From: an uncultured bacterium
Lineage (GTDB): Bacteria; Hydrogenedentota; Hydrogenedentia; Hydrogenedentales; CAILVY01
Assembly: GCA_937951485.1 (NCBI GenBank)
Contig: CALEDJ010000007.1
Span: 1 to 64,000, forward strand
DNA: 64,000 bases
Reading direction: 5' to 3'
Part shown: one piece after another, positions 1-64,000 of the stretch
Layout of the letters: every line of letters starts with the position of its first letter
How positions within the stretch are numbered: the first letter of the stretch is position 1
The notes under the pieces: generated by a model
The model's input: only the letters and a program-made list of their open reading frames with translations
The model's database searches: none
What the model was told of the DNA's origin: nothing
Made by a program: the position numbers and the translations under genes

Positions 1-8
1 TTGCGATC

Positions 9-1259
9 TTACCCTTGGGAGGCTTTGGTTTTGGCATGAGGGGTCTCCTGGCACACCCTCCCCGAGGGGAGGGTGTGCGACATCTGTAGTTCAGTATTTT
101 GTTGACGGGCGTTTTCTTGCCGAAGGGCGGCAATCACGGCCAGTTTTTTCTCAATGGCCACGCTGAGCGCAAAGGGGTCCGTCTGCTCTCGTAAGACCAC
201 AAGCCGTCGCACCGCGGGCGGAAGGTCTTTAAGGGCGCGGCCGGCTATAAGGCGGTCCAGGGGCGTCTGGGCGTCGTCGTAGCGCCGCCGCAAGCGCGCG
301 CCCACGCGCTCTTTGGCGCGCAGTTTCACGGAAGGTTGGTACAGGTTCATCATGAGCCGCAGTTCCTGCGTGTACAGGTCGTTCATCGCGGCCTGAAGGG
401 CGCATGTGTCGTAGCGGTCCCAGCCGAAGATCCGGCGCACATGGGTCCAGTTTTTCTGCTCGATGTGGGCGTTGTCGTCCTTCTTGTAGGGGCGCCCGCG
501 GGTGAACTCGACGCGGTGTTTTTGACAGTAGCGGTAGAGGTGATAATTGATGAATTCGGAGCCGTTGTCGGAGTCGATGGCCCGCAAGAGAAACGGCAAT
601 TCCCGGCGGATACCATCCAACGCCTCCACGACGCCGGTCTCCCCTTTGCCCATGATGGCGCGGGTTTCCACCCAGCCGGTATGAATGTCTGTGACGTTCA
701 GCGAGTGGAGGAATTGTCCGGACGCACTGTCGCCGGAATGACTGACCAGGTCTGTCTCCAGGTAGCCGGGCTCCGCAACATCCCAATGGTCCGTCTTCAC
801 CGGAATCTGGTGCTTAAGCAGCGTTCCGGGTTTGGTGCGCCCGTACATGCGCCGCTTGAGAAGCTGCTTCTTGCGCCGCAGCCGCCGGTCGAGTTGACGC
901 GCCGAAATCCGCAACATCTCCTGCTCTACCGCAGGCGTCAATTGGGGCAGGCGCTTGCGCAGCCACGGCAGCCACAGTGGCAACAGCGCCTTGAGCCGTT
1001 GCGACCACGGACACCCGGCCGCTTTCCAGACTATTTCTATCGCCCGAAGGGCCGCCTCCGAATATGTCGGACCCCGGCGGCGCTTGAGCACCTTGACCGC
1101 CTCATCCGCCGGACGGTTCAACAGCGCGATCGCGTATTTACGATGATAACCTGTTGCCGCGCAGAACTCGTTAAGCACCGTACTTTTCCCACTTTGACCG
1201 GCCTTCGCGTACCGCTGACGGAACCTCTTCAACGCCTTCTCCAAACGTTCTCCAGCCAT
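9..1259 (-). CDS. DDE integrase-core transposase
   Basis: About 416 residues. It catalyses strand transfer of the surrounding insertion sequence. The N-terminal third is basic and helical (probable HTH DNA-binding region). The central part is an rve/RNase H-fold core with a plausible DDE triad: Asp in LETDLVSH (about 170), Asp in IDSDNGSEF (about 231) and Glu in AHIEQKN (about 267). I place the start at ATG 1257-1259 because GGGAGG stands just upstream; an in-frame TTG at 1301 falls inside the terminal inverted repeat and is unlikely. The reading frame is intact and the terminal repeats match perfectly, so the element may still be active. Confidence 0.9.
   Translation of the reverse strand: MAGERLEKALKRFRQRYAKAGQSGKSTVLNEFCAATGYHRKYAIALLNRPADEAVKVLKRRRGPTYSEAALRAIEIVWKAAGCPWSQRLKALLPLWLPWLRKRLPQLTPAVEQEMLRISARQLDRRLRRKKQLLKRRMYGRTKPGTLLKHQIPVKTDHWDVAEPGYLETDLVSHSGDSASGQFLHSLNVTDIHTGWVETRAIMGKGETGVVEALDGIRRELPFLLRAIDSDNGSEFINYHLYRYCQKHRVEFTRGRPYKKDDNAHIEQKNWTHVRRIFGWDRYDTCALQAAMNDLYTQELRLMMNLYQPSVKLRAKERVGARLRRRYDDAQTPLDRLIAGRALKDLPPAVRRLVVLREQTDPFALSVAIEKKLAVIAALRQENARQQNTELQMSHTLPSGRVCQETPHAKTKASQG
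51..78. repeat. Perfect palindrome at the transposase 3' end
   Basis: Bases 51-63 (GCACACCCTCCCC) pair perfectly with 66-78 around a 2-base centre. The palindrome lies inside the last codons of the transposase, just inside the left terminal repeat. It could terminate transcripts leaving the transposase gene or be a subterminal transposase site. No T-run follows it on either strand within a few bases, so a simple intrinsic terminator is not proven. Confidence 0.6.
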
Positions 1260-1442
1260 CTTGCGACCTCCCTTGTATTGTTCTGTTCGGTAAGATCGCA
1301 AATGTCTCGACGATTTGTCTCCAGGTAAGATTTTAGATGGCGTGATTCGCCCGCTTGAGATCGCGGGGATGTATCTCTATAATAATACATATGCAATAGC
1401 ACACTGTTACGCGAACCAGGCAAAGAGAAGGAAAACGCCGAT

Positions 1443-1743
1443 ATGGCCAAAGCCGCGCCGGATAGCACGTCGCATCGAACAGATCAAGAAGAGCCTCGCG
1501 CGCTTGGGCGACATGCGGCCACGATCGCTTTCCACCCAATCCAGACGCTGGGGCGGCCAGTACGCACAACTAAGTTACACCCATCCTGGAAGGGGACACA
1601 CCGAATACGCATCCCCCGCACGCCTCAAAGAAGTGAAACAGCAGATCCACAACTACCGCAACTTCAAGACACTCACCCAAGAATGGGTGACGCTGGCCAT
1701 CGAATTGTGTAAACTCAAGCAGATTCAGAAGGATAAGGGGTAA
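1443..1743 (+). pseudogene. DUF6788-like protein, frameshifted near its start
   Basis: The +1 frame from about 1450 encodes RRIEQIKKSLARLGDM, then a GxxYQLSYT-like stretch and a helical end (EVKQQIHNYRNFKTLTQEW), the layout I know from DUF6788 proteins. That frame has no good start near its natural N-terminus. In another frame ATG 1443 has a GAAGGA ribosome site upstream and reads MAK. Removing one A from the AAA at 1449-1451 joins the two and gives MAKPRRIARRIEQIKKS. So the gene most likely carries a 1-base insertion (or the read has an error). The Cys-containing CGKPxCRC motif often seen in this family is replaced by RRWGGQ. Function is unknown; such genes often sit near transposases. Confidence 0.6.
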
Positions 1744-1783
1744 TCCGAGAATTCGGTACTCTCAAGATACATACTATTGCTAT

Positions 1784-2785
1784 TCACAAAGAGCCTTGAA
1801 GTCCCCGCATTATATCCTCGGCCAGCCACATGCCAAGTTTTTCAGGATTAGCGTAGCCTAGACGTTCGTATCCCGTATCGGTTGCTACAAGTTCTCCACG
1901 TGCTTGGGAACGTCTGGATGGGGGCCAACCGGCACTACTGCTGGTTGCAATAACACGGCCTGTATTTACCTCATAAAGCCGTACCCGATATATGTATCCA
2001 TATTTTCTATCAGGCGCACGACTGATCGTTACTTCAGCAAGAATATCTGCATATCCTTTTAAGGCAGACATCTCAATAGTCTTGACGGATGACTCTGCTG
2101 CTCCAGGTCTTGCGTCAGCGGCCACCAGTCGCATAATAACTTTTCGGTCGACAAGAGAAGCCCCTCCTTGTAACAGGGGGGCTTCAATGGCGTCCTCAAG
2201 TCGCCACGCCCATTGTTCCTCCAAAGGCATTCCCTCGGAATTGTCTCTAATCGGTGTCTGGATAGACGCGCTCGCGCTTCCATGTACATCATATGACAGT
2301 TCTGCTTTTCCGTCTTTTACTTCTTTTGAATCCTTTTCAAAGTGAATTGAAACTGGTCCTAAACTTCCTTTCGCGTGGGTGTCTTGGGTAGTTCCTTCTT
2401 GTCCCTTGATTCTCACTTGTGCGGATTCTTCATACCTTTGTTGTATACGTACAGGCGTATCCCAATCCCTCACCTCGCCGCTGAGAATGCGGTTAACGTA
2501 AATCGCGATTCTTGGGTGATTTGAATTGGCATATGCCACTTGAAAGGCTGATACAAGTGCTGGAAAAGCATTAGAAGCGGCTGCAGAGTCGCTGGAAACA
2601 TATTCATCCGGACGATAAGGTTGCGGTGCCGAAACATCCTGAATTGGCGGAGGCACTACACCGGGTTGTGTTGGACGATCAATGACAACCGACTGATCCT
2701 TTGTGGAACACGAAAAGCCTATAAGCATCTCGACAAGAACGGAAGCAACAATACCTGCCCTCACAATTATCCGTTTTGTGAACAT
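1784..2785 (-). CDS. Putative lipoprotein, LpoB/CsgG-like features
   Basis: 333 residues with a signal peptide ending in a weak lipobox (GFSC, Cys26), so probably a lipoprotein anchored in the outer or inner membrane. The start ATG 2783-2785 has GGGAGAT upstream. Two stretches recall the CsgG/LpoB fold: PRIAIYVNRILSGEV near residue 95 and the late strands YGYIYRVRLYEVNTGRVIA. The middle (about 120-175) is a charged, low-complexity insertion. It is the last gene of a minus-strand series of six lipoprotein genes and follows the YcfL-like gene by 15 bases. I do not recognise a specific family; a role in envelope or peptidoglycan maintenance is inferred only from its neighbours. Confidence 0.75.
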   Translation of the reverse strand: MFTKRIIVRAGIVASVLVEMLIGFSCSTKDQSVVIDRPTQPGVVPPPIQDVSAPQPYRPDEYVSSDSAAASNAFPALVSAFQVAYANSNHPRIAIYVNRILSGEVRDWDTPVRIQQRYEESAQVRIKGQEGTTQDTHAKGSLGPVSIHFEKDSKEVKDGKAELSYDVHGSASASIQTPIRDNSEGMPLEEQWAWRLEDAIEAPLLQGGASLVDRKVIMRLVAADARPGAAESSVKTIEMSALKGYADILAEVTISRAPDRKYGYIYRVRLYEVNTGRVIATSSSAGWPPSRRSQARGELVATDTGYERLGYANPEKLGMWLAEDIMRGLQGSL

Positions 2786-2800
2786 GTCATCTATCTCCCT

Positions 2801-3244
2801 TTAGGGCATCTCTTGAACCTCAATGTAATAATAGGCAGGATCAGTTCTTGTGGAATAAGTACGATAAGTCTGTATGGTGTTGGGACCCAAGAACACGTTC
2901 TGCCATGCGTCAGGCCCCTCCAGCGGCTCTCCTTGTTGACCGAAAAACTGCGTCCGAACCTGCAACTGCTGGGTATATCGGGTACGATTGCGGAAAACAC
3001 AATAAACTTCAAGAGTATTGGTGGGAGTGCGCATCGCATTTGTTTGTTCGACTGCCACTCTTCGATTGAGCCCAGGTGTCAAGAATCCCACATTGTTCAT
3101 CCGGGGACCGGCACCGGGAAGGTCAACAGTCGCGCCCGGTTCTGTTCCCTCATCAAAACGCGTCATCACTTTGCTGTGACATCCAAGGATGAGCAGCACA
3201 GCAAGAGCGACAACGACGAAAAGGAATTGACCTGATTTTTTCAT
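2801..3244 (-). CDS. YcfL-family (DUF1425) lipoprotein
   Basis: 147 residues. The lipobox LILGC follows MKKSGQFLFVVVALAVL, so it is exported and lipid-anchored. The mature part has MNNVGFLTPGLNRRVAVEQ, then NTLEVYCVFRNRTRYTQQL and FFGQQGEPLEGPDAWQ, matching the DUF1425 pattern of a short beta-sandwich domain with an Asn-rich conserved segment. ATG 3242-3244 is chosen because GAGGG precedes it and the upstream in-frame residues are not signal-like. In gammaproteobacteria ycfL is next to lpoB, and here the upstream neighbour is LpoB-like too, which supports both calls. The molecular role of YcfL is not established. Confidence 0.85.
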   Translation of the reverse strand: MKKSGQFLFVVVALAVLLILGCHSKVMTRFDEGTEPGATVDLPGAGPRMNNVGFLTPGLNRRVAVEQTNAMRTPTNTLEVYCVFRNRTRYTQQLQVRTQFFGQQGEPLEGPDAWQNVFLGPNTIQTYRTYSTRTDPAYYYIEVQEMP

Positions 3245-3284
3245 ATATCCCTCATAATTCTGTATACAATCATTATTGTTGCAA

Positions 3285-3971
3285 TTATCTATACACAACT
3301 GGTACTAATACTTCCTTTTTTAAATCATAATAATCACTGAATACTATTTGTCCGGTTTGGATATCCACAAGTTCGAATAAAATTTGCGTATAACGATCCC
3401 GTTTTCCAGAAACTTCATCAACGATCGAATGGTCGGTGAGTCTTCCATGAAGGCGATAATCAGCGCCTAATGCCACGCTGGCTGGCGGGGTAACACCCCT
3501 GCCTACTTCCCCAATTTCCCGTAAATCACGTTCTTCTTCAATCATGGCGGCCGCTTCGCGCGAAACAAAGATGATTCTTCCGTTGGCGGCATTGATCAGA
3601 TCTGCACGAAACTGATCAACCAAAAGATTCATATTGAATCTTGACGCTGTTTGGTTGCGGAAGTACCTGGCATCAATGACCACATGTGGTGGCCGCGCTT
3701 GCCCCGCAATCAGTGGATTTTGAAGAATTTTCCCCACCATCTTACTACATGCACCCTTGATATCAAACGATTCAATCTCTGTCGTTGTCGTGTTGGAAAT
3801 TGCTCCGGGATCCTTATATTTAGGATTTATATTTCCTGACCTGTGTCGCACGCCAGTCGTAGCACTTGTGGTACCACATCCTGATACAACAAACACAAGA
3901 AGAACGAGAAAAACGCTGCACGCCCTTTCAAAATATCTTTGCGTTCTTTGACTTGGCTTTGTTCTCGGCAC
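3285..3971 (-). CDS. LpoB-like penicillin-binding protein activator lipoprotein
   Basis: 228 residues. I choose the GTG start at 3969-3971 because a GGAGGT ribosome site stands 9 bases upstream; a longer reading from 4019 has no such site. The signal peptide ends in VVSGC (Cys32). The mature part reads EIESFDIKGACSKMVGKIL, PPHVVIDARYFRNQT, LLVDQFRADLINAANGRIIFVSRE and SVALGADYRLHGRLTD, the order of conserved blocks in LpoB. In E. coli LpoB is an outer-membrane lipoprotein that activates PBP1b; the same job is plausible but inferred. It is followed by the YcfL-like gene, as in known genomes. Confidence 0.85.
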   Translation of the reverse strand: MPRTKPSQRTQRYFERACSVFLVLLVFVVSGCGTTSATTGVRHRSGNINPKYKDPGAISNTTTTEIESFDIKGACSKMVGKILQNPLIAGQARPPHVVIDARYFRNQTASRFNMNLLVDQFRADLINAANGRIIFVSREAAAMIEEERDLREIGEVGRGVTPPASVALGADYRLHGRLTDHSIVDEVSGKRDRYTQILFELVDIQTGQIVFSDYYDLKKEVLVPVVYR

Positions 3972-4040
3972 GGCCCGATTACCTCCACAATTTTTTTCCA
4001 AAGATAGATCATCCGCCACATTTTGAATATGACAATACGA

Positions 4041-4547
4041 CTATTTGATCCTTGTCTGTCTCCGCCATCCACCGTAATTGACAATATAATATTTTGACCG
4101 CAACTCGGGATAAACCATCATTGCCGCCGCAACTGCCTCGGTGTACATCGGGTGTCCTGCGTGCTGGATAAACAAGTCTACTGCAAGCGCGTCTGCTGTA
4201 TTGAAACTCTTGTCGCTTGTTCTGGCGATAAAATCCCATCCACCACATAGATTAGCAGAACGCTCCGCTACGATACGGTCAGTTTTGGTCGTTTTATTTA
4301 CCTTCACGACTCCAGTTGTGCCTCTCGTTGCGCGGTTGTCCGGGAACGCTGCAACCTCGGTATACAATTGATTGCCTAAACCCCGATCTATGGCACGCGT
4401 GGCCCATGCAGCAAGGGAGCCGTCAGCAGTGTAGGGGGAGTAAAATGTGTCAGGCAAAGCTGGCACCGGTCCCTGAACCGTATGGCAGGAGGCAAAGATC
4501 ACAGTGAACGCACTTATCAGGAAGAGTCTACAAACTCTGCTGTTCAT
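4041..4547 (-). CDS. Lipoprotein of unknown function
   Basis: 168 residues with a clear export signal and lipobox (VIFASC). ATG 4545-4547 is preceded by GAGG; an upstream in-frame Met would add a short charged extension. The mature protein carries YSPYTADGSLAAWATRAIDRG, a Lys/Thr-rich centre and GGWRRQT near the end. I do not recognise a family. Its place between the COG3014-like and LpoB-like genes suggests a shared envelope function. The 258 bases upstream hold no gene and may contain a separate promoter. Confidence 0.7.
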   Translation of the reverse strand: MNSRVCRLFLISAFTVIFASCHTVQGPVPALPDTFYSPYTADGSLAAWATRAIDRGLGNQLYTEVAAFPDNRATRGTTGVVKVNKTTKTDRIVAERSANLCGGWDFIARTSDKSFNTADALAVDLFIQHAGHPMYTEAVAAAMMVYPELRSKYYIVNYGGWRRQTRIK

Positions 4548-4805
4548 AGGGGGTTTCCTCTCTCTTCGCATCACATTTAGGATTCATATCCTGACAACAA
4601 GGCTTTTCATCAACTGGCCTGCGTTCATTGCCATTGCGAAACTTTGAATTCACACAGTATCGTGTGTGGAGTCTTTCATCTTGCGGATAAGTCACTTCCC
4701 GTCAAAAAACTATTTACAGCAAAAAACATTTTCGTCGGGCACAAATCCTCATCTTCTTTTGCCTTATAAGTTCATATATTACATCTGTTTCAATAATAAT
4801 AAGAA

Positions 4806-6272
4806 TCAGCTTTTCTTTCTTTTGCCTTTTTGGGCTGCTTCAACTACTTGTTCCCTCGTAGGGGCGTTGGGATCAACAACAGTTTCTAATTCATATGGGA
4901 AACCCGCATACCGAGCAAGTACTACGACCGGTCTTGACGAATCGGGTACTGAAGGCATATTTGCCACTGCCAAACATTCACCATTTACATTCAATATCTG
5001 TAGTTTTGCATCCAAGGCATCTTGCGGTCGCATGAATGCAACGGCAATATAGGAAGGAACAGAATAAAGACTGCGTGTATCGGCGAATGCTTTGGTCTTT
5101 GCTGCCGCTCCTCGCATGGCTTGACCACCTATTTGGAAAAGAATCCCTATGTAGGGTAATTGTCCTCCCACCTGCTCCATAATATCGCCACCCCGTTTGA
5201 GGTTGTCTTTGGTCTTGGCCATCTTATCGAGCCTCTGGTCCATAACCCGCTGCCCTCTGCATACGGCTTGCATGACAACATCTTCAATGGGTTCCACCCT
5301 CTTTGATTCTATTTGCCCAACTGGCACGATCCCTGCGCCTGCGGCCCCAGTATCTGCTCTTTGATATGCAAGCAATGAGCCGTGATAGCCAGCCGCTTGT
5401 TTGAGCGGTGGATAACCCAGCGCAAACACGATAACAACGGTGTTTTCCTTGAGCGCAGGTGGAATCGGTACTCCAGGATATGCTAGACGCATTCGATCTT
5501 CCAGGCTATCTTCAAGGCCATCGCCAATCCAAACCGAGCACTGACGCTCCATAATGTCCGCCACGATCCAGTTACCCCGTTGGTCAGGATCCTTGGCATA
5601 TTCATCTTCAAGATTTGCACTCTTAAAGCACGCTCTGGCATTCTCAAGATCACCTGCAGCAAGATAGGCCAGACCTCGCCAGAAAAACACTACTGCTCTT
5701 TCGTGCGGCTCCCCCTTGAATTCTTTCAAAGACTCCGAACCCCAAAGCGACACCGCTTTCTTCAAATTCTTTTCATCGCCGCCGAATGATGTCATAATCT
5801 GCAATGCGATATCTAGAGCCTTTACTGATATATCCATATTGCCTTTCTCAAGCGCCACGATGCCCAAATCGGCGCTCATTAAGGCCAATTCTGTAATCGT
5901 CTCTTTGTTTACCTTCCGTAATCCTGCCGTCTCACCTTCCGAGGGTTTTTCTTTATTTTTAGAAGATTTTTCTGTAAGTTGCACCTGTGAAGCAGATTCG
6001 GGTAAATCTATGTCCTCACCGGCCGCCAGTGCAAATACTTCCCCCAGACCTGCACTCATTCCCGTGCTAACTAAATTTGCGAAACACTTCTCCACTATGC
6101 CCGAATCGTGCGCCGGGCTTTCTCCTAAGACGGAAACTTTAACGGGAATTGTTTCTGGTGATGGATGAGGAACATTCCACATTACATCAAGATTAGGTCC
6201 CTGTTCCTTCGTGGCACAACCACAGCACAGAAGAAGAATAAACGAAACGATTGCATATGTGGTGTTCTTCAT
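4806..6272 (-). CDS. COG3014-like TPR lipoprotein
   Basis: 488 residues. The signal peptide ends in LLCCGC (lipobox). Residues about 125-235 are helical repeats of TPR type (for example FFWRGLAYLAAGDLENARACFKSA). The second half contains TVVIVFALGYPPLKQ and PSYIAVAFM, typical of the COG3014 lipoproteins that, as I recall, are encoded with LpoB- and YcfL-like genes in other bacteria. The start ATG overlaps the stop of the upstream gene (ATGA at 6269-6272) with GGAGGGT in front, so translation is probably coupled. Function is unknown; an outer-membrane scaffold role for the LpoB set is an inference. Confidence 0.8.
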   Translation of the reverse strand: MKNTTYAIVSFILLLCCGCATKEQGPNLDVMWNVPHPSPETIPVKVSVLGESPAHDSGIVEKCFANLVSTGMSAGLGEVFALAAGEDIDLPESASQVQLTEKSSKNKEKPSEGETAGLRKVNKETITELALMSADLGIVALEKGNMDISVKALDIALQIMTSFGGDEKNLKKAVSLWGSESLKEFKGEPHERAVVFFWRGLAYLAAGDLENARACFKSANLEDEYAKDPDQRGNWIVADIMERQCSVWIGDGLEDSLEDRMRLAYPGVPIPPALKENTVVIVFALGYPPLKQAAGYHGSLLAYQRADTGAAGAGIVPVGQIESKRVEPIEDVVMQAVCRGQRVMDQRLDKMAKTKDNLKRGGDIMEQVGGQLPYIGILFQIGGQAMRGAAAKTKAFADTRSLYSVPSYIAVAFMRPQDALDAKLQILNVNGECLAVANMPSVPDSSRPVVVLARYAGFPYELETVVDPNAPTREQVVEAAQKGKRKKS

Positions 6273-6868
6273 GACTGAATACCCTCCAAACCCCCAATCA
6301 GCGGCTCAAGGTCGCTGAACATTGTGCTCATCGCTTTTCGAAGACTCTTTTCAAATGATTTCGGTGCCCCTTTTACGGATGGCTTACCCCCGACAGAACT
6401 AAAATACTGCCTGTTCCAGATCACAACATCGTTGTATTTGATGGTAGCATTTATAAGCACTTTGAAATAGAAACCACGCCCACCACGTTCGTACTCCACC
6501 ATATGCACACTACCACCAATCTCATATTCATCATCAGGGATATCTACCGCATTCACAAGCTTGGCATTGTAGCCACGCACCTGCAATTCCTTGAAAATGG
6601 CATTGGTCACCCAATTGCCAAGGTCTTCATTGCACAAAATCCCGACTACTTGCCTTTTCCGGCTTTCAGGCGTCATCAATCCTGTTTTTTCGCCTCGCAT
6701 ATCAAAAAATCTGGTTACATTGAACGCTGTGGATGTCACCGGCTGGGAATTCTTTACTGGAACTGCAGTGTATGTCATTCGTGCATACGGAGGCTTGGTT
6801 TGGCATCCTGTCATGATTATTGGTACCAAAATACACACAAATTCTGCGATTAGAAAACGCTTACTCAT
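6269..6868 (-). CDS. Lipoprotein, weakly YajG-like
   Basis: 199 residues with signal peptide and lipobox (IMTGC). ATG 6866-6868 is chosen because GGGAGGG lies directly upstream; ATG 6884-6886 is an alternative. The segment VTRFFDMRGEKTGL followed by LGNWVTNAIFKELQVRGYNAK has the pattern of the YajG/LptE-like lipoproteins (domain that starts with a strand and a DxR motif, then a helix with a GY turn), but the match is weak. It is the first gene of the lipoprotein series. The left end of a decayed IS element lies about 50 bases upstream, so its native promoter may have been displaced. Confidence 0.7.
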   Translation of the reverse strand: MSKRFLIAEFVCILVPIIMTGCQTKPPYARMTYTAVPVKNSQPVTSTAFNVTRFFDMRGEKTGLMTPESRKRQVVGILCNEDLGNWVTNAIFKELQVRGYNAKLVNAVDIPDDEYEIGGSVHMVEYERGGRGFYFKVLINATIKYNDVVIWNRQYFSSVGGKPSVKGAPKSFEKSLRKAMSTMFSDLEPLIGGLEGIQS

Positions 6869-6915
6869 TTTCCCTCCCATACTCAAGAATCCTCACCCAC
6901 ACGCTACACACTTTA

Positions 6916-7961
6916 TGAGAGGATCCCCACCTCTTAGGCACGTTTTCGGGTGATCTCAGGTGGCGATGTCCGCCCCTTGCACCCATCCACCGATCTATTC
7001 GAACAGAAAGGAAGGACCAGAACCCGGAGTCGTGGACTGGTCTTTTCCGTTTCTTTATTCCGACAAGGTTACTCTAGCACACCTTGCGTCTCCTGTCAAG
7101 ACGTGGCCGCGGGCGTTCATGACATGCTCCCGGCGTAGTGCCTTTGCCAGGGCGTGGCGTTGTTAAGGGCTTGGTGCCGGCGCTCCCCGTTGTAGAACGT
7201 GAAGTACGCGCCCAGGCTTTCGCGCGCCTGCGGGGCGCTCTCGTAGTCGCGCAGGTAGATTTCCTCGTACTTGACCGTCCGCCACAACCGCTCGATGAAG
7301 ATGTTGTCGAAGGCTCGGCCGCGTCCGTCCATGCTGATCCGCACGCCTTGGCGCAGCAACCGGTCCGTGAACGCCTCGCTCGTGAACTGCGAACCTTGGT
7401 CGCTGTTGAAGATCGCCGGCGCGCCGTGCCGTCCCAACGCCTCGTCGAGCGCTTCGACGCAGAAATCGGTCTCCAGCGTGGTGGACAATCGCCATACCAG
7501 CACGGAGCGGCTGAACCAGTTTATGATGGCCATGAGGTACACGAGTCCCCACCGAAAGCGCCGGATGTCCGCATTGCGCCATGGCGCGCCTTGCTTCAAC
7601 CGGCACGGCCCAGTTTTTTTGAGCCAATCCAACTCGAACTTCAGCCGGCCGATCTCCTCGTACAGCCGGTCGCGCAGATCCGACTCCGCCTGTTCCTGCC
7701 GTGCGCGACCGTTGGAGAAGACCTCCGACAGGCCGGCCACCGCCTGTTTCTTCCATTGCGCCACCTGGTTCGGATGGTCGCCGTACTCGCTGGCGATCTC
7801 GTTCACCGTCCGCATACCTCGCAACGCTTCCAACGCTGCCTTCGCCTTCGTCTCCGCGCTATGCTGCCTCCGGTCTTGCTTCATCACGACCCTCCCCGCT
7901 GGACATCCTCAACCCGTAATAACACACCATGATAACCGTCCAGTTTTTGGGGATCACTTCA
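6916..7961 (-). mobile_element. Decayed IS3-type element (ends tentative)
   Basis: The right end reads GGGGATCACTTCA at 7949-7961, a typical IS3-type terminus, upstream of the orfA start. A partner at 6916-6928 (TGAGAGGATCCCC) matches its reverse complement at 10 of 13 positions, giving a tentative element of about 1.05 kb. Full IS3 elements are 1.2-1.5 kb, so this is short by roughly the amount missing from the transposase. No target-site duplication is seen. Confidence 0.5.
7117..7887 (-). pseudogene. IS3-family transposase, orfA fused to orfB by internal deletion
   Basis: 256 residues in one frame. Residues 1-90 are OrfA (HTH and Leu-rich helix, ending LKFELDWLKK). From about residue 103 the sequence jumps into the OrfB integrase core (ADIRRFRWGLVYLMAI, NSDQGSQFTSEAF with Asp163, DNIFIERLW with Glu199, YNGERRHQAL). 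About 100 residues of OrfB, including its HTH_21 region, are missing at the junction, and the usual frameshift signal between orfA and orfB is gone. The first catalytic Asp may survive in the ADI segment. An intact IS3 makes OrfAB by -1 frameshifting; this remnant should be inactive. Confidence 0.8.
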
Positions 7962-8074
7962 GGGAACTCTCACTGACGAAGTTATGCCCAGTGGTTACTT
8001 CATTCGGCTAAAATGTTACGAAAGCACAAAGATTGGGCGATAATCCAATCCGGGAAACGACAAGGAGATCAGTC

Positions 8075-8890
8075 ATGCGGCATCTCTTTTCGCTGCTTGT
8101 GTTCGTTACTGCAGCATGCGCCGGTAACGTAGAAGCGGAGGCGTTGGCATTGCGGATCTTTTGCTACAACATTCACCACGGCGAAGGAATGGATGGCAAA
8201 GCAGACCTCGACCGCATTGCGGACATTATCCTGGCACATAACCCCGATGTGGTCTGTCTGCAGGAGGTGGACCGTCATCTTTCGCGGACCGACCGCCTGG
8301 ATTTCCCCGCGATCCTCGCCGAAAAGACCGGGATGAAGGCTATCTTCGGCGCCAATTACCGCTTCGACGACGGAGAATACGGCAACGCCACACTGACCCG
8401 CCTTGATGTCGTCTCGTGGCGCAATGTCGCCCTGCCCAATCCCAAGGACAAGGAACCACGCGGATGCCTGATTCTTACCGTGCGCTGGGAAGGCCGTGAG
8501 GTGGACATCATGAACACACACCTCGGCCTCGACGCCGGAGAACGCCTTGCCCAGGCCAAGGCCATCACGACGGCATTGCGCGATGTTCCCACGATACTGG
8601 CGGGGGACCTGAATGAACAGCACAACGCTCCCGGCCTGCGACATCTTCTGGAACGATTCACCGACACCTACGCACCCGCCCCCGATATGCCTGCGGGCAC
8701 CGTGCCCACCACCAATCCGCGCCGGCGCATTGACTTCATCCTCGCCACGCGACATTGGGATACGGTATCCTTCAGCATTGTGGACACCCCAAAAACACGC
8801 ATCGCCTCCGATCACCTGCCCTGCTTCGCCGCGTTGCGGCTGTTGCCACAGGATGCGCAGGGCGAAGGCGGCGAACCTGAAGGCCGATGA
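8075..8890 (+). CDS. Exported endonuclease/exonuclease/phosphatase-family protein
   Basis: 271 residues with an N-terminal signal peptide (MRHLFSLLVFVTAACAG). The EEP fold motifs are all present: FCYNIHHGEG, the metal-binding Glu in CLQEVDRH, NTHLGLD, the active-site AGDLNE and the final SDHLP. The family cleaves phosphodiester or phosphomonoester bonds in nucleic acids, lipids or sugar phosphates; the substrate cannot be told from sequence. ATG 8075 is chosen because AAGGAG stands 8 bases upstream. It stands alone between an IS remnant and a pseudopilin gene. Confidence 0.9.
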   Translation: MRHLFSLLVFVTAACAGNVEAEALALRIFCYNIHHGEGMDGKADLDRIADIILAHNPDVVCLQEVDRHLSRTDRLDFPAILAEKTGMKAIFGANYRFDDGEYGNATLTRLDVVSWRNVALPNPKDKEPRGCLILTVRWEGREVDIMNTHLGLDAGERLAQAKAITTALRDVPTILAGDLNEQHNAPGLRHLLERFTDTYAPAPDMPAGTVPTTNPRRRIDFILATRHWDTVSFSIVDTPKTRIASDHLPCFAALRLLPQDAQGEGGEPEGR

Positions 8891-8940
8891 AATGAAGCGG
8901 CACAACAGAGAATCCGATGGTTTCTTTTTTGTCAGCCTCG

Positions 8941-8964
8941 TCAGACATGTCTGACATGTCTGAC
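8941..8964. repeat. ACATGTC palindromes upstream of a pseudopilin gene
   Basis: TCAGACATGTCTGA (8941-8954) is a perfect 14-base palindrome, and a second GACATGTCTGAC follows directly. They end about 20 bases before the start of the pseudopilin gene, where an operator would be possible. A related pair of TGACATGT units lies at about 51078-51104. The array could equally be one of the short degenerate tandem repeats of this genome. Confidence 0.5.
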
Positions 8965-8984
8965 CAGTATAAGGATCTATGCTC

Positions 8985-9836
<852 letters not shown>

Positions 9837-9906
9837 ACCGAGTTCCGCAATATCTTCCGGCATTTGAGTGAAAATGCGTCGTTGCGGTATTGTGCAGGCG
9901 GGCCCT

Positions 9907-11589
9907 TTACGCGCTGTCGCCGACGTTGAGGAGAGCGAGGAATTCGGTGTAGTTTCGGGCGTTGAGGGCCTGTTCACGCGCATCGGCGTTGTGGAACGTG
10001 CGAGAAATGTCGGCCAGGATTTCCAATTGCGCGCCTTCGTCGCGCATCGGCGTAAGAATCAGGAAGATGATTCTGGCGGGCTCGCCGTCGCGCGCGTTGA
10101 AATCAATACCATCGGGGGAAATGCCCACAGCCACCACGGGCGCGGCCAATTCCCTCATGCGAGCGTGCGGGATGGCGACACCATCGCCAATGCCGGTGGA
10201 CATGATCTTTTCCCGCGCCCAGACCGCTTTGACCACTTCCTCGGTGTCGAGGCCACTGGCGGCGGCGGCGGCCTGGGAAAGTTGCCGGATGGCGCCCAGG
10301 CTGTCCCCTGCCGCCAAGTGCCCCACATAGGTGCGCCCGGTAAGGTAGCGGCCAATCCGCCTGGGCTTCTTAAGCCCCAGGACCAATTGCATCAGCGGAC
10401 CACTGATGATCGAGGTGCCAAGCGCCACTACGACCAGGGCGACAAAGACGCGCTCGTTGATGATGCCGAATTGCAGGCCGAGCAACCCCAGCACAATTTC
10501 CATGGCGCCCCGGCTGTTCAGGGCAAAACCCAAACCCCAGGATTCCCGCGCCGTCATACCGACGACACGCGCGGCCACGGAACATCCCACAATCTTGCCC
10601 GCGCAGGCGAACGCGAAGAGCACCGTCACCAGCGTGAAATCGAAATGCAATGCAAAATTGACCTTGAGGCCGATGGTGGCGAAAAACAGCGGCGCGAAAA
10701 TGGAGGAGATGAACTCACGGATGATGTTGCGCGTGTGCTGCCGCAGATGCGGCGAATCGCCGATCGCCACGCCGAACAGAAACGCCCCGAAGATGGCGTG
10801 CACGCCGATCCATTCCGTGAATGCGCCGTTCAACAGGGCCAGGATCAGGCCCAGCGCAAGGATGCCGCCCGGCCACGCGGTGTGCGCCTGAAACCACGGC
10901 AGACAGCGATGGATAAGCCATCGCCCGCCGGTCAGCATGACGGCGGCATAGGCCAGGGTGAGGGGAATCGTCATCCGGACGGGGAATCCGCGGCCTTCGC
11001 CGATCAGCGCCAGAATGCCGGCAAAAATCAGCCAGCCGCACAAGTCGTTGAAAATGGCCACAGCAATGATCACCATGCCGAAATCCGTGTGGAAGAGGTT
11101 GAGGTCCATGAGGGTACGCGCAATCACCGGCAGCGCCGATATGGCCATGCACGTGCCCAGGAACAGCGCAAAGACAAAGCGGTCGCCGCTGATGTCGAAT
11201 TCAAACAGCGCGGGCACATGCCACGCGAGGGAGAATCCCAGAATAAACGGCACCGACATGGAAAAAACACTGATGACAAAGGTGGTCCGGCCCCGCTCCC
11301 ACATGGTGGAGAGGTCCACCTCCATGCCCGCAACGAACAGGAAGAGCACCACCGCAAGTTCCGCCAAGCCGCTCAGAGTGACGTGGACAGGTCCCGTGGC
11401 AGGAAATAATTGCGCCTGCAAACCCGGCGCCAGCATGCCCAGAACCGTCGGGCCGACGATGATGCCCGCCAGGATTTCCCCCAGGACAGCAGGCAAATTG
11501 AAGCGCCGGAGCAATTCTCCCAGCGTTCTCGCCAACGCCAGCAACGCACCGATGGCGACCAGCAGGGTGACGAAATCGCCTTGCGTCAT
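9907..11589 (-). CDS. CPA2 cation:proton antiporter fused to a PTS EIIA-like domain
   Basis: 560 residues. Residues 1 to about 395 form a 12-13-helix antiporter of the monovalent cation:proton antiporter-2 family (NLPAVLGEILAGIIVGPTVLG, then FLGTCMAISALPVIARTL, and AIFNDLCGWLIFAG with the membrane-buried Asp). The C-terminus (about 410-560) is a PTS EIIA type 2 domain with GDGVAIPHAR, His about 475 being the usual phosphorylation site. ATG 11587-11589 has GAGAAGAA upstream. The fusion suggests that ion exchange at the inner membrane is set by phosphorylation or metabolite state; no PTS enzyme gene is in the window, so the phosphate donor is unknown. Confidence 0.9.
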   Translation of the reverse strand: MTQGDFVTLLVAIGALLALARTLGELLRRFNLPAVLGEILAGIIVGPTVLGMLAPGLQAQLFPATGPVHVTLSGLAELAVVLFLFVAGMEVDLSTMWERGRTTFVISVFSMSVPFILGFSLAWHVPALFEFDISGDRFVFALFLGTCMAISALPVIARTLMDLNLFHTDFGMVIIAVAIFNDLCGWLIFAGILALIGEGRGFPVRMTIPLTLAYAAVMLTGGRWLIHRCLPWFQAHTAWPGGILALGLILALLNGAFTEWIGVHAIFGAFLFGVAIGDSPHLRQHTRNIIREFISSIFAPLFFATIGLKVNFALHFDFTLVTVLFAFACAGKIVGCSVAARVVGMTARESWGLGFALNSRGAMEIVLGLLGLQFGIINERVFVALVVVALGTSIISGPLMQLVLGLKKPRRIGRYLTGRTYVGHLAAGDSLGAIRQLSQAAAAASGLDTEEVVKAVWAREKIMSTGIGDGVAIPHARMRELAAPVVAVGISPDGIDFNARDGEPARIIFLILTPMRDEGAQLEILADISRTFHNADAREQALNARNYTEFLALLNVGDSA

Positions 11590-11790
11590 GCGTGGTTCTT
11601 CTCCCGCGGTTTCCAAAGGCCGTGGTGCTACGCACCCACACGATCATTTTATCGCATGAGACAGGGGGACTCGTCAAAAAAAGGGACCATGAGGTCCAGG
11701 GAACATCATGGAACACTCAGGCGCAGCAGGCACCTGGGACAAAGTGGCCAAAACGGAAAGGCATACCCCAGGAAAAATGTGTCGGCTTAA

Positions 11791-11824
11791 GTCCTTTATG
11801 TCTTTTATGTCCTTTGTGTCCTTG
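11791..11824. repeat. Short degenerate tandem repeat (GTCCTTTAT units)
   Basis: Four units of about 9-10 bases (GTCCTTTAT, GTCTTTTAT, GTCCTTTGT, GTCCTTG) lie between the ends of the antiporter upstream region and the first dynamin-like gene. The same sort of array appears at 45146-45347 and, with a different unit, at 63860-63947. Confidence 0.7.
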
Positions 11825-11841
11825 CAACAGTATCACCGCCG

Positions 11842-13521
11842 CTATTGCAGCAACGCCTCAAAACGGGCTGCAAGCCGTTGAATGGCTTCCATTTGTTTCG
11901 CGGCATCCTCAACCACCTCGCGTTCCAGGCGAAGCCCCAGGCCGGGCGCATGCACGGCGCGTTTCAGATCGCGGAGTCCGCCGCGCCGCGCCATGGCAGC
12001 GAAGCCCCGTACCGCCAGCGTCATGAAAAACAACTCGGTCCCAAGCAGAATACCGAACACTGCGCCGCTGTGCACGAAAAAGGCGGTCGGCAGCAGCGGC
12101 GATCTGAAGTAGGTATACACGGCTTTCCAGCCGGCATAGCCCAGAAAGGCCAGAAGAGGCGCATCGGCGAGAATGGTCAATGGCCAACTGGTCAGCAGCC
12201 GCGCGGCGCGCAGCACGCGCTCGCGCACGGGGCCGCCGAGCGCGGAGGCCAGCCGTGCGTTCAGCGTTTGCTGGAACAACTCGACACTCTGCGCCGGGTC
12301 GGGAGGATCGAAACCCGCCTGTGTGAACGCAAGCGAAATCTTCGCCCGTTCATCATCATAAATGGCGCGCAACGTCGGCGACACAAGATCCGCTTCTTCT
12401 CCTTCCGCGTCATTGCGCAGAAGAGCGATGGCGCCGCGGCCGGTCGTGTCGCGCAGCACACCCCAGGAAAACAGTGGCGGCAACCGTGCGGGCAGGCTCC
12501 GCAGCCATTCCACCACGCGATACAGCATGCCCATCAACCCCTTGGCCCTCAGGCTGATCTCGCGGTCAAGGGCGTGCATCCAGAGGTGCGGCGCAGCGAA
12601 AACCCGGACACGGAGATAGTCATGACAAGCGCAGGCGATCGCAGTGTCGGTCTCGCGGATAAGCACACGCAAGCGCTCGATTTCCGGCGCATGCTCGCCG
12701 GCGCGCGCCGCAAGCCGCTGCGTGATGCGGCGGATCAGCCCGGTTACGTTGGAGCGCTTGATGCGTGCGATACGTTCGCGCGTAAGTTCCCGGCGGAGGA
12801 AGCGGTCGAGATCAGGAAAATCATACTCCGGTTGCGCCGGAATTTCTTCCTCAACCCCCGCAAGTTTTCGGTCCAGCGTGTGCAGGGCATGGACCCGGAA
12901 ATACGCCGTCGCTTCGATGCCCGCCTCGCGCAGCCGCGCCAGCCAGTGTTCTCGGATCGAGGCATGGCCCACGGCCTTGGTCTCCACGCAGACAATGGCG
13001 CGTTCGCCGCGCAGCGGCCGCAACAACGACCAGGTGGCCTCGTCAAGATACTTCTCCTGGCTGCCACACATGATAATCAGGTCACATTTCTCAAGCGTGC
13101 GAATCACCGCTTCGCGGTGTTCACGGACGATGGTGTCGGAATCGGGCGTGTCAATGAGAATGAGATGTTCGAGCGCCGAGCGCGGCACGCTTTTCCAGGA
13201 CTCTCTCCCGGCGTTGGATGTGTCGAAGTCGAGCCGCGCACCCGGCGGATGGTAGATCATCGGAACGGCGGTACAGGGGCGCATCTCGGAGGTTTCGGCG
13301 ATCTGGTCTCCGGCGATGGCGTTCAAGAGGGTGGATTTTCCCACCCCGGACCCGCCGACCAGCGCAACGATCAGCACATCGTCCAAACGGTCCATGCGTT
13401 CACGCAATTCCGCCGCTGCGCGCCGCAGGGCGCCCGCTTCTCCGCGCAGGGTCCGCCATGGTCCATCATAGGCCGCCAAACGCTCGATTTCCTCGACGAG
13501 GCTCAGGATTCCTTCCGGCAC
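11842..13521 (-). CDS. Dynamin-like GTPase (second of a tandem pair)
   Basis: 559 residues from GTG 13519-13521, chosen because GGAGG lies 11 bases upstream and the frame then overlaps the preceding gene by only 19 bases. The GTPase domain has GGSGVGKST (P-loop, about 56-64), a switch Thr region (CTAVPMIY) and DTPDSDT as the G3 motif. The NKxD G4 motif is degenerate (ETKA). Long helical segments follow, then two membrane helices around LTILADAPLLAFLGYAG and SGAVFGILLGTELFFMTL, and a C-terminal helical tail. Bacterial dynamin-like proteins remodel or repair membranes and are often encoded in pairs that form hetero-oligomers. Confidence in the precise start is lower than in the family. Confidence 0.8.
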   Translation of the reverse strand: MPEGILSLVEEIERLAAYDGPWRTLRGEAGALRRAAAELRERMDRLDDVLIVALVGGSGVGKSTLLNAIAGDQIAETSEMRPCTAVPMIYHPPGARLDFDTSNAGRESWKSVPRSALEHLILIDTPDSDTIVREHREAVIRTLEKCDLIIMCGSQEKYLDEATWSLLRPLRGERAIVCVETKAVGHASIREHWLARLREAGIEATAYFRVHALHTLDRKLAGVEEEIPAQPEYDFPDLDRFLRRELTRERIARIKRSNVTGLIRRITQRLAARAGEHAPEIERLRVLIRETDTAIACACHDYLRVRVFAAPHLWMHALDREISLRAKGLMGMLYRVVEWLRSLPARLPPLFSWGVLRDTTGRGAIALLRNDAEGEEADLVSPTLRAIYDDERAKISLAFTQAGFDPPDPAQSVELFQQTLNARLASALGGPVRERVLRAARLLTSWPLTILADAPLLAFLGYAGWKAVYTYFRSPLLPTAFFVHSGAVFGILLGTELFFMTLAVRGFAAMARRGGLRDLKRAVHAPGLGLRLEREVVEDAAKQMEAIQRLAARFEALLQ

Positions 13522-15272
13522 TGTTCGTGACACCTCCGCATGGTTTCCACGGCCTCTCCTTCCAAGACGGCAATGGCGGCGCGAATCCTCGCGAGAAACG
13601 CATCGGCAAGATGCGCCCGCAGCGCGCACCGGAAACGCGCCCGCTGTTCATCGCGCCAGGGCTGAACGAATTTAATCCAGTGGTCGGCGAATTGGTGTTC
13701 CATGATCTTGGCAAAGAACGTGGAGGCGAATGTGCCGCTCATGGCGGCCACTTCCGGCACCCCGAAACCGCCGGTGAGCACCCCCATGGTCAGGGCCACC
13801 GCAAAAGGAGACGCAGCAAGAATCCAATCCAACTCCATCAGAACACGCCGCCCCACCGCGTGATCGTTCCACCATGCTTCCATTGTCTGCCGCGCATGTT
13901 CCCGGAACGTTCGCGATAGTTCGACGTTCCGCGTTGTCTCCTCCACAATCTCGCGCACAACCGCTTCAATATTCAGTGCCTCTTCCCCCCCCGCCAGGGA
14001 CTGCGCCGGTTCGCCCAGCGTCTGGACAGTCCGCACAAAATTCTCTGCCAGAGTGCACGCGAGCGTTTCAACACGCCGACGCTGCGTTTCGGCCAGATCA
14101 TCGGCGGTGCGCGCCGATCTTTCCTCGCCGTTTTCCGTGTAACCGCGCAATGCAGCGCCCGCACGACGCCATACGGAAAACATCCCCTGGCCAACCTTAT
14201 CGTTAACGTAGCCGATGGCGCGGCGCAGCGGGCCGCGCTTGGACTGCACGAAATCATGCACCAGCCGCCCGACGTCTTCGCCGGGTTCCGGGTCGTACTG
14301 TTCGGCGCATTGATCCGCGCGCGCTTCAAAATCCGCCACCACAGCGCGCAGTTGTCTCGAGGTATCCTCCAATATGTCCAGGAATGCGCCGAATTGCGTC
14401 GAAAAATGCCGGATGGTGTCCCGGTACACTTCCGTCTTGATGGATGCGGCGTCCAGCGTATCGAGATAGGCGCGCAAATGTTTCTCACCATCCAGCGGGG
14501 CGATTTCGCGTTGAAAATTTCCTGCAAGATCGAAGTCGTGCGGCATCACGAATGCAGGACCGCGTTCCAGACCGGCGCTCCGGCGGAAATCTTCGAGTTG
14601 TGCCCGCGCCGCCGCGTAGTCCTGGCGCGGGTCCGCCTTGTTCATCAGCGGGAGGATGCGGCGCCCGGCGGCGCGGGCGCGCTGGAAGAACGCCACCACG
14701 CGCTCGTCCTTGTATTTCTCCGGCGTCACCACGGCAACCAGCACATCGCCCGCCGCCTGGATGTTCTCCGCCAGTTCCCAATGATCCCGGTCAATCGAGT
14801 CCACATCCGGAATATCCATCAGCACAAGACGGTCGGGCAGGGCGTCCTGCTGCGAAACGAAAAGAGCGTCTGGAGGAGTATCGTGAGAGATGGGCGCATC
14901 GGGGTCGCTGAGAGGAAGGGGCCGGAACCCGGACAGGAGCAGTCCATCCAGACATTGTGACGCGCGGCGGGCATTGGCGGCGACCACAGGGCGACAGGTC
15001 GCCGCCGCCGTTGGGCGCACCGGGCTGACGTTCCCGCCCAGCAGCATGTTGAACACGGTGGATTTGCCTGTGTTGGTGCCCCCCGCCACGGCAATCACCA
15101 GACACCCCTCGCCGCCCAGATGCGGCAGGAGTTTGTACTGGAGCAGCCGTATCCACGTGTCCGCCCCCCCGAACAGTTTTTCTGACAGAGCCGGATAACC
15201 CCTGGTCGCTTCGCGCAGCCGTTCAACAGCCGCGGCAAGTTCTCCGATCGCCTGTCCAATTTTTGTCGTCAT
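13503..15272 (-). CDS. Dynamin-like GTPase (first of a tandem pair)
   Basis: 589 residues. GTPase motifs: GGTNTGKST (about 64-72), DIPDVDS (G3) and MNKAD (G4, intact here unlike its partner). A long coiled, charged middle (about 250-450) is followed by a hydrophobic region WILAASPFAVALTMGVLTGGFG that could insert into or sit on the membrane, and a helical end. Its 3' end overlaps the second GTPase gene, so the two are probably co-translated. The overall shape (GTPase head, helical stalk, membrane paddle) fits the bacterial dynamin superfamily. What membrane process it serves cannot be read from the neighbours. Confidence 0.82.
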   Translation of the reverse strand: MTTKIGQAIGELAAAVERLREATRGYPALSEKLFGGADTWIRLLQYKLLPHLGGEGCLVIAVAGGTNTGKSTVFNMLLGGNVSPVRPTAAATCRPVVAANARRASQCLDGLLLSGFRPLPLSDPDAPISHDTPPDALFVSQQDALPDRLVLMDIPDVDSIDRDHWELAENIQAAGDVLVAVVTPEKYKDERVVAFFQRARAAGRRILPLMNKADPRQDYAAARAQLEDFRRSAGLERGPAFVMPHDFDLAGNFQREIAPLDGEKHLRAYLDTLDAASIKTEVYRDTIRHFSTQFGAFLDILEDTSRQLRAVVADFEARADQCAEQYDPEPGEDVGRLVHDFVQSKRGPLRRAIGYVNDKVGQGMFSVWRRAGAALRGYTENGEERSARTADDLAETQRRRVETLACTLAENFVRTVQTLGEPAQSLAGGEEALNIEAVVREIVEETTRNVELSRTFREHARQTMEAWWNDHAVGRRVLMELDWILAASPFAVALTMGVLTGGFGVPEVAAMSGTFASTFFAKIMEHQFADHWIKFVQPWRDEQRARFRCALRAHLADAFLARIRAAIAVLEGEAVETMRRCHEQCRKES

Positions 15273-15493
15273 GGAAACAGTGTAGCAGGTTGCGTCTTAA
15301 CAAATAACGCCCCATCTTGCCGGACGTTAAGAAGCGACACTCCACCCACACCGGCAAATCCAGGGCGATATTGCACAAGAAGAAGAATTCTCTGACATCC
15401 GCGCTGTTATCTGCTTCAGACGTGGAAAAGCATCCTGCACTTCGGAAGGGCGCGGAACCGGCGCCTTGGCGGCATCATCAGCGACCGAAAACG

Positions 15494-15970
15494 TTATTTT
15501 ATGTTCCTGGCCAGAGCGGCGATATGTGGCGGCGTCAGCGCGTAGGGCGGGGCATCGCTTTCAAAACACTTGCGCACGACGCTCAGCACGTCCTGCTGAT
15601 TCCAGCCGGCGGCCTTGGCTTCGGCCACAACTTCATGGATCCGGGAAACCAGTTCCGACGACACTTCGCTCTTGCACTTGGCCTCGATGCCCTTGTTGAT
15701 GAACACGCCCATACCGCGCCGCGTATACAGCAACCCCATCACTTCCAAGTCGCGGTAGGATTTGGCTACCGTGTTCGGGTTCACTTCGAGCCGCTCGGAA
15801 AGTTCGCGCACCGACGGCAACTGATCCCCAGCCTTGAGAATCCCCTTCGCGATTGCGAAGCGGATGCAGTTTTCAATCTGCACATACACGGCCACCGAAC
15901 TGCGGATGTTAATGCTCTCAAGAACCTTCAGTGTTTCCTTGGGGGTCTCTGTTTTCTGGCGTGGTGACAT
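15494..15970 (-). CDS. GntR-family transcriptional regulator (YtrA-like)
   Basis: 158 residues. A winged HTH of GntR type spans about 25-95 (YVQIENCIRFAIAKGILKAG, LPSVRELSERLEVNPNTVAKSYRDLE, GLLYTRRGMGVFI). The short C-terminal helical tail and lack of an effector domain match the YtrA subfamily, which usually controls ABC transporter operons and itself. No transporter gene is adjacent here, so the target is unclear. Inverted TACTTGAC/GTCAAGTA elements upstream suggest autoregulation. Confidence 0.9.
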   Translation of the reverse strand: MSPRQKTETPKETLKVLESINIRSSVAVYVQIENCIRFAIAKGILKAGDQLPSVRELSERLEVNPNTVAKSYRDLEVMGLLYTRRGMGVFINKGIEAKCKSEVSSELVSRIHEVVAEAKAAGWNQQDVLSVVRKCFESDAPPYALTPPHIAALARNIK

Positions 15971-15988
15971 ATCCTGTTTCTCCTATTT

Positions 15989-16077
15989 GATACTTGACAG
16001 GCACTCAGCCCAGGCCTCATCCGACGCACGTTGCGCTCAAAAACTATACTACTTTCAACCTTTGTGAGTCAAGTATC
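15989..16077 (-). promoter_or_regulatory. GntR promoter with paired GATACTTGAC operators
   Basis: Reading on the minus strand, TTGACT (plus-strand 16067-16072) and TATAGT (16043-16048) are spaced by 18 bases, a good sigma70-type promoter. One arm of a perfect 10-base inverted repeat, GTCAAGTATC at 16068-16077, overlaps the -35 box; the other, GATACTTGAC at 15989-15998, lies in the leader just ahead of the ribosome site. Binding of a dimer to both would block the gene. YtrA-type regulators commonly act this way; here it is inferred from position. Confidence 0.65.
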
Positions 16078-16147
16078 ACTTACGCGATTGAAGATAGGCA
16101 TCTTGCAGATAAGGCTAATTGCTCTAATATTTTTCAGTGTCCAGTAT

Positions 16148-16993
16148 CTATTGCCGCGCTTCCTCGACGATCTTCATGAGCCGTCTGCCATATTCCGTAT
16201 AACTGGAATACAACTGCTCCGCACTTTCCGCCTGCTGGCCGGTATGGATCACCGCGGCAAGATGCGGCTCGATGGAAAAGCCGCCGTCATAGCCTTTTGC
16301 GAGCAGGTCCCCGACAATCCGGCGCACGCACCCGTCACCTTCGCCGCAGAAGCAATAGTGGTCCTCGCCGTTGATGCGCTTGACGTCCTTGATGTGGACA
16401 TACACAATGCTGTCATAGACTTTCTGGTAATAATCCCACGCATCCTGGCCGTAGGTGACTGGATTGCCCGTGTCGAAGACCACCTTCAGGGCCGGACTGT
16501 TCACCTCGCCCAACAGGATATTGCTGTTCTCCGCGGAAAGCCCCCCCCACCCGCTGCAGTTCTCATGCACCAGCACGATACCGCCATCCTCAGCGATTCT
16601 CGCCAGCGTCTTCATCCGCGAAATTGCCTCGCGCCGCCACTCATCCTCATCCAGCGGGTGATTCGGATCATTCGGATAACTCATAACCCGGATGAACCGC
16701 GTACCAAAACGATGCATCCGGACAATCGCCCGCCTGAGATCATCAATGTCAATCTTTGGATCGCAGGTGATGGGGCGCGCCCAGTTCGCAATTGCGCTCG
16801 CGAAACAGGATACCTTCATGCCGGCATCCGTGACTTTCGCAAACACCTCTTCAAATTTCTCATCAGGCAGTTGGGTCAGGTTGACGCCATCCACGAGACG
16901 CAGTTCGAGATGATTCCACCCCAGTTCCTGATGCGCCTTGATCTGCGTATCAATGGCCTGGCCCGCCTCGTCACTGATACCCGAAAAAAACAT
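16148..16993 (-). CDS. Sugar phosphate isomerase/epimerase-like TIM-barrel protein
   Basis: 281 residues with no signal peptide, so cytoplasmic. The AP-endonuclease-2/xylose-isomerase-like barrel is shown by WNHLELRLVDGVN, the metal ligand Glu in LVHENCSGW, the Asp in VVFDTGNP, VYVHIKDVKR and the late FSIEPHLA. The family isomerises or epimerises sugars and inositols. AAAAGGAG precedes the start. A GntR regulator gene lies downstream but has its own promoter. The exact substrate cannot be assigned. Confidence 0.88.
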   Translation of the reverse strand: MFFSGISDEAGQAIDTQIKAHQELGWNHLELRLVDGVNLTQLPDEKFEEVFAKVTDAGMKVSCFASAIANWARPITCDPKIDIDDLRRAIVRMHRFGTRFIRVMSYPNDPNHPLDEDEWRREAISRMKTLARIAEDGGIVLVHENCSGWGGLSAENSNILLGEVNSPALKVVFDTGNPVTYGQDAWDYYQKVYDSIVYVHIKDVKRINGEDHYCFCGEGDGCVRRIVGDLLAKGYDGGFSIEPHLAAVIHTGQQAESAEQLYSSYTEYGRRLMKIVEEARQ

Positions 16994-17326
16994 CGTTTAT
17001 CGCTCCTTTTCCAAAGCAGAACACCTGTTGGAAGTTTAAGGATAACACAATTCGCCCGTCGAAGTCTTCACTCATTCATGGAAATTGTGCACAACATCCA
17101 TATCGGTTTCCTGAAGCAGATGCAATACGTTGTCCTCCGATCCGGCAAAGGCAAGTTCCTGCGACAACAACTGCGGATGTTCGGGGGCGTTCCCACCCGC
17201 AATTCCTACGGATTTCCCCGGAAAATACCCGCACTTTTTACGGATGCAATGGATGCGGCGCCAGGGGTATGCTGAATACACCTTGGGGTAAGGTGTTCCG
17301 TCCGTCCGTCATACGCGGGAGGGAAG
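16994..17326. other. Intergenic region between divergent genes, no supported gene
   Basis: 333 bases between the leftward isomerase and the rightward cytochrome arm. I see no convincing promoter boxes for the cytochrome genes, and no RNA gene. A 69-residue minus-strand reading (17072-17281) lacks a ribosome site and is not annotated. Confidence 0.5.
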
Positions 17327-18196
17327 ATGGCAACCGATGCTGACGACAGGCGACCAGGCGGCTTTTCAGGGCGCTTGGGTGAGCAAAAGCGCCGAGGGAG
17401 GCGCTCTGCGGTCGCCTTTGCGCTTCCGGCACTCGCCGCCCTGCTGTCCATGGGAAACGACGGTTGCCGAATAAATCTTGCCGGACACGTCGGCAAGGAT
17501 GTGTGTCTTACCTGTCACAACGGCTATCTCGCCCCCGACCAATCGGCTTTCCCGATGAGTGTGCACCGTACCCTGGAATGTGAAGCATGCCATGGACCGG
17601 GACTATCTCACGTACGCAACGGCGGTCGTGGCGGCCTGTTCATTCGGAACCCGGCCCGTGACCCATTTCCAAAACACCATCGGTTGTGCGAGGCGTGCCA
17701 TCCGACGCAGACCCTCCAATACCTCGCAAGCGGCCATGCCACCAGCCAGACCGTCCGGTGCGCCGACTGCCACGACGTGCATTCCCATACGCCCACACGG
17801 CTCGAATTCCTGGACAATTCGCTATGCCTCCATTGCCACGCCCAAATCCATTTCACATCCGAAGCCGCAATAGAAGCGCATACCTTTCATTCCAATGATC
17901 CGGTGGGGACGGGGGCAAGTCGCTGTACCGCCTGCCACATGACGCCGCTGGACCGGGCACTGCAAGCGGCGGGGCCGCACCTGCACACGATGACCCCACT
18001 GCCGCCTCAGACCACTCTCGACGCCATTGCCGCCGGCGTTTCGCCGGCCCCTGTCAATTCCTGCGCAGGAACGGCGGGCTGCCACGACGGGTCCGTCATC
18101 ACCGCGCCGACATTTGATGTTGATAATCCCCGCCACAACCAACTGCTCCAGATTCTCTACGAAGAACGCTACGACGGTGAGCCGTCGAGCAGTTGA
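17327..18196 (+). CDS. Multiheme c-type cytochrome, 6 CXXCH plus one CX5CH
   Basis: 289 residues. AGGGAAG precedes the ATG. A hydrophobic export segment (AVAFALPALAALLSMGNDGC) follows a basic N-terminus; it might be a signal peptide with a poor lipobox or an anchor. Six heme sites are visible: CLTCH, CEACH, CEACH, CADCH, CLHCH, CTACH, plus CAGTAGCH near residue 245, an unusual CX5CH. Spaced distal His residues (GHATS, HTFHS) fit bis-His ligation. It resembles periplasmic DmsE/MtrA-type electron carriers but is shorter than the decaheme members. It is followed by an outer-membrane barrel and a 14-heme lipoprotein, so it is the likely periplasmic partner of a porin-cytochrome complex. Confidence 0.88.
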   Translation: MATDADDRRPGGFSGRLGEQKRRGRRSAVAFALPALAALLSMGNDGCRINLAGHVGKDVCLTCHNGYLAPDQSAFPMSVHRTLECEACHGPGLSHVRNGGRGGLFIRNPARDPFPKHHRLCEACHPTQTLQYLASGHATSQTVRCADCHDVHSHTPTRLEFLDNSLCLHCHAQIHFTSEAAIEAHTFHSNDPVGTGASRCTACHMTPLDRALQAAGPHLHTMTPLPPQTTLDAIAAGVSPAPVNSCAGTAGCHDGSVITAPTFDVDNPRHNQLLQILYEERYDGEPSSS

Positions 18197-18240
18197 CTGG
18201 GCGTTACTGAAACGATACGGTGATTTTGGGAGGGACAGAC

Positions 18241-19806
18241 TTGGACCTGGAGGGCAAAGGCATAGCCCGGGTGTGCCTTATCGCACTTGCCGCCTGCCTG
18301 GCGCTATGGAGCGCGGCAGGCAACGCCGCCGAGACGGATGCCGCAGAAACCGCCGGCGCGGATAAGGCCGCGGAACAACAGGCGAACACTGATCCCGACG
18401 CACCCGAAACGCCAAAAAAGAAGTGGATATCGGGCTGGTTCGAGTCCGGCATTGACGCCGCATGGGATGATCGCGAGTCCGACATTGACCTCGTTCAGAC
18501 GCTCAAATTGGACGTAACCCCACCCAGTATCCCCCGCCTGCGTTTCCGCGGCCTGTTGTGGATGAACGTGGACTTCGACTCGGACGCGCGGGGCGGCAGC
18601 ACCCTGCGCGACATCAATGACGCCTCACAGACAGCCATTCGCCCGCGCCTGTTGTATTTGTACGGCGAATACGATGACCTGTGGGGCGATTCCACCATCC
18701 GCGTGGGCCGGCAGCGGATTCTGGAAGGCGCGGCGGCAAACCGCATTGACGGCGTCTATTTCAAACAGCGACACCATGGCTGGGACTGGTATGTCTTCGG
18801 CGGCGCGCGCGCCAGCATCTATTACGATACCCACGAAGACCTGCTGGGCGGGGGCGGCGTCTCCTGGTCGCCCCATCCGAAAACCCGGCTGGCGCTCGAC
18901 GGCCACTATGGCGAAGACAATCGAAGAAAATACCCCCCGCCGCGCGGCAACCTGCTGCTGGATGCGTTTTCGCAACGACAGCCGCGCCGATTCAACTCGG
19001 AACCCCGCGACTTCCTCCTCTCCTTCAGCCTCTGGCAGCGCCTGACCGAAAATATTCAGGCATTCGGCCGTTTCAACCTGAAAGACGGCGAACCGGATCA
19101 ACTGCTCCTGCGCGTCACCGGATTTGTTCCGGACTGGAAACTAACCTATGATCTGAGTTACCAGAACCGAATGAAACGCGCCGGCGACCGCATCAACGAC
19201 AGCACCGCCTACTATCGCGTCCTCGGCTATCTCGAGCGCTACCACCATTTTACGCTTGCGCTGCACAAGGCTGTCGGCGCCAGACTGACGCTGTCATTCG
19301 AGTGGGAGGCGCATGAATCCCTGGAGGACCATTGGAAGACCGCCAACCGCGATTACCACCGGCTGGCCGCGATGGCCGCTGTGGATAACGTCGGGTGCGG
19401 CGTCAACCTGAAAGCAGGGCTGGAACAATGGATCGTGTCCGGCGACGAAGGCTCATGGGCGATCACCGGCGAAGTGGACAAAAGTTGGAAGAATGTCCGC
19501 CTGACGGCCGGCACCGCGTTTGAACGCTACCAGGACCGACTGGTCCGTTACCGGGCATGGCCCGGCGAGTTGAACCTGCTGCTGGTGTCCCTGATTCCGG
19601 GGTATTATCTGACGAGAAACCCGATTGTTTTCCTGTTTGACGACTGGGCGGTGAAAACGCACGAGAACATTTATTCCGTGTTTGTCCGAGGCCGGTGGCA
19701 ACTGACGAAAAACCAGAGCCTCCAGGCGCGCGTCACATGCGACATTGACGATGGCCCGGACGCGCCGTACTGGCGCGCTCAGGCCGGTTACAACATTCAG
19801 TTCTGA
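18241..19806 (+). CDS. Outer-membrane beta-barrel porin of a cytochrome conduit
   Basis: About 521 residues from TTG 18241 (GGGAGG stands 7 bases upstream); a GTG at 18220 is an alternative. A signal peptide (VCLIALAACLALWSAAGNAAE) is followed by an acidic linker and many alternating amphipathic strands, with the recurrent barrel motif IRVGRQRILEGAAANRIDG. The last residue is Phe in AGYNIQF, the C-terminal signature recognised by the BAM complex. It has no heme sites and lacks the CXXC of Shewanella MtrB. Lying between two multiheme cytochrome genes, it is best read as the MtrB/OmbB-type barrel that lets cytochromes pass electrons across the outer membrane. Assignment by context, not by family match. 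Confidence 0.78.
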   Translation: MDLEGKGIARVCLIALAACLALWSAAGNAAETDAAETAGADKAAEQQANTDPDAPETPKKKWISGWFESGIDAAWDDRESDIDLVQTLKLDVTPPSIPRLRFRGLLWMNVDFDSDARGGSTLRDINDASQTAIRPRLLYLYGEYDDLWGDSTIRVGRQRILEGAAANRIDGVYFKQRHHGWDWYVFGGARASIYYDTHEDLLGGGGVSWSPHPKTRLALDGHYGEDNRRKYPPPRGNLLLDAFSQRQPRRFNSEPRDFLLSFSLWQRLTENIQAFGRFNLKDGEPDQLLLRVTGFVPDWKLTYDLSYQNRMKRAGDRINDSTAYYRVLGYLERYHHFTLALHKAVGARLTLSFEWEAHESLEDHWKTANRDYHRLAAMAAVDNVGCGVNLKAGLEQWIVSGDEGSWAITGEVDKSWKNVRLTAGTAFERYQDRLVRYRAWPGELNLLLVSLIPGYYLTRNPIVFLFDDWAVKTHENIYSVFVRGRWQLTKNQSLQARVTCDIDDGPDAPYWRAQAGYNIQF

Positions 19807-19830
19807 TCGCAGGCGGGAGCATTGAAACCC

Positions 19831-20862
19831 ATGCGTGAACGTTTTAAAGGGAGTGAACGGCTGGCCGCAGGCGTGCTGATATGCCTGCTGCTGGCGGCTT
19901 GCGCGACATTGACGACCATGAAGTTTGGCCGCGGCGGCGACCGCGGCATCCAGTTCCCGCATGCAAAGCACGCCGAAGAAGGCATGGACTGCACAGATTG
20001 CCACGCCATTGAGGGCGCGCGCGCCGCCATGCCCAATCATGACATCTGCGGCATCTGCCATGAAATTGATGAGGATAGTGCGGACAAAAAAGCCTGCGGT
20101 CAGTGCCACACCCGACCTGAACAACTGGTAACCCCGCGAAAACAACTTCTGCGCGACGAGGTGCTGTTCTCCCATGAAGTGCATGTCGCCCAGGAAATAC
20201 ACTGCGCCACCTGTCACCCTGCGCCGGATAAATCCGCCCTGCCCAAAGGACCCCTGAAAAAATTCTGCATGGATTGCCATGAGAAAAATGACCCCGCCCT
20301 CAATGAATGCTCGGTGTGCCATCAGGAAATCAGAAAAGACAAAATTCCACTGTGGCGCAGCGGCGCACGGATAGCGCACGATGTGCCCGCCGTATGGGAA
20401 AAAACGCACGGACAGGAATTTCGGCACGATCAGGCCTATTGCGGGTTATGCCACGACGACCAGTCCTTCTGTGACACCTGTCACCAGACCACCCCACCCA
20501 GTGACCACACCCTTGCCTGGCGCAGAAAGCCGCACGGGCTGCGCGCCCGCTGGGACCGCGAGCGGTGCGCCGCATGCCACGATGAGGACTCGTGCTGGAA
20601 ATGCCACCGCAATACGGAGCCTGCCTCGCATCGCGGCGCTTGGGGACGACCACTCAACCACCACTGCGCCAATTGTCATTACCCACCCCAGGACACGGGT
20701 TGCGCCACCTGTCATATCAGCATCGAGCATAGAAAGGCAAAGCCCTCGCCACATATCCTCGGCATCTATCCGACCAAATGCGGCGTCTGCCATCCGGGCG
20801 GCAACCCGTTCCGTGCCCCGCACCCGATGAATAGTACGACTACTTGCACAACCTGCCACTAA
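19831..20862 (+). CDS. 14-heme c-type cytochrome lipoprotein
   Basis: 343 residues. ATG 19831 is used because GGGAG is then 11 bases upstream; a TTG at 19822 is too close. The lipobox LLAAC marks a lipoprotein. I count 14 CXXCH sites: CTDCH, CGICH, CGQCH, CATCH, CMDCH, CSVCH, CGLCH, CDTCH, CAACH, CWKCH, CANCH, CATCH, CGVCH and CTTCH, the last being the final residues of the protein. That is one heme per about 25 residues, a wire-like density. With the barrel upstream it forms an OmaB-OmbB-OmcB-like trio as in Geobacter, where the lipoprotein cytochrome faces the outside. Alternative: periplasmic face of the conduit. Confidence 0.88.
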   Translation: MRERFKGSERLAAGVLICLLLAACATLTTMKFGRGGDRGIQFPHAKHAEEGMDCTDCHAIEGARAAMPNHDICGICHEIDEDSADKKACGQCHTRPEQLVTPRKQLLRDEVLFSHEVHVAQEIHCATCHPAPDKSALPKGPLKKFCMDCHEKNDPALNECSVCHQEIRKDKIPLWRSGARIAHDVPAVWEKTHGQEFRHDQAYCGLCHDDQSFCDTCHQTTPPSDHTLAWRRKPHGLRARWDRERCAACHDEDSCWKCHRNTEPASHRGAWGRPLNHHCANCHYPPQDTGCATCHISIEHRKAKPSPHILGIYPTKCGVCHPGGNPFRAPHPMNSTTTCTTCH

Positions 20863-21525
20863 GTTGCGCCATTTCATAAATCCAATGACATATCAGAGCC
20901 GTCTGAGTGACATCATCTCACCGTCATTGTGATCCCCCTGCCACCTTCGGCGGCGATTCGCAAAAAAAAGTGTGTCATGCTTTGGCCGACTGAAATTGAG
21001 TTCAATGGCTCTTTCCTATTCACCCTGTGCAAACCAGAAACTTCTGATTGCGCCTTTTTGTGCTGCGGCCAGAACACCCCGGACGAAAATCGGACATTGG
21101 CCGGTGGTATCGCTGCGCTCAACCACCGGCCAATGTCCTGCACCCCTCCGGGGTTCCTTGGAATCGCCGTCAAAAGCGTACACAAATACTCTGCAACGGG
21201 GATATCTACTGAACACCGAGTTTCATTTGTCCAAAATGTTGCGAAAGTGCATCCGCTTTCTTTTACGAATCGCCACGGAAAGTGGCATGGAACTCACAAT
21301 GACGGGATTATGTCTATGTTCTATATGAAATATGTCTCTGTATATTTATGTAATTATATATTTGGTATGGACTCCATCCCAACAGTGGAGCGGCGAAAAG
21401 CATCCGCGTGGGCTGGATGATGAGATGCAAATCCAGCACGCTGACGTACATTTCCGGGGACGGCAGGGGCGCGCACGCATTACGTGCCTGCGCGCCCCAT
21501 AACACATTTCCGGCAGGGAGGCGAA
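20863..21525. other. Convergent intergenic region with 17-bp-arm palindrome
   Basis: 663 bases between the ends of the two cytochrome arms. Bases 21092-21108 (GGACATTGGCCGGTGGT) pair perfectly with 21122-21138, leaving a 13-base loop containing CGCTGCGCTC. A second hairpin (21466-21479 with 21485-21498, GGGGCGCGCA arms) lies just past the end of the decaheme gene. Both could stop converging transcripts, but neither has a clear T-run. I see no gene here. Confidence 0.6.
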
Positions 21526-23841
21526 TCAGGGGCCCAGATTGTGGATGGTCTGGACCGCTCGCGCTCTCCCCTGGCCATGGCATACCGCACACGATTCCAC
21601 GCCGTTCTCCGTATCCGACATCAAAATCGCATGAATATTCGAGAGAGGATGATCGTGGCATGAGGTGCAGGCGGCCCGTTCGGGCAGGATTTGCGTGACC
21701 GTAATCGTATTGTCAATCACGGTTGGCAGCGCCTCGTCGGCTACGGGAACACCGTAGGTGCCTTCAAAATGACATATTGTGCACTGCCGGCGATCGCCGG
21801 GGAAGCGCACATGCGTGAAATCATACACCGTTCCCCGGCTGCCGATTACGGTGTAAGGCATAGTGAGGTTTTCACCCGTGTGGATACGATGGATCATATC
21901 TTTGAAGTTGACCGTTACCGCATCGGCCACCTGCCTGAGAGGCGTGCTGTTGTCCCGGCCTGCGAGATCCGCCTGGTGTGTATGGTGACACATAAGACAA
22001 ACCGCGACACCGACGCGTCGCGTTCCATGGGCGCGAACCTCGCCGTGGCATTGATTGCAGCGGTGCTCATCCACGACCTGACGGCGGTGGACAGGTTCGC
22101 TGCCGTCCACCGTGAAAACCGTGTAGCCGTTCGTCATGGTTCCCTGCTGGTACTGCGCAGCGCCGATCATGAACCGCACACGCCCCTGCAACGCGACGGC
22201 GTATGTGACACCGCCACCCGGCGCCGGCGCGCCGAAAGTGTAGCGATACAAACCGTCACCGAGATTGAATAACCGCGGCGAAGCAGGGCCGGCGCCCACA
22301 AAGGTTTCCGCAACATTGAACTGAAACTCAGGGACGGGCCATGCGAGAATAGCCCCCACCTCGGCATTAAATCCCGCCAAATCCGAGACAGGAACTCCAT
22401 TGCCGTCCGCCGCGCTGAATTGAATGCTTATCGCAAGGCCGTCTTCGGCCATATCCGCAAAGACACTGACAATGTCCAGGGCGAGACCGGGGCCTTTGTT
22501 GGCTTCGATGCCATGGCTCTCCAGGATGGGGGACACGGCCGGGGCGGCAGGCCGGTGGCAGGTGGAGCACAGGCTGTCGTTGGGCTGCTCGAAGTCAAAC
22601 GGGTGATTGTGGTATCCGGCGGGCGTTGCCCAGGGATTGCCGAACCAGATCCGATCATGACAGGAACCGCAGGCGGCGCGCGTCGGGCGCGTCAGATAGG
22701 CATCCGCATGTGGGGCGTCGCGATGGCACGTGGTGCAATTGCGCACGTCCTGCGGGAAGCGCACCGTCGAATAGTCATGCACGCTGTTCTGGAACCCAAT
22801 GAGCCGATAGGGCGTTCCCTGCTGCACGCTGGGGAGATTCTCGCCCATGTGAATCTTGTGCACCATTACGGCCATATCCACCGTGTTTCCGGTATCGGGG
22901 TCAACGCTCTGGGGGTTGTGGCAGACGATGCAATACTGAAATTCGCGCCGGGTGCCGTGCAGTGACAGGCGCGTGTGGCAGGAGTTGCAGACCGCCGTGG
23001 TGGAAATTTCCCGCGTCTGGGTAACCGGCTGGCCGTCTGGCCGAAACGCGCTTACGGCATTGGCGTTGTAGACAGTATTCGTGACGAGGTGCCGCCGCTG
23101 GAATTGCCCCGCCAACTGATGCGTGGCTGCCGGATTGTAGCCCGCCGGAAGCGCGCTTTGAAATCTATACGTAAAAGACCCATCGGGATTCTTCGTGACG
23201 CCGTTGATCCGGGCGGCGTCGAAGGTGGCCTGCATAACGTTGTTGACGATATAACTCGTATAATGCGGGCTGACTGGATGGTCGTTGAGGTACGCCAGCA
23301 CAAAGCGCAGGTCGGTGAATTCAGCCAGGATGAGGGGCTTACCCAGATTATCTGTCGCCTCAAAATGTACAACCGGCCTCAAGTCCGCTGGAATGTTCAC
23401 CGACTTGATGGTGATATTGAGGCCGGGCGCCAGTGCGGGAATCTCCGGTGCAACGACTTCACCCTCGCCTTCCCCTTCCCCTTCGCCCCCCCCTGGCTCA
23501 GTTGGCACGGAAATCACCGCTTTGCCGACGGCGCCGCTCACATTCCCTGTGGCCCGGATCGTTGCCGTGCCGGACCTTATCGCCCGCAGAATCACCGCCG
23601 TGCTCTTCGCCACTTCCACGCGCGCAACCGCTTCATTGCTGGATGTCCACGTGAATGCCGTGTCCGCCGCCGAAGTGGATTCGGCAAAGAGTTCGATGGT
23701 CTGGCCCACTCCCACCACCGCATAGGCAGGGACCACCGTCACCGTTATTTGCGCAGGCGGCGGGCATCCCCCCATCCCCAGCGCTATTGCGATGCCCAGT
23801 AGCGCAAGCACTCCCTTTTTCACATGGCCTAATCTCATCAT
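21526..23841 (-). CDS. OmcA/MtrC-family decaheme surface cytochrome lipoprotein
   Basis: About 771 residues. The start is ATG 23839-23841 (or the next ATG), with AGGAGGA directly upstream. The lipobox is GMGGC. Residues about 30-105 form a BIG2-like Ig domain (TVVPAYAVVGVGQTIELFAE), then a Gly-Glu repeat linker, then the OmcA/MtrC layout: domain I, five hemes (CNSCH, CIVCH, CTTCH, CGSCH, CSTCH), a second beta domain, five hemes (CNQCH, CLMCH, CTICH, CTSCH, CAVCH). Repeated VHKIHMGENLP and IHRIHTGENLTMP blocks are hallmarks of this family. Known members sit on the cell surface and reduce metals, electrodes or partners. The Ig domain plus linker is an extra stalk not found in Shewanella MtrC. 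Confidence 0.92.
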   Translation of the reverse strand: MMRLGHVKKGVLALLGIAIALGMGGCPPPAQITVTVVPAYAVVGVGQTIELFAESTSAADTAFTWTSSNEAVARVEVAKSTAVILRAIRSGTATIRATGNVSGAVGKAVISVPTEPGGGEGEGEGEGEVVAPEIPALAPGLNITIKSVNIPADLRPVVHFEATDNLGKPLILAEFTDLRFVLAYLNDHPVSPHYTSYIVNNVMQATFDAARINGVTKNPDGSFTYRFQSALPAGYNPAATHQLAGQFQRRHLVTNTVYNANAVSAFRPDGQPVTQTREISTTAVCNSCHTRLSLHGTRREFQYCIVCHNPQSVDPDTGNTVDMAVMVHKIHMGENLPSVQQGTPYRLIGFQNSVHDYSTVRFPQDVRNCTTCHRDAPHADAYLTRPTRAACGSCHDRIWFGNPWATPAGYHNHPFDFEQPNDSLCSTCHRPAAPAVSPILESHGIEANKGPGLALDIVSVFADMAEDGLAISIQFSAADGNGVPVSDLAGFNAEVGAILAWPVPEFQFNVAETFVGAGPASPRLFNLGDGLYRYTFGAPAPGGGVTYAVALQGRVRFMIGAAQYQQGTMTNGYTVFTVDGSEPVHRRQVVDEHRCNQCHGEVRAHGTRRVGVAVCLMCHHTHQADLAGRDNSTPLRQVADAVTVNFKDMIHRIHTGENLTMPYTVIGSRGTVYDFTHVRFPGDRRQCTICHFEGTYGVPVADEALPTVIDNTITVTQILPERAACTSCHDHPLSNIHAILMSDTENGVESCAVCHGQGRARAVQTIHNLGP

Positions 23842-24040
23842 TTCCTCCTCCTGTCGCGTGTTCAGCGGTTTCCAACACCCTGATCTGATATAAAGGCTTT
23901 GACAAAAAGAATACGTTGAAGCGGGGTACAAAACATCAGGAAAAAATACTGAATCGGCGCAAATGAACCCGGTACTCTTGCGCTGTATTCCCCACTGCGG
24001 CGAACAGGGACACCCGCTTGGGGGCGGAAATTCGGCGGAG

Positions 24041-25465
24041 TCACTGTATCTGCAGGTCTTCGAGGATTTTCGGTTCGGTTTCATCCCAGGCAAGAACCGT
24101 ATGGCAGATTGAACAGTCGCCGCTGATGGTTTCTCCCGTTTCCGTGACCAGGTTGTCATTATGACACCGGGTGCATCCGGGCCAATGCAAATGGCCGATA
24201 TTGTTGGGATAGGTGCCCCATGTGACTTTCATGTCCGGAAAAACGTTTCTCTTGTAGATTCGAACCAGTTCGTCCGTCGCCTTGTCCACTTGCCCTTTAT
24301 TGGCGGCGTAGAAATCCGGGTGATTCTCACGGTAGTACAACTGCACGCGCTCGACTATATGCTTGAGGTCCCCCGCATCTCCCCTGGCCTCGACGAGGGC
24401 TTCCGTCCCCACCTTCTTGATATATGGGATGGAACGATCAATACGCCGCTTGGCCAGCGCCTCATCCACAGCCTCGTCGGGCATTTGGAAAATGTGCGTG
24501 GGCCGGTTGTGGCAGTCAATGCAGTCCATGACGCGTTCCTTGCCGGTGGGAATCTCAGCGTCCCTGGCCTTGAATTCCTGCACCGTACCGTCGCCTTTTT
24601 CCACGCGGACATAGGCGATCTCCTGGCGGCTGTCATCCGTCGGGATGTAGTTGGTGCGAATGTCGGGGTCTATGTGCCAACTATGAATGCCGTGGCGTTC
24701 GCTGGCCCCTCCGCCGATGTGCATCAACAGGACCGTCTTGATCGGCGTATTCTCCTCGTCTTCGAGGAATTTGGTGATCACCCTGACACGGTCGCCGGTG
24801 AATTTCTCCGGCCAATGGCATTGCTCACAGGTGTCCTGCGAGGGACGCAGGTTTTCCACGGGGGTGGGAATGGGACGATGGTAAGTGCCCAGGGTCACCG
24901 CGATGACCTGCCCCAGTCCTGAAAGTTTTGAACGCACGAACCAAGGTGCACCGGGGCCGATATGACATTCCACGCATTTGACGCGCGAGTGCGGAGAGCC
25001 GAGGTAGGCGGTATGTTCCGGTTCCATCACCGTGTGGCAAACGGTGCCGCAAAACATCACCGAGTCCATGAAATGAACCCCATGATAGGTCACGGTGGAG
25101 ATGATGAGGAGATTGACCGCAGTCAGGACAGTCACGAGAAAAGCGGCCCGCCGCGTACTTGGATTATTCAGATCAATCACCGGAAATTGTGCAGCGGCAG
25201 CGGGCTGCGTTTCGCCTTCACAGCGCCTGCGCCGGCGATCCCACCACGCGCCCACGGGAATCACCAGCAGTCCGGCAACAAAAACTGCGGGAAGTATCAG
25301 CAACGCCATGATATCAAGATATGGGGAGACTTCCGTATCGGTGAAACCCAATAAAAGAAAACCGATAATGCAGATGGCGCTTGCTGTGGTCAATGCCGAT
25401 CCAAACAGGGTGATCCAGTTGCGGCCAAACAATGTGGCAATCACAGCCAACCAACGGTTAAGCAT
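24041..25465 (-). CDS. NapC/NirT-type membrane multiheme cytochrome (quinol dehydrogenase)
   Basis: 474 residues. ATG 25463-25465 has AGGAG upstream. Hydrophobic helices lie at about 15-45, 50-70 and 105-125. Heme sites: CGTVCH (CX3CH, the usual first site in this subgroup, within MFCGTVCHTVMEPEHTAY), CVECH, CEQCH, CIDCH, CTRCH and CSICH, so six in all. NapC/NirT proteins take electrons from menaquinol or ubiquinol in the inner membrane and hand them to periplasmic cytochromes (CymA does this in Shewanella). In this operon it is the probable entry point for the electron route to the surface. Confidence 0.9.
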   Translation of the reverse strand: MLNRWLAVIATLFGRNWITLFGSALTTASAICIIGFLLLGFTDTEVSPYLDIMALLILPAVFVAGLLVIPVGAWWDRRRRRCEGETQPAAAAQFPVIDLNNPSTRRAAFLVTVLTAVNLLIISTVTYHGVHFMDSVMFCGTVCHTVMEPEHTAYLGSPHSRVKCVECHIGPGAPWFVRSKLSGLGQVIAVTLGTYHRPIPTPVENLRPSQDTCEQCHWPEKFTGDRVRVITKFLEDEENTPIKTVLLMHIGGGASERHGIHSWHIDPDIRTNYIPTDDSRQEIAYVRVEKGDGTVQEFKARDAEIPTGKERVMDCIDCHNRPTHIFQMPDEAVDEALAKRRIDRSIPYIKKVGTEALVEARGDAGDLKHIVERVQLYYRENHPDFYAANKGQVDKATDELVRIYKRNVFPDMKVTWGTYPNNIGHLHWPGCTRCHNDNLVTETGETISGDCSICHTVLAWDETEPKILEDLQIQ

Positions 25466-25512
25466 ATGACCATCTCCTTTCGTTCCGCGCAGCAAGTTGC
25501 TCGAGAAAGCGT

Positions 25513-28500
25513 TTATTGTTCCACGGCCCCGTCAACCTCCGGACTGATTTTCCACCCCAGCCCTGTCTTGTCCTCCCATGTCCACACCGCCGCCCCCAAC
25601 AACAGGACCAGTCCCTGCGCAATGTAAAACCCCAGCAGGGCGCCGTAGGTGCCGCTGGAAAACCCATAACTGTGTAGTCCCACGCCCAGCAAATTCACCC
25701 CAAACCATGCGAACGCGGTAATCACCCCGCTGAAGATCGCCGCCAACGAGACGCCGAAATCCTTGAGGTATCCCCCATACCGGGCATGAAAAACTGCCAG
25801 TTGCCACAGCACAATCATCAGCGCGCCGTTCTCCTTGGGGTCCCAGCCCCAGAAACGCCCCCAACTCTCGTTGGCCCATATGCCGCCGAGAATGGTCCCC
25901 AGCATCGTGAAAAGCAATGAAAAACACAACACCCCGTATATCATGCGCGTGAGTTGACGATAGAAAGAAGGATCCTCGTGATGGACGCGCAGCGCGCGTC
26001 CAAAGACATAGACGTGCGCAAGGGCGCTGGCCAGAAAACTCGCGCCGTATCCCATGATAATTGTCGTGACATGCGTGGCCAGCCAGAAATTGGTGTCCAG
26101 TACCGCCACCATGCTGGGCATCGTATCCACCCCTTCCCGGATTTCATATTTTGCAGCCAGGAACATGCCGGCCGTTCCCAGTAGGGATGCTACCGCCAGC
26201 ACAATCCGCCGCCGGTGCACATACTCCATGAACAGCGCCACCGCCACCGCGACGAACGCCGTGAACAAAATCGTCTCATAGAGCGTCGTCACCGGCGGGC
26301 GTCCCCGAATCACACTGCGCATGGCGATCCCGCCCGCCAACAGAAACGTTGGCAGCAACACCGACAGAAAACCCGCCGCGTACATGACGCGGTGACGCGG
26401 CAGGAGCCAGGAAAAAGTGACCATGAAAAAGGACATCACAAACAACACGAGGCTGTAGTAGAAGGGCTGGAGCCGGTTGTACGACACCTCCAGAGTGATC
26501 TTTGGATGCTCTTCGCGCAGCGCCGCAAGCCTTGTTGCGGCGGCATGAAACGGCGCCAGGTTGGCCTGGACCTTTTCAGGACCATCGGCCTCCATGGCCG
26601 CTTTTTCCAGCAGCGAAAGCAAATAGAGGCTTTCATCCAGCGATGCAGTTTCACCGCTGAAGGCTGCATCGGTGAGGGATTCGGGCGTGAACCATTCTTT
26701 GTCCGCGCGTTCCGCGGGCGGGGGGATAAGCCGCAACGCAGCCGAAGCGCCAACCTGTTCCTGCACCGCCCGTATGTAATCGAGCATGCGTTGCTTCGCC
26801 TCGGAGGCGGCCTGCGCCGCTTCCGCGTCGCCGGGCGTCTGGCGGGCCTGTCGTATCTCCTCGATAATCCGGGGGGCCATTTCCAGCATCGCATGCAGCG
26901 GCGGCCGTTCCTGTTCCGGGAACAGCGCCGCGATCGGCGTATCCGGGGGAATTGCCACCGGGGCGCGCGCAAAGGCCAGGTAGTCGCACAGCCGCTCAAA
27001 TTCGAGAAGATTGTGGGCGAGGTGGATGACCTGCCGCTGCACGGGGTTGCGCTGTTCCCCGGGAATCCCGGAGTATTGCCGGGCAAGGCTGATCATCCGA
27101 TCGCGCACGGGCGCCAGTTCCACATAGGCGTATCGGCCCCGCTTCTTTTCGGGCGACATGCCCAGCGCCACGATCACGTCGTCGTTGTCTATGCGGAATG
27201 TCTTGTATTTTTTCGCGCGCTCCGGGAAGAACAGGCAATCCGCCAGCCACTCTATCGGCGTAATGCGCCGGCCTTCGAGATTGACGGTGCGCCGCATGCC
27301 GTTGAACCGGAGCAGGCGTACATTGGCCACTGTGTCGAGGGGTTTGATTCGACCCTCATCCAGTACTGGAAGCGTTGCCAGAAAGTGCAACGTGTCTCGC
27401 TCCCAGTGATGTGTTTCCTGTGCCGCATGCACCACGCCTGCCCCCTCGACGAGGCCCATCGCAATCCCCCATGCGACCACGACCAGACGCACCGCCGCCA
27501 GCGTCGCCTCCCGGCGTAAATAGCCGACCAATTTCTGCACGAAATGCACCGTCAGACCAACCATGATAATGATGCAAGCATAAAGGGGGAATTGGTCGGC
27601 GGGATTGCGCACCACGGCAAACACGGAATACAGGCGGGTGCCGGGCGGCGCATTTTCCGGCCCCCACGATGATTGATACAGCGTGTAGCCGTGCTCGCGC
27701 AACGGCTGATTCATCGTGATCATCAGGTCCTGGCCGACGCCCTGTTCGATCTTCGTCACTGCGCTCATGAAAACCTTGGGGATTTGCGTTCCCGGATACA
27801 GTTCCCGGGTGAATTGGTTCAGCGCAACCGTGAAAGGCAATTGCCAGCGCCGCCGCCGCAATTCGAACACCCAATCGCTTCCGGCAGCATGCAGCATGAG
27901 CGGGAGTTCCGCGCCGGCCCAGACAATTCCCTTCGACCCCGGCTCCGACTGCCCCTCCAACAGCGCCACATAGACGCCCGGCAGGGCGCGCCCCCGATCG
28001 CCGCGCGGCAACGGCTCCAGGTAGAATCCGTCCACAATCGGCGCGCCTGGCGCGCTGGCCCCGGTGAGCGGCCTGGGCTGGGCGTTCTCCATGAACTTTG
28101 AAACATGCAGATCGAACGGAAGCCCGTCAATGTGGTACCGCACGCCCCTGAAAGACCAGGCGTCCCGGAGTTCCTTGTCGTGGATGACATACTCCGTCGC
28201 CGTTTCTCCCATCCCGGTTTCAATAAGGGCCAGTTCCCACTCGGTGTAACTTTCAAACATATCCGACCGCTCGCCCTCATGAAGTTTGAGATAGCCGCTG
28301 ACCGAATATTCATAGGTGATAAAACCGCCCACCAGCAGAATGAGAATGCCGGCATGGCCGATGAGAATGCCGAGTTTGGACCAACCCTTCCGCGCGCGGA
28401 TGATTCCGCCCAACAAAAGATTCACGAAAAGCACCGTCAGCAGCAGATAGGCGCCCGGCAAGGGCGCCGGCATCACGCCAAAAGCGTAATGAATGACCAC

Positions 28501-28683
28501 AAAGGAGTTGAAATAGCGCTGCTGCGCCTCGTACAGCCCGTATTCCGTCTGGTAAAGGGTGCCGAGATAGGTCAACAGCAGGAGCAGCAGCAGCACAATG
28601 CAGGCCAGCCCGCTTGAAGCAAGGAATCGGTAAAGGTTTCGCGCCAGATTGACCAATGGAATCACTCCGGCCTGCTGCGGCAT
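25513..28683 (-). CDS. ccsBA: Fused ResB-CcsA cytochrome c synthase (CcsBA)
   Basis: About 1056 residues. The N-terminal part is ResB/Ccs1 (four helices with a large periplasmic loop: LARNLYRFLASSGLACIVLLL, WSKLGILIGHAGILILL). A long soluble insert (about 430-730) is followed by CcsA, with the heme-handling WWD motif WGRFWGWDPKENGALM. It exports heme and attaches it to CXXCH motifs outside the inner membrane (system II). It overlaps the upstream lipoprotein gene: ATG 28681-28683 overlaps by 22 bases and a GTG at 28663-28665 overlaps as GTGA; either may be the start. Its place inside the cytochrome operon suggests it matures these 4- to 14-heme proteins. Fused CcsBA is known from Helicobacter and Bacteroidetes. 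Confidence 0.92.
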   Translation of the reverse strand: MPQQAGVIPLVNLARNLYRFLASSGLACIVLLLLLLLTYLGTLYQTEYGLYEAQQRYFNSFVVIHYAFGVMPAPLPGAYLLLTVLFVNLLLGGIIRARKGWSKLGILIGHAGILILLVGGFITYEYSVSGYLKLHEGERSDMFESYTEWELALIETGMGETATEYVIHDKELRDAWSFRGVRYHIDGLPFDLHVSKFMENAQPRPLTGASAPGAPIVDGFYLEPLPRGDRGRALPGVYVALLEGQSEPGSKGIVWAGAELPLMLHAAGSDWVFELRRRRWQLPFTVALNQFTRELYPGTQIPKVFMSAVTKIEQGVGQDLMITMNQPLREHGYTLYQSSWGPENAPPGTRLYSVFAVVRNPADQFPLYACIIIMVGLTVHFVQKLVGYLRREATLAAVRLVVVAWGIAMGLVEGAGVVHAAQETHHWERDTLHFLATLPVLDEGRIKPLDTVANVRLLRFNGMRRTVNLEGRRITPIEWLADCLFFPERAKKYKTFRIDNDDVIVALGMSPEKKRGRYAYVELAPVRDRMISLARQYSGIPGEQRNPVQRQVIHLAHNLLEFERLCDYLAFARAPVAIPPDTPIAALFPEQERPPLHAMLEMAPRIIEEIRQARQTPGDAEAAQAASEAKQRMLDYIRAVQEQVGASAALRLIPPPAERADKEWFTPESLTDAAFSGETASLDESLYLLSLLEKAAMEADGPEKVQANLAPFHAAATRLAALREEHPKITLEVSYNRLQPFYYSLVLFVMSFFMVTFSWLLPRHRVMYAAGFLSVLLPTFLLAGGIAMRSVIRGRPPVTTLYETILFTAFVAVAVALFMEYVHRRRIVLAVASLLGTAGMFLAAKYEIREGVDTMPSMVAVLDTNFWLATHVTTIIMGYGASFLASALAHVYVFGRALRVHHEDPSFYRQLTRMIYGVLCFSLLFTMLGTILGGIWANESWGRFWGWDPKENGALMIVLWQLAVFHARYGGYLKDFGVSLAAIFSGVITAFAWFGVNLLGVGLHSYGFSSGTYGALLGFYIAQGLVLLLGAAVWTWEDKTGLGWKISPEVDGAVEQ

Positions 28684-29837
28684 GCTTTGGGGATATGAAG
28701 GGACCGGGAAAACGCCGCAAAATTTTCCTGCTCCTGCAGTACAGCCTCGCGTGGCCCCGTCATCTTGACGAAAAGCGTCTGTTCCGGAACGGTGGCAACA
28801 ACCCCAAGCAGCATCCAACCCGGGTGCGTGATACCGTCCATGCCGGTGAATGCGCCTTCAACGGCGACCATGTGCGCGGCGCGTCCCATGATGTCAATCC
28901 TGGGGAGATTCGCAATCTCCTCGTCGGTCAGCGCCTCCTGGCCCATCTCTGCGCGCCACCGGTTGATGTTCGCCGCAAGGCCGCCCGCCTCGCCCGGCAG
29001 CAATGCAATGTAACATTCGGCGTTTTCCGCGTCCGGCAGCCCAAAACTGACCGCGCGCATCGGCTTGTCGGGCAGACGTTTCCAGGATGCCGGCGCCTCC
29101 CACTGCAACGTGCCGGAGAACGGCGCGCCGCCCGCGGCGGTCCTTACGGGACCCCCTCCGCTATCCTGGAGCGAGACAGAAAAGGCAATGAAATTCCCGC
29201 GTTCCTGCTGGAGGATTTCCTCCGGCCCGGTCATTTTCAGGAACACGGTGTCATCTTCCCGCTGCAAAATGGCGCCCAGAAGCGCATACCCTTCCCGGAT
29301 GTCGCGTGCGGGGGCATGAACGTCGTCAACCATGCCCCCAAAGGACCCCTTCAAATCCACGAATACGGCTTCCGCGCCGAGCAGCGGTATCTTCGGCAAC
29401 TGCGCAATGGTTTCCGGATCGGCTTCCTCCAAGCCCATTTGCGATCGCCAACGGTTTACATTGAGTGCAACACCCCCGGCGGGGCCGCCCAGAATCGTCA
29501 CATAGCACTCCGCTTCCCCCGCCGGCCCGATGCGGAAATTCGCCAGGCGCAAGCCCGTTGCGCCCGCGTCCTGCCATCCGGGCGGGGTCTGCCACGATAA
29601 CGACGATCCCGGCGCAGAAGTAAAACCATCCGAAGACGCGGGCGAGAAGCCAAAGCGTTGCGCGCTGGTCGGCGCGCCTGCGGGGAAAAACGCCGAACGC
29701 TCGACCGTGCGGATTTCACTGACAGTGCGCGGCTGCTCGCCGCCACAGGACGTCAATATCAAGGCGCCACTCAACATCGCTGCGCCCACCACGCGCACCG
29801 GATACACGCGCCATTTCCAGGATATTCCGCAATTCAT
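28662..29837 (-). CDS. Lipoprotein with a tandem-duplicated domain, CcsBA neighbour
   Basis: 391 residues from ATG 29835-29837 (a GTG at 29843 is also possible). Signal peptide and lipobox ILTSC. The mature part is two copies of one domain of about 140 residues: copy 1 runs from about 80 to 220, copy 2 from about 235 to 382. Shared blocks are WQTPPGW/WEAPASW, AECYVTILGGPAGGV/AECYIALLPGEAGGL, NVNRWRSQMG/NINRWRAEMG, FVDLKGSFGGM/MVAVEGAFTGM and TVFLKMTGPEEIL/TLFVKMTGPREAV. I do not know a named function. Sitting directly ahead of and overlapping the cytochrome c synthase gene, it may assist heme delivery or apocytochrome handling, but that is inference. Confidence 0.82.
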   Translation of the reverse strand: MNCGISWKWRVYPVRVVGAAMLSGALILTSCGGEQPRTVSEIRTVERSAFFPAGAPTSAQRFGFSPASSDGFTSAPGSSLSWQTPPGWQDAGATGLRLANFRIGPAGEAECYVTILGGPAGGVALNVNRWRSQMGLEEADPETIAQLPKIPLLGAEAVFVDLKGSFGGMVDDVHAPARDIREGYALLGAILQREDDTVFLKMTGPEEILQQERGNFIAFSVSLQDSGGGPVRTAAGGAPFSGTLQWEAPASWKRLPDKPMRAVSFGLPDAENAECYIALLPGEAGGLAANINRWRAEMGQEALTDEEIANLPRIDIMGRAAHMVAVEGAFTGMDGITHPGWMLLGVVATVPEQTLFVKMTGPREAVLQEQENFAAFSRSLHIPKACRSRPE

Positions 29838-29957
29838 CTTCACAAATTGTCTGGCTTTCCGCCGCAGACGGCTTGAAGGCGTGGCCCGAAGAACCGGTTC
29901 ATCAGGTTACGGGGCAAAGACACGCCACAAATGAATGCTGCGGTTTCCAAGGGCAGA

Positions 29958-30560
29958 CTATTTCTTCTCTTTGCCCGGAATCGAATGCTCTATTTTTTTC
30001 CACGCCTGTTCATAATCGAATCCAGTTTTCGTGCCGTCTTCGCGTGTGTATCGCTCAGGATTCCACGTCGGACTTTCCTCGTTGTGACATCTCCGGCAGA
30101 CGTTCTCATCCGCACGCGTCATGTGGGCCGACATGTCCACCGACGTGTCCTTTTTCATCTTAAATGCTTGACCGTCCTTAACATGGAGCGATGCCGGGCC
30201 ATGGCACGTCTCGCATTGAACGCCGTCCTTCATGGCGATCTTGGCGGGAAGCGGCGGATCCTTTTCGGGGTTGTACGCCGTCACATGGCAACGCAAACAT
30301 TCCGGCGCTTCCTGGGGCGGCTTGCCCAGTCCCTTCTTTTCCGCAACCTCTTTGGCCTCCGGGCTTCCGAGCATTTCGTATGCCTTCGCGTGTTTCTTGG
30401 TGCTCCAAACGTTCCAGATTTCCCCCTCTTCCTTTTTGTTGTGGCATATCTTGCATTGCGAATGGCCCACATATTCAGGCCCTTCGACCGCATACGCCGG
30501 GACACTTGTGCAAACGACACTCAACAAGAACATCACTGCAATCATTAGTCGTCCGTCCAT
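29958..30560 (-). CDS. Tetraheme c554-like periplasmic cytochrome
   Basis: 200 residues with a cleavable signal peptide (MIAVMFLLSVVCTSVPAYA). Four heme sites: CKICH, CLRCH, CETCH, CRRCH. The blocks YVGHSQCKICH, WSTKKHAKAYEML and CETCHGPASLHVKDG are those of the cytochrome c554/c-prime family. It lacks a membrane anchor, so it is a soluble periplasmic carrier, a good shuttle between the NapC-type protein and the outer-membrane conduit. It is the first gene of the minus cytochrome arm; the 297 bases upstream hold no gene and I see no clear promoter there. Confidence 0.9.
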   Translation of the reverse strand: MDGRLMIAVMFLLSVVCTSVPAYAVEGPEYVGHSQCKICHNKKEEGEIWNVWSTKKHAKAYEMLGSPEAKEVAEKKGLGKPPQEAPECLRCHVTAYNPEKDPPLPAKIAMKDGVQCETCHGPASLHVKDGQAFKMKKDTSVDMSAHMTRADENVCRRCHNEESPTWNPERYTREDGTKTGFDYEQAWKKIEHSIPGKEKK

Positions 30561-30857
30561 TACCCTGTCCTTTCCGCGCTGCCGTGGGCAGATCTTTCGA
30601 GGCTCCCACCTATTGGCGCCGATGCGCCGTTCTGCAAATACTTCGATGCCGTCTCGGTTGCTCCGATCTATCGTTTCCCTTGAATAAATCCTGTTTCAAG
30701 GGTCTCGCACAATGAAGCACAAACATAACCTAGCGAAATTGTGGCCGCGTGAACAACCGTGAAAACCCTGATTTCCCCCGCTGGAATTCAGGGAAAAACC
30801 CGTAAGATACTGGCATTCGGGTTGACTCATACAAAGTCTCAGGGATAACCTTTTGAT

Positions 30858-31625
30858 ATGACATGGCTCTTAACACATATCCCGATGATTGCGGCGGCGG
30901 CGGAGCACGCGAACAGCACACTGGCTGTTGCCCCTGCATATGCCGGCTGGGGTGAAGTCTGCGTCAAACTGGTGGTCGCGTCGGTGCTTTCCGGAGTGCT
31001 GGGATATGAACGACAACGCAAGGGGCGGGCGGCGGGGCTGCGCACACATATTCTGGTATGTCTCGGCGCAACGCTGCTGATGGCGATATCCGACCTGCTT
31101 GCGTGGGAATGGGCCGGCGCAGACATGCCGGTCTGGCTGGACCGGGGCCGCATCGCTGCAGGCATCATCACGGGGGTGGGCTTTCTTGGCGGCGGCGCGA
31201 TCCTGCATTTTGGCCGCGAACAGCGCGGGCTGACCACGGCGGCCATGATCTGGTTTGTGGCGGCCCTGGGCGTGGCCATCGGCGCCGGATTCCTGCTGAT
31301 TTCGGTGCTGGCCACCCTCATCGCGCTGATAGTCGTGGTTGGGTTTGAGAGTCTGGAGCGGTTAATGCCGTCGCGGGGGTATTTCCTGCTTACCGTGCGC
31401 CTGCCGCATACCGATGCGGACCTCTCGGCAATAAGCAAACGCATATGCGAAGCGACACATTGCAGGGTGATCGCAGCCCGCATGAAATACACCAGCAGCG
31501 AGGCGGAAACCACTCTCGTGTTTCGGGTCGAAGCCCCGACAACGGATGCCTTTCCCGCCCTGGCCGAACAAATCCAGACGGTAATGCCGTCCGCATCGCG
31601 GTTCACACTGGAACTTCAGAACTGA
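30858..31625 (+). CDS. MgtC/SapB-family membrane protein
   Basis: 255 residues. Four to five membrane helices at the N-terminus with the MgtC signature: SVLSGVLGYERQRKGRAAGLRTHILVCLGATLL, then IAAGIITGVGFLGGGAIL and GLTTAAMIWFVAALGVAIGAG. A small cytoplasmic C-terminal domain (about 175-255) is of ACT-like type. The family is tied to growth at low magnesium and to control of the F-type ATPase in pathogens; its role in free-living bacteria is unclear. Its stop overlaps the tail of the convergent GH36 gene by 10 bases. Confidence 0.9.
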   Translation: MTWLLTHIPMIAAAAEHANSTLAVAPAYAGWGEVCVKLVVASVLSGVLGYERQRKGRAAGLRTHILVCLGATLLMAISDLLAWEWAGADMPVWLDRGRIAAGIITGVGFLGGGAILHFGREQRGLTTAAMIWFVAALGVAIGAGFLLISVLATLIALIVVVGFESLERLMPSRGYFLLTVRLPHTDADLSAISKRICEATHCRVIAARMKYTSSEAETTLVFRVEAPTTDAFPALAEQIQTVMPSASRFTLELQN

Positions 31626-34024
31626 AGCAACCAGCGCGTTTCTCCCCCCGTGCCCGCGTGAAACGATATCTCAACGACCTGGCCGTCCAATCGGAATGGC
31701 GTTGCGGTGCCGTTCAGATAGGCTTCCCGGACGGCATACGGCGGCGGCGCCAACATGCGAAGCAGGTAGGGCGTATCCCCCACAGCCTCAAAAACGCCCT
31801 CCAGCCGACGCGCCTCAGGCTCCCATGTGATGGATTTATGATCCAAAGCGCCCTGCGTGAAATGACGATCGCTGGCAAGAAAGATGGGATGATCCCTGTG
31901 CGGCCGCAATCCCAGCAGGCATACCCCGCCGGCGGGAGGCTGCACATCAATTTTTCCGCGCGCGACGCCATAATACTTGTCCAGCCAGAAATCGAAGACA
32001 GTGTAATAGGCGTCCGGCGCAATGCCCATGGCCGCAAAAGGCACCTCAATGGTGCGGATATTGGCTTCGTCCCAGTTGAAGACACCGACAATGTGCCATT
32101 CCCCGGCGGGGGTGCGTATGGGCAGATGCCAGATACGCGGTGAGTCCTCCTGGAAAAGATCCAACGGACGTGCAGGTCGCTCGACGGAGGGCAGCAGTTT
32201 TCGCAGCACCGCTACCTCACTGGGGTCCAGTTCGGAAAATCGGTCGCCTATCTTCAGTACGCCGCCGGTCAGGGCCGCGCCGGTCATCCAGGCCAGCGCC
32301 TGGTCCCGTGTCAACGGCGGCTGGTCCAGCACATTCCAGCGTTTCCGGGTCGCTTCATGACCAAAAAACGCCACGTCCTGGTCGGCGACATAGAGATGCG
32401 GCGTGAAATAATAGCGCCGTATGGCATTGGTGAGGCTTTCCACGCACCCCCAGTTGCCCTGGATATTCCCGCTGCGCCACACCGGCTTGTTGTCATATCC
32501 GACCCGGACGCCGTCCGCATGGACGGCATTGACCGGCTGAGGGGTCATCGTCATGATGAACTTGTCGTCGCCAAAACCTTCCCGAATGGCCTGCATGCCC
32601 CGACGCATCACCTCAATCCGGGTAAGGCTCTTGTCAAAATATTCCTGGGCAAGAAGAAGATAATAGACGAAGTCAGCCTCCATGAGAGCATCAAACCCCC
32701 AAGTCCTCCCCAGTTTCGCGCAGAGATTCCGCACATGTTCGTAGGCGCCTGGCGCGGTGATATCGAGGATGTAATTGTCCCTGCCCACCAGCATGCGCCC
32801 CATCGCATGCGGCTCCGCCATCCATTCAGGATGCTGCTGCGCCAGTTCGGATTGTCTTGGAATGCTGAACGGGTTGATCCATATGCCTGCAGTCATGCCA
32901 CGTGCCTGAATTTCCTCGACCATGCGCTTCATGCCGCCGGGAAAACGGTCGGGATGCGCCTCCCAGGCCGGCGTGCCGCATTCCCATCCCGCGTCAATGG
33001 CGAAATGCCGCCACCCATACCGTTTCAAGTGCTTATCCACGAATTCGAGTTCCCGGAGCATGGCCGCTTCGCTGATATTGCGCTGGTAAGACGTGCTCCA
33101 GGAATCCCATCCATGCGGCATGAAGGGCCTCGCATCGCGTACGCCATTCACCACCGCCATGGCCTTGGCGAACCTTTCCAGGCCGATCAGCGGGTCCGCT
33201 TCCGCAACAGCCACATAGAGAATTTCCGATTCCAGCGACGCCCCGGGAGCGAGCGTCAATGGCGGGTCATAGACGCATTCCGCGCGAAATAAGGGGAATA
33301 TCTCACCGGGCGATTTCTCATTGCGCTCCATGCGTATCTGGGTATAGGCCCGGTTGTTGGTCAGGAATCCGGCAATAAGCGATCGTCCGGAGACGGGGTT
33401 GTGTGCGCCCAGATTCCACTGGCTGAGAGATTTTTCGCGGACCACCTGCGCATAATCGTTAAAGGTGCTGAAGAGACGTCCATTTTCGAGGATAAGCGTC
33501 CTGTCCGCGCCTGGCCCCATAATCAGGGCCCCCTTTCTGGGATCGCCCACACACCAGGGCACCAACTTCGAAATCTGCAATGGATGTTTGCCCCTGTTCG
33601 TGTAAACCATCTGGACAGTGAAGAACGGCTTTGTAGGGTAGGTCCGGAGGTGCCAGGTGAAATCCCGGTGGGTGAAAGTCATGCCATGCCCTTCTCCCAG
33701 GCGATCATGCACCGCCTGGCGGGCTTCAAATCGCGGATTTACAAACAGCGCGCGCGCCTTCTCCCTGTCCGGAAATTCCACCGCGGCGATGGCGTTGTCG
33801 AAGACCTTGTGTCCCGAAGCCAGATAGATCTCACACTGACCGTTCTTCTGCACCGCCAATTCGTACATATCGGTATTGATCGTGCGGATCTCTTTGCCAG
33901 GACGGTACATCAGGCGGCCGCAGCCCATATCGCCGATGGTGATCCCCACGCAGAGGAAACTCAACAAGACAATTCTCAATACTTGGCGCTTGGATGCTGG
34001 CTTCACGATAATCCCTTTTTCCAT
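31616..34024 (-). CDS. GH36-type glycoside hydrolase, probable lipoprotein
   Basis: 802 residues from ATG 34022-34024; longer readings add sequence with no signal features. A lipobox-like DMGC follows a hydrophobic run (VLLSFLCVGITIG). The N-terminal beta-sandwich leads into an (alpha/beta)8 barrel with HFAIDAGWECGTPAW, FPGGMKRMVEEIQARGMTAGIWINPF and FDALMEADFVYY, where Asp is the likely nucleophile, then VADQDVAFFG with the candidate acid/base, and a C-terminal beta domain. GH36 enzymes are mainly alpha-galactosidases and raffinose-type hydrolases; the substrate here is open. It would act outside the cytoplasm. Confidence 0.82.
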   Translation of the reverse strand: MEKGIIVKPASKRQVLRIVLLSFLCVGITIGDMGCGRLMYRPGKEIRTINTDMYELAVQKNGQCEIYLASGHKVFDNAIAAVEFPDREKARALFVNPRFEARQAVHDRLGEGHGMTFTHRDFTWHLRTYPTKPFFTVQMVYTNRGKHPLQISKLVPWCVGDPRKGALIMGPGADRTLILENGRLFSTFNDYAQVVREKSLSQWNLGAHNPVSGRSLIAGFLTNNRAYTQIRMERNEKSPGEIFPLFRAECVYDPPLTLAPGASLESEILYVAVAEADPLIGLERFAKAMAVVNGVRDARPFMPHGWDSWSTSYQRNISEAAMLRELEFVDKHLKRYGWRHFAIDAGWECGTPAWEAHPDRFPGGMKRMVEEIQARGMTAGIWINPFSIPRQSELAQQHPEWMAEPHAMGRMLVGRDNYILDITAPGAYEHVRNLCAKLGRTWGFDALMEADFVYYLLLAQEYFDKSLTRIEVMRRGMQAIREGFGDDKFIMTMTPQPVNAVHADGVRVGYDNKPVWRSGNIQGNWGCVESLTNAIRRYYFTPHLYVADQDVAFFGHEATRKRWNVLDQPPLTRDQALAWMTGAALTGGVLKIGDRFSELDPSEVAVLRKLLPSVERPARPLDLFQEDSPRIWHLPIRTPAGEWHIVGVFNWDEANIRTIEVPFAAMGIAPDAYYTVFDFWLDKYYGVARGKIDVQPPAGGVCLLGLRPHRDHPIFLASDRHFTQGALDHKSITWEPEARRLEGVFEAVGDTPYLLRMLAPPPYAVREAYLNGTATPFRLDGQVVEISFHAGTGGETRWLLQF

Positions 34025-34286
34025 TTTCCATGTTGGCCCAAACGGTTCGTCTCCATCTCCCAACAGGCGGAAACCTGTACTCCACAGCACATATGGACGT
34101 ATTATACGATATTGATGAAATATGTTCCGGGGAATTTTACGCCGGCGATGACCGCTTTGTCCATATTTATCATTAAGTGCTTGTCGGTAAATGAGTTGGT
34201 CAACTTTTCCTCCTCGCTCTGCGTTGATACCCCAAGCGGACACAGGTCGCAAGCAGGCGCAGGTTGTAATGAGTAAAAATCGCACC

Positions 34287-34315
34287 TTGATTATCTTGTC
34301 GTTTTTTGTTATACT
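34287..34315 (+). promoter_or_regulatory. Sigma70-like promoter for the 70-residue protein
   Basis: TTGATT (34287-34292) and TATACT (34310-34315) are spaced by 17 bases, with TG ahead of the -10 (extended -10). This predicts a transcript start near 34322 and an 85-base leader before ATG 34409. It lies in an otherwise empty 384-base gap. Confidence 0.6.
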
Positions 34316-34408
34316 GTCGCTTTCTATGATTCTCGCCGAAAATCTTCGGCTATTCAAAGCCTTGGACTCAAAGCAGTAGGCCAATCGCAGAGATCAAGGA
34401 GTTCCACA

Positions 34409-34621
34409 ATGGCACAAAATGTTTGGCGCTACACCTTAACGCGCCACGAGCAGAATCTTTGGGATGTTGCAGAGATGAAGGGCTGGCGCGCGGCGATGCA
34501 GGCATATGTTGAAGACGAAGCGCGCGAACAGGGATGCAGAAAATACATCCTGTACGGCAGGAAAGAGGAGATTCTCGCCAAAGGAGAGGTGCGACAGCGC
34601 ACCGAATCCTTGCCCACATGA
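34409..34621 (+). CDS. Small basic protein of unknown function
   Basis: 70 residues. AAGGAG stands 7 bases before the ATG and a good promoter lies 85 bases further up, so the gene is very likely expressed. The protein is hydrophilic and helical (LTRHEQNLWDVAEMKGWRAAMQAYVEDEAREQ would form one long helix), followed by KYILYGRKEEILAKGEV. No signal peptide or membrane segment. I do not recognise a family. Confidence 0.7.
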   Translation: MAQNVWRYTLTRHEQNLWDVAEMKGWRAAMQAYVEDEAREQGCRKYILYGRKEEILAKGEVRQRTESLPT

Positions 34622-34773
34622 TTTGTGAATGAGGATGGCAGTTCGTGCTTTTTCGGCGCGAAGCGATCGGCATCAGGCATCGTTTCGCGCCGATTCCTTT
34701 GTCCGGAACTCAGCCCTCATGCACGCATGCCGCGCCGGCTACTTATCGTCTCATTCAGAACGCTCGACGTGGC

Positions 34774-34803
34774 TTGGTCTTCGCCCGACGTCTTGTCTAT
34801 ACT
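34774..34803 (+). promoter_or_regulatory. Putative promoter for pepF
   Basis: TTGGTC (34774-34779) and TATACT (34798-34803) with an 18-base spacer. The predicted start near 34810 leaves a leader of about 150 bases ahead of pepF, which contains the inverted repeat described below. Confidence 0.45.
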
Positions 34804-34845
34804 ACCCCTTCGCGACCTTTCTCAAACAGACCAATCAAAGGAGTA

Positions 34846-34947
34846 GCATTTGCGAAATGAACTGTTTCTGCGCATAAGATGACGAAATATTCGGTATTTC
34901 AGATGGAACGGGGGACCGAAAGACCCATTTCGCAAATGCCTCAAGGA
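34846..34947 (+). promoter_or_regulatory. Structured pepF leader with possible leader peptide
   Basis: GCATTTGCGAAATG (34846-34859) is a perfect 14-base inverted repeat of 34926-34939, and the second arm ends just before the pepF ribosome site (AAGGAG). Between them is a smaller GAAAT/ATTTC hairpin. The first arm is preceded by AAAGGAG, and TTG 34850 would open an 11-codon reading ending at TGA 34880-34882 within the loop. Translation of that peptide would melt the first arm. This is a possible translational switch, seen in sequence but untested. Confidence 0.4.
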
Positions 34948-34957
34948 GTGCAGAAGA

Positions 34958-36763
34958 ATGAAATCTATCCAGGCGACACCGGACCGCAGCCAGATTGCAG
35001 CAGAGGATCAATGGGACTTGGGCAAATTGTTCCGGTCCGACGCGGCCTGGAAAAAGGCCTTTGAGGAGTTGGCGGACATGATCCCCAAGTTTGCCCGGTT
35101 CAAAGGCAGACTGGGTCAGTCTCCCAGAATGTTGCGCGATTGTATTCTCCTGGAAACCGCCTTGGGCCGTCTTGCGGACCGTCTGGGGGTATATGCGTAC
35201 TTGAAAGCATCCGAGCAGGTCTCGCATTCAAAATACCAGGGGCTTCTGGCACACTATGCCCATGTAATGACCGTCGCCGCTGAGCAGATGTGCTTTATTG
35301 AGCCGGAAATCCAGCGGATTCCCAAGTCGCGGATGCAGCAATTTCTGGCATCAAAAGAACTGCGGCCCTATCGCTTCAACCTGGAAAAACTGCTGCGGTA
35401 CAAGCCGCATATTCTGTCGGAAGCCGAAGAGCGGGTGCTGGCAATGCAGGGCGAAGTTGCGGGGACAGCGGGGAAGATATTCGGCCAGTTGAACGATGCC
35501 GACCTCTCGTTCGGCATGGTCAAGGATGACAAGGGGACACAGGTAGAGCTGACACACGGGTCCTTGCGCGTACTGTTGGAGTCGAGGGATCGCCGCGTCC
35601 GTCAACAAGCCTTCCATCAGTATTACAAAGCCTACGAGGATCACGCCAACACACTGGCCGCAACCCTGAGTTCGTCGGTGCTTCAGGATGTGTATTACGC
35701 CAGAGTGCGGAATTATCCGTCAGCCCTTGAAGCGGCGCTCTTTGGCGACATGGTGCCCGTATCCGTTTATGACAACCTTATTGCCACGGTGCGCGATCAC
35801 CTTCCCACGCTATTCCGCTACCATGAACTGCGGCGACGCGCCCTGCGTCTCAAAGACTTACACGCCTATGACCTCTTCGCGCCAATTGCCAAGACCCCGC
35901 CGGTGGATATTCCCTACGGTCATGCGGTGGACACCATTTGTGAGGCGATCCAGCCGCTCGGCACGGATTATGGGAAAACGTTGCGCAACGGACTGACGAC
36001 CGGACGCTGGGTGGACCGCTACGAGAACAAAGACAAGCGTTCCGGGGCGTTTTCCTATGGGTGCTATGACAGCCCACCCTATATTCTCATGAACTACAAG
36101 CCGCAGGTGCTGGACAGCATGTTCACGCTGGCGCACGAGGCGGGGCATTCCATGCACACCTATTACAGTTGCCGGAATCAGCCGTATCATTACAGCCATT
36201 ACGCGATTTTCGTGGCGGAGGTCGCCTCGACCTTCAACGAATGCCTGCTCAGCAGGCATCTGGTCCCCAGGGCGAAAAGCACGGCGGAACGGGCCGCGTT
36301 GATCTGCCGGGAAATTGATGAAATCCGCGGCACCATCTACCGCCAGACGATGTTCGCGGAATACGAGAAGGTGATTCATGCCATCGCCGAGGCGGGCGAA
36401 CCCCTGACGCTGGAACGCCTGAGAACGGAATACAGGCGGCTGCTTGACGATTATTTTGGCCCCGATTTTGCCATTGACGACGTGCTTTCCCTGGAAGGTC
36501 TGCGCATCCCCCATTTTTACCATGCGTTCTATGTCTACAAATATGCGACCGGGCTTTCCGCAGGGATTGCGCTCGCCAATGCCGTGTTGAACGACGGCGC
36601 CGCGGCGCGAGACCGTTATCTGGCGTTCCTGGGCAGCGGCGCTTCAAAATACCCGCTCGACCTCCTCAAAGATGCCGGCGTGGATTTAAGCCGTCCCGAA
36701 CCGGTAACCTGCGCCTTGGAACACTTTGGCAACCTTGTGGAAGAATTGGACACGCTGATCTAG
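34958..36763 (+). CDS. pepF: Oligoendopeptidase F (M3 family)
   Basis: 601 residues, no signal peptide, so cytoplasmic. The zinc site HEAGH is at about 393-397 within FTLAHEAGHSMHTYYS, with the third ligand Glu in the EVASTFNE block some 25 residues on. N-terminal helices (WDLGKLFRSDAAWKKAFEEL), NYPSALEAALFGDMVPVSVYD and IPHFYHAFYVYKYATGLSAG are characteristic of PepF. The enzyme cuts peptides of roughly 7-17 residues and helps recycle them. Length is normal. AAGGAG precedes the ATG. Confidence 0.95.
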   Translation: MKSIQATPDRSQIAAEDQWDLGKLFRSDAAWKKAFEELADMIPKFARFKGRLGQSPRMLRDCILLETALGRLADRLGVYAYLKASEQVSHSKYQGLLAHYAHVMTVAAEQMCFIEPEIQRIPKSRMQQFLASKELRPYRFNLEKLLRYKPHILSEAEERVLAMQGEVAGTAGKIFGQLNDADLSFGMVKDDKGTQVELTHGSLRVLLESRDRRVRQQAFHQYYKAYEDHANTLAATLSSSVLQDVYYARVRNYPSALEAALFGDMVPVSVYDNLIATVRDHLPTLFRYHELRRRALRLKDLHAYDLFAPIAKTPPVDIPYGHAVDTICEAIQPLGTDYGKTLRNGLTTGRWVDRYENKDKRSGAFSYGCYDSPPYILMNYKPQVLDSMFTLAHEAGHSMHTYYSCRNQPYHYSHYAIFVAEVASTFNECLLSRHLVPRAKSTAERAALICREIDEIRGTIYRQTMFAEYEKVIHAIAEAGEPLTLERLRTEYRRLLDDYFGPDFAIDDVLSLEGLRIPHFYHAFYVYKYATGLSAGIALANAVLNDGAAARDRYLAFLGSGASKYPLDLLKDAGVDLSRPEPVTCALEHFGNLVEELDTLI

Positions 36764-36813
36764 TGCGATCACACCATTGGCGGCTTTGGACCGCGAATCG
36801 AGGAGAATGACTG

Positions 36814-38352
36814 ATGAGGAAAATGTGGCTGGGATTCATGATGTCGGTGATTCTCGTCGTATCAGGCGGCGCCATTGCGGTTTCCCCGATTGACAACGCA
36901 CTGGATGCGCTCACCCGTCAACAGGATTACGAAGCGCGGCGGGAGAGCAGCTCGCATCCCGATTTGGAGCGCAACGGCGACGCCAAGCCCATCCCGCCGG
37001 GCGAGACGCTGGTGCTCATGGACGAGGAAGGCCCGGGGATGATCACCCATTTCTGGAACACCATAGGCGCGTATGACCCGTTTCACGGGCGTTCATTGGT
37101 GTTGCGGGTTTACTACGATGGCAATGAGAAACCCAGTGTCGAAGCGCCCCTGGGTGATTTTTTCGCCGTGGGGCACGGCGCATTCAAGAACATGACATCC
37201 CTGCCCGTTACGGTTTCGTCGCATGGACGTTCGCGGACGTGCTATTGGCGCATGCCCTTCCGGGAGCGCATCAAGATTACTCTCTCCAATGAATCGCCGA
37301 AATACCGGGTGGATTCGTTTTATTACTATCTCAACTGGCGCAAACTGGAACAACTGCCGGAGGATACGGCCTATTTCCATGCGCGCTACCGGCAGGAATT
37401 CCCCGCAAAACCCGGCAACTACGTCATTCTGGAAACCGAAGGTCGCGGCCATTACGTCGGCACGGTCTATTCGGTGCACCAGATGGAAACCGGCTGGTTC
37501 GGGGAAGGCGACGACTTCTTTTACATTGACGGCGCGGAATATCCACAACTGCGCGGCACGGGCACCGAGGACTATTTCAACGACGCTTGGGGCTTCCGGG
37601 AATTCTGCACGCCATTTCACGGGGTGTCTTTGTATGAGGGCGTGTTCACGGGGGACCGCGTCACCGCCTACCGCTGGCACATTCCTGATCCGGTGCCGTT
37701 CCAGAAGTCACTGCGCCTGGAAATCGAACACAAAGGCAGCATCTTTAATGACCGGGGAAGCATCACCAATTTTGAACTGGGCGGTTTTATCGAGCGTCCG
37801 GATTGGGTGAGTTCCGTCGCCTACTGGTACCAGTATCCTCCTGCTGCGTTTGATGATCCTATTGCGCCGCTGGAAGAGCGCCTGCCGCCGTATCAGGTGC
37901 TGTTGGCCGGCGAATTGGAATACCGGGCGGACCCGCCAATGCTGGTCATGCAGCAGGGTCCTTTTCTGGCCTATATCCCCGCAGTCCCCGACGGCAGTAT
38001 CGAATTTGACTTCACTGTGGAACACGACGGCCGTTATCGTCTGGACGGCATCTTCATGCACGGCATCATCGGCGGCGTGTATCAGCCCTATCTCAACGGC
38101 GAAAAACTCGGTACCCCGATTGATTTTGTGATCATCAACATGGACCCCGTGTGGGTTTCGCTGGATACCCATGACCTCAAAGCGGGCAGGCACACCCTGC
38201 GCTTTGAAGGCACTGGGATGGAATCGCCCGGCGCCCGCGCGCTGGGATTGAAGACTTACGCCTTCGGCCTCTACGGCCTTACGCTGCTGCGCCTGGATGA
38301 CATGGAAGGTTTCCAGCAGGAAATGCGCCGCATCCTGCAGGAAAAGAAATAG
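36814..38352 (+). CDS. GH172-type (DUF2961) exported glycoside hydrolase
   Basis: 512 residues with a signal peptide (MRKMWLGFMMSVILVVSGGAIA). DUF2961 blocks: GETLVLMDEEGPGMITHFWNT, LVLRVYYDGNEKPSVEAPLGDFFAVGHG, and QLRGTGTEDYFNDAWGFRE near residue 250, the segment that carries conserved acidic residues. A C-terminal beta domain follows (about 390-505). Members of GH172 include alpha-D-fructofuranosidase/difructose-anhydride enzymes and exo-alpha-D-arabinofuranosidases. It lies 50 bases after pepF on the same strand and near a GH36 gene, which suggests extracellular glycan use. Confidence 0.87.
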   Translation: MRKMWLGFMMSVILVVSGGAIAVSPIDNALDALTRQQDYEARRESSSHPDLERNGDAKPIPPGETLVLMDEEGPGMITHFWNTIGAYDPFHGRSLVLRVYYDGNEKPSVEAPLGDFFAVGHGAFKNMTSLPVTVSSHGRSRTCYWRMPFRERIKITLSNESPKYRVDSFYYYLNWRKLEQLPEDTAYFHARYRQEFPAKPGNYVILETEGRGHYVGTVYSVHQMETGWFGEGDDFFYIDGAEYPQLRGTGTEDYFNDAWGFREFCTPFHGVSLYEGVFTGDRVTAYRWHIPDPVPFQKSLRLEIEHKGSIFNDRGSITNFELGGFIERPDWVSSVAYWYQYPPAAFDDPIAPLEERLPPYQVLLAGELEYRADPPMLVMQQGPFLAYIPAVPDGSIEFDFTVEHDGRYRLDGIFMHGIIGGVYQPYLNGEKLGTPIDFVIINMDPVWVSLDTHDLKAGRHTLRFEGTGMESPGARALGLKTYAFGLYGLTLLRLDDMEGFQQEMRRILQEKK

Positions 38353-38462
38353 CGCAATTCTCTGAACAAATCGCTTCGAAATGGTCCGCTGACTTCCCCC
38401 TTCCGAAATGCTGCAAGCGCAAAGGTTTTATATGCGATTCAGATCGCGTGACGATCGCCCAA

Positions 38463-39653
38463 TCAAACCTGTGCGATGCCTCGTATGCTCGAGACCAGAT
38501 ATTGCACCGCTTCGTCGGTGAGCCGGGGATGGATGGGCAGGGTGACGAGGCGATCGGCGAGGGCTTCGGCGACGGGGAATTGTCCCTTGCGGAAGCCGCG
38601 CTTCTGAAATGCCGTGCTCCAGTGCAGGGGAATGTAGTGCGTGCCGATTTTGACGCCCTTGTCGCGCATGGCAAGGATGAAATCGTCTTTGTCCATGCCG
38701 AATTGGCCGGCTTGTATTTCGATGGGATAAAGATGAAACACATGCCGGCCCTCGGGGCGCGTCGCCGGCAAGGTCAGCCCCGGCACATCGCGCAATCCCC
38801 CGGTGATTTGCGCCGCAATTTCGATGCGCCGCCGGTTGAGCGTTTCGAGTTTGCGCAGTTGAACGATGCCGACGGCCGCCTGGATGTCGGTCATGCGAAA
38901 GTTATAGCCGGTATCGTCGAAATCCTGCCACCAGAAGCGCTTGCCCATCGGGAAACGGGATGCATCGAGCGAACAGTATTTCGTGCTTTTTCCATGGACC
39001 CGCGTGCAGTGTGACCGATACAAGGCCACCCGCTCGAAGAAATCCGGGTCATTGGTCGTCACCATCCCGCCTTCGCCGAGCGTGGAAATGTTTTTCTGCT
39101 CATGGAAACTGAAACACCCCGCCGCGCCAAGGGACCCCGCCATTTTTCCCTGGTACTGCGCGCCCGGCGCGTGGCATGCATCCTCAATCACAGCAAAACC
39201 ATATTGGCGCGACAGCGCCAGAATAGCGTCCATGTCGCAGCATTGCCCATAGAGATGCACGGGGATCACCGCCTTCACTTCAGGGATCAGTTTCTTTTCC
39301 AGTTGCGCCGGGTCCAGCGTATAGTACTGCGGCTCCACATCCACGAAATCCACCGTCGCGCCCAGCGTTGCGCCCGCCGCCGCCGTGGCGATCCACGTCA
39401 ACGGCGTGGTCAGCACCCGGTCGCCCGGCCCCACCCCCGCCGCGATCAGCGACAAAAAAAGCGCTGCCGTGCCGTTCGACACCGCCCGCGCATGCGTCAC
39501 GCCGCAATACGCCGCAAAATCCCGCTCGAATTGCAGGCACGCCTCGCCCGAAGTCGGCGCATTCTGCGCCAGCACCGCCAGCATCGCCTCCGCCTCTTCC
39601 CCGCCGTATTCGGACCCGAACTTGCTTTCCAGTTCATACCTGATATTTGACAT
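38463..39653 (-). CDS. DegT/DnrJ/EryC1/StrS-family sugar aminotransferase
   Basis: 396 residues, cytoplasmic. Fold-type I PLP enzyme: GTAALFLSLIAAGVGPGD (cofactor phosphate), VIEDACHAPG with Asp158, and FSFHEQKNISTLGEGG where Lys187 should bind PLP. The family moves an amino group to a nucleotide-linked keto sugar for surface glycans. It follows a sugar-nucleotide reductase gene and a LacI regulator on the same strand, 160 bases after the reductase, so the three may be one unit. Confidence 0.92.
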   Translation of the reverse strand: MSNIRYELESKFGSEYGGEEAEAMLAVLAQNAPTSGEACLQFERDFAAYCGVTHARAVSNGTAALFLSLIAAGVGPGDRVLTTPLTWIATAAAGATLGATVDFVDVEPQYYTLDPAQLEKKLIPEVKAVIPVHLYGQCCDMDAILALSRQYGFAVIEDACHAPGAQYQGKMAGSLGAAGCFSFHEQKNISTLGEGGMVTTNDPDFFERVALYRSHCTRVHGKSTKYCSLDASRFPMGKRFWWQDFDDTGYNFRMTDIQAAVGIVQLRKLETLNRRRIEIAAQITGGLRDVPGLTLPATRPEGRHVFHLYPIEIQAGQFGMDKDDFILAMRDKGVKIGTHYIPLHWSTAFQKRGFRKGQFPVAEALADRLVTLPIHPRLTDEAVQYLVSSIRGIAQV

Positions 39654-39813
39654 TTACACATTCCCGTCTTTCATATGATTATTGTGTCATAATACATATC
39701 AGCATTCGCCCGGCATTGCGAGCGCTGCGGCGCGCAATGACGGAAATGGCGGGTGTTGTGATGATCCAGGAGGTCTCGCTGCTCATATGAAGTATTGCGC
39801 CTTTCTCATCGCA

Positions 39814-40707
39814 TTAAAACCCGCCTCGTGTTTCCATCATCAAGGCAATCCCGCCGTCCAGGTCCTGCATGGGGGTCCTCAAGACGGCCCGCGCCTTGTC
39901 GTTGCGCAGGGACACATCGCGCGGGCGCGGGGCGCGGCCGGGGAGGTGGATGGGATTGGTGGGCGTCACCAGGGCGGGATCGTAACCGAAGCGCTCGGCG
40001 ATGCGCCGCACCATGGCGTGGCGGTTCAGCCAGTCATTGCCCGCCAGGTGCATCACGCCGCTAAAGTCGGCCCGCGCCAGTTCCAGCAGGGCGCGGCCCA
40101 GCGTGACCACATCAATCGGCGACCGAATTTCCTGGTCCGGCACGCCCAGTTCCTTTCCCTGCGCCAGCACGGGCAGCATGCGCGAAAGGAACGAATTGCC
40201 CGCGCCCAACATCGGCAGCCCCATCACCAGCGCCACCCGCGCCGTCACTGCGGGGCATCCCGCCCCGGCGACCACCTGCTCCGCCTCAAATTTCGTCACG
40301 GCATAGTGGTTCAGCGGGTTCGGCGCATCTTCTTCCGCATAACCGCCCCGTTCCCCGTCGAACACGGTGTCCGTGGACAGATAGATCAGACGACACCTTT
40401 GCCGTGCGCAGCATTCCGCGATATGCCGCGTTGCTGTGACGTTCACGCGCGTCGCCGCGTCCTGATGCGCCTCGCAATAGTCAATGTCGGCGATGGCTGC
40501 AGCATGGATGACGGCATTCGGACGGAATGATTCAAAGACGGCCGCCATCTGCGCCGCGTCGCAGATATCCGCAGTGTGCCAGGTGAGGCCCGGCCGCACC
40601 AGCGATGCCACGCCACGGCTCAGCGCAAAGACATCCCATGCGTCCGGGGCCTGGCGCAGAATGCTTCCCGCGACAAAACCGCCCGCCCCCGTTACCAGCA
40701 GACGCAT
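39814..40707 (-). CDS. RmlD-like sugar-nucleotide reductase (SDR)
   Basis: 297 residues from ATG 40705-40707. The Rossmann motif GAGGFVAG is at the N-terminus, followed by DICD, VIHAAAIADIDYCE, the catalytic YAVTK (Tyr-x-x-x-Lys), and STDTVFDGERGGYAEEDAPNPLNHYA, the RmlD/dTDP-4-dehydrorhamnose-reductase signature. Such enzymes reduce 4-keto sugar nucleotides. No other rml gene is nearby, so the exact product is unknown. The LacI gene ends 29 bases upstream, which makes co-transcription likely. Confidence 0.88.
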   Translation of the reverse strand: MRLLVTGAGGFVAGSILRQAPDAWDVFALSRGVASLVRPGLTWHTADICDAAQMAAVFESFRPNAVIHAAAIADIDYCEAHQDAATRVNVTATRHIAECCARQRCRLIYLSTDTVFDGERGGYAEEDAPNPLNHYAVTKFEAEQVVAGAGCPAVTARVALVMGLPMLGAGNSFLSRMLPVLAQGKELGVPDQEIRSPIDVVTLGRALLELARADFSGVMHLAGNDWLNRHAMVRRIAERFGYDPALVTPTNPIHLPGRAPRPRDVSLRNDKARAVLRTPMQDLDGGIALMMETRGGF

Positions 40708-40735
40708 CCCCAAAATGACTATCCTTCCTTCCTGA

Positions 40736-41821
40736 TCACTCCAATAAATCGAACAACCGCTTGGGCTTGGGCGCTTCGCCGGTCTTCTGTTCGGTATTGA
40801 ATACAGGGCGGTAGATCACCTGGATGGGGCCCTGGCGGGCGCCCGCCGTCCATTCCCCCAGTTGTTCGATGCCTTCCGCCGCCGCCTCGCGCACCGGCAG
40901 CCAGACATGTGCGGCGGCCTCCGTCAGGACCGCTGCGCGCTCGTCGTAGGTCCATGCCACCACGTCAACATCTTTCCCAGGCGTTCGCCCGGCGCGGCGC
41001 ATGCCCTCGCGCAGGCTCGCGCCATCCTGCACGGCACTGCAATCAATCAAGCCCGTGACCTTTGGGTCCGCCAGCAGCCGGTAAACCATGTTGGCGACGT
41101 TGCGGGAACCGAAGTTGACGGCGCGGATAAGGGTCTCGTCGAACGGGATGCCCGCCTCGTCCAGCGCCCTGCGGTATCCGCGGATCCGCTCCACGCCCGG
41201 TTGATACCCGTGAAACCCCTTCAACATGGCGATTCGCGTATGGCCCCGCTCCAAAAGAAACTTCGTGCTCAGATACGCGCCCTCGACATAGTCCACGGTC
41301 GCGCTGCTGCATTCCGGCAGACTGTCCAGCCGCCCCAGCGCAATATAGGGAATCCCACTCCGGTGGATGCGGTGAATGCTGGTATCGTCGGTGGCGAGCG
41401 GTCCCGCCACCACGCACGCCTTGAACAACTGCTCGAAAATCCCCCGCGCGTAATCCCGGTTCGGCGAGGCGTCATACGGGTTGATGTCAAAGCAGACATA
41501 TTCTCCCCGTATGCCGAAGACCCGGTATAATTCATTGAATAGCCACAAAAAGAAATCCTGGCTCACCGGCACTTCATCCATCGGCGCGGGAAGCGTCACG
41601 CCGATGCAGGCGTTGTGCCTGCCCCGCAATCCGCGCGCCCCGATGTGTGGGTGATAGTCCACCCGACGCATGATCTCCAGGATCCGCGCCCGCGTCTCGC
41701 GGCTCACCCCGCCCTTGCCGTTCAGCACGCGGCTCACGGTTTTCGCGGAAACCCCTGCTTCCCGCGCAATGTCGTATATCGTCCAATGTCCCGATTCGAT
41801 ATCGCTCGCCTGACGTTTCAT
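40736..41821 (-). CDS. LacI-family transcriptional regulator
   Basis: 361 residues from ATG 41819-41821; an ATG at 41866 would add 15 residues and neither has a strong ribosome site. The LacI HTH is at about 13-60 (TIYDIAREAGVSAKTVSRVLNG, RARILEIMRRVDYHPH), followed by a periplasmic-binding-protein-like effector domain (ACIGVTLPAP, IPYIALGRL, GHTRIAMLKGFHGY, GLIDCSAVQDG). It should bind a sugar or similar ligand. Two near-palindromic sites at 42028 and 42051 sit on its own promoter, and matching sites sit on the promoters of two pseudopilin genes, which predicts autoregulation and control of those genes. Confidence 0.93.
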   Translation of the reverse strand: MKRQASDIESGHWTIYDIAREAGVSAKTVSRVLNGKGGVSRETRARILEIMRRVDYHPHIGARGLRGRHNACIGVTLPAPMDEVPVSQDFFLWLFNELYRVFGIRGEYVCFDINPYDASPNRDYARGIFEQLFKACVVAGPLATDDTSIHRIHRSGIPYIALGRLDSLPECSSATVDYVEGAYLSTKFLLERGHTRIAMLKGFHGYQPGVERIRGYRRALDEAGIPFDETLIRAVNFGSRNVANMVYRLLADPKVTGLIDCSAVQDGASLREGMRRAGRTPGKDVDVVAWTYDERAAVLTEAAAHVWLPVREAAAEGIEQLGEWTAGARQGPIQVIYRPVFNTEQKTGEAPKPKRLFDLLE

Positions 41822-42027
41822 CCTGCTAACTTTCCCCTGACCCACGCGGGGGTCGTCATTATTCATGTGATTCGGAAACGTGGCGCCCCGTTAGATAACT
41901 GCTCCGAAGCCTGCCAGATGTCCCCACGAAGGACATGCTCCATGTGCGACGCTGTCGAACCTCTGTCCATGCTTATCACAGCCTGCTCCCATTCAACCCA
42001 TCACCAAGCATCCCGGATTCCAACGCG

Positions 42028-42076
42028 GTAATCGGTTACTAAATCAAAGTGTAACCCATTACCGGGGATTTGTCAA
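42028..42076 (-). promoter_or_regulatory. LacI gene promoter with two operators
   Basis: On the minus strand TTGACA (42071-42076) and TACACT (42048-42053) are spaced by 17 bases. Operator GTAATCGGTTAC lies at 42028-42039, downstream of the -10, and a second site GTAACCCATTAC at 42051-42062 fills the -10/-35 spacer. The same 12-mer recurs at 43657 and, with one change, at 42303 and 43814. A LacI dimer on these sites would block its own gene. The leader to ATG 41821 is about 220 bases. Confidence 0.75.
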
Positions 42077-42264
42077 TCATTTCTTGCCATGATGAAGAAA
42101 AAAAGCGAAAGGAACTCCGTAACACTTTAGCGGCATGGCATTTATCGTCGGAAAGCACTACATGGCCTGCAACATTCCCCGCTGCACGCAACTACGGTAA
42201 AAATTTTACAGAATTCCCATTTTAGAACAACGAAGCAGTCTAAGAACTACGCGAAAAAACTGGG

Positions 42265-42314
42265 TTGACAATCGGCCGGCTTTCTGCTATGCTGTACACT
42301 AGGTTATCGGTTAC
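42265..42314 (+). promoter_or_regulatory. Pseudopilin 2 promoter with LacI-type operator
   Basis: TTGACA (42265-42270), a 17-base spacer and TATGCT (42288-42293) with an extended TG form a strong sigma70-type promoter. The near-palindrome GTTATCGGTTAC (42303-42314) sits at the expected transcription start. About 150 bases of leader follow to ATG 42455. Confidence 0.75.
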
Positions 42315-42454
42315 TGCGCAGGGCTGTGAGTGAGAAAGGTTGTCGCATCCGCGCGGCGACAAGCGGGCAAGGCTCGCGTCAGCGCATAATCGGAGTCATC
42401 GGGCAGGAATTTATGTTCGCGCGGGAAACGGGCAACGCCCAAAAGGAGTGTATC

Positions 42455-43441
42455 ATGCGAAAAGGATTTACGTTGATCGAATTGCTGGTGGTGATTGCCA
42501 TCATCGGCATTCTGGCGGCGATCCTGCTGCCGGCGCTTGCGCGCGCGCGCGAAGCGGCCCGCAGGTCCAGTTGCCAGAACAACCTCAAACAATGGGGACT
42601 GGTGTACAAGATGTACGCCAACGAGTCCCCGGGCGAGAAGTACCCGAGATTGCATGTGTATTTGGGACCACGGCACAATTGCGATGACCCGACGTTCCCT
42701 GTAACCAATCCTCAACATGGTCGGGTTAAAGCGGGTCCCTATGTACCATCAATATATCCGGAATACCTCACAGACCCGAACATCGTCTATTGTCCGTCCG
42801 ACGCCGAAGACAACCCGACCCAACTGTACAGTCCCGTCACGGGTCTCATGGAATTCGGCTACCACTGTCACAAGGACCAGCGCGGACACAGCCAGATTGA
42901 CCAGAGTTATGCTTATGTGGGCTGGGTGCTGGACCGCATGGACGATGGCATGGACGGCGTCCCGGCAAATATCGTTGCAGGGCTTATCCCGCAGATTCCC
43001 ACGAATTTTCCTTACACCATTCCTGCCCAGTTCCTCGCCATGTTGGAATCGTTGCTGACATTGCCTGATCCGGCAAAGGTTACAGCTTCCGACCAGGACA
43101 TCAATACACTGAACAGCGCGTTCAATGGCTTTGCCACCCCGCCGGCCATCGGTGTGGGCAACGCCGGCGGCACAACCATCTATCGCCTGCGCGAAGGCAT
43201 CGAGCGCTTCCTGATCACCGACATCAACAACCCCGCCGCATCGGCCAAGGCCCAGAGCGAGGTCTATATCATGTTTGACCTGGTCGCCATTGTGCCGGAG
43301 GGATACAACCACATCCCCGGCGGTTCAAACGTGTTGTACATGGATGGTCATGTCGAGTTCATCCGCTATAACCCGCCCGGTTCGCCAGCCCCGGTCGCGG
43401 CGGGCTTTGCCGCGCTGATCGGCGCCATCGGTTTCATGTAA
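42455..43441 (+). CDS. Pseudopilin with H-X9-DG C-terminus (paralog 2)
   Basis: 328 residues. The leader is only MRKG before [20 protein letters not shown], with AAAAGGAG upstream of the ATG. The body carries [19 protein letters not shown], a proline/aspartate-rich middle, [26 protein letters not shown] and [20 protein letters not shown]. The first 50 residues are almost identical to paralog 3 even at DNA level, which points to recent duplication or gene conversion. A LacI-type operator is on its promoter and a strong terminator follows. It is exported by the type IV pilus/type II secretion machinery, none of which is in the window. Confidence 0.93.
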
Positions 43442-43487
43442 GCCGAACGCGAACGCCGGCGTGACCGGCTGATATGTGTAGAACGCG

Positions 43488-43527
43488 CCGCGGTACGACC
43501 GAAGGTCGTACCGCGGTCATTTTTTTG
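43488..43527 (+). terminator. Rho-independent terminator of pseudopilin 2
   Basis: A perfect 13-bp stem (CCGCGGTACGACC at 43488-43500 with 43504-43516) and a GAA loop are followed by TCATTTTTTT. It lies 46 bases after the stop codon. Confidence 0.92.
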
Positions 43528-43656
43528 CGGAATGCGGAGTGAAGGGAGAAGAATGAGATGGAGAGCGCGCAGAGGACTGACCTGCCTTCCGGCTGGCAAT
43601 GGTTTACAGTCCCGAACCATTGCCCGCGTGGGGGAAATGCGTATGGGAAAGGTATA

Positions 43657-43668
43657 GTAATCGGTTAC
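43657..43668. promoter_or_regulatory. Upstream LacI-type operator
   Basis: GTAATCGGTTAC, identical to the site at 42028. It lies 157 bases (about 15 helical turns) upstream of the operator on the pseudopilin 3 promoter, a spacing that would allow a LacI tetramer to form a loop. No promoter boxes are seen beside it. Confidence 0.65.
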
Positions 43669-43774
43669 TAAGTCTTATTCAAGATACTATAAATGCGCTT
43701 TCCTTTGCCTTTTCCAAGAATCTCTGTTTCCTGTAAAAAAGATTCATGAACAAAACGGATTCATCGGCAAAAGA

Positions 43775-43825
43775 TTGACAACGCTCCAGAAAACATGCTA
43801 TAATTGGGCGCAGGTTATCGGTTAC
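43775..43825 (+). promoter_or_regulatory. Pseudopilin 3 promoter with LacI-type operator
   Basis: TTGACA (43775-43780), an 18-base spacer and a consensus TATAAT (43799-43804) with extended TG. The operator GTTATCGGTTAC is at 43814-43825, at the expected start, in the same position as in the pseudopilin 2 promoter; both are flanked by AG before and TGC after. Confidence 0.78.
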
Positions 43826-43965
43826 TGCAAACAGGGCTTCATGGAAACCGCGTCGCCGCCGCGTCAGCCTCACGGTTTCTCCAGGAAAAACCCCAGCGGG
43901 AACCGGATGTGTCTGGGATTTATATAGACGCGGACAAAAGGGCTGTGCCCAGGAGACTATGTGTC

Positions 43966-44934
43966 ATGCGAAAGGGTTTTACGTTGATCGAACTGCTGGT
44001 GGTGATTGCCATCATCGGCATTCTGGCGGCCATCTTGTTGCCGGCGCTTGCGCGCGCGCGCGAAGCGGCCCGCAGGTCCAGTTGCCAGAACAACCTCAAA
44101 CAGTGGGGACTGGTGTACAAGATGTACGCCAACGAATCCAAGGGCGAACGGTTTCCGCCGCTGCAGGCCGGCAAGTATCTGATGCTCAACGGCCAGCCTG
44201 GTCCTGCGCTGGACGTCGGTCCAAACTTGTTCACGCTGTATCCTGAGTATCTTACCGATCCTATGATTGTCTTCTGTCCTTCTGACGCTGAACTGGGCGA
44301 TTCCATGCAAAAAGCCAAGGATCCCGTCACGGGTGAATGGTGCTTCGGATATACAAACAACCATGGCGGAAAATGCGCGCGCGCTGTGGATTCCAGTTAC
44401 GGATACTTGGGATGGGTCATGGACCGCGCCAATTGCAGCGATCCTCAACAGATGCTGAGCACTTTCCCGACGTTGAACTTATTGGCATCACAACTTGGCG
44501 TAAACCTGCCCCCCAATACCATGCTTTCCTCACAGGTTGGCTACTCTTTTGAGCATATTGCAGAGGTGGTGGTACAAGTTCTCTTGACGTGGCCTACTTT
44601 GCCGATGGGAATCTTGCCCGATTCGGACAATGATATTTCCGTGCCCGCACCCCATGGCAATGGAGGGGGCAGCACCGTCTATCGTCTGCGCGAAGGCATT
44701 GAACGATTCCTGATTACGGACATCAACAATCCGGCGGCCAGCGCCCAGGCGCAGAGCACGCTGTTCATCATGTTCGACCAGCTCTCCACCAATCCCGCGG
44801 CGTACAACCACGTTCCGGGCGGGGCGAATGTGCTGTTCATGGACGGGCACGTCGAATTCATCCGTTACGGTGAATGCGAGCCTGCTCCGGCGAACCGACT
44901 GATGGCGGAACTGGTCGGCATCTTGACCGAATAA
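43966..44934 (+). CDS. Pseudopilin with H-X9-DG C-terminus (paralog 3)
   Basis: 322 residues. Leader MRKG, then [20 protein letters not shown] and the [23 protein letters not shown] helix shared with paralog 2. Downstream it diverges ([19 protein letters not shown], a hydrophobic stretch around [14 protein letters not shown]) and then rejoins with [26 protein letters not shown] and [23 protein letters not shown] 43966 has AGGAG 11 bases upstream. The promoter carries a LacI-type operator and a second operator further up. Probably a paralog for a different ligand or position in the pseudopilus. Confidence 0.93.
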
Positions 44935-45069
44935 TTTCGCAATCCTTGGGCGCGCGGGACTCTTGAACCGGTTCCCGCGGGAGTGCAAGCGCTTCCGCGG
45001 GAACCTATTTGTTCACTGGCAAGAAGACACAATAGATGCAAACGGCTTACGCATGCCGTTTCTCCTGAG

Positions 45070-45095
45070 GGCAGGCCGCATCGCTGCGGCCTGCC
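45070..45095. terminator. Strong hairpin, possible terminator
   Basis: An 11-bp perfect stem (GGCAGGCCGCA at 45070-45080 with 45085-45095) and a TCGC loop, followed on the plus strand by TTCGTCT, which is not a full T-run. It lies about 135 bases after pseudopilin 3 and probably ends that transcript. Confidence 0.55.
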
Positions 45096-45145
45096 TTCGT
45101 CTCATAGGCGACGGATGACAAGACGCATGAAACGGTTCAGAAAAC

Positions 45146-45347
45146 GACAAGGACAGCAAGGACGACAAAGACAGCAAGGACACGACGAGGCAATGTAGCG
45201 TCGTAGCGTTGCACCGCGGGAACGGTGCAACGAGGGACTCGTCCTATTGTCTTTGCTGTCCTTATTATCTTTGCTTTCCTTATTGTCTTTACTGTCCTTG
45301 TTGTCCTTGCCGTCCGTGCTGTCGCTGCCGTCCTTGCTGTCCTTTTC
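45146..45347. repeat. Composite inverted element: tandem 9-mers around a palindrome
   Basis: A left array of purine-rich units (GACAAGGAC, AGCAAGGAC, GACAAAGAC and so on, 45146-45187) and a right array of the complementary kind (GTCTTTGCT, GTCCTTATT, 45241-45347) flank a palindrome at 45207-45232 with arms CGTTGCACCG and loop CGGGAA. The arrays can be read as low-complexity peptides in several frames, but the 9-base period, variable units and convergent-gene location point to a noncoding repeat. It lies between the 3' ends of pseudopilins 3 and 4. Confidence 0.75.
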
Positions 45348-45448
45348 TCCCACCCAAACAAATACCCCGGCGCGGATAGATTCCCTTCCCGCGCCGGGGT
45401 TGGGTTGCGCTTTCGCGCATCAGATTCGTTGTTGTTTGTGACCGTTCC

Positions 45449-46435
45449 TCAGAAGGCCGAGGTCAACACCGCAAAGGCCCGGGTGATGGGGAAATCACCG
45501 GGGAAGCGGATGAAACTGACATGGCCGTCCATGAACAGCACATTCGAACCGCCGGGGACATGGTTGAACTCTTCCGCAAGCCAGGAGGCGAGGTCCCACA
45601 TGACCGGGATTTCGCTCTGCGCCTCGGCCGAGGCGGCGGGATTGTTGATATCCGTGATGAAGAAGCGTTCAATCCCTTCGCGAAGCCGGTACAGCATTTT
45701 CTCTTCACCCAACTTGTTGGTGAACTTCAGGTCCCTGTCATACCGGTTGGCACTGCCCGGCGGAGTGACGTTCGCCTGCTGCGTGATAATGCCGGCCACC
45801 AGCGTCACAAAGTTCACACTCAAGACGGTGTCCGAATACAACAGGCCGCCCGGATTCGCTATCGGCGCGTTCGGGTCTATGCCCGGATTCAGATAATCCT
45901 CGCCGGGTTTGCCATTGAGCGCCCACGCCACATACATGTACGATTCCGCTGTGAACGCGCAAGGGTCCACCACGCCTTGATTGCCCAGACCCAACTCCAC
46001 CTGGTTGTACCAGAAACCGGTGGTGGGGTTTACAGCCGCCTTTGCGGAGGAATCCGACGGACACACCAGCACGTTGACATCTGTCAGATATTCCGGATAG
46101 ACCGCCGGACCGTCGAACACGAACTCCGCATCGCCGCCTGCCGAGGGCGGTGCGAACGGGTTGTTGTAGCCGCATTGCAGATAGGTTGTCACGACCGGCT
46201 GGGGCGTCTGCATCTGGTACGAGATGCGGTACGCCATCGAGGGGAAGCGTTCGCCCTTGGACTCGTTGGAGTACATTTTGAACATCAGCCCCATCTGCTT
46301 CAGGTTGTTCTGGCAACTCGACCGCCGCGCCGCTTCGCGCGCGCGCGCCAGCGCCGGCAGCAGAATTGCCGCCAGTATCCCGATGATGGCAATGACCACA
46401 AGTAATTCGATCAGCGTAAAGCCTCTTTGTTTCAT
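45449..46435 (-). CDS. Pseudopilin with H-X9-DG C-terminus (paralog 4)
   Basis: 328 residues. Leader MKQRG then [26 protein letters not shown] precedes ATG 46433-46435. It shares the [21 protein letters not shown] helix, [45 protein letters not shown] and [20 protein letters not shown]. It is transcribed toward paralog 3. Its promoter has a different palindrome from the LacI sites on paralogs 2 and 3. Confidence 0.93.
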
Positions 46436-46661
46436 GACGTACACTCCTTTTCGCTTCAGGTTCTTCAAATGGTTAATCAGAGAAACAAAAACGATTGCGC
46501 TGCACTATTTTGGATGCTCCGTCCACCTCCTTTCTGCAAATCCGCAGACAGCAGATCGCCGGCTGGCAACTGCAAACGGCTTTCAACGTTTGCCGCCCAC
46601 CAAAAGCCATTGAACTTCTCCAGACCCTCCGTCCTGACACCCCTTCACGGCCCATGTGTCA

Positions 46662-46701
46662 GAACGTGTTCGATAATACCTTAAATGAGAAAAATTTTCA
46701 A
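46662..46701 (-). promoter_or_regulatory. Pseudopilin 4 promoter with GAACGTGTTC element
   Basis: On the minus strand TTGAAA (46696-46701) and TATTAT (46673-46678) are spaced by exactly 17 bases. A near-palindrome GAACGTGTTC (46662-46671) sits at the expected transcription start, the same place the LacI-type sites occupy in the other two pseudopilin promoters. The leader to ATG 46435 is about 230 bases. Confidence 0.6.
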
Positions 46702-47097
46702 GAGATTATTTTCAAAGAAACTGCTTATTATGCGTATTTTCTTGTTTTATAGAGAAATTTATACGGTATTTGCGGGAATTCAATCGCTTATTAAGAGTGA
46801 TTGGCATTAATTGCTGCTTGTGACCTCCAATGAGAACTTGCTGTCTCTTCCCTGACAGTGCGTGTTTCAGGGCACCTGAAACCAAGAGTGACTCCAGCGA
46901 GTCATTAACAAGTGTTCAAGGTGTGAGGCGTTTGCGTCATCAGGCTGTTGGGCGTGTGTTTGAAAGGAACCCCGGAATCTCCAGGGGCTTTCAGCAGCAA
47001 TTTCAGGCGCCGTCCCGCTGATTGTGCAGATGTCTGGTCAACGCAGTGTGGCGAATCCGGCTACCGGTATTTGCAAACAGCAAGGAGAAACGAATCC
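46702..47097. other. AT-rich divergent intergenic region
   Basis: About 400 bases between the pseudopilin 4 promoter and the next lipoprotein gene. Bases 46702-46830 are strikingly AT-rich compared with the rest. The plus-strand promoter for the lipoprotein gene should be here, but I cannot fix its boxes. No gene is supported. Confidence 0.45.
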
Positions 47098-47544
47098 ATG
47101 GCAAAACGATTGGTATTGTGTGTGGCGGCGGCGCTTATCGTGGCGGGCTGTGCAACAACGGGGAAAGGGCCGACGGATGAGGAGTTGATCAATTCCACGT
47201 TGCAGAAGGTCAAAACGGCGCTGGAGTCTCAGAATCTGGATATGCTGATGGAGACTTTTGCGGAAGATTTTTCGCATGACCAGGTTCCGGACAAGGCAAC
47301 GGCGCGTGAAATGCTGGACATGGGGATCAGCATGGGCTATGCGGACGACGGCGAATGCAACCTGGACCGCGTATCCGTCAGCATAGACCCTGATGGTGAG
47401 ACGGCGTCGGCCTATCCGGTGGATTTGAGCGGCCCGCCGGGGTCCATCTCCGTGGAACTGATTCTCGGCAAACGCGAAATCGAAGTGGACGGCAAAAAGC
47501 AGAAGGCATGGCTGATTACAACGATCAATCCGGACGGCATGTGA
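47098..47544 (+). CDS. Small lipoprotein, NTF2/SnoaL-like
   Basis: 148 residues. AAGGAG lies before ATG 47098. The lipobox is IVAGC after MAKRLVLCVAAAL. The mature protein (DEELINSTLQKVKTALESQNLDMLMETFAEDFSHDQV) has the opening helix pair of NTF2/SnoaL-like domains, which are alpha+beta cones that bind small ligands or act as protein modules; the rest is short beta strands. No catalytic residues can be argued. It stands alone and ends with a clear terminator. Confidence 0.8.
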   Translation: MAKRLVLCVAAALIVAGCATTGKGPTDEELINSTLQKVKTALESQNLDMLMETFAEDFSHDQVPDKATAREMLDMGISMGYADDGECNLDRVSVSIDPDGETASAYPVDLSGPPGSISVELILGKREIEVDGKKQKAWLITTINPDGM

Positions 47545-47574
47545 GGCGCTGATACCATCTGAGAGACAGTACTG

Positions 47575-47618
47575 CGCCCCGGCGGATAGAAAAACATCCC
47601 GCCGGGGCGTTTGTTTTT
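47575..47618 (+). terminator. Rho-independent terminator
   Basis: An 11-bp stem (CGCCCCGGCGG at 47575-47585 with 47599-47609) and a 13-base loop are followed by TTTGTTTTT. It lies 30 bases after the NTF2-like lipoprotein stop. Confidence 0.9.
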
Positions 47619-47629
47619 ATCCCTCCAGT

Positions 47630-47693
47630 CGTTATACCGCAGGAGCGGCGTAACGAGATTGGGCGCTCGTTATACCGCAGGAGCGGCGTAACG
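47630..47693. repeat. Two direct copies of a 26-base palindromic repeat
   Basis: A 26-base unit beginning CGTTATACCGCAGGAGCGG occurs at 47630-47655 and again, identical, at 47668-47693. Each unit is itself an imperfect palindrome (CGTTA..CCGC, loop AGGA, GCGG..TAACG). It belongs with the hairpins at 45207-45232 and 63950-63975, which share the CCGC-loop-GCGG core and outer CGT/ACG ends. Confidence 0.75.
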
Positions 47694-47766
47694 CACCACC
47701 GCGGCGCTCCCGCGCCGCAAAGGTCTGGTTGCCTCATGCGGACAACAGGGACAAATATGCTCGGCC

Positions 47767-50190
47767 TCAATGGTCCTGTTCGTCGTCTTCGATGCGGCCT
47801 TCCCAGAGGTAGCGGCGGGTTTCGGCGACGATGACGCTGCTGAGCAGCAGCAGGGCGAGGAGATTCGGCGCGGCCATCAGGGCATTGGCGATATCGGAGA
47901 AAGACCAGACCGTGGGCAGGGACACGGTGGCGCCCACAAACACAAACAGCACCCACAGACAGCGATACGGGACAATGGCGCGCCCGCCCGCCAGGTATTC
48001 ACAGGCCTTTTCGCCGTAATAACTCCATCCGAGAATTGTGGAATAGACAAATGTGAGAAGTCCGACGGTCAGGACAAAAGGGCCGATATAAGGGAACGCT
48101 GAAAATGCCCTGTGGGTGAGCGCCGCGCCCCGCAACCCGTCGGTCCATGCGCCGGAATTGACGATGACCAGTCCCGTCATCAGGCAGATGACCACGGTGT
48201 CCCAGAAGGTGCCGGTGGACGACACGAGCGCCTGGCGCACGGGATTTTTCGTCTGCGCGGCTGCGGCCACGATGGGCGCACTGCCCAGGCCGGACTCGTT
48301 GGAGAACAGCCCACGCGCCACGCCGTATCGCATTGCTTCGCGCACGCCCGCGCCGAGGAAGCCGCCGAGGGCGGCATGACCGGAAAAGGCGCTTTTGAGA
48401 ATCAGCATGACGGTGGCGGGCAGCGTGGAGATGTGCATGAGCAGCAGAACGAGGCATCCGCCGACATAGAGCAGCGCCATGAACGGCACGAGTTTCTCCG
48501 AAACGCGCGCGATGGACCGGATGCCGCCCAAGACCACCATGGCGGTCAATCCGGCAAGGACAATCCCGCTCAGCCACAGCGGGATGCGCAGGGTGTCTTG
48601 CAGCAGGCCCGCCGCCGCATTCGCCTGCACCATGTTCCCGATGCCGAAGGAGGCGATGACGGTGAACAGCGCGAAGAGGACGCCGAGCCACCGGCAGCCC
48701 AAGCCGTGTTCCAGCGCGTACATCGGCCCGCCGGCCATGCCTTGCGGGGTCATCACGCGGTATTTCACGCCGAGCAGCGCCTCGGAATACTTGGTGGCGA
48801 TGCCGAAGACGCCGGTCAGCCACATCCACAGCACCGCCCCCGGCCCGCCCGCCGCCACCGCCGTCGCCACGCCCACGATGTTGCCGGTGCCGACCGTGGC
48901 TGCCAGGGCCGTCGTGAGTGCGCCGAAATGGCTGATATCGCCCCTGCCTTCGCCGCCGCGCATAAACGAGAGCCGGATAGCCTTGCCGATGAAGCGCTGG
49001 ATCAGCCTCAGGCGGATGGTGAGAAAGAGGTGCGTGCCGCAAAGCAGCACGAGCATCGGCGGTCCCCACACGAAATCACTGATACGCCCCAGCAGTGTCT
49101 CGAATCCGGCGAAGGCGGGAGAAGGTTGCGGTGCGGCCTCTTCCGGCGGGCGGCCATAGAAGTGCTCCTGCAGGAAGGCATGCATGAGAAATTCATTGCG
49201 GGCAGCCACCGGCGCGATCAGGTCCATCGTGTGCGGGAATCCGTCCGCGCGGTCGTACCAGTAGGGAACACCCAGCGCCTGGAATTTCTCGGCCAGCATG
49301 TCCGCCTGTCCGACGGGCACGATGTCGTCAATCGTGCCATGCAGAATCAGCGTGGGCGGCGCGTCTGCGGTCACGTGACAGATCGGCGAGGCGAGTTCAT
49401 AGAGGTCCGGGGCGTTCTCGTAGGGTTCGTCCAGAAACCCCCTGACCGTGGGGTGATTGCGGGCATATTCCGTGGTGAGGTCCGTCGGGCCGTAGGCATT
49501 GACCACCGCCGCGACCGCGCTGCTGACGCCCGCGTGGCCGCCGTCGCCCTCCAGGCGCGGGTCATCGGGCGCATAGCCGACCATCATGGCGAGATAGCCG
49601 CCGGCGGAACCGCCGACCACGGCGATGCGGGCCGCGTCCACGCCCAGTTCCAGCGCGTGCGCGCGCAGCCAACGCACCGCGCACTTGGCGTCCTCGACGC
49701 AGCCCGGGAACTTGGCTTCCTGCGCGAAGCGGTAGCCGATGCTCGCCACGACATAGCCGCGCGCGGCGAATCGGACCGCATAGAACTTGTAATCGCGCTT
49801 GTCGCCGCTTTGCCAGCCGCCGCCATGAATGAAAATGACCGCGGGGCGCGGCTCCGCCGCCGCGTCTGGCAGATAAAGGTCCAGAAGCAGGGGCCGCTTC
49901 CCCACGCGGCCATATTCCACATCGGCGCGGAAGGTGACGCCGTCGGGAATCGGAATATCTCCCCAGACATCCACGATGTCCACCATACCCAAGACATACA
50001 TCAGGATTGCTGCTTTGAACGTGGGAAAGCCTCTCAATGGGGGCGGCGCATAGGCGGGCAGGCGCACGAGGTCCGGACGTTTTCCCGGCGGGCGCCCGTC
50101 AATGAACAGAAAATGGAACGCCACAGCGCCGCCAATCAGCAACGCCGCAAGCCCCATGCACACAATTACCCGAACGATCCCTGACCTCAT
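47767..50190 (-). CDS. Alpha/beta-hydrolase fused to AGCS sodium/amino-acid symporter
   Basis: 807 residues in one uninterrupted frame. Residues 5-30 are a signal-anchor helix. Residues about 85-345 are an alpha/beta hydrolase of the carbohydrate/feruloyl esterase-like type: oxyanion HGGGW (122-126), nucleophile GGSAGG (Ser195), Asp288/289 in GTIDDIVP and His320 in GFPHT. After a Pro-rich linker (347-362), residues 365 to about 795 are a sodium:alanine/glycine symporter (AGCS): VGTGNIVGVATAVAAGGPGAV, GGPMYALEHGLG, FGIGNMVQANA and FSNESGLGSAPI. Both halves keep their key residues. The hydrolase would face the periplasm and could free an amino acid or similar from an ester for uptake. I know of no standard family with this architecture. 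Confidence 0.88.
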   Translation of the reverse strand: MRSGIVRVIVCMGLAALLIGGAVAFHFLFIDGRPPGKRPDLVRLPAYAPPPLRGFPTFKAAILMYVLGMVDIVDVWGDIPIPDGVTFRADVEYGRVGKRPLLLDLYLPDAAAEPRPAVIFIHGGGWQSGDKRDYKFYAVRFAARGYVVASIGYRFAQEAKFPGCVEDAKCAVRWLRAHALELGVDAARIAVVGGSAGGYLAMMVGYAPDDPRLEGDGGHAGVSSAVAAVVNAYGPTDLTTEYARNHPTVRGFLDEPYENAPDLYELASPICHVTADAPPTLILHGTIDDIVPVGQADMLAEKFQALGVPYWYDRADGFPHTMDLIAPVAARNEFLMHAFLQEHFYGRPPEEAAPQPSPAFAGFETLLGRISDFVWGPPMLVLLCGTHLFLTIRLRLIQRFIGKAIRLSFMRGGEGRGDISHFGALTTALAATVGTGNIVGVATAVAAGGPGAVLWMWLTGVFGIATKYSEALLGVKYRVMTPQGMAGGPMYALEHGLGCRWLGVLFALFTVIASFGIGNMVQANAAAGLLQDTLRIPLWLSGIVLAGLTAMVVLGGIRSIARVSEKLVPFMALLYVGGCLVLLLMHISTLPATVMLILKSAFSGHAALGGFLGAGVREAMRYGVARGLFSNESGLGSAPIVAAAAQTKNPVRQALVSSTGTFWDTVVICLMTGLVIVNSGAWTDGLRGAALTHRAFSAFPYIGPFVLTVGLLTFVYSTILGWSYYGEKACEYLAGGRAIVPYRCLWVLFVFVGATVSLPTVWSFSDIANALMAAPNLLALLLLSSVIVAETRRYLWEGRIEDDEQDH

Positions 50191-50316
50191 GGACGTTTCC
50201 CCTTGTGCTTATTCGGCGTAATAACCGCACATCGCGGACTGTGACATGAACACCGGAAAAATGTCAATTCGATATCCCGGCAACCATAACAAGCAACGAT
50301 GTGAACAGACGGGCTT

Positions 50317-50353
50317 TTCCGGAATCCGGAATAAGGTATTCCAGATTCCGGAA
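50317..50353. repeat. Imperfect 17-bp-arm palindrome in a divergent intergenic region
   Basis: TTCCGGAATCCGGAATA (50317-50333) pairs with 50337-50353 with one mismatch and a 3-base centre. It also contains GGAAT direct repeats. It lies in the 392-base gap between the leftward symporter fusion and the rightward HTH gene, where a shared operator would be expected. The gap holds no other gene I can support. Confidence 0.65.
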
Positions 50354-50582
50354 TTTGGATGCGATTTTACGCCCCCCGGCACCAATTCCGAACACATTTT
50401 CGGCGTGAAAGAATTACCAAGCCCTTGGAAATAAATAATTTACATCCAAACCAACAGTCGGGCGGAGATCGGCGCGATTCTTGCCTCATAAAATCGGGCC
50501 GTCAGTGCAGCGCGGCGCTGACGGTATCTCAGAGAATCCGATGACGGTTTTCTCCAAGCATGTCGGTGAGGTGTCATAAGAA

Positions 50583-50846
50583 ATGAAATCGCATGAAAGC
50601 AACCATTCAGATGAAAACCAAAGGAAAAAACAGTTCTCGTCGTTGGCCGCCGTCCGTAAGGCCCACACATTCAATGTCCTCGAGATGTGTGACGGCTGCA
50701 GGGCAAAGGCGGCGGAAATACTTGGCATGAGTGAAAAGGAATTGCGGCGACAAATAAAGACGCTTGATATCGCATGTGTGAACGGCAAAGCGAAAAAGGG
50801 GGCCAACCGAAACCGGCTTTCAAAAGGAGGGCGCACCGATGAGTAA
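50583..50846 (+). CDS. Small Fis-type helix-turn-helix protein
   Basis: 87 residues. A Lys/Asp-rich N-terminus is followed by a Fis-like HTH at about 28-68 (FNVLEMCDGCRAKAAEILGMSEKELRRQIK), the same fold as the C-terminal DNA-binding domain of NtrC-type activators, but no AAA or receiver domain is present. It probably binds DNA as a dimer. A weak AGG stands upstream. Its stop overlaps the start of the next gene (ATGAGTAA at 50839-50846), so the two are translationally coupled. Confidence 0.75.
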   Translation: MKSHESNHSDENQRKKQFSSLAAVRKAHTFNVLEMCDGCRAKAAEILGMSEKELRRQIKTLDIACVNGKAKKGANRNRLSKGGRTDE

Positions 50847-51030
50847 TCAAGCGCGTGATGGACGGTCCTTGATCATCACGGGGTCACGTTTTCGCGTCTG
50901 GTGGCTGAAGCGCTTTTGCGGTTATCATGTGGAACGGCATGTGCAAACGCCACAGAAGATTTTTCTGGGTCAAATCCGCTACATTGAGCAATGGCACCTG
51001 TCGGAAGGGGCCCCCGCGGAGTCTTCCTGA
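50839..51030 (+). CDS. Small basic protein coupled to the Fis-type HTH gene
   Basis: 63 residues. AAAGGAGG stands 8 bases before the ATG, an excellent ribosome site that lies inside the end of the HTH gene. The sequence (SRFRVWWLKRFCGYHVERHVQTPQKIFLGQIRYIEQW) is basic and aromatic, without a signal peptide. No family recognised. It may work with the HTH protein because the overlap fixes their expression together. Confidence 0.65.
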   Translation: MSNQARDGRSLIITGSRFRVWWLKRFCGYHVERHVQTPQKIFLGQIRYIEQWHLSEGAPAESS

Positions 51031-51416
51031 CGGCGCGGATGAACACTGCCGCTTGGCAGACAACTCAGGTCCGCAGCGTATGACATGTCTGTACTTGACA
51101 TGTATGTAAACGGGCTGGCACGGACAGACAAAGAGGGTCGCCGCACAGCCGCACGCTGCGCGCAGGGGAGGGGCCAATGGAGCAGCCCCGGCGCGATTCC
51201 TCGCGGCAAGCAGGGCTTCCTGGACCATATCAAGCCATCAATGCCTTTTGCAGTCCAATATAGACAGTGGAAAACTTCATGTTTTGATATACTGGCTTCA
51301 TACAGAAATATTTTGATGGTTTGCCAGAGAATTGATGAAAATATGCACTCTTCCCGGGAAAGGTGCTATGCTTGTTCGCGGCAGAAGCAAGGACTCTTCT
51401 TGAAGGATTACATTCC
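51031..51416. other. Intergenic region upstream of the kinase gene
   Basis: 386 bases. Two TGACATGT units (about 51078-51104) form an inverted ACATGTC/GACATGT arrangement like the one at 8941-8964. A TATACT at about 51285 could be a -10 box but has no convincing -35. No gene supported. Confidence 0.4.
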
Positions 51417-53573
51417 GTGTCAATTCTACTCGAAGGCAGCAGATTCGGTAAATATCGCATTATCCGCCAATTGGGTCGTGGTGGGATGGGGGTGGTGTAT
51501 CTGGCCGAAGACACCATGCTTGCGCGGGAAATCGCGCTGAAAATCCTTGACCGCGCCATGACTTCCGACGCGAGTTTTGAGGAGCGGTTTCGTCAGGAAG
51601 CGCGCATCATCGCCCGGCTGAAGCATCCCAACGTCGTGCAGGTTCATGCGTTGGAGCGTATCGGGGATGAACTCGCCATTGAGATGGAATACATAGACGG
51701 CGGCGCGCTTTCAGAGGTGATACTGGATCGCGCACAAGCCATTCAGATCATTCATGACATTCTGGAAGCGCTGGCCTGCTGTCATGGAATGGGGATCATC
51801 CATCGCGACGTGAAACCGAGCAACATCCTTATTTCAAGCGAACACCGGGCGTTGCTGACGGACTTCGGCCTGTCGAAATTGCTGAGCGCCCATCACGCCT
51901 CCATGGTGGCAGCGATATCCACCTCGGCGCTGTTTGTCGGTACGCCGCGTTATGCGCCGCCGGAATCATGGGACGCCCAGGATGCTTCCGCGCGTTGGGA
52001 TGTTTATTCCGTGGGCATGATCCTTTACGAAGAATTTGCGCGCAGAACACCCTATGACGCGGAAACGCCCTTCGCCCTGATCAAACAGATTATCGAACGT
52101 CCCATTACGCCGTTGCACGAGGTTGCCGAAGGGGTTTCGCCGGAATTGAGCGCACTGGTTTCGTCCATGTTGAAACGCGAACCGGAGAAACGGCCGGAAG
52201 ATGCGGCGGAAGCGCTGGAACGTTTTCACAAGTGCCCGGAAGTCCGGGACGCGCTGGCAACGGACCGCTCCACTGTTCTCCGAAAACGCCCCGTCACCCC
52301 TGCGCCCAGGCGGGATTCCCTGCTGAAGGCAGGCGCCCCGGCCGCCGCGCCGGACAAGAAACGGAGATTCTTGCGGGCGACTGCGCTGGTTGCTTTGTGC
52401 AGTGTGTTGGCAGCGGCGGCGTTGTTGCGCTGGATAAACTCGCCGGTGGACAGGTCGGCCTCTCATGTCCCCGCGAATTCGGCTCCAGCGGTTCCCTTTG
52501 GCGTTTACAACACGATCGACCCGGCGCGACAGCAGATATGGAATGACCAGTGGCTGATGCGTTCCGGCGCCCATCCGGACGAATATCAGGTCCTTGCCGC
52601 CAAAGACACCCACCTCTGGCAGATGCGTGCACGGGTGATGGACAAAGACACCTTGTCTTTCAGCGGCAATTGGGCGGAATATTCCGACACGACGGCGCGC
52701 ACGTTTCAATATGGCACCCTCACGGGAACCGGTCGCTGGATCAACGTGAATCAGGATTTGTCCCTCGCCCTGCAATTTGTCTCCAGCCTGGACGGCGCCC
52801 ATCAGGAAGGGTCCTATGTTCTCAACCGTTCGCCGAGGGATATCAGCGAAGTCATTTTTCTTCGGGAACTGGAGAAATCAGCGTACTTTCCGGCCATTCT
52901 TTACAACGAATTATTCCCCAGGCAAGCGGCATGGGCGCTGGAAGTTGAGCGTTGCTTTGCGGCGGCTTTCGGTCCGGTGATTACGGTGCCTTTTATTCGT
53001 GGTGATGCCGCAGCGCCAATCATGGATGGACGCTTAAGTGAGTCCTGCTGGCGCATATCGGAACTGGAGAACGCCGAAGGACAGGGCCTGCTCCGCAATG
53101 ATCCCCAGGAAACACCGGACAAAATGATACTGCGTTACAACGCACAAGGATTGTACATCGGATGGCGTATTCAATCGGCCCCGGCCAGTGCGCGAATCTC
53201 ATTGGGGCTGATGACGCATTACCAAACGCCCGCTACCGAGTCCCTCCGTTGGTCAGCCCAGATTGAGCAGGGTGTCATTACCGCCATCCGGCATGTGCAG
53301 CGCGGCCAGGGTGTCCCATGGAACTGTAATTGGATTGCGGCATCTTCTTCGATCGCAAGAGGCGCAAACACGCCAGATGCGACATGGGAATCGGAACTTC
53401 TTATCCCCTTTGACGGTCTGGCGGATACCCGGCCGGCCCGCCCCGGGGAACGATGGCGCTTGAATTGTCATCTGACAAATCCCCAGTTCCCCGGTCGTGA
53501 ACCACTGATAACATGGGGAGTAAAGAATGTCAGTGAAGTGGAACACGGCGTGATGCTTGCGTTTGGATCATAG
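51417..53573 (+). CDS. Membrane Ser/Thr protein kinase with extracytoplasmic CBM9-like domain
   Basis: 718 residues from GTG 51417, chosen because GAAGGA lies 8 bases upstream; a GTG at 51363 has no such site. The Hanks-type kinase spans about 10-270: GRGGMGVVY, catalytic Lys42 (IALK), HRDVKPSN with Asp131, DFG with Asp149, and YAPPE as a variant of the usual APE. A single membrane helix (ATALVALCSVLAAAALL) follows at about 315-335. The outer part ends in a beta-rich domain from about 530 (PIMDGRLSESCWRISELENAEG, LYIGWRI, WESELLIPFDGL) that resembles family 9 carbohydrate-binding modules. It looks like a receptor kinase that senses a glycan. Confidence 0.87.
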   Translation: MSILLEGSRFGKYRIIRQLGRGGMGVVYLAEDTMLAREIALKILDRAMTSDASFEERFRQEARIIARLKHPNVVQVHALERIGDELAIEMEYIDGGALSEVILDRAQAIQIIHDILEALACCHGMGIIHRDVKPSNILISSEHRALLTDFGLSKLLSAHHASMVAAISTSALFVGTPRYAPPESWDAQDASARWDVYSVGMILYEEFARRTPYDAETPFALIKQIIERPITPLHEVAEGVSPELSALVSSMLKREPEKRPEDAAEALERFHKCPEVRDALATDRSTVLRKRPVTPAPRRDSLLKAGAPAAAPDKKRRFLRATALVALCSVLAAAALLRWINSPVDRSASHVPANSAPAVPFGVYNTIDPARQQIWNDQWLMRSGAHPDEYQVLAAKDTHLWQMRARVMDKDTLSFSGNWAEYSDTTARTFQYGTLTGTGRWINVNQDLSLALQFVSSLDGAHQEGSYVLNRSPRDISEVIFLRELEKSAYFPAILYNELFPRQAAWALEVERCFAAAFGPVITVPFIRGDAAAPIMDGRLSESCWRISELENAEGQGLLRNDPQETPDKMILRYNAQGLYIGWRIQSAPASARISLGLMTHYQTPATESLRWSAQIEQGVITAIRHVQRGQGVPWNCNWIAASSSIARGANTPDATWESELLIPFDGLADTRPARPGERWRLNCHLTNPQFPGREPLITWGVKNVSEVEHGVMLAFGS

Positions 53574-53645
53574 AAGATGGATAGAGGGACTGCATAAGAA
53601 ACATCCCTTGGTGCGATGATCTCTGAGTTTTGGGGGACCGTTATA

Positions 53646-56339
53646 ATGACAGTGTGTGTTCTGATCGTTATCATCGCCATTTTCGGCGCGAATGCCGACA
53701 TTGCTTCCGAAGAACTGTCTTCCTCATTTCCAAACTATCTTGTTGCCGGAGGCGACCGCCTTTTTTTCTTTGCAGACGACGGGATTCACGGCCAGGAACT
53801 ATGGATGTGGACGCCGGACCCGGCCAATCCTGCCGATGGAAAATGTGAACTTGTCGCTGACCTGGAGCCAGGGGCAAGCGGAACCGTTTGCACATCCACG
53901 CAAGTCCTGCATGGGTGGGTTTACTTTGGTATCGAGTCCAAGGAGCGCGGCGCGGAAGTATGGATGTGGAACCCGGAAAAGAAGCGCCTGGAACAGGCAA
54001 AGGTGGATGGTCTGCCGCGCAAATGGCATGTTTTCGGCACATCAGGCGTCATTGGTTCGCAAGTGGTATTGATCGCCTCACGTTCAAAGACAAAGCATGT
54101 CCTGTGCGTGGGTCCTGTGGGGGAGAATGCGTTTCGTTTTCTTCCGGAGAGCATTTCAGAAAATCTGCCGGGGCACATGCCGTGTGCCCTGATTTCAGAC
54201 ACGACAGCCCTTTTCGGGACACGAACCGGGATTCTGCGCAGCGATGGCACACCGGAAGGCACCTTTTCATTCGATACGCCGGAATGGTCAGACAGACAGT
54301 TTGGCATCCGCGAAATGATTGGCATCAATGGCCAAGCCCTTTTTCTTAACGTTCATGTCTCTTTTGGCGAAGAACTGTGGGTAAGCGACGGAACGGCCGA
54401 GGGGACTTTTCCGCTAAAGGACATCTATCCCGGCCCAAACGGGTCTGTGGTTACCATGTTCCACCGTCAGGAAAATCATGTGGTGTTTCAGGCCGACGAC
54501 GGTACGCACGGCATCGAATTGTGGCGCGGCGATGGCACGCCGGAAGGCACTTTCCTGATATACGACATTGCGCCGGGGCTGGCCTCCAGTGACCCGCATT
54601 ATTTCTGCTCCGTGGGAGAATGGATTTATTTCGCGGCGAATGACGGCGCGCATGGCAAGGAAATCTGGCGCACTGACGGCACAGGAAAGGGCACGCATCT
54701 GGTTGTGGATTTGATGCCCGGACAGGCCAGCAGCGGCCCATGGAGTTTGACTGCCTATCAAGGGAAACTCTTCTTCTGCGCCAACTCGTTGGACTATGGC
54801 GAGGAAATCTTTTTTACGGACGGCATGCGCGAAGGCACAGGTGTCTTGAGGGATATTGTCCCCGGACCTGCATGGTCGGGGCCTGACAACCTGTGTGTAT
54901 TCGGAGACCACCTGTTTTTCTCCTGCGATGACGGTATCCATGGCGAGGAATTGTGGATAAGCGACGGCTCCGCCAACGGCACCCGGCTGGCGGCGGACAT
55001 CCGCCGCAGCACCCGGGTGCTCAATCCATCGTCTTCGCCCCGCGAACTGACTGCTGCCGGCGACCTGCTCCTGTTTGTCGTGGACACGCCCGAATATGGC
55101 GACGCACTGTGGCAAAGCGACGGCACCGAGCATGGCACGCATCCCGTGGTGAGTATGGCGCGGGGGGAAAAAGGAAGAGCGCCGCAAGGCTTGACGGCGT
55201 CGCGGGGGCAGGTCTTTTTTTCCGCGCAGGATGACGCACACGGCCGGGAACCCTGGGTTTATGATCCAGAAACCAGAGATTGCCGTATCTTGAAAGATCT
55301 TTGCCCCGGCCCATGCGCTTCAAATCCCGACCACTTCCTCCCGGTCGGCGAGTGGGTATATTTTTCCGCCGATGACGGCATCCATGGGCGGCGGGTGTGG
55401 CGCAGTAGCGCATCCGGGCGCAATACCGAAATGCTGCACTTTGACCCCGATGAAGGCGCCGGGTTGAACGTCGTTCAGACCTTCATCCTATTGGGACGGA
55501 TATATTGTTATACACGTGAAGACACTTCTTCCGCCTCGCTGTGGCGCATTGATACGCACCGCGGTCTCATCGAACGCCTGGTGCGCTTTAACACGCCCCT
55601 GCCGCCGTGGGATCCCAATGCCCCCCATGTGTTTCCGGTGTTGGACGGCGAAGCCCCTGCGATGGAAGACCTTATCGAAGAATTATATTTGGTGGGCGCC
55701 GTCTTTCCTTACAATCCGGAATCCCCGGCGCCCGACACGGCTGTCATGGAGGACATATTATACTTTTCCGCCTACACCAACGCCTACGGCGCGGAACTGT
55801 GGCGCACTGATGGCAGCCGCGCGGGCACCACGCTGGTATGCGACATTTTCATGGGGCGCGCCAGTTCCAGTCCGCACTGCCTGAGGGTCCTGTGCGGCAA
55901 ACTCTATTTTATCGCTGAGTTCCCTGTGGAAGGAAAGGTGGTGGGAGAGAGCAACGGCACCTCCCAAGGCACCCGGTTCATCAGACCTTTCAATCCCGGC
56001 GCCGGCATCTACTTTCCCTCCATCATAGCATCTGGAATGGAACGACTTGGAGAAAATCAACTTATTCTGGCATCCATCTACCCCGTCGCCAGCACGCCGG
56101 GCAACATGCAACTGGGCATGATCAGATGCACGGAAAAAGAAGAGGAATACGTGCATTTCAGTTCTATTAAAGCCGGAAAAAGCGGCGCGTGGCCGCGCCA
56201 ATTCACAGAAGTCAACGGTCGTGTATTTTTCACCGCCGATGACGGCATTCACGGCGAAGAACTGTGGTTCACAGATGGCGAAAAAGAAGTCCGCATGGTA
56301 AGGGACATCCTGCCGGCTGTCATCGTCTCCGCCCGATAG
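53646..56339 (+). CDS. Exported ELWxxDGT-repeat protein
   Basis: 897 residues from ATG 53646 (GGGGGA 9 bases upstream; ATG 53616 is a weaker option). A signal peptide or anchor (VCVLIVIIAIFGANA) is followed by about ten repeats of 45-60 residues built on F(F/S)A(D/N)DGxHGxELWxTDGTxxGT, for example GEELWVSDGTAEGT, GIELWRGDGTPEGT, GKEIWRTDGTGKGT and AELWRTDGSRAGT. These should form a beta-propeller or solenoid outside the cell. Ligand and function of ELWxxDGT proteins are not established. It starts 72 bases after the receptor-kinase gene on the same strand, so a ligand or partner role is possible. Confidence 0.9.
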   Translation: MTVCVLIVIIAIFGANADIASEELSSSFPNYLVAGGDRLFFFADDGIHGQELWMWTPDPANPADGKCELVADLEPGASGTVCTSTQVLHGWVYFGIESKERGAEVWMWNPEKKRLEQAKVDGLPRKWHVFGTSGVIGSQVVLIASRSKTKHVLCVGPVGENAFRFLPESISENLPGHMPCALISDTTALFGTRTGILRSDGTPEGTFSFDTPEWSDRQFGIREMIGINGQALFLNVHVSFGEELWVSDGTAEGTFPLKDIYPGPNGSVVTMFHRQENHVVFQADDGTHGIELWRGDGTPEGTFLIYDIAPGLASSDPHYFCSVGEWIYFAANDGAHGKEIWRTDGTGKGTHLVVDLMPGQASSGPWSLTAYQGKLFFCANSLDYGEEIFFTDGMREGTGVLRDIVPGPAWSGPDNLCVFGDHLFFSCDDGIHGEELWISDGSANGTRLAADIRRSTRVLNPSSSPRELTAAGDLLLFVVDTPEYGDALWQSDGTEHGTHPVVSMARGEKGRAPQGLTASRGQVFFSAQDDAHGREPWVYDPETRDCRILKDLCPGPCASNPDHFLPVGEWVYFSADDGIHGRRVWRSSASGRNTEMLHFDPDEGAGLNVVQTFILLGRIYCYTREDTSSASLWRIDTHRGLIERLVRFNTPLPPWDPNAPHVFPVLDGEAPAMEDLIEELYLVGAVFPYNPESPAPDTAVMEDILYFSAYTNAYGAELWRTDGSRAGTTLVCDIFMGRASSSPHCLRVLCGKLYFIAEFPVEGKVVGESNGTSQGTRFIRPFNPGAGIYFPSIIASGMERLGENQLILASIYPVASTPGNMQLGMIRCTEKEEEYVHFSSIKAGKSGAWPRQFTEVNGRVFFTADDGIHGEELWFTDGEKEVRMVRDILPAVIVSAR

Positions 56340-56456
56340 CGCCCGTCGGGCGCGCCGCCCGGCAGTCTCTCTCCCCCCCTCTCACATCGCATGGACGCCC
56401 CCTTTCGGGAAAGCGCAGAACCTGCCCCTTGCTGGAAACATTCTCCGCGTGGCACA

Positions 56457-56789
56457 TTACTGGACGGCGGGATTGGCCTCGATGTTTTCGTATTCGCGGT
56501 CGTACCATTCGCGCCATGCGGCCGCATACTTGGCAATCCAGTCCAAGGCCGCGTCGCGACCGAGATCATGGCCGTGCTTTTCGGACTCAATCCACTTGTA
56601 ACGCTCGATTTCCTCGCGCTGCAACTGGAGCATGGCCGCAAGCCGCTGCTGCCGCCATACTTGGGCGCAGTGGGTCACCCAGTCCTCACGCGCCTCCTCC
56701 AGACTTACCGGGTATCCGCGCTGCCGGGACATGGCGTCCCGGTGCAGTTCAATCTGCCGCCATTCCGCTTTTGTAATCTGCATATCCAT
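56457..56789 (-). CDS. Small helical protein of unknown function
   Basis: 110 residues from ATG 56787-56789 (or ATG 56781-56783); longer upstream reading looks noncoding. It is rich in Trp, Glu and Arg and should be all-helical: AEWRQIELHRDAMSRQRG, SLEEAREDWVTHCAQVWRQQ, LQREEIERYKWIESEKHGHDLG and IAKYAAAWREWYDREY. No signal peptide. It looks like a conserved cytoplasmic protein from its composition, but I cannot name a family. Confidence 0.65.
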   Translation of the reverse strand: MDMQITKAEWRQIELHRDAMSRQRGYPVSLEEAREDWVTHCAQVWRQQRLAAMLQLQREEIERYKWIESEKHGHDLGRDAALDWIAKYAAAWREWYDREYENIEANPAVQ

Positions 56790-57403
56790 TGCTATGAGTA
56801 CCTTGTCGGCGCACACCGTCACCCCCGCCGCCGCAGCAAGGCCGGGAGCCTTCCCCTGCGCCATGGCCTTGCCGATCACTCCTTCAGATTCAATTATACC
56901 TCGAAACCATTTGCAGGGTTCTACCACATCTCGGACTGCTTGTCAAGTCCTGACATCATATCATATTTCATTTTTTATTGGAATTTCATACATATGTTTG
57001 GGTTTTTTCGTAATTCCTGTCAAGTCATATTCTATTATACTGACGATTCGACATCCCGTTACATTCATTGTATCTTTGCTGCCCCTCGCAAGTAGATGCC
57101 CCAGCGGCAAGACTCGTCCCTCTGAACAGTGCGGCAGAACACATTTCCAGGTGCGAGATTTCCCAACGCCAAGACGCAAAGACGCACACATTGATTTATG
57201 ACCAGACGTCGGAAATATAATCATCAGGCCTTCACCGGCTTTTATGATGCGGCGCGCCGAGGCATATGCCCTTGGGATGAGCACTTTTTCAAGCAGGGGA
57301 GCCTTGTGCTATGCTTGGGCATCCCATCTCCCTGACGAGTGCGCCAAGGAGCGAGGGGAACGTGTTGGTATCGGCGGTTGTATAGTGTTGGAGGAAGATT
57401 CAC
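56790..57403. other. Intergenic region, AT-rich core
   Basis: 614 bases between divergent genes. Bases 56940-57075 are AT-rich with several TATAAT-like words on both strands (for example TATACT near 57040), but I cannot pair any with a good -35. Promoters for the leftward 110-residue gene and the rightward Gfo/Idh/MocA gene should lie here. No gene or RNA supported. Confidence 0.4.
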
Positions 57404-58651
57404 ATGAATAAGGAACAACGGGGGGGTATGACCCGGCGAGAATTCGCCAAAGCATCGGCAGTGACCGGCTTCGCCATTCTGACGGCGAAATCAGGCCTTG
57501 CGGAAGACAATTCGGACACGTTGAAGATCGGGCTGATCGGCTGCGGCGGACGCGGCGGCGGCGCCGTGCTCAATTGTCTCCAAGGCAACGATAACGTGAA
57601 GATTGTTGCCCTGGCGGACGTGTTCGAGGACCGGATCAAGTCGAAACGCTCGGAGATGGAAAACCACAAGAGCCCGCGAATAAAGCCCAAAGTGGACATA
57701 AAAGACGACATGTGTTTTACCGGACTGGACGCCTACAAGAAACTGCTTGAGACGGACGTGGACGTGGTTATTCACGCGACGCCCCCCTACGCGCGGCCCA
57801 TGCATATCACGGCGGCGGTGGCGGCAGGCAAACACATCTTCGTAGAGAAGCCGATTGCCGTAGACCCGGCAGGCGTGCGGATATTTATTGACGCAGTGAA
57901 CAAAGCCAAAGAGAAAGGGCTGAGTTTCGTGACGGGGACGCAGCGCCGCCATCAACGCGCTTACATTGAAACAATCCAGAGGATCCACGACGGTGAAATC
58001 GGGGAAGTGCTGAGCGCGCGCGCCTATTGGAACGGCACCCTGCCGTTCTGTCATGAGCGCGACCCGAAATGGGGCGATCTCGAGTACCGCCTGCGTAACT
58101 GGTACAACTACATCTGGACCTGCGGCGACAATATCGTCGAGCAGCACATCCACAATCTGGACATCATCAACTGGGTGATGAACGCGCACCCGGTGAAAGT
58201 GACGGCGTCCGGCGGACGTGCCTGGAAACCGCGGGAGGAAAAGTATGGGGATTTGTGGGACAATTTTTCCTGCGATTTCGAGTATCCGAACGGCGCGCAT
58301 ATGTACAGTTTCAGCCGACACTGGAACGATTCGGCCAATGCGGTTTTCGAGGAGGTCACCGGAACGAAAGGCAAGAGCAACTGCCGCGACATGGGCAAGG
58401 ACTCCGGTGATCCGATGATTCAGGAGCATGTGGACCTGGTGAACAGTATCCGCGGGACAGGGCCGTACCTCAACACGGGCATCGCCACCGCCGAGAGCAC
58501 CATGACGGCGATCATGGGTCGGATGGCCGCCTACACCGGCAAGGAACTCACTTGGGACGAAGCGATCAATGCCGATCTCAGCCTCGTGCCCGATGATCTC
58601 GATTGGGACAAACCCTATCCGGTCGGACCGATCCCCGTACCGGGAACGTGA
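57404..58651 (+). CDS. Tat-exported Gfo/Idh/MocA-family oxidoreductase
   Basis: 415 residues. GGAGGA precedes the ATG. The Tat signal TRREFAKASAVTGFAILTAKSGLA shows export in folded form, with NAD(P) bound. The Rossmann start IGLIGCGGRGGG, then VALADVF, the family EKPIA motif (VEKPIAVDPAG) and the C-terminal beta-sheet domain with DNIVEQHIHNLDIINWVM follow. Exported members are typical of Planctomycetes, Lentisphaerae and Hydrogenedentota and may act in glycoside processing by oxidation-elimination with a bound cofactor. The substrate is unknown. Confidence 0.93.
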   Translation: MNKEQRGGMTRREFAKASAVTGFAILTAKSGLAEDNSDTLKIGLIGCGGRGGGAVLNCLQGNDNVKIVALADVFEDRIKSKRSEMENHKSPRIKPKVDIKDDMCFTGLDAYKKLLETDVDVVIHATPPYARPMHITAAVAAGKHIFVEKPIAVDPAGVRIFIDAVNKAKEKGLSFVTGTQRRHQRAYIETIQRIHDGEIGEVLSARAYWNGTLPFCHERDPKWGDLEYRLRNWYNYIWTCGDNIVEQHIHNLDIINWVMNAHPVKVTASGGRAWKPREEKYGDLWDNFSCDFEYPNGAHMYSFSRHWNDSANAVFEEVTGTKGKSNCRDMGKDSGDPMIQEHVDLVNSIRGTGPYLNTGIATAESTMTAIMGRMAAYTGKELTWDEAINADLSLVPDDLDWDKPYPVGPIPVPGT

Positions 58652-58735
58652 CAGATTGGCGTCGTTGTCGGGATGTCTTGAAGGAAACACGGACGGACAC
58701 AGACGAACACGGATTCAAGAGGAAACGAATGAGAG

Positions 58736-58763
58736 CGCGCCGGCACTCATGCCGGCGCGTTTT
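58736..58763. terminator. Terminator hairpin between convergent genes
   Basis: A perfect 10-bp stem (CGCGCCGGCA at 58736-58745 with 58750-58759), CTCA loop and then TTTTGTT on the plus strand. It would end the Gfo/Idh/MocA transcript. It also overlaps the stop codon of the convergent membrane-protein gene, so it may serve both. Confidence 0.8.
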
Positions 58764-60885
58764 GTTCCGCGGAGACCAAGGGAGAAGCCGGAGTTTGAGC
58801 CATGCTTTTTTCAGGCGTTGCGGGGGGCTGCATCCCGCTGCGTCGGGAGAAGTAAAAGGTCTCAGCCATACCCAGCAGGATGATATACAGCGCGAGCACG
58901 CAGTTCATCCATGACAGCCAGTAGTACGTGGCGTATTCCTGGCGCCACATGTCATAGAAATAGTATCCAGCCATGGCGGTGAAGAACATCCAGGCAAGGC
59001 CGATCGCACGCGTGGGGCGATCCACCTCCGACGTGAACAGGATGAGAGGCGCCGCCAGCATGATGTAGTAATAGTAGGTGGGCGCAGTGATGAAAAAAAA
59101 CGGCGCGAAACTGAATGCGAGTGCCTGGTGGTCTTTAAGTCCCTTCACGGCAATGAGGCATAGAATCAGCACGACGGCCTGGATGCTCCACCAAAGCCCC
59201 TGGTTTTCACGATAAATGGCGCTTCGAATCACGGGCGACCATTTGCGCAAGACGTCCTGCATGCCGCGCTGGCGCGCAGCGGCGGTCTTCTGGCCCTGAC
59301 TGCGGCCCAACATGTAATCCTTGATTTCTCCCAGGCCTTGCCTGAAACTGAAATCATCGCGCCAATGGGCGATGAAGATGTACTTGAAGCCGACGCGCCA
59401 AGGCGAAATATCGCGGTTGTGGCGGCCGATCTTGGATCCGAAATCCTCCCAGAGTTCCGTGCCGCCGAAGTGCGCGATGGACGCGCCGACCAGGAACAGG
59501 ACGGTGGCGGCGAATGCGCCGAAAAATCTCAGGTAACGGGTGTTCATCAGCCCCTTCCAAAGTCCCCAGACGGCCGCCGCGCACAGGGCGACTCCGACCA
59601 ACATCGGGATAAAGAGGGCGATGGCGAGCGTGCGCGGCGCCACCGGGATGCCCATGTCAAGCCATGCCGTCAGCGCGGGGAGCATCTCACCTGCGAGACC
59701 GCTCAGGACCGCCGCCGCCGCGATCAACGGCGCAGCGATCAGCGCCATGCGCGCCCAGAACGCGCCGCCGAAGCCATAACGCGCGACCATGAGGTCCACG
59801 GCGGCGCGCGCGAGGCGGCCCATCTCCCAGAAAAGTTTCGCGCCGAGACCGAAAAGCAGGATTGCCGGGAAGATGCGCGCGAGCGCGGAGTAGGCCATGA
59901 GCGCCCCCGCCGTGGCGTAGCGGTTCTTCTTGAGCATGCAGACCGCCATTACCAGGCACATTGCGAAGTCGGTGCGCAGCAGCGCGCCCTTCATGTGCGA
60001 GAATCTCATCATATAATGCGTGCCCATGAGCATGATCATGAACAGGCAAGCGCGCGGACCGAAGGCCCAGCAAACACACAGCAAGGCCGCGCCGATGAAA
60101 AACAGATCAAGCAGCGCGAGAAAAAGCATCCCGCGTTCATTGTCGGTGGAAATCTGGTTGGTGAGGGCGCCACCGACCACCATGGACCATACAGGGGAAG
60201 GGTTGTAGCCTTTGTCGCGAAGGACGTTGTTCCATCGGCCGGTGACCAGTTTGGATTTGAACCAGCGGACGTCCTTCTTCCATTCCTCCCAGCGGTGTTG
60301 GGAGAAATGCGCCTTGTATTCTTCGGCATCACGAAGGACAGCCTCGGCGGGCATGTAGCGGCCGGTGTCAAGATTCCGGATTTGGCCCCGCGAATCATTC
60401 CATTTCATCCCGGTTTCCTGATCGGCGACCAGCGTGGCGGCATAGAGCCGCGTATAGCCCAGTTCGGGAGCATACTTTGATCCCAGGTAATAGTGGTAGA
60501 ACTCGTAGGCGTTCAGATACGCTCCGTAGCGGAAGTGGGCGAAATCGAAATAATTCGCCGCGGCCAATAGCGCCCCGATCAGCATCACGCAAAACAGGAA
60601 GCCGTGCAGCATCGGCCGCCACAGCGGCTTGAGCGCTTCGCGCCACCGCGCCGCCGCCGCACAGCATGCCGCCGCCGCGCATCGCGGGGCGATGCGCTCG
60701 CGAAGCCGCGCGAGCGGGCGCAGTTCCAGCAAGCCCCGTCCCATTGCGCGCAGTTCATCGCCGTGCGCCGCCAGGCAGTACACAAACCCCACGGCAACCG
60801 CCAGTTTCGGCACGAAATTGTAGAGGGGATGCCGTTGAGAAAACGCCATCAAATCCGCCCACAGCATGTTGGTGAATTGTTCCAC
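58747..60885 (-). CDS. Large polytopic membrane protein, GT-C-like
   Basis: 712 residues from GTG 60883-60885, chosen because AAAGGAG lies 10 bases upstream; the ATG readings above it have no ribosome site. About 12-14 membrane helices are visible, with a large extracytoplasmic loop (about 140-250: NAYEFYHYYLGSKYAPELGYTRLYAA and ETGMKWNDSRGQIRN). An FYHYYLGSKYAPELGY-like luminal loop after the first helices recalls GT-C fold glycosyltransferases and O-mannosyl/DUF2029-type proteins, but no catalytic residue can be named. Neighbours give no help. Confidence 0.75.
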   Translation of the reverse strand: MEQFTNMLWADLMAFSQRHPLYNFVPKLAVAVGFVYCLAAHGDELRAMGRGLLELRPLARLRERIAPRCAAAACCAAAARWREALKPLWRPMLHGFLFCVMLIGALLAAANYFDFAHFRYGAYLNAYEFYHYYLGSKYAPELGYTRLYAATLVADQETGMKWNDSRGQIRNLDTGRYMPAEAVLRDAEEYKAHFSQHRWEEWKKDVRWFKSKLVTGRWNNVLRDKGYNPSPVWSMVVGGALTNQISTDNERGMLFLALLDLFFIGAALLCVCWAFGPRACLFMIMLMGTHYMMRFSHMKGALLRTDFAMCLVMAVCMLKKNRYATAGALMAYSALARIFPAILLFGLGAKLFWEMGRLARAAVDLMVARYGFGGAFWARMALIAAPLIAAAAVLSGLAGEMLPALTAWLDMGIPVAPRTLAIALFIPMLVGVALCAAAVWGLWKGLMNTRYLRFFGAFAATVLFLVGASIAHFGGTELWEDFGSKIGRHNRDISPWRVGFKYIFIAHWRDDFSFRQGLGEIKDYMLGRSQGQKTAAARQRGMQDVLRKWSPVIRSAIYRENQGLWWSIQAVVLILCLIAVKGLKDHQALAFSFAPFFFITAPTYYYYIMLAAPLILFTSEVDRPTRAIGLAWMFFTAMAGYYFYDMWRQEYATYYWLSWMNCVLALYIILLGMAETFYFSRRSGMQPPATPEKSMAQTPASPLVSAEQNAPA

Positions 60886-61243
60886 GCCGTCCGGTCTCCT
60901 TTGCAGGTGCAGGGAATATGCTCTTTGACGCGCCATCATCCCCGAATCCCATACGCCGCGCCGCCTCTGCGGTCGGCCTACTATAGCGAATCATCCTGAG
61001 GGAATGCACGGATGGTCAGGGCTGCGACGCTGTTCAACGATCCTGATCTGAACGAGGAGAACGGCGCGCGGGCGGCGCTACCGGCGCTGCCGTTCTGGAG
61101 GACAGGCTTCAGCCTGTCGGGAAGCAGGCTTGCGCTTGTATATTCCGTGCGGCACTGATTGAACATTTGAACTTCGGGAAATTGAGTCAGAATTTCTTCG
61201 CTACGGAAGATGCGTTGCCCATATCTTTGCTACAATCGGGGGG
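60886..61243. other. Divergent intergenic region with an AGGCT palindrome
   Basis: 358 bases between the membrane-protein gene and xseA. GACAGGCT (61101-61108) and AGCCTGTC (61111-61118) form an 8-bp stem with a 2-base loop; GAAGCAGGCTTGCGC follows. It resembles small interspersed palindromes. No gene or clear promoter seen. Confidence 0.45.
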
Positions 61244-62620
61244 ATGGAAACGGAACGGATTGAAATCCTGACGGTGGCGCAACTCACCCGGCGGGTGAAA
61301 ACCCTGCTGGAGGAGAGGCTTGGTCTGGTCTGGGTGGCGGGGGAGATTTCCAATTGGAAGGTGGCGGCGTCGGGCCACGCGTATTTCACGCTGAAGGACA
61401 AAGAAAGCCAGATTGACGCGGTGATGTTTCGCGGGCGTCTATCGCGGCTGCGCTTCGCGCCGGAGAACGGCCTGGAGGTGGTGGCGCACGGTCGGGTGAG
61501 CGTCTATGAGCGGCGCGGCAACTACCAGATCGTGCTCGACGACATGCAGCCCAAAGGGGTGGGGGCGTTGCAACTGGCCTTCGATCAGTTGAAGAAAAAA
61601 CTGGAGGCGGAAGGACTTTTCGACCCGGCGCACAAGAAGCCATTGCCGGTGCTGCCGAGGCGCATCGGGGTGGTGACTTCGCCCACCGGTGCAGCGATTC
61701 GCGACATCCTCAACGTCATTCACCGCCGCTTCGCGGGCGTGCATGTCATCCTGTATCCTGCGCGGGTGCAGGGCCGGGAAGCCGCGCCGGAGATCGCGGC
61801 GGGCATCCGCGCGCTGGACCGATGGGGCGTGGATGTGATGATCGTGGGACGCGGCGGCGGCTCCATGGAGGATTTGTGGCCGTTCAACGAGGAAACCGTG
61901 GTGCGAGCGGTCCATGCGGCGCAGACGCCCATCATTTCCGCCGTGGGCCATGAGATTGATTTCACGCTGACGGATTTCGCGGCGGACCTGCGCGCCCCGA
62001 CGCCGTCCGCGGCGGCGGAACTGGTCGTGCGCGAGCGCGCGGCTTTGGCGGAACAGGTTGGGCTGCTGCATCGCCGCCTGGAGACGGGCTTCCGCCGTCA
62101 TCTGGAGCAGGCGCGGCACCGGCTGTCGGCGGCCCGCCGCAGTTTTGTCTTCCAGCGCCCGGAAGAACTTGTGCGGCAACTGCGCCAGACCTGCGACGAA
62201 ATGCGCCTGCGGCTGGAGGCGGCACTGGCGAATCAGGCGCGGGCGGCGCACATCCGGCTTGATCGCGCGGCGCGCGGGCTGGCCCTGCTCTCTCCCCGGC
62301 GGCAGGCAGCGCATGGGAAGGAACGCCACGCGGCGCTGGCGCAACGACTGCTGCGGGCAGGCGCGATGATTGCGGAGCAAAAGCGGACGGGCTTGCGTCC
62401 AGCGTTGGCGCGCCTGGCCGCACTCAACCCCCTGGCGATCCTCAGCAGGGGTTACGCCATTGCATGGAAACTGCCGGAGCGGACCCTGGTGCGCAGCGCC
62501 ACGGCGATCGCTCCGGATGATACGATATACATGCGCTTCGGAATCGGGGCGGCCGAGGCATTGGTGCGACGAATAGAGGAAAGCAACGATGGCGCGGACG
62601 AAAAAGGAAACGAGTTTTGA
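61244..62620 (+). CDS. xseA: Exodeoxyribonuclease VII large subunit
   Basis: 458 residues, normal for XseA. N-terminal OB fold (LTVAQLTRRVKTLLEERLGLVWVAGEISN, FTLKDKESQIDAVMF), then the catalytic part PRRIGVVTSPTGAAIRDILN, VGRGGGSMEDLWPFNEE and ISAVGHEIDFTLTDFAADLRAPTPSAAAE, followed by the long coiled-coil that binds small subunits and the C-terminal SRGYAI segment. With XseB it degrades single-stranded DNA from both ends. It overlaps xseB by 32 bases. Confidence 0.97.
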   Translation: METERIEILTVAQLTRRVKTLLEERLGLVWVAGEISNWKVAASGHAYFTLKDKESQIDAVMFRGRLSRLRFAPENGLEVVAHGRVSVYERRGNYQIVLDDMQPKGVGALQLAFDQLKKKLEAEGLFDPAHKKPLPVLPRRIGVVTSPTGAAIRDILNVIHRRFAGVHVILYPARVQGREAAPEIAAGIRALDRWGVDVMIVGRGGGSMEDLWPFNEETVVRAVHAAQTPIISAVGHEIDFTLTDFAADLRAPTPSAAAELVVRERAALAEQVGLLHRRLETGFRRHLEQARHRLSAARRSFVFQRPEELVRQLRQTCDEMRLRLEAALANQARAAHIRLDRAARGLALLSPRRQAAHGKERHAALAQRLLRAGAMIAEQKRTGLRPALARLAALNPLAILSRGYAIAWKLPERTLVRSATAIAPDDTIYMRFGIGAAEALVRRIEESNDGADEKGNEF

Positions 62621-62936
62621 AAAAGATTTGGAGCAGTTGGAGGCGATTGTGGCCGCGCTGGAAGCAGGCGGTCTGTCGCTTGACGAATCGCTCAAAAAAT
62701 TCGAGGAAGGGATTCGGCTCGCGCGGGCCTGTGAGAAGGCGCTCCGCGAGGCGGAAAAACGCATCGAAATCCTGACAAGAAACGCCGGGGGCGAACTGGA
62801 GGCCAAGCCCTTTGACGAGGAAGAGGCCGCCGAGATGGAAACGGCGGAAACTCCGAGCGGCGCAGCGGACAGGGACACTTCAGAGCCGGAACCGCCGGAG
62901 CCGGAAGAGGAAGAAGAGGGAGAACTGTTGTTTTGA
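62589..62936 (+). CDS. xseB: Exodeoxyribonuclease VII small subunit
   Basis: 115 residues. The conserved part is SFEKDLEQLEAIVAALEAGGLSLDESLKKFEEGIRLARACEKAL, the helical hairpin that wraps the XseA coiled-coil. The C-terminal 40 residues are an acidic Glu/Pro tail, longer than in E. coli XseB (80 residues). GAGGA precedes the ATG, which lies inside the end of xseA. The stop overlaps the ispA start. Confidence 0.95.
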   Translation: MARTKKETSFEKDLEQLEAIVAALEAGGLSLDESLKKFEEGIRLARACEKALREAEKRIEILTRNAGGELEAKPFDEEEAAEMETAETPSGAADRDTSEPEPPEPEEEEEGELLF

Positions 62937-63799
62937 AAAAGGTGGCACTATATCTGCAGGACAAAGCGCGGCGCACCGAACAGGCGATGGAACAATGCAT
63001 CGCGGAGTGGGGGACTGAACCGGCAAGACTGATCGAAGCGATTCGTTACAGTCTCTTTGCCCCCGCCAAACGCTTGCGGCCGGCGCTGGCCTTGGGGGCG
63101 GCGGAAATCGTCTGTGGCGATGATACGCCTGCACTTCCCGCGGCCTGCGCCCTGGAAATGATCCACACCTACTCGCTCATCCACGACGATCTCCCCGCGA
63201 TGGACAACGACGATCTTCGGCGGGGACGTCCGACTTCGCATAAAGTCTTCGGCGAAGCGACAGCCATGCTCGCGGGCGACACCCTGTTGACCATGGCATT
63301 CGACGCGGCGGCCCAATCCGGGGACATCCGCATCATCCGGGAACTGGCACAGGCCGCGGGGGTCGGCGGCATGGCCGGCGGACAGTTCTACGACATCGAA
63401 GCGGAAAAACGCATGGTCACATTGGAGGAATTGCGGCGGATTCACGCATTCAAGACCGGCGCACTGATCCGCGCTTCGGTGCGTTGCGGCGCAATGCTTG
63501 CAGGCGCGGACGCCGTCGCGCTGGAAGCACTGACCCGTTACGGCGAGCAGGTCGGACTCGCATTCCAGATTGCCGATGACATCCTGAATGTGACCGGGAC
63601 GCAGGAGGCCACAGGCAAACCGGTCGGCAGCGACGCATCGCGGGAGAAGTCAACTTACCCTGGCCTGCTCGGACTGGAGCGCGCGCGGGAACTTGCGGAA
63701 GAGGCGGTCGCCGCCGCCACAACGGCGCTGGAACGCTTCGGCGAAGAAGCGGATATGTTTCGTCTGCTCGCACGGTTCATTGTGGAGCGGGACCGATAA
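62933..63799 (+). CDS. ispA: Polyprenyl synthetase, farnesyl/geranylgeranyl diphosphate type
   Basis: 288 residues. The start is a TTG at 62933 overlapping the xseB stop (TTGA), with AGGGAG 9 bases upstream; a GTG at 62942 is possible. First Asp-rich motif LIHDDLPAMDNDDLRRG, second motif FQIADDILN with DVTG-like follow-up, and the GGMAGGQFYDIEAE segment. It condenses isopentenyl diphosphate with allylic diphosphates to make C15-C20 prenyl chains. The xseA-xseB-ispA order is widespread and often continues with dxs, which would lie outside the window. Confidence 0.94.
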   Translation: MKKVALYLQDKARRTEQAMEQCIAEWGTEPARLIEAIRYSLFAPAKRLRPALALGAAEIVCGDDTPALPAACALEMIHTYSLIHDDLPAMDNDDLRRGRPTSHKVFGEATAMLAGDTLLTMAFDAAAQSGDIRIIRELAQAAGVGGMAGGQFYDIEAEKRMVTLEELRRIHAFKTGALIRASVRCGAMLAGADAVALEALTRYGEQVGLAFQIADDILNVTGTQEATGKPVGSDASREKSTYPGLLGLERARELAEEAVAAATTALERFGEEADMFRLLARFIVERDR

Positions 63800-63859
63800 A
63801 AAAAAACGCCGGATCACGATGCAGTGGCGGGAGTGGTACGAGATCGGCGGTGCGGCCGG

Positions 63860-64000
63860 GTCGGACAGGTCGGACAAATCGGACGGATTGGACGGATTGG
63901 AGGGATCGGACAGATTGGACGGATTGGGCGGATTGGGCGGATTGGACCTCGTGACACCGCTCCCGCGGTGTCACGCAATACCGCGCCGCTCCTGCGGCGC
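63860..64000. repeat. Tandem GGATTGGAC-type repeat followed by palindromes
   Basis: Bases 63860-63947 are about nine units of 8-10 bases (TCGGACAGG, TCGGACAAA, TCGGACGGAT, TGGACGGAT, TGGGCGGAT). A perfect 11-bp-arm palindrome follows at 63950-63975 (CGTGACACCGC, loop TCCC), then GCCGC-TCCT-GCGGC near 63984-63997. The array-plus-palindrome layout is the same as at 45146-45347. It lies just after ispA at the window edge. Confidence 0.75.

Follow-up and report, generated by a model that had tools for sequence, protein, structure and literature searches.

How could an uncultured bacterium of the Hydrogenedentota carry electrons between its inner membrane and the cell exterior? The question is raised by eight genes at positions 17327-30560 of the 64 kb stretch of DNA analysed here (the window), which is part of a 179 kb contig in a 4.55 Mb assembly. 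The original prediction, made from the sequence, described them as a trans-envelope electron conduit, and the protein families, heme motifs, barrel prediction and co-occurrence reported below support this description. We consider it quite probable that these genes provide Hydrogenedentota with a chain for outward extracellular electron transfer that passes through the outer membrane. We found no report of such a conduit in this phylum in the open-access literature, so one may exist elsewhere; the literature found on Hydrogenedentota deals with Cyc2 homologues (PMC9769843) and otherwise consists of passing references.

Genes of the locus

All eight open reading frames were present where they had been predicted, in two convergent arms of three plus-strand genes (17327-20862) and five minus-strand genes (21526-30560) (Table 1). 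The likely start codons were revised to ATG 19831 for C, ATG 25465 for E and ATG 23850 for D, the last being preceded by a Shine-Dalgarno-like AGGAGG, while F likely starts at ATG 28683, which gives a protein of 1056 aa whose gene overlaps the end of G. Profile scans agreed with the families that had been named for D, F, H and the NapC/NirT domain of E.

Table 1. Genes of the locus, with their positions in the window and the basis of each assignment
Gene	Product	Position	Strand	Basis
A	MtrA/DmsE-like multiheme cytochrome, probable lipoprotein	17327..18196	+	heme motifs, profile match to MtrA chain
B	outer-membrane beta-barrel, 528 aa	18220..19806	+	22 predicted strands
C	14-heme cytochrome, c7/c3 type	19822..20862	+	CxxCH count, family scan
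D	OmcA/MtrC-family decaheme outer-membrane lipoprotein	21526..23850	-	TIGR03507, PF22113, Big_2
E	inner-membrane NapC/NirT-domain cytochrome, ImcH anatomy	24041..25495	-	PF03264, helix/heme anatomy
F	fused CcsBA (ResB + CcsA) cytochrome c synthase	25513..28818	-	PF05140 + PF01578
G	two-copy-domain lipoprotein	28662..29843	-	internal duplication, companion of CcsBA
H	soluble periplasmic tetraheme c554-like cytochrome	29958..30560	-	PF13435

The encoded proteins contain 39 CxxCH motifs (6 in A, 14 in C, 10 in D, 5 in E and 4 in H), besides one CX3CH in E and one CX5CH in A. The figure of about 40 hemes in 13 kb was thus right as a count of motifs, each of which would bind one heme. Since the rest of the window holds isolated single CxxCH motifs only, those of the locus are far from chance. 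Conservation in homologues also ruled out chance open reading frames and chance CxxCH motifs.

The outer-membrane barrel

We predicted the structure of B with AlphaFold2 from an alignment of 26 sequences, in which the homologues were 35-53% identical to the window copy and the last residue, Phe528, was invariant. The model placed 22 strands within residues 70-527 (pLDDT 78.9). Family scans of B gave no Pfam or NCBIfam match, no curated family covering this barrel, and its profile found no match among PDB sequences. When structures were compared with VIA-align, residues 67-528 aligned with 22-strand TonB-dependent receptors and pilus ushers (Z near 19), and OprD-type porins and AlgE were also matched; in the model, these matches point to a shared large-barrel fold and not to kinship. 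MtrB was absent among the structural matches listed, an absence that proves nothing. Barrels of TonB-dependent receptors and ushers have 22-24 strands and house plug domains or folded pilins, and B would thus in principle be wide enough for a cytochrome. The original prediction had named this width beforehand as a point on which it could fail, and 22 strands were predicted for B alone.

For the Pcc barrels described so far, 18-22 strands are predicted, against 28 for MtrB, and the partner cytochromes of Pcc barrels have 5-14 hemes (PMC4245776). With 22 predicted strands and neighbouring cytochromes of 7 and 14 heme sites, B falls into the Pcc class, an assignment made by strand and heme counts and not by sequence kinship. 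The MtrB/PioB family (PF11854) gave no match to the window barrel, reached no better than E 0.0018-0.01 with two of the 26 homologues, and was found in none of 68 genomes of the phylum at E 0.001. Among known barrels, B is therefore the sole candidate partner of D.

Candidates for the cytochrome inside the barrel

Either A or C could be the wire that B encloses. The six CxxCH motifs of A are accompanied by a CX5CH that was invariant in 26 of 26 homologues; we found no report of this motif in the open-access literature. A matched the DmsE model at 58 bits (cut-off 192) and the GSU2203 decaheme model at 68 bits, well below its cut-off, and its best profile match was the MtrA chain of MtrABC (6r2q_A, E 4e-21). 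Cys47, which precedes the hemes, was likewise invariant (26/26) and lies in a non-canonical lipobox, GNDGC, in the window copy. C has the lipobox LLAAC in the window, and 25 of its 28 homologues have a lipobox-like cysteine. The single-chain AlphaFold model of C (pLDDT 52.5, pTM 0.38) supports no fold claim.

Distant relatives of the barrel (E 1e-5 to 3e-16) occurred in 13 genomes outside the phylum among those searched. A C homologue with 8-14 hemes, most with 10-14, directly adjoined the barrel in at least nine of the 13, and no A orthologue was found next to these distant barrels. Within the phylum, G020 has a 21-heme protein in the place of A before the barrel. Two-gene Pcc cytochromes of Anaeromyxobacter and Kuenenia (338-344 aa, 12-14 hemes) have been proposed to span their barrels alone (PMC4245776), and C matches them in size and heme number. 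Because of this match, and because it is C that regularly accompanies the distant barrels of other phyla, in the absence of A, these sequence comparisons lead us to favour C over A, with moderate confidence, as the cytochrome inside the barrel.

The same conduit could be built the other way round, with the seven hemes of A inside B, as MtrA lies in MtrB, and with C as an outer-surface lipoprotein. This is the arrangement of the OmaB-OmbB-OmcB model and of the original prediction, and the kinship of A with the MtrA chain, the lipobox-like cysteines of the C homologues and the gene order A-B-C in Hydrogenedentota are all consistent with it. However, the neighbours of the distant barrels, the replacement of A in G020 and the likeness of C to cytochromes that span a barrel argue against it, and in A, too, an invariant cysteine precedes the hemes; we therefore regard this arrangement as rather unlikely, although it deserves serious consideration. 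The description of C as a 14-heme lipoprotein thus stands as regards its 14 CxxCH motifs and lipobox, but a surface role is less likely for this constant barrel neighbour than that of a wire within the barrel.

The inner-membrane cytochrome and the probable direction of electron flow

E has a NapC/NirT domain (PF03264) and, in 474-484 aa, three helices and six heme sites, namely a CX3CH shortly past the third hydrophobic helix and five CxxCH. All 24 E proteins compared had the CX3CH, and 23 of them had the five CxxCH; the remaining chain is truncated by the end of its contig. By simple hydropathy, the number of helices varies among E homologues. ImcH homologues have three N-terminal helices, an adjoining CX3CH and 5-9 CX2CH motifs, whereas CymA is anchored by a single membrane helix and carries four to five hemes (PMC6295460). 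E thus has the anatomy of ImcH, the assignment being made by anatomy and not by identity to Geobacter ImcH, with which other homologues share 31-49% of their residues. A CymA-like nature of E was ruled out by its three helices and six heme sites. Of the predicted NapC/NirT-type six-heme quinol dehydrogenase, the domain and the six sites were found, but the likeness to CymA gave way to that to ImcH.

D scored 392.6 bits against TIGR03507, well over the OmcA/MtrC cut-off of 209.3, and contained ten CxxCH, as expected of the OmcA/MtrC-type decaheme lipoprotein that had been predicted; it also has two PF22113 stretches and an N-terminal Ig-like Big_2 domain. H matched PF13435 (65.5 bits), and its gene lies directly 3' of C in many relatives.

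In the pathway that we propose, E, as an ImcH-type enzyme, would take electrons from quinol at the inner membrane, and H would ferry them across the periplasm. At the outer membrane, a complex of the Pcc class may receive them, in which B would sheathe a multiheme wire, more likely C, with A docked on one face. D would then pass the electrons to an acceptor outside the cell, which may be Fe(III)/Mn(IV) minerals, humics, an electrode or another cell. The literature found records no metal-reducing or electrode phenotype for the phylum.

Outward flow is the better guess because quinol oxidation is the only role in which ImcH homologues have been implicated; in the same survey, these homologues were never adjacent to mtrAB (PMC6295460). 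Alternatively, the conduit could work inward and bring electrons from Fe(II) or another outside donor to quinone or an oxidase, as a heme-copper oxidase is encoded in the genome (COX1, contig C17), other bacteria use Mtr-type conduits in both directions (PMC6295460), and Cyc2 has been reported from some Hydrogenedentota MAGs (PMC9769843). Against this stand the ImcH anatomy of E and the presence of D, since the mtr clusters of Fe(II) oxidation tend to lack mtrC (PMC4245776), whereas D belongs to the OmcA/MtrC family. Moreover, no COX1 match was found in the conduit genomes G003, G004, G005, G020, G043, G045, G056 and G062, and COX1 did not separate conduit genomes from the others surveyed. An inward conduit therefore seems improbable, and we retain the outward direction.

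Cytochrome maturation

F matched PF05140 (53.5 bits) and PF01578 (81.4 bits), both over the cut-off, and it thus combines the ResB and CcsA domains of CcsBA (system II) in one chain; its score against TIGR03144, 117.9 bits, was under the cut-off of 187.6. At least a dozen genomes have F linked to E, D or H. The genome of the window encodes another CcsBA on contig C11, together with a homologue of G. In a CcsBA tree built by a quick method, the window copy grouped with the locus-linked copies of G058 and G045, apart from the second copy of its own genome. The locus-linked copies needed four changes on this tree, i.e., they are clustered and do not form one clade.

G had no Pfam or NCBIfam match in the family scans. 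Its two halves are 34% identical over 159 residues, in agreement with the duplicated-domain lipoprotein that had been predicted. Because it adjoins CcsBA both inside and outside the conduit locus, G is more likely, we presume, a maturation accessory than a part of the wire. Hemes would be attached by F and probably G. To call the route self-contained with its own synthase was nevertheless too strong, as only some of the relatives have CcsBA linked, a second CcsBA and G homologue lie elsewhere in the genome, and the two arms are on separate contigs in several relatives.

Distribution and gene order in Hydrogenedentota

Of 68 genomes of the phylum, 29 have B, among them 19 of the 38 of high quality, and B occurs in 23 of 44 genera. 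The gene set is characteristic of this lineage, as the original prediction had suggested; G051 has an additional barrel fragment at a contig edge, beside A. The named loci with B came from Hydrogenedentota/Hydrogenedentes, and the one exception, labelled Nitrospiraceae, was placed by genome search in the taxonomic order of the window. When plasmids were searched with C and E by tblastn, no match was obtained. OmcA/MtrC decahemes over the cut-off occurred in 27 of the 68 genomes and close E homologues in 30, E being present in all 27 genomes with D. B and D were found together in 24 genomes, B only in 5, D only in 3 and neither in 36 (Fisher p 1.6e-10), and the corresponding numbers for B and E were 26, 3, 4 and 35 (Fisher p 2.9e-11); these p-values take no account of shared ancestry and are to be read together with the linkage evidence. 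Full-length D was absent in five barrel genomes, among which G053 has a fragment, and E in three, most of these genomes being drafts.

The genes A-B-C were adjacent in nearly all relatives, and D and E were near the barrel in about half. D lay inside the stretch around the barrel in 15 of the 29 barrel genomes, and in G051 at a contig edge. Both arms thus do occur together in relatives, and the original prediction, which their constant separation would have undermined, stands on this point. G063 has the order A-B-C-H-F-G-D-E, all on one strand. The order H-G-F-E-D of the window is kept in G014, G004 and G002, where F is represented by two overlapping genes, and in G004 and G002 this block and the barrel are on different contigs. 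The locus thus consists of two modules, A-B-C and H-G-F-E-D, which are sometimes on separate contigs. As the orders differ among these relatives, the convergent layout is incidental, whereas conservation holds for the gene content and for both blocks. That the modules are merely two independent neighbours, D making no use of B, would fit their separation in G004 and G002 and the occurrence of D with no detected barrel in G001 and G042, but is improbable in view of the strong co-occurrence of B and D, their linkage in about half of the genomes, the one-strand run of all eight genes in G063, and a phylum with no detected MtrB to serve D.

Implications

The locus recombines parts of known families into a porin-cytochrome variant shared through the phylum. 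More tentatively, Hydrogenedentota may have a conduit class of their own, with a 22-strand barrel, a 14-heme wire, an MtrA-derived 7-heme lipoprotein with an obligate CX5CH heme, an ImcH-type feed and an OmcA/MtrC end with no MtrB, a proposal that we hold at slightly less than even confidence. If it is true, OmcA/MtrC surface cytochromes are modular across unrelated barrels. The locus offers a testable respiratory route to extracellular acceptors in about half of the genera of an uncultured phylum, known from sediment, soil and groundwater MAGs. Since an OmcA/MtrC-family decaheme here accompanies a barrel that is not MtrB, and a quinol oxidase of the ImcH type lies beside the conduit, searches for mtrCAB or ombB/ext may miss or misread it. 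Profiles of B and of the 14-heme cytochrome can detect similar loci in other phyla, where distant pairs of a barrel and a multiheme cytochrome have already been seen.

Comparison with known systems

The mixture of Shewanella-type (OmcA/MtrC) and Geobacter-size parts that had been predicted was apparent from the TIGR03507 match of D and the 22-strand barrel. Like the Pcc clusters of Geobacter and others (OmbB-OmaB-OmcB, ExtABCD and the two-gene type; PMC4245776, PMC6148476), the locus has a barrel of the 18-22-strand class, cytochromes with 5-14 hemes and at least one lipoprotein. It differs from them in the MtrA/DmsE-like 7-heme A with its CX5CH, in the attached OmcA/MtrC decaheme, and in a barrel outside every curated family. 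With Shewanella MtrCAB it shares an OmcA/MtrC-family D and, in A, a distant relative of MtrA; in contrast, the 68 genomes have no MtrB/PioB, the 22 predicted strands of B compare with 28 predicted for MtrB, and A has 7 heme sites instead of the 10 of decaheme MtrA and remains far under the DmsE cut-off. Membership of the locus in MtrCAB was ruled out, as there is no PF11854 barrel and A is not decaheme. In a 2025 survey, Mtr, Omc and Pcc genes occurred together only in Desulfobacterota (PMC12133095).

E resembles Geobacter ImcH in its three N-terminal helices, the CX3CH next to the membrane domain and the NapC/NirT-like part, but has five CxxCH, whereas Geobacter has six and homologues elsewhere have 5-9 (PMC6295460). 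Unlike the surveyed imcH loci, which have no adjacent mtrAB-type conduit (PMC6295460), a barrel conduit and a decaheme adjoin E here. F is like system II CcsBA in its ResB and CcsA domains and differs in its setting in a conduit locus together with G. The H-G-F-E-D block resembles an arrangement noted in the 2025 survey, in which mtrC at times shares an operon with genes for cytochrome biogenesis, away from mtrAB (PMC12133095).

A possible seventh heme site in the MtrA/DmsE-like cytochrome

Besides its six CxxCH motifs, the MtrA/DmsE-like multiheme cytochrome of the window (A) carries a CX5CH motif, which was unchanged in all 26 sequences compared (A and 25 homologues). Judged from sequence, this motif is possibly a seventh heme site with unusual spacing; if it takes heme, CcsBA would need to handle non-standard spacing. 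In most relatives, CcsB (ResB) and CcsA are encoded by separate, overlapping genes (loci L035, L056, L060, and L155-L158); the window and L041 instead have the two parts fused into a single protein. The organism's own genome contains a second CcsBA pair, beside which no multiheme cytochrome genes were found, and the duplicated-domain lipoprotein (G) seems generally to accompany CcsBA. Because the same genome encodes a heme-copper oxidase, oxygen respiration is probably also open to the organism.

Cytochromes around the barrel in other genomes

The block of A, the outer-membrane barrel, and the 14-heme cytochrome is present twice in genome G024 (L040 and L059), with six and eight CxxCH motifs, respectively, in the A copies; neither an OmcA/MtrC decaheme above the cut-off nor a homologue of the ImcH-like inner-membrane cytochrome was found in this genome. 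Extra large multiheme proteins adjoin the barrel in some relatives, and in L042 one occupies the position expected for A. At three loci from genomes of other phyla (L143, L149, and L139), very large cytochromes flank the distant pair of barrel and 14-heme-like cytochrome.

Features in the window, its genome (G000), and loci of other genomes
Feature	Location	Details
A, CX5CH motif	17327-18196	C246-X5-C252-H253, then D254
Heme-copper oxidase COX1	G000:C17:22739-24067	E 1.6e-148
Second CcsBA pair	G000:C11 (L060 4203-7994)	preceded by G-like lipoprotein gene
Extra multiheme proteins, relative	L038 5564-10706	11 and 19 heme motifs
Extra multiheme protein, relative	L042 2-1288	21 heme motifs
Extra multiheme protein, relative	L053 9279-11228	11 heme motifs
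Extra multiheme protein, relative	L054 7625-9592	11 heme motifs
Very large cytochrome, other phylum	L143 8283-11309	16 heme motifs
Very large cytochrome, other phylum	L149 3768-7400	13 heme motifs
Very large cytochrome, other phylum	L139 1-2548	19 heme motifs

Follow-up and report, generated by a model that had tools for sequence, protein, structure and literature searches.

A LacI-family regulator with predicted operators at its own promoter and at two DUF1559 pseudopilin promoters in Hydrogenedentota

Introduction

A LacI-family protein encoded in a 64 000-nucleotide stretch of a Hydrogenedentota genome (hereafter, the window) is, with a probability that we put at about 0.8, a repressor that controls its own gene and is otherwise devoted to a few of the ~48 DUF1559/H-X9-DG pseudopilins of that genome. 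The protein would work in the known manner of a classical LacI autorepressor; what would be new is the pseudopilin target and the phylum-wide, private nature of the module. The predicted operator code set out below spans a phylum that, to our knowledge, is almost entirely uncultured, and may give a first handle on how DUF1559 pseudopilins, one of the largest unexplained protein families of Hydrogenedentota, could be switched on. A conserved regulator with a defined predicted operator allows a direct test, and its releasing ligand would tell when, and hint why, the pseudopilins are made.

Few paralogous families in Planctomycetes and their kin are as large as the DUF1559 pseudopilins. There are 74 DUF1559 genes, some of them stress-responsive, in Rhodopirellula baltica (PMC2754498), and 68, two of them essential, in Planctopirus limnophila (PMC10632474). 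In the open literature searched, we found no paper linking LacI proteins to DUF1559, none on LacI-family repression of a pilin gene through an operator, and none tying pseudopilin expansion to polysaccharide in Planctomycetes.

Results and discussion

Predicted operators lie on the promoters of the regulator and of two pseudopilin genes

The regulator gene (40736–41866, minus strand) encodes 376 aa, with PF00356 and Peripla_BP_3 matches above cut-off. A consensus scan placed its promoter, TTGACA-17-TACACT, at 42048–42076 on the minus strand, and on the plus strand those of pseudopilin 2 (TTGACA-17-TATGCT, 42265–42293) and pseudopilin 3 (TTGACA-18-TATAAT, 43775–43804; 12 of 12 consensus bases). 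We then scanned the window for GTAACCSATWAC and found five exact matches, at 42028 (−), 42051 (+), 42303 (−), 43657 (−) and 43814 (−), which are the positions originally predicted; there was no further exact match in the window. When up to two mismatches were allowed, 11 matches were obtained against 7.1 expected, so that just the exact set stands out in the window.

Three of the five predicted operators have a near-identical offset from a promoter, ∼+2 to +14 if transcription, whose starts in the window were placed from the −10 positions, begins 7 bp after the −10. The operators at the putative starts of pilin 2 (42303–42314, annotated on the plus strand) and pilin 3 (43814–43825, likewise) have their first base 10 bp past the last −10 base, the centre of the former being 18 bp from the −10 centre, and the one just past the LacI start (42028–42039, minus strand) begins 9 bp past the −10 box. 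A second predicted LacI operator (42051–42062, plus strand) covers the −10 and the spacer and has C-C rather than C-G at its centre. The pilin 3 operator is preceded, 157 bp upstream, by the fifth site (43657–43668, annotated on the plus strand), near which the scan for promoter-like sequence found no promoter. The original prediction put three sites on sigma70-type promoters, those of LacI and of pilins 2 and 3; the three promoters stand, but four of the five sites, not three, are on promoter-like sequence, because the LacI promoter bears two (42028 and 42051). The helical phasing of paired sites, judged by eye from coordinates, differs between families, and looping is therefore left as a possibility.

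The exact operator is almost private to the locus

GTWATSGGTTAC has six exact copies in the genome of 4.55 Mb, five of them at the locus. The genome-wide scan that the original prediction had called for thus left a single exact site off the locus (C31:64895), inside a RimI-like gene (named by eye). With one mismatch allowed, the whole genome gave 27 matches and the reversed-pattern control also gave 27, so that the number of sites beyond the locus does not exceed chance; none of the 22 exact or one-mismatch sites elsewhere in the genome is on promoter-like sequence. As far as such scans can tell, the regulon looks local and private to the locus.

We considered a wide trans regulon in eight relatives and rejected it. 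Reading the frame context of those sites that could be assigned a locus, we found that sites away from the LacI–pilin loci were nearly all inside long open frames; those in frames of 378 aa (L203, with promoter-like sequence adjoining), 256 aa (L192, with a weak promoter-like match) and 195 aa (L206) may be exceptions.

Pairing of the regulator with a divergent pilin is characteristic of the ortholog family

Orthologs of the regulator (E ≤ 1e-60) were present in 47 of 68 Hydrogenedentota genomes, many of which are fragmented drafts, and in 34 of the 38 of good quality. A scan of contigs from named genomes gave a single matching locus, labelled Candidatus Hydrogenedentota. For comparison we used the window together with 60 orthologs at 58 loci, leaving out the fragments G049:C127 and G052:C602, and a control of 40 non-orthologous LacI genes from the same genomes, these being weaker matches with an aligned HTH region and excluding G051:C452 (at a contig edge) and lower-listed rows. 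Pilins in relatives were recognized through an N-terminal motif expression.

A divergent DUF1559/H-X9-DG pilin lay within 900 bp in 27 of the 52 orthologs with a full 900 bp upstream (29/61 overall) and near 4 of the 40 control genes, although p-values of such ortholog comparisons are overstated because the rows are related. The frequency was 29/50 within 1500 bp, for orthologs with that much sequence and excluding the window, and 23/37 when counted by genome. The divergent pilin was absent within 900 bp in 25 of the 52, and from all members of a deep seven-row clade (0/7). The pairing is characteristic of the ortholog family, not universal. The central claim of the original prediction, a LacI regulator with sites on its own promoter and on those of two pseudopilins, is upheld both by the lack of any comparable site elsewhere in the genome and by the recurrence of the arrangement in relatives.

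When 606 neighbouring ORFs were clustered, the only family widely shared besides LacI was the pilin family (46 ORFs, 30 loci); DegT was found at five loci and RmlD at four. Conserved glycan genes near the module were rejected on the same clustering, and two further clusters (3 and 4) were discarded as shadow frames, being apparently antisense to LacI or pilin genes by their coordinates. Three orthologs from outside the main set served as fresh cases: G060 has a pilin in divergent orientation, with a site at each of the two promoters, one carrying a single mismatch; G063 has a pilin and none of the three operator palindromes described below; and G067, which is truncated, has neither pilin nor operator.

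Of 31 linked pilins, two were cut at contig ends, and the 29 that could be searched were compared with the 48 pilins of the source genome. The best match was pilin 3 for 11 and pilin 2 for 2, and the remainder best matched pilins elsewhere in the source genome (5, 5, 3, 1, 1 and 1). This spread of best matches indicates that different families often have the same orthologous pilin as the linked partner, and sometimes another pilin. We found no support for conversion at the 5′ ends of pilin genes as a general route of partner exchange, agreement at fourfold sites being 0.48 against 0.44 expected; the exception is pilins 2 and 3, in which 26 of 28 such sites agree.

Operator class changes with regulator clade

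We counted, de novo, each of the 256 possible hhhhNCGNhhhh palindromes upstream of the orthologs. GTAANCGNTTAC (GTAA class) ranked first, with 17 sites in 13 regions, and GACANCGNTGTC (GACA class) second, with 11 sites in nine regions; the GCGC palindrome followed at rank 3 (5) and every other scored 2 or fewer. Upstream regions of control LacI genes contained GTAA in one case and GACA in one. On the tree, exact GACA sites were found in 9 of the 21 rows of one clade and in 0 of 40 outside it, and exact GTAA sites in none of those 21 and in 13 of the 40. The A-N clade, in which A-N replaces A-K in the recognition helix, has CATTATCGATAATG as a third class of palindrome: two members carry it exactly, and all four carry it with three or fewer mismatches. 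This change of operator class with regulator clade provides good evidence for recognition of the predicted operators by the regulator.

Class-matched sites were near a sigma70-type −10 in 30 of 47 cases, compared with 15% of control positions, and the other 17 had no promoter match. Those directed towards a pilin are typically 13–22 bp downstream of the −10 centre, as in the window. Of the 28 orthologs that have a pilin, 15 showed exact operator sites, as did 7 of the 25 that lack a pilin; many orthologs have no recognized operator upstream.

The effector domain departs from that of classical sugar-binding LacI proteins

The regulator has the LacI-type HTH and the C-terminal periplasmic-binding-like domain of the LacI/GalR family, both over Pfam cut-offs (PF00356, 68.7 bits with a cut-off of 27; PF13377, 40 with 26.5; PF00532, 34.4 with 22.2). 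It reached no equivalog cut-off among the 18 NCBIfam families listed, the best match, TIGR01481 (the CcpA equivalog), scoring 97.6 bits against 442.35; the closest solved structures are nevertheless CcpA proteins (2o20, E 4e-28). On these profile scores the protein belongs to the LacI family and to no named subfamily tested.

In sugar-binding LacI proteins, the acidic residue of the G-F-D-D/N motif has a role in the effector pocket. This residue, present in the classical sugar-binding proteins RbsR and GalR, is absent from the aligned orthologs, and where CcpA has G-F-D-N every ortholog variant listed has W-T-Y, or rarely W-S-Y or W-A-Y; in the phmmer alignment to the CcpA chain 3oqo, T stands opposite the D. 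The ortholog effector domains also strongly conserve a stretch K-x-F-x-G-Y/F-x-P-x-x-E-R-x-R-G-Y. Together, W-T-Y and the conserved stretch suggest that the orthologs have one shared ligand, which is probably bound differently from classical sugars.

The enzymes downstream of the regulator are confined to the nearest genomes

The gene next after LacI encodes an RmlD-like reductase (39814–40713, minus strand; PF04321, 195.9 bits), and a DegT-type aminotransferase is also encoded on the minus strand, at 38463–39653 (PF01041, 373.8 bits). The scores against the PseC and RmlD equivalogs, 334.4 and 182.8 bits, are below the respective cut-offs of 423.5 and 224.05. The reductase follows LacI in the source genome (G000), G001, G002 and G014, and the aminotransferase in the first three of these, not in G014. 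Since the enzymes are behind LacI in just the nearest genomes, the pair, judged from gene order, is a lineage-specific addition.

The linked pseudopilins belong to a large paralogous set

Pseudopilins 2 (42455–43441) and 3 (43966–44934), both on the plus strand, are DUF1559/H-X9-DG proteins with matches to PF07963 and, over cut-off, to PF07596, TIGR02532 and TIGR04294, and both have the prepilin GFxxxE N-terminus and the H-X9-DG motif (TIGR02532, TIGR04294; PF07596). Neither reaches the equivalog for GspG, the type II secretion major pseudopilin (37.1 and 35.8 bits against 88.85). Each gene is followed on the plus strand by a terminator-like hairpin, with a 14-pair stem and then a T run after pilin 2 (43487–43517) and with a 16-pair stem after pilin 3 (44970–45005). 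A structure model of pilin 3, made from a four-row alignment, had a mean pLDDT of 33 and was unusable.

The genome contains 48 H-X9-DG matches. When upstream frames were inspected, few of the other pilins had a recognizable regulator adjoining, namely a TetR-like frame (L208, by eye) and, on contig 33, a LacI gene; the stretches inspected were short, and C-terminal HTH types would escape. The window has pilins at 42455, 43966 and 8979, and a fourth (45449–46435, minus strand), which is oriented convergently with pilin 3, lacks an operator of the GTAA type. Identity between pilins 2 and 3 is 94% across 188 nt at the 5′ ends (42449–42636 and 43960–44147) and 74% across a stretch of 212 nt close to the 3′ ends. 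Taken with the agreement at 26 of 28 fourfold sites, the 5′ ends appear to have undergone recent local conversion or duplication.

A proposed mechanism and its alternatives

We propose that a LacI dimer bound at ∼+2 to +14 would block initiation or promoter clearance, and that the extra sites at 42051 and 43657 would raise occupancy, perhaps through looping. An effector bound to the conserved C-terminal domain would alter DNA binding and so shift the pilins and the regulator together, up or down; the downstream reductase and aminotransferase would be co-regulated in the source lineage only.

It is improbable that LacI regulates itself alone, with the pilins mere bystanders of a divergent intergenic region. 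LacI proteins commonly autoregulate, and 7 of 25 orthologs have operators yet no divergent pilin; against this, pilin 3 is far from LacI and has a perfect promoter of its own with an operator on it, in many relatives the site is 13–22 bp downstream of a pilin-directed −10, and the pilin promoter bears a site even where the pilin is 1.06–1.23 kb away (L067, L069 and L110). Still less probable is a global, CcpA-like catabolite regulator with the pilins as a few among many targets. The closest solved structures, and the similar core of CcpA sites, would suit such a regulator, but its ccpA equivalog score is far below the cut-off, no other site in the genome is borne on a promoter, and the eight relatives have local sites only, with L203 as a possible exception. 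We can give hardly any credence to chance or a short functionless repeat as the origin of the sites: although the window count at two mismatches is not above shuffles, such an origin is at odds with the clustering of exact sites, their promoter geometry and their conservation in other families. Chance matches were also rejected on the genome-wide scan, with 5 of 6 exact copies at the locus and none of the 22 sites elsewhere on promoter-like sequence.

The original prediction further held that a sugar is the inducer and that, through the module, glycan sensing is coupled to surface pseudopili. We regard this as doubtful, although less so than the alternatives above. Many LacI proteins bind sugars, Pfam periplasmic-binding and sugar-binding models match the regulator, and a nucleotide-sugar-type reductase and an aminotransferase follow LacI here. 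Those two enzymes, however, are confined to the nearest genomes, near the orthologs there is no conserved family for carbohydrate catabolism or transport, and all variants listed have W-T-Y (in rare cases W-S-Y or W-A-Y) at the place of the CcpA G-F-D-N. A sugar ligand is possible, but it is not favoured by the pocket signature.

RbsR, GalR and LacI are local autoregulated repressors of the LacI/GalR family. Like them, the dedicated repressor proposed here combines an HTH with a periplasmic-binding-like domain and has near-palindromic, central-CG predicted operators at the starts of its own and a neighbouring gene; unlike them, it would control pseudopilins in place of a catabolic operon, has W-T-Y for G-F-D-N and meets no NCBIfam equivalog cut-off. 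CcpA is its top solved homologue and top NCBIfam match and has a similar operator core, but the score of 97.6 bits compares with a cut-off of 442 and the site set is local, not global. The pseudopilins resemble those of Planctomycetes in their prepilin and H-X9-DG motifs and in forming a big paralogous set (48 here), and differ in having a dedicated adjacent regulator with predicted operators, none being described in the literature searched.

More tentatively, one ancestral LacI with a non-classical pocket may constitute, across Hydrogenedentota, a switchable display slot in which one or a few out of some fifty surface pseudopilins come under its control, lineages having swapped the pilin and kept the operator–promoter design. 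If this were so, pseudopilins would be environmentally selected surface proteins and not constitutive pilus parts.

Additional features of the locus and of its relatives

Two tandem copies of the LacI ortholog with pilins adjoining were seen at L073 and L100 (genomes G036 and G048), where the module is apparently duplicated. At L110 (G008:C25:8010-9080), the LacI ortholog has one in-frame TAA and yet keeps upstream operators, including one located on the promoter of the pilin 1.2 kb off. The source genome has three LacI genes; the second (L186, G000:C33:41709-45350), which is unrelated, is divergent from a pilin resembling pilins 2 and 3, and its region has another inverted pair, around ATTTCGCAAAT, in place of the GTAA operator. 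Within the window, a degenerate 9-nt tandem repeat of the TTGTCCTT type occupies 45245–45352, with complementary copies at 45144–45182, and an 807-aa frame (47767–50190, minus strand) joins a BD-FAE-type alpha/beta hydrolase to a sodium:alanine symporter domain, an unusual fusion.
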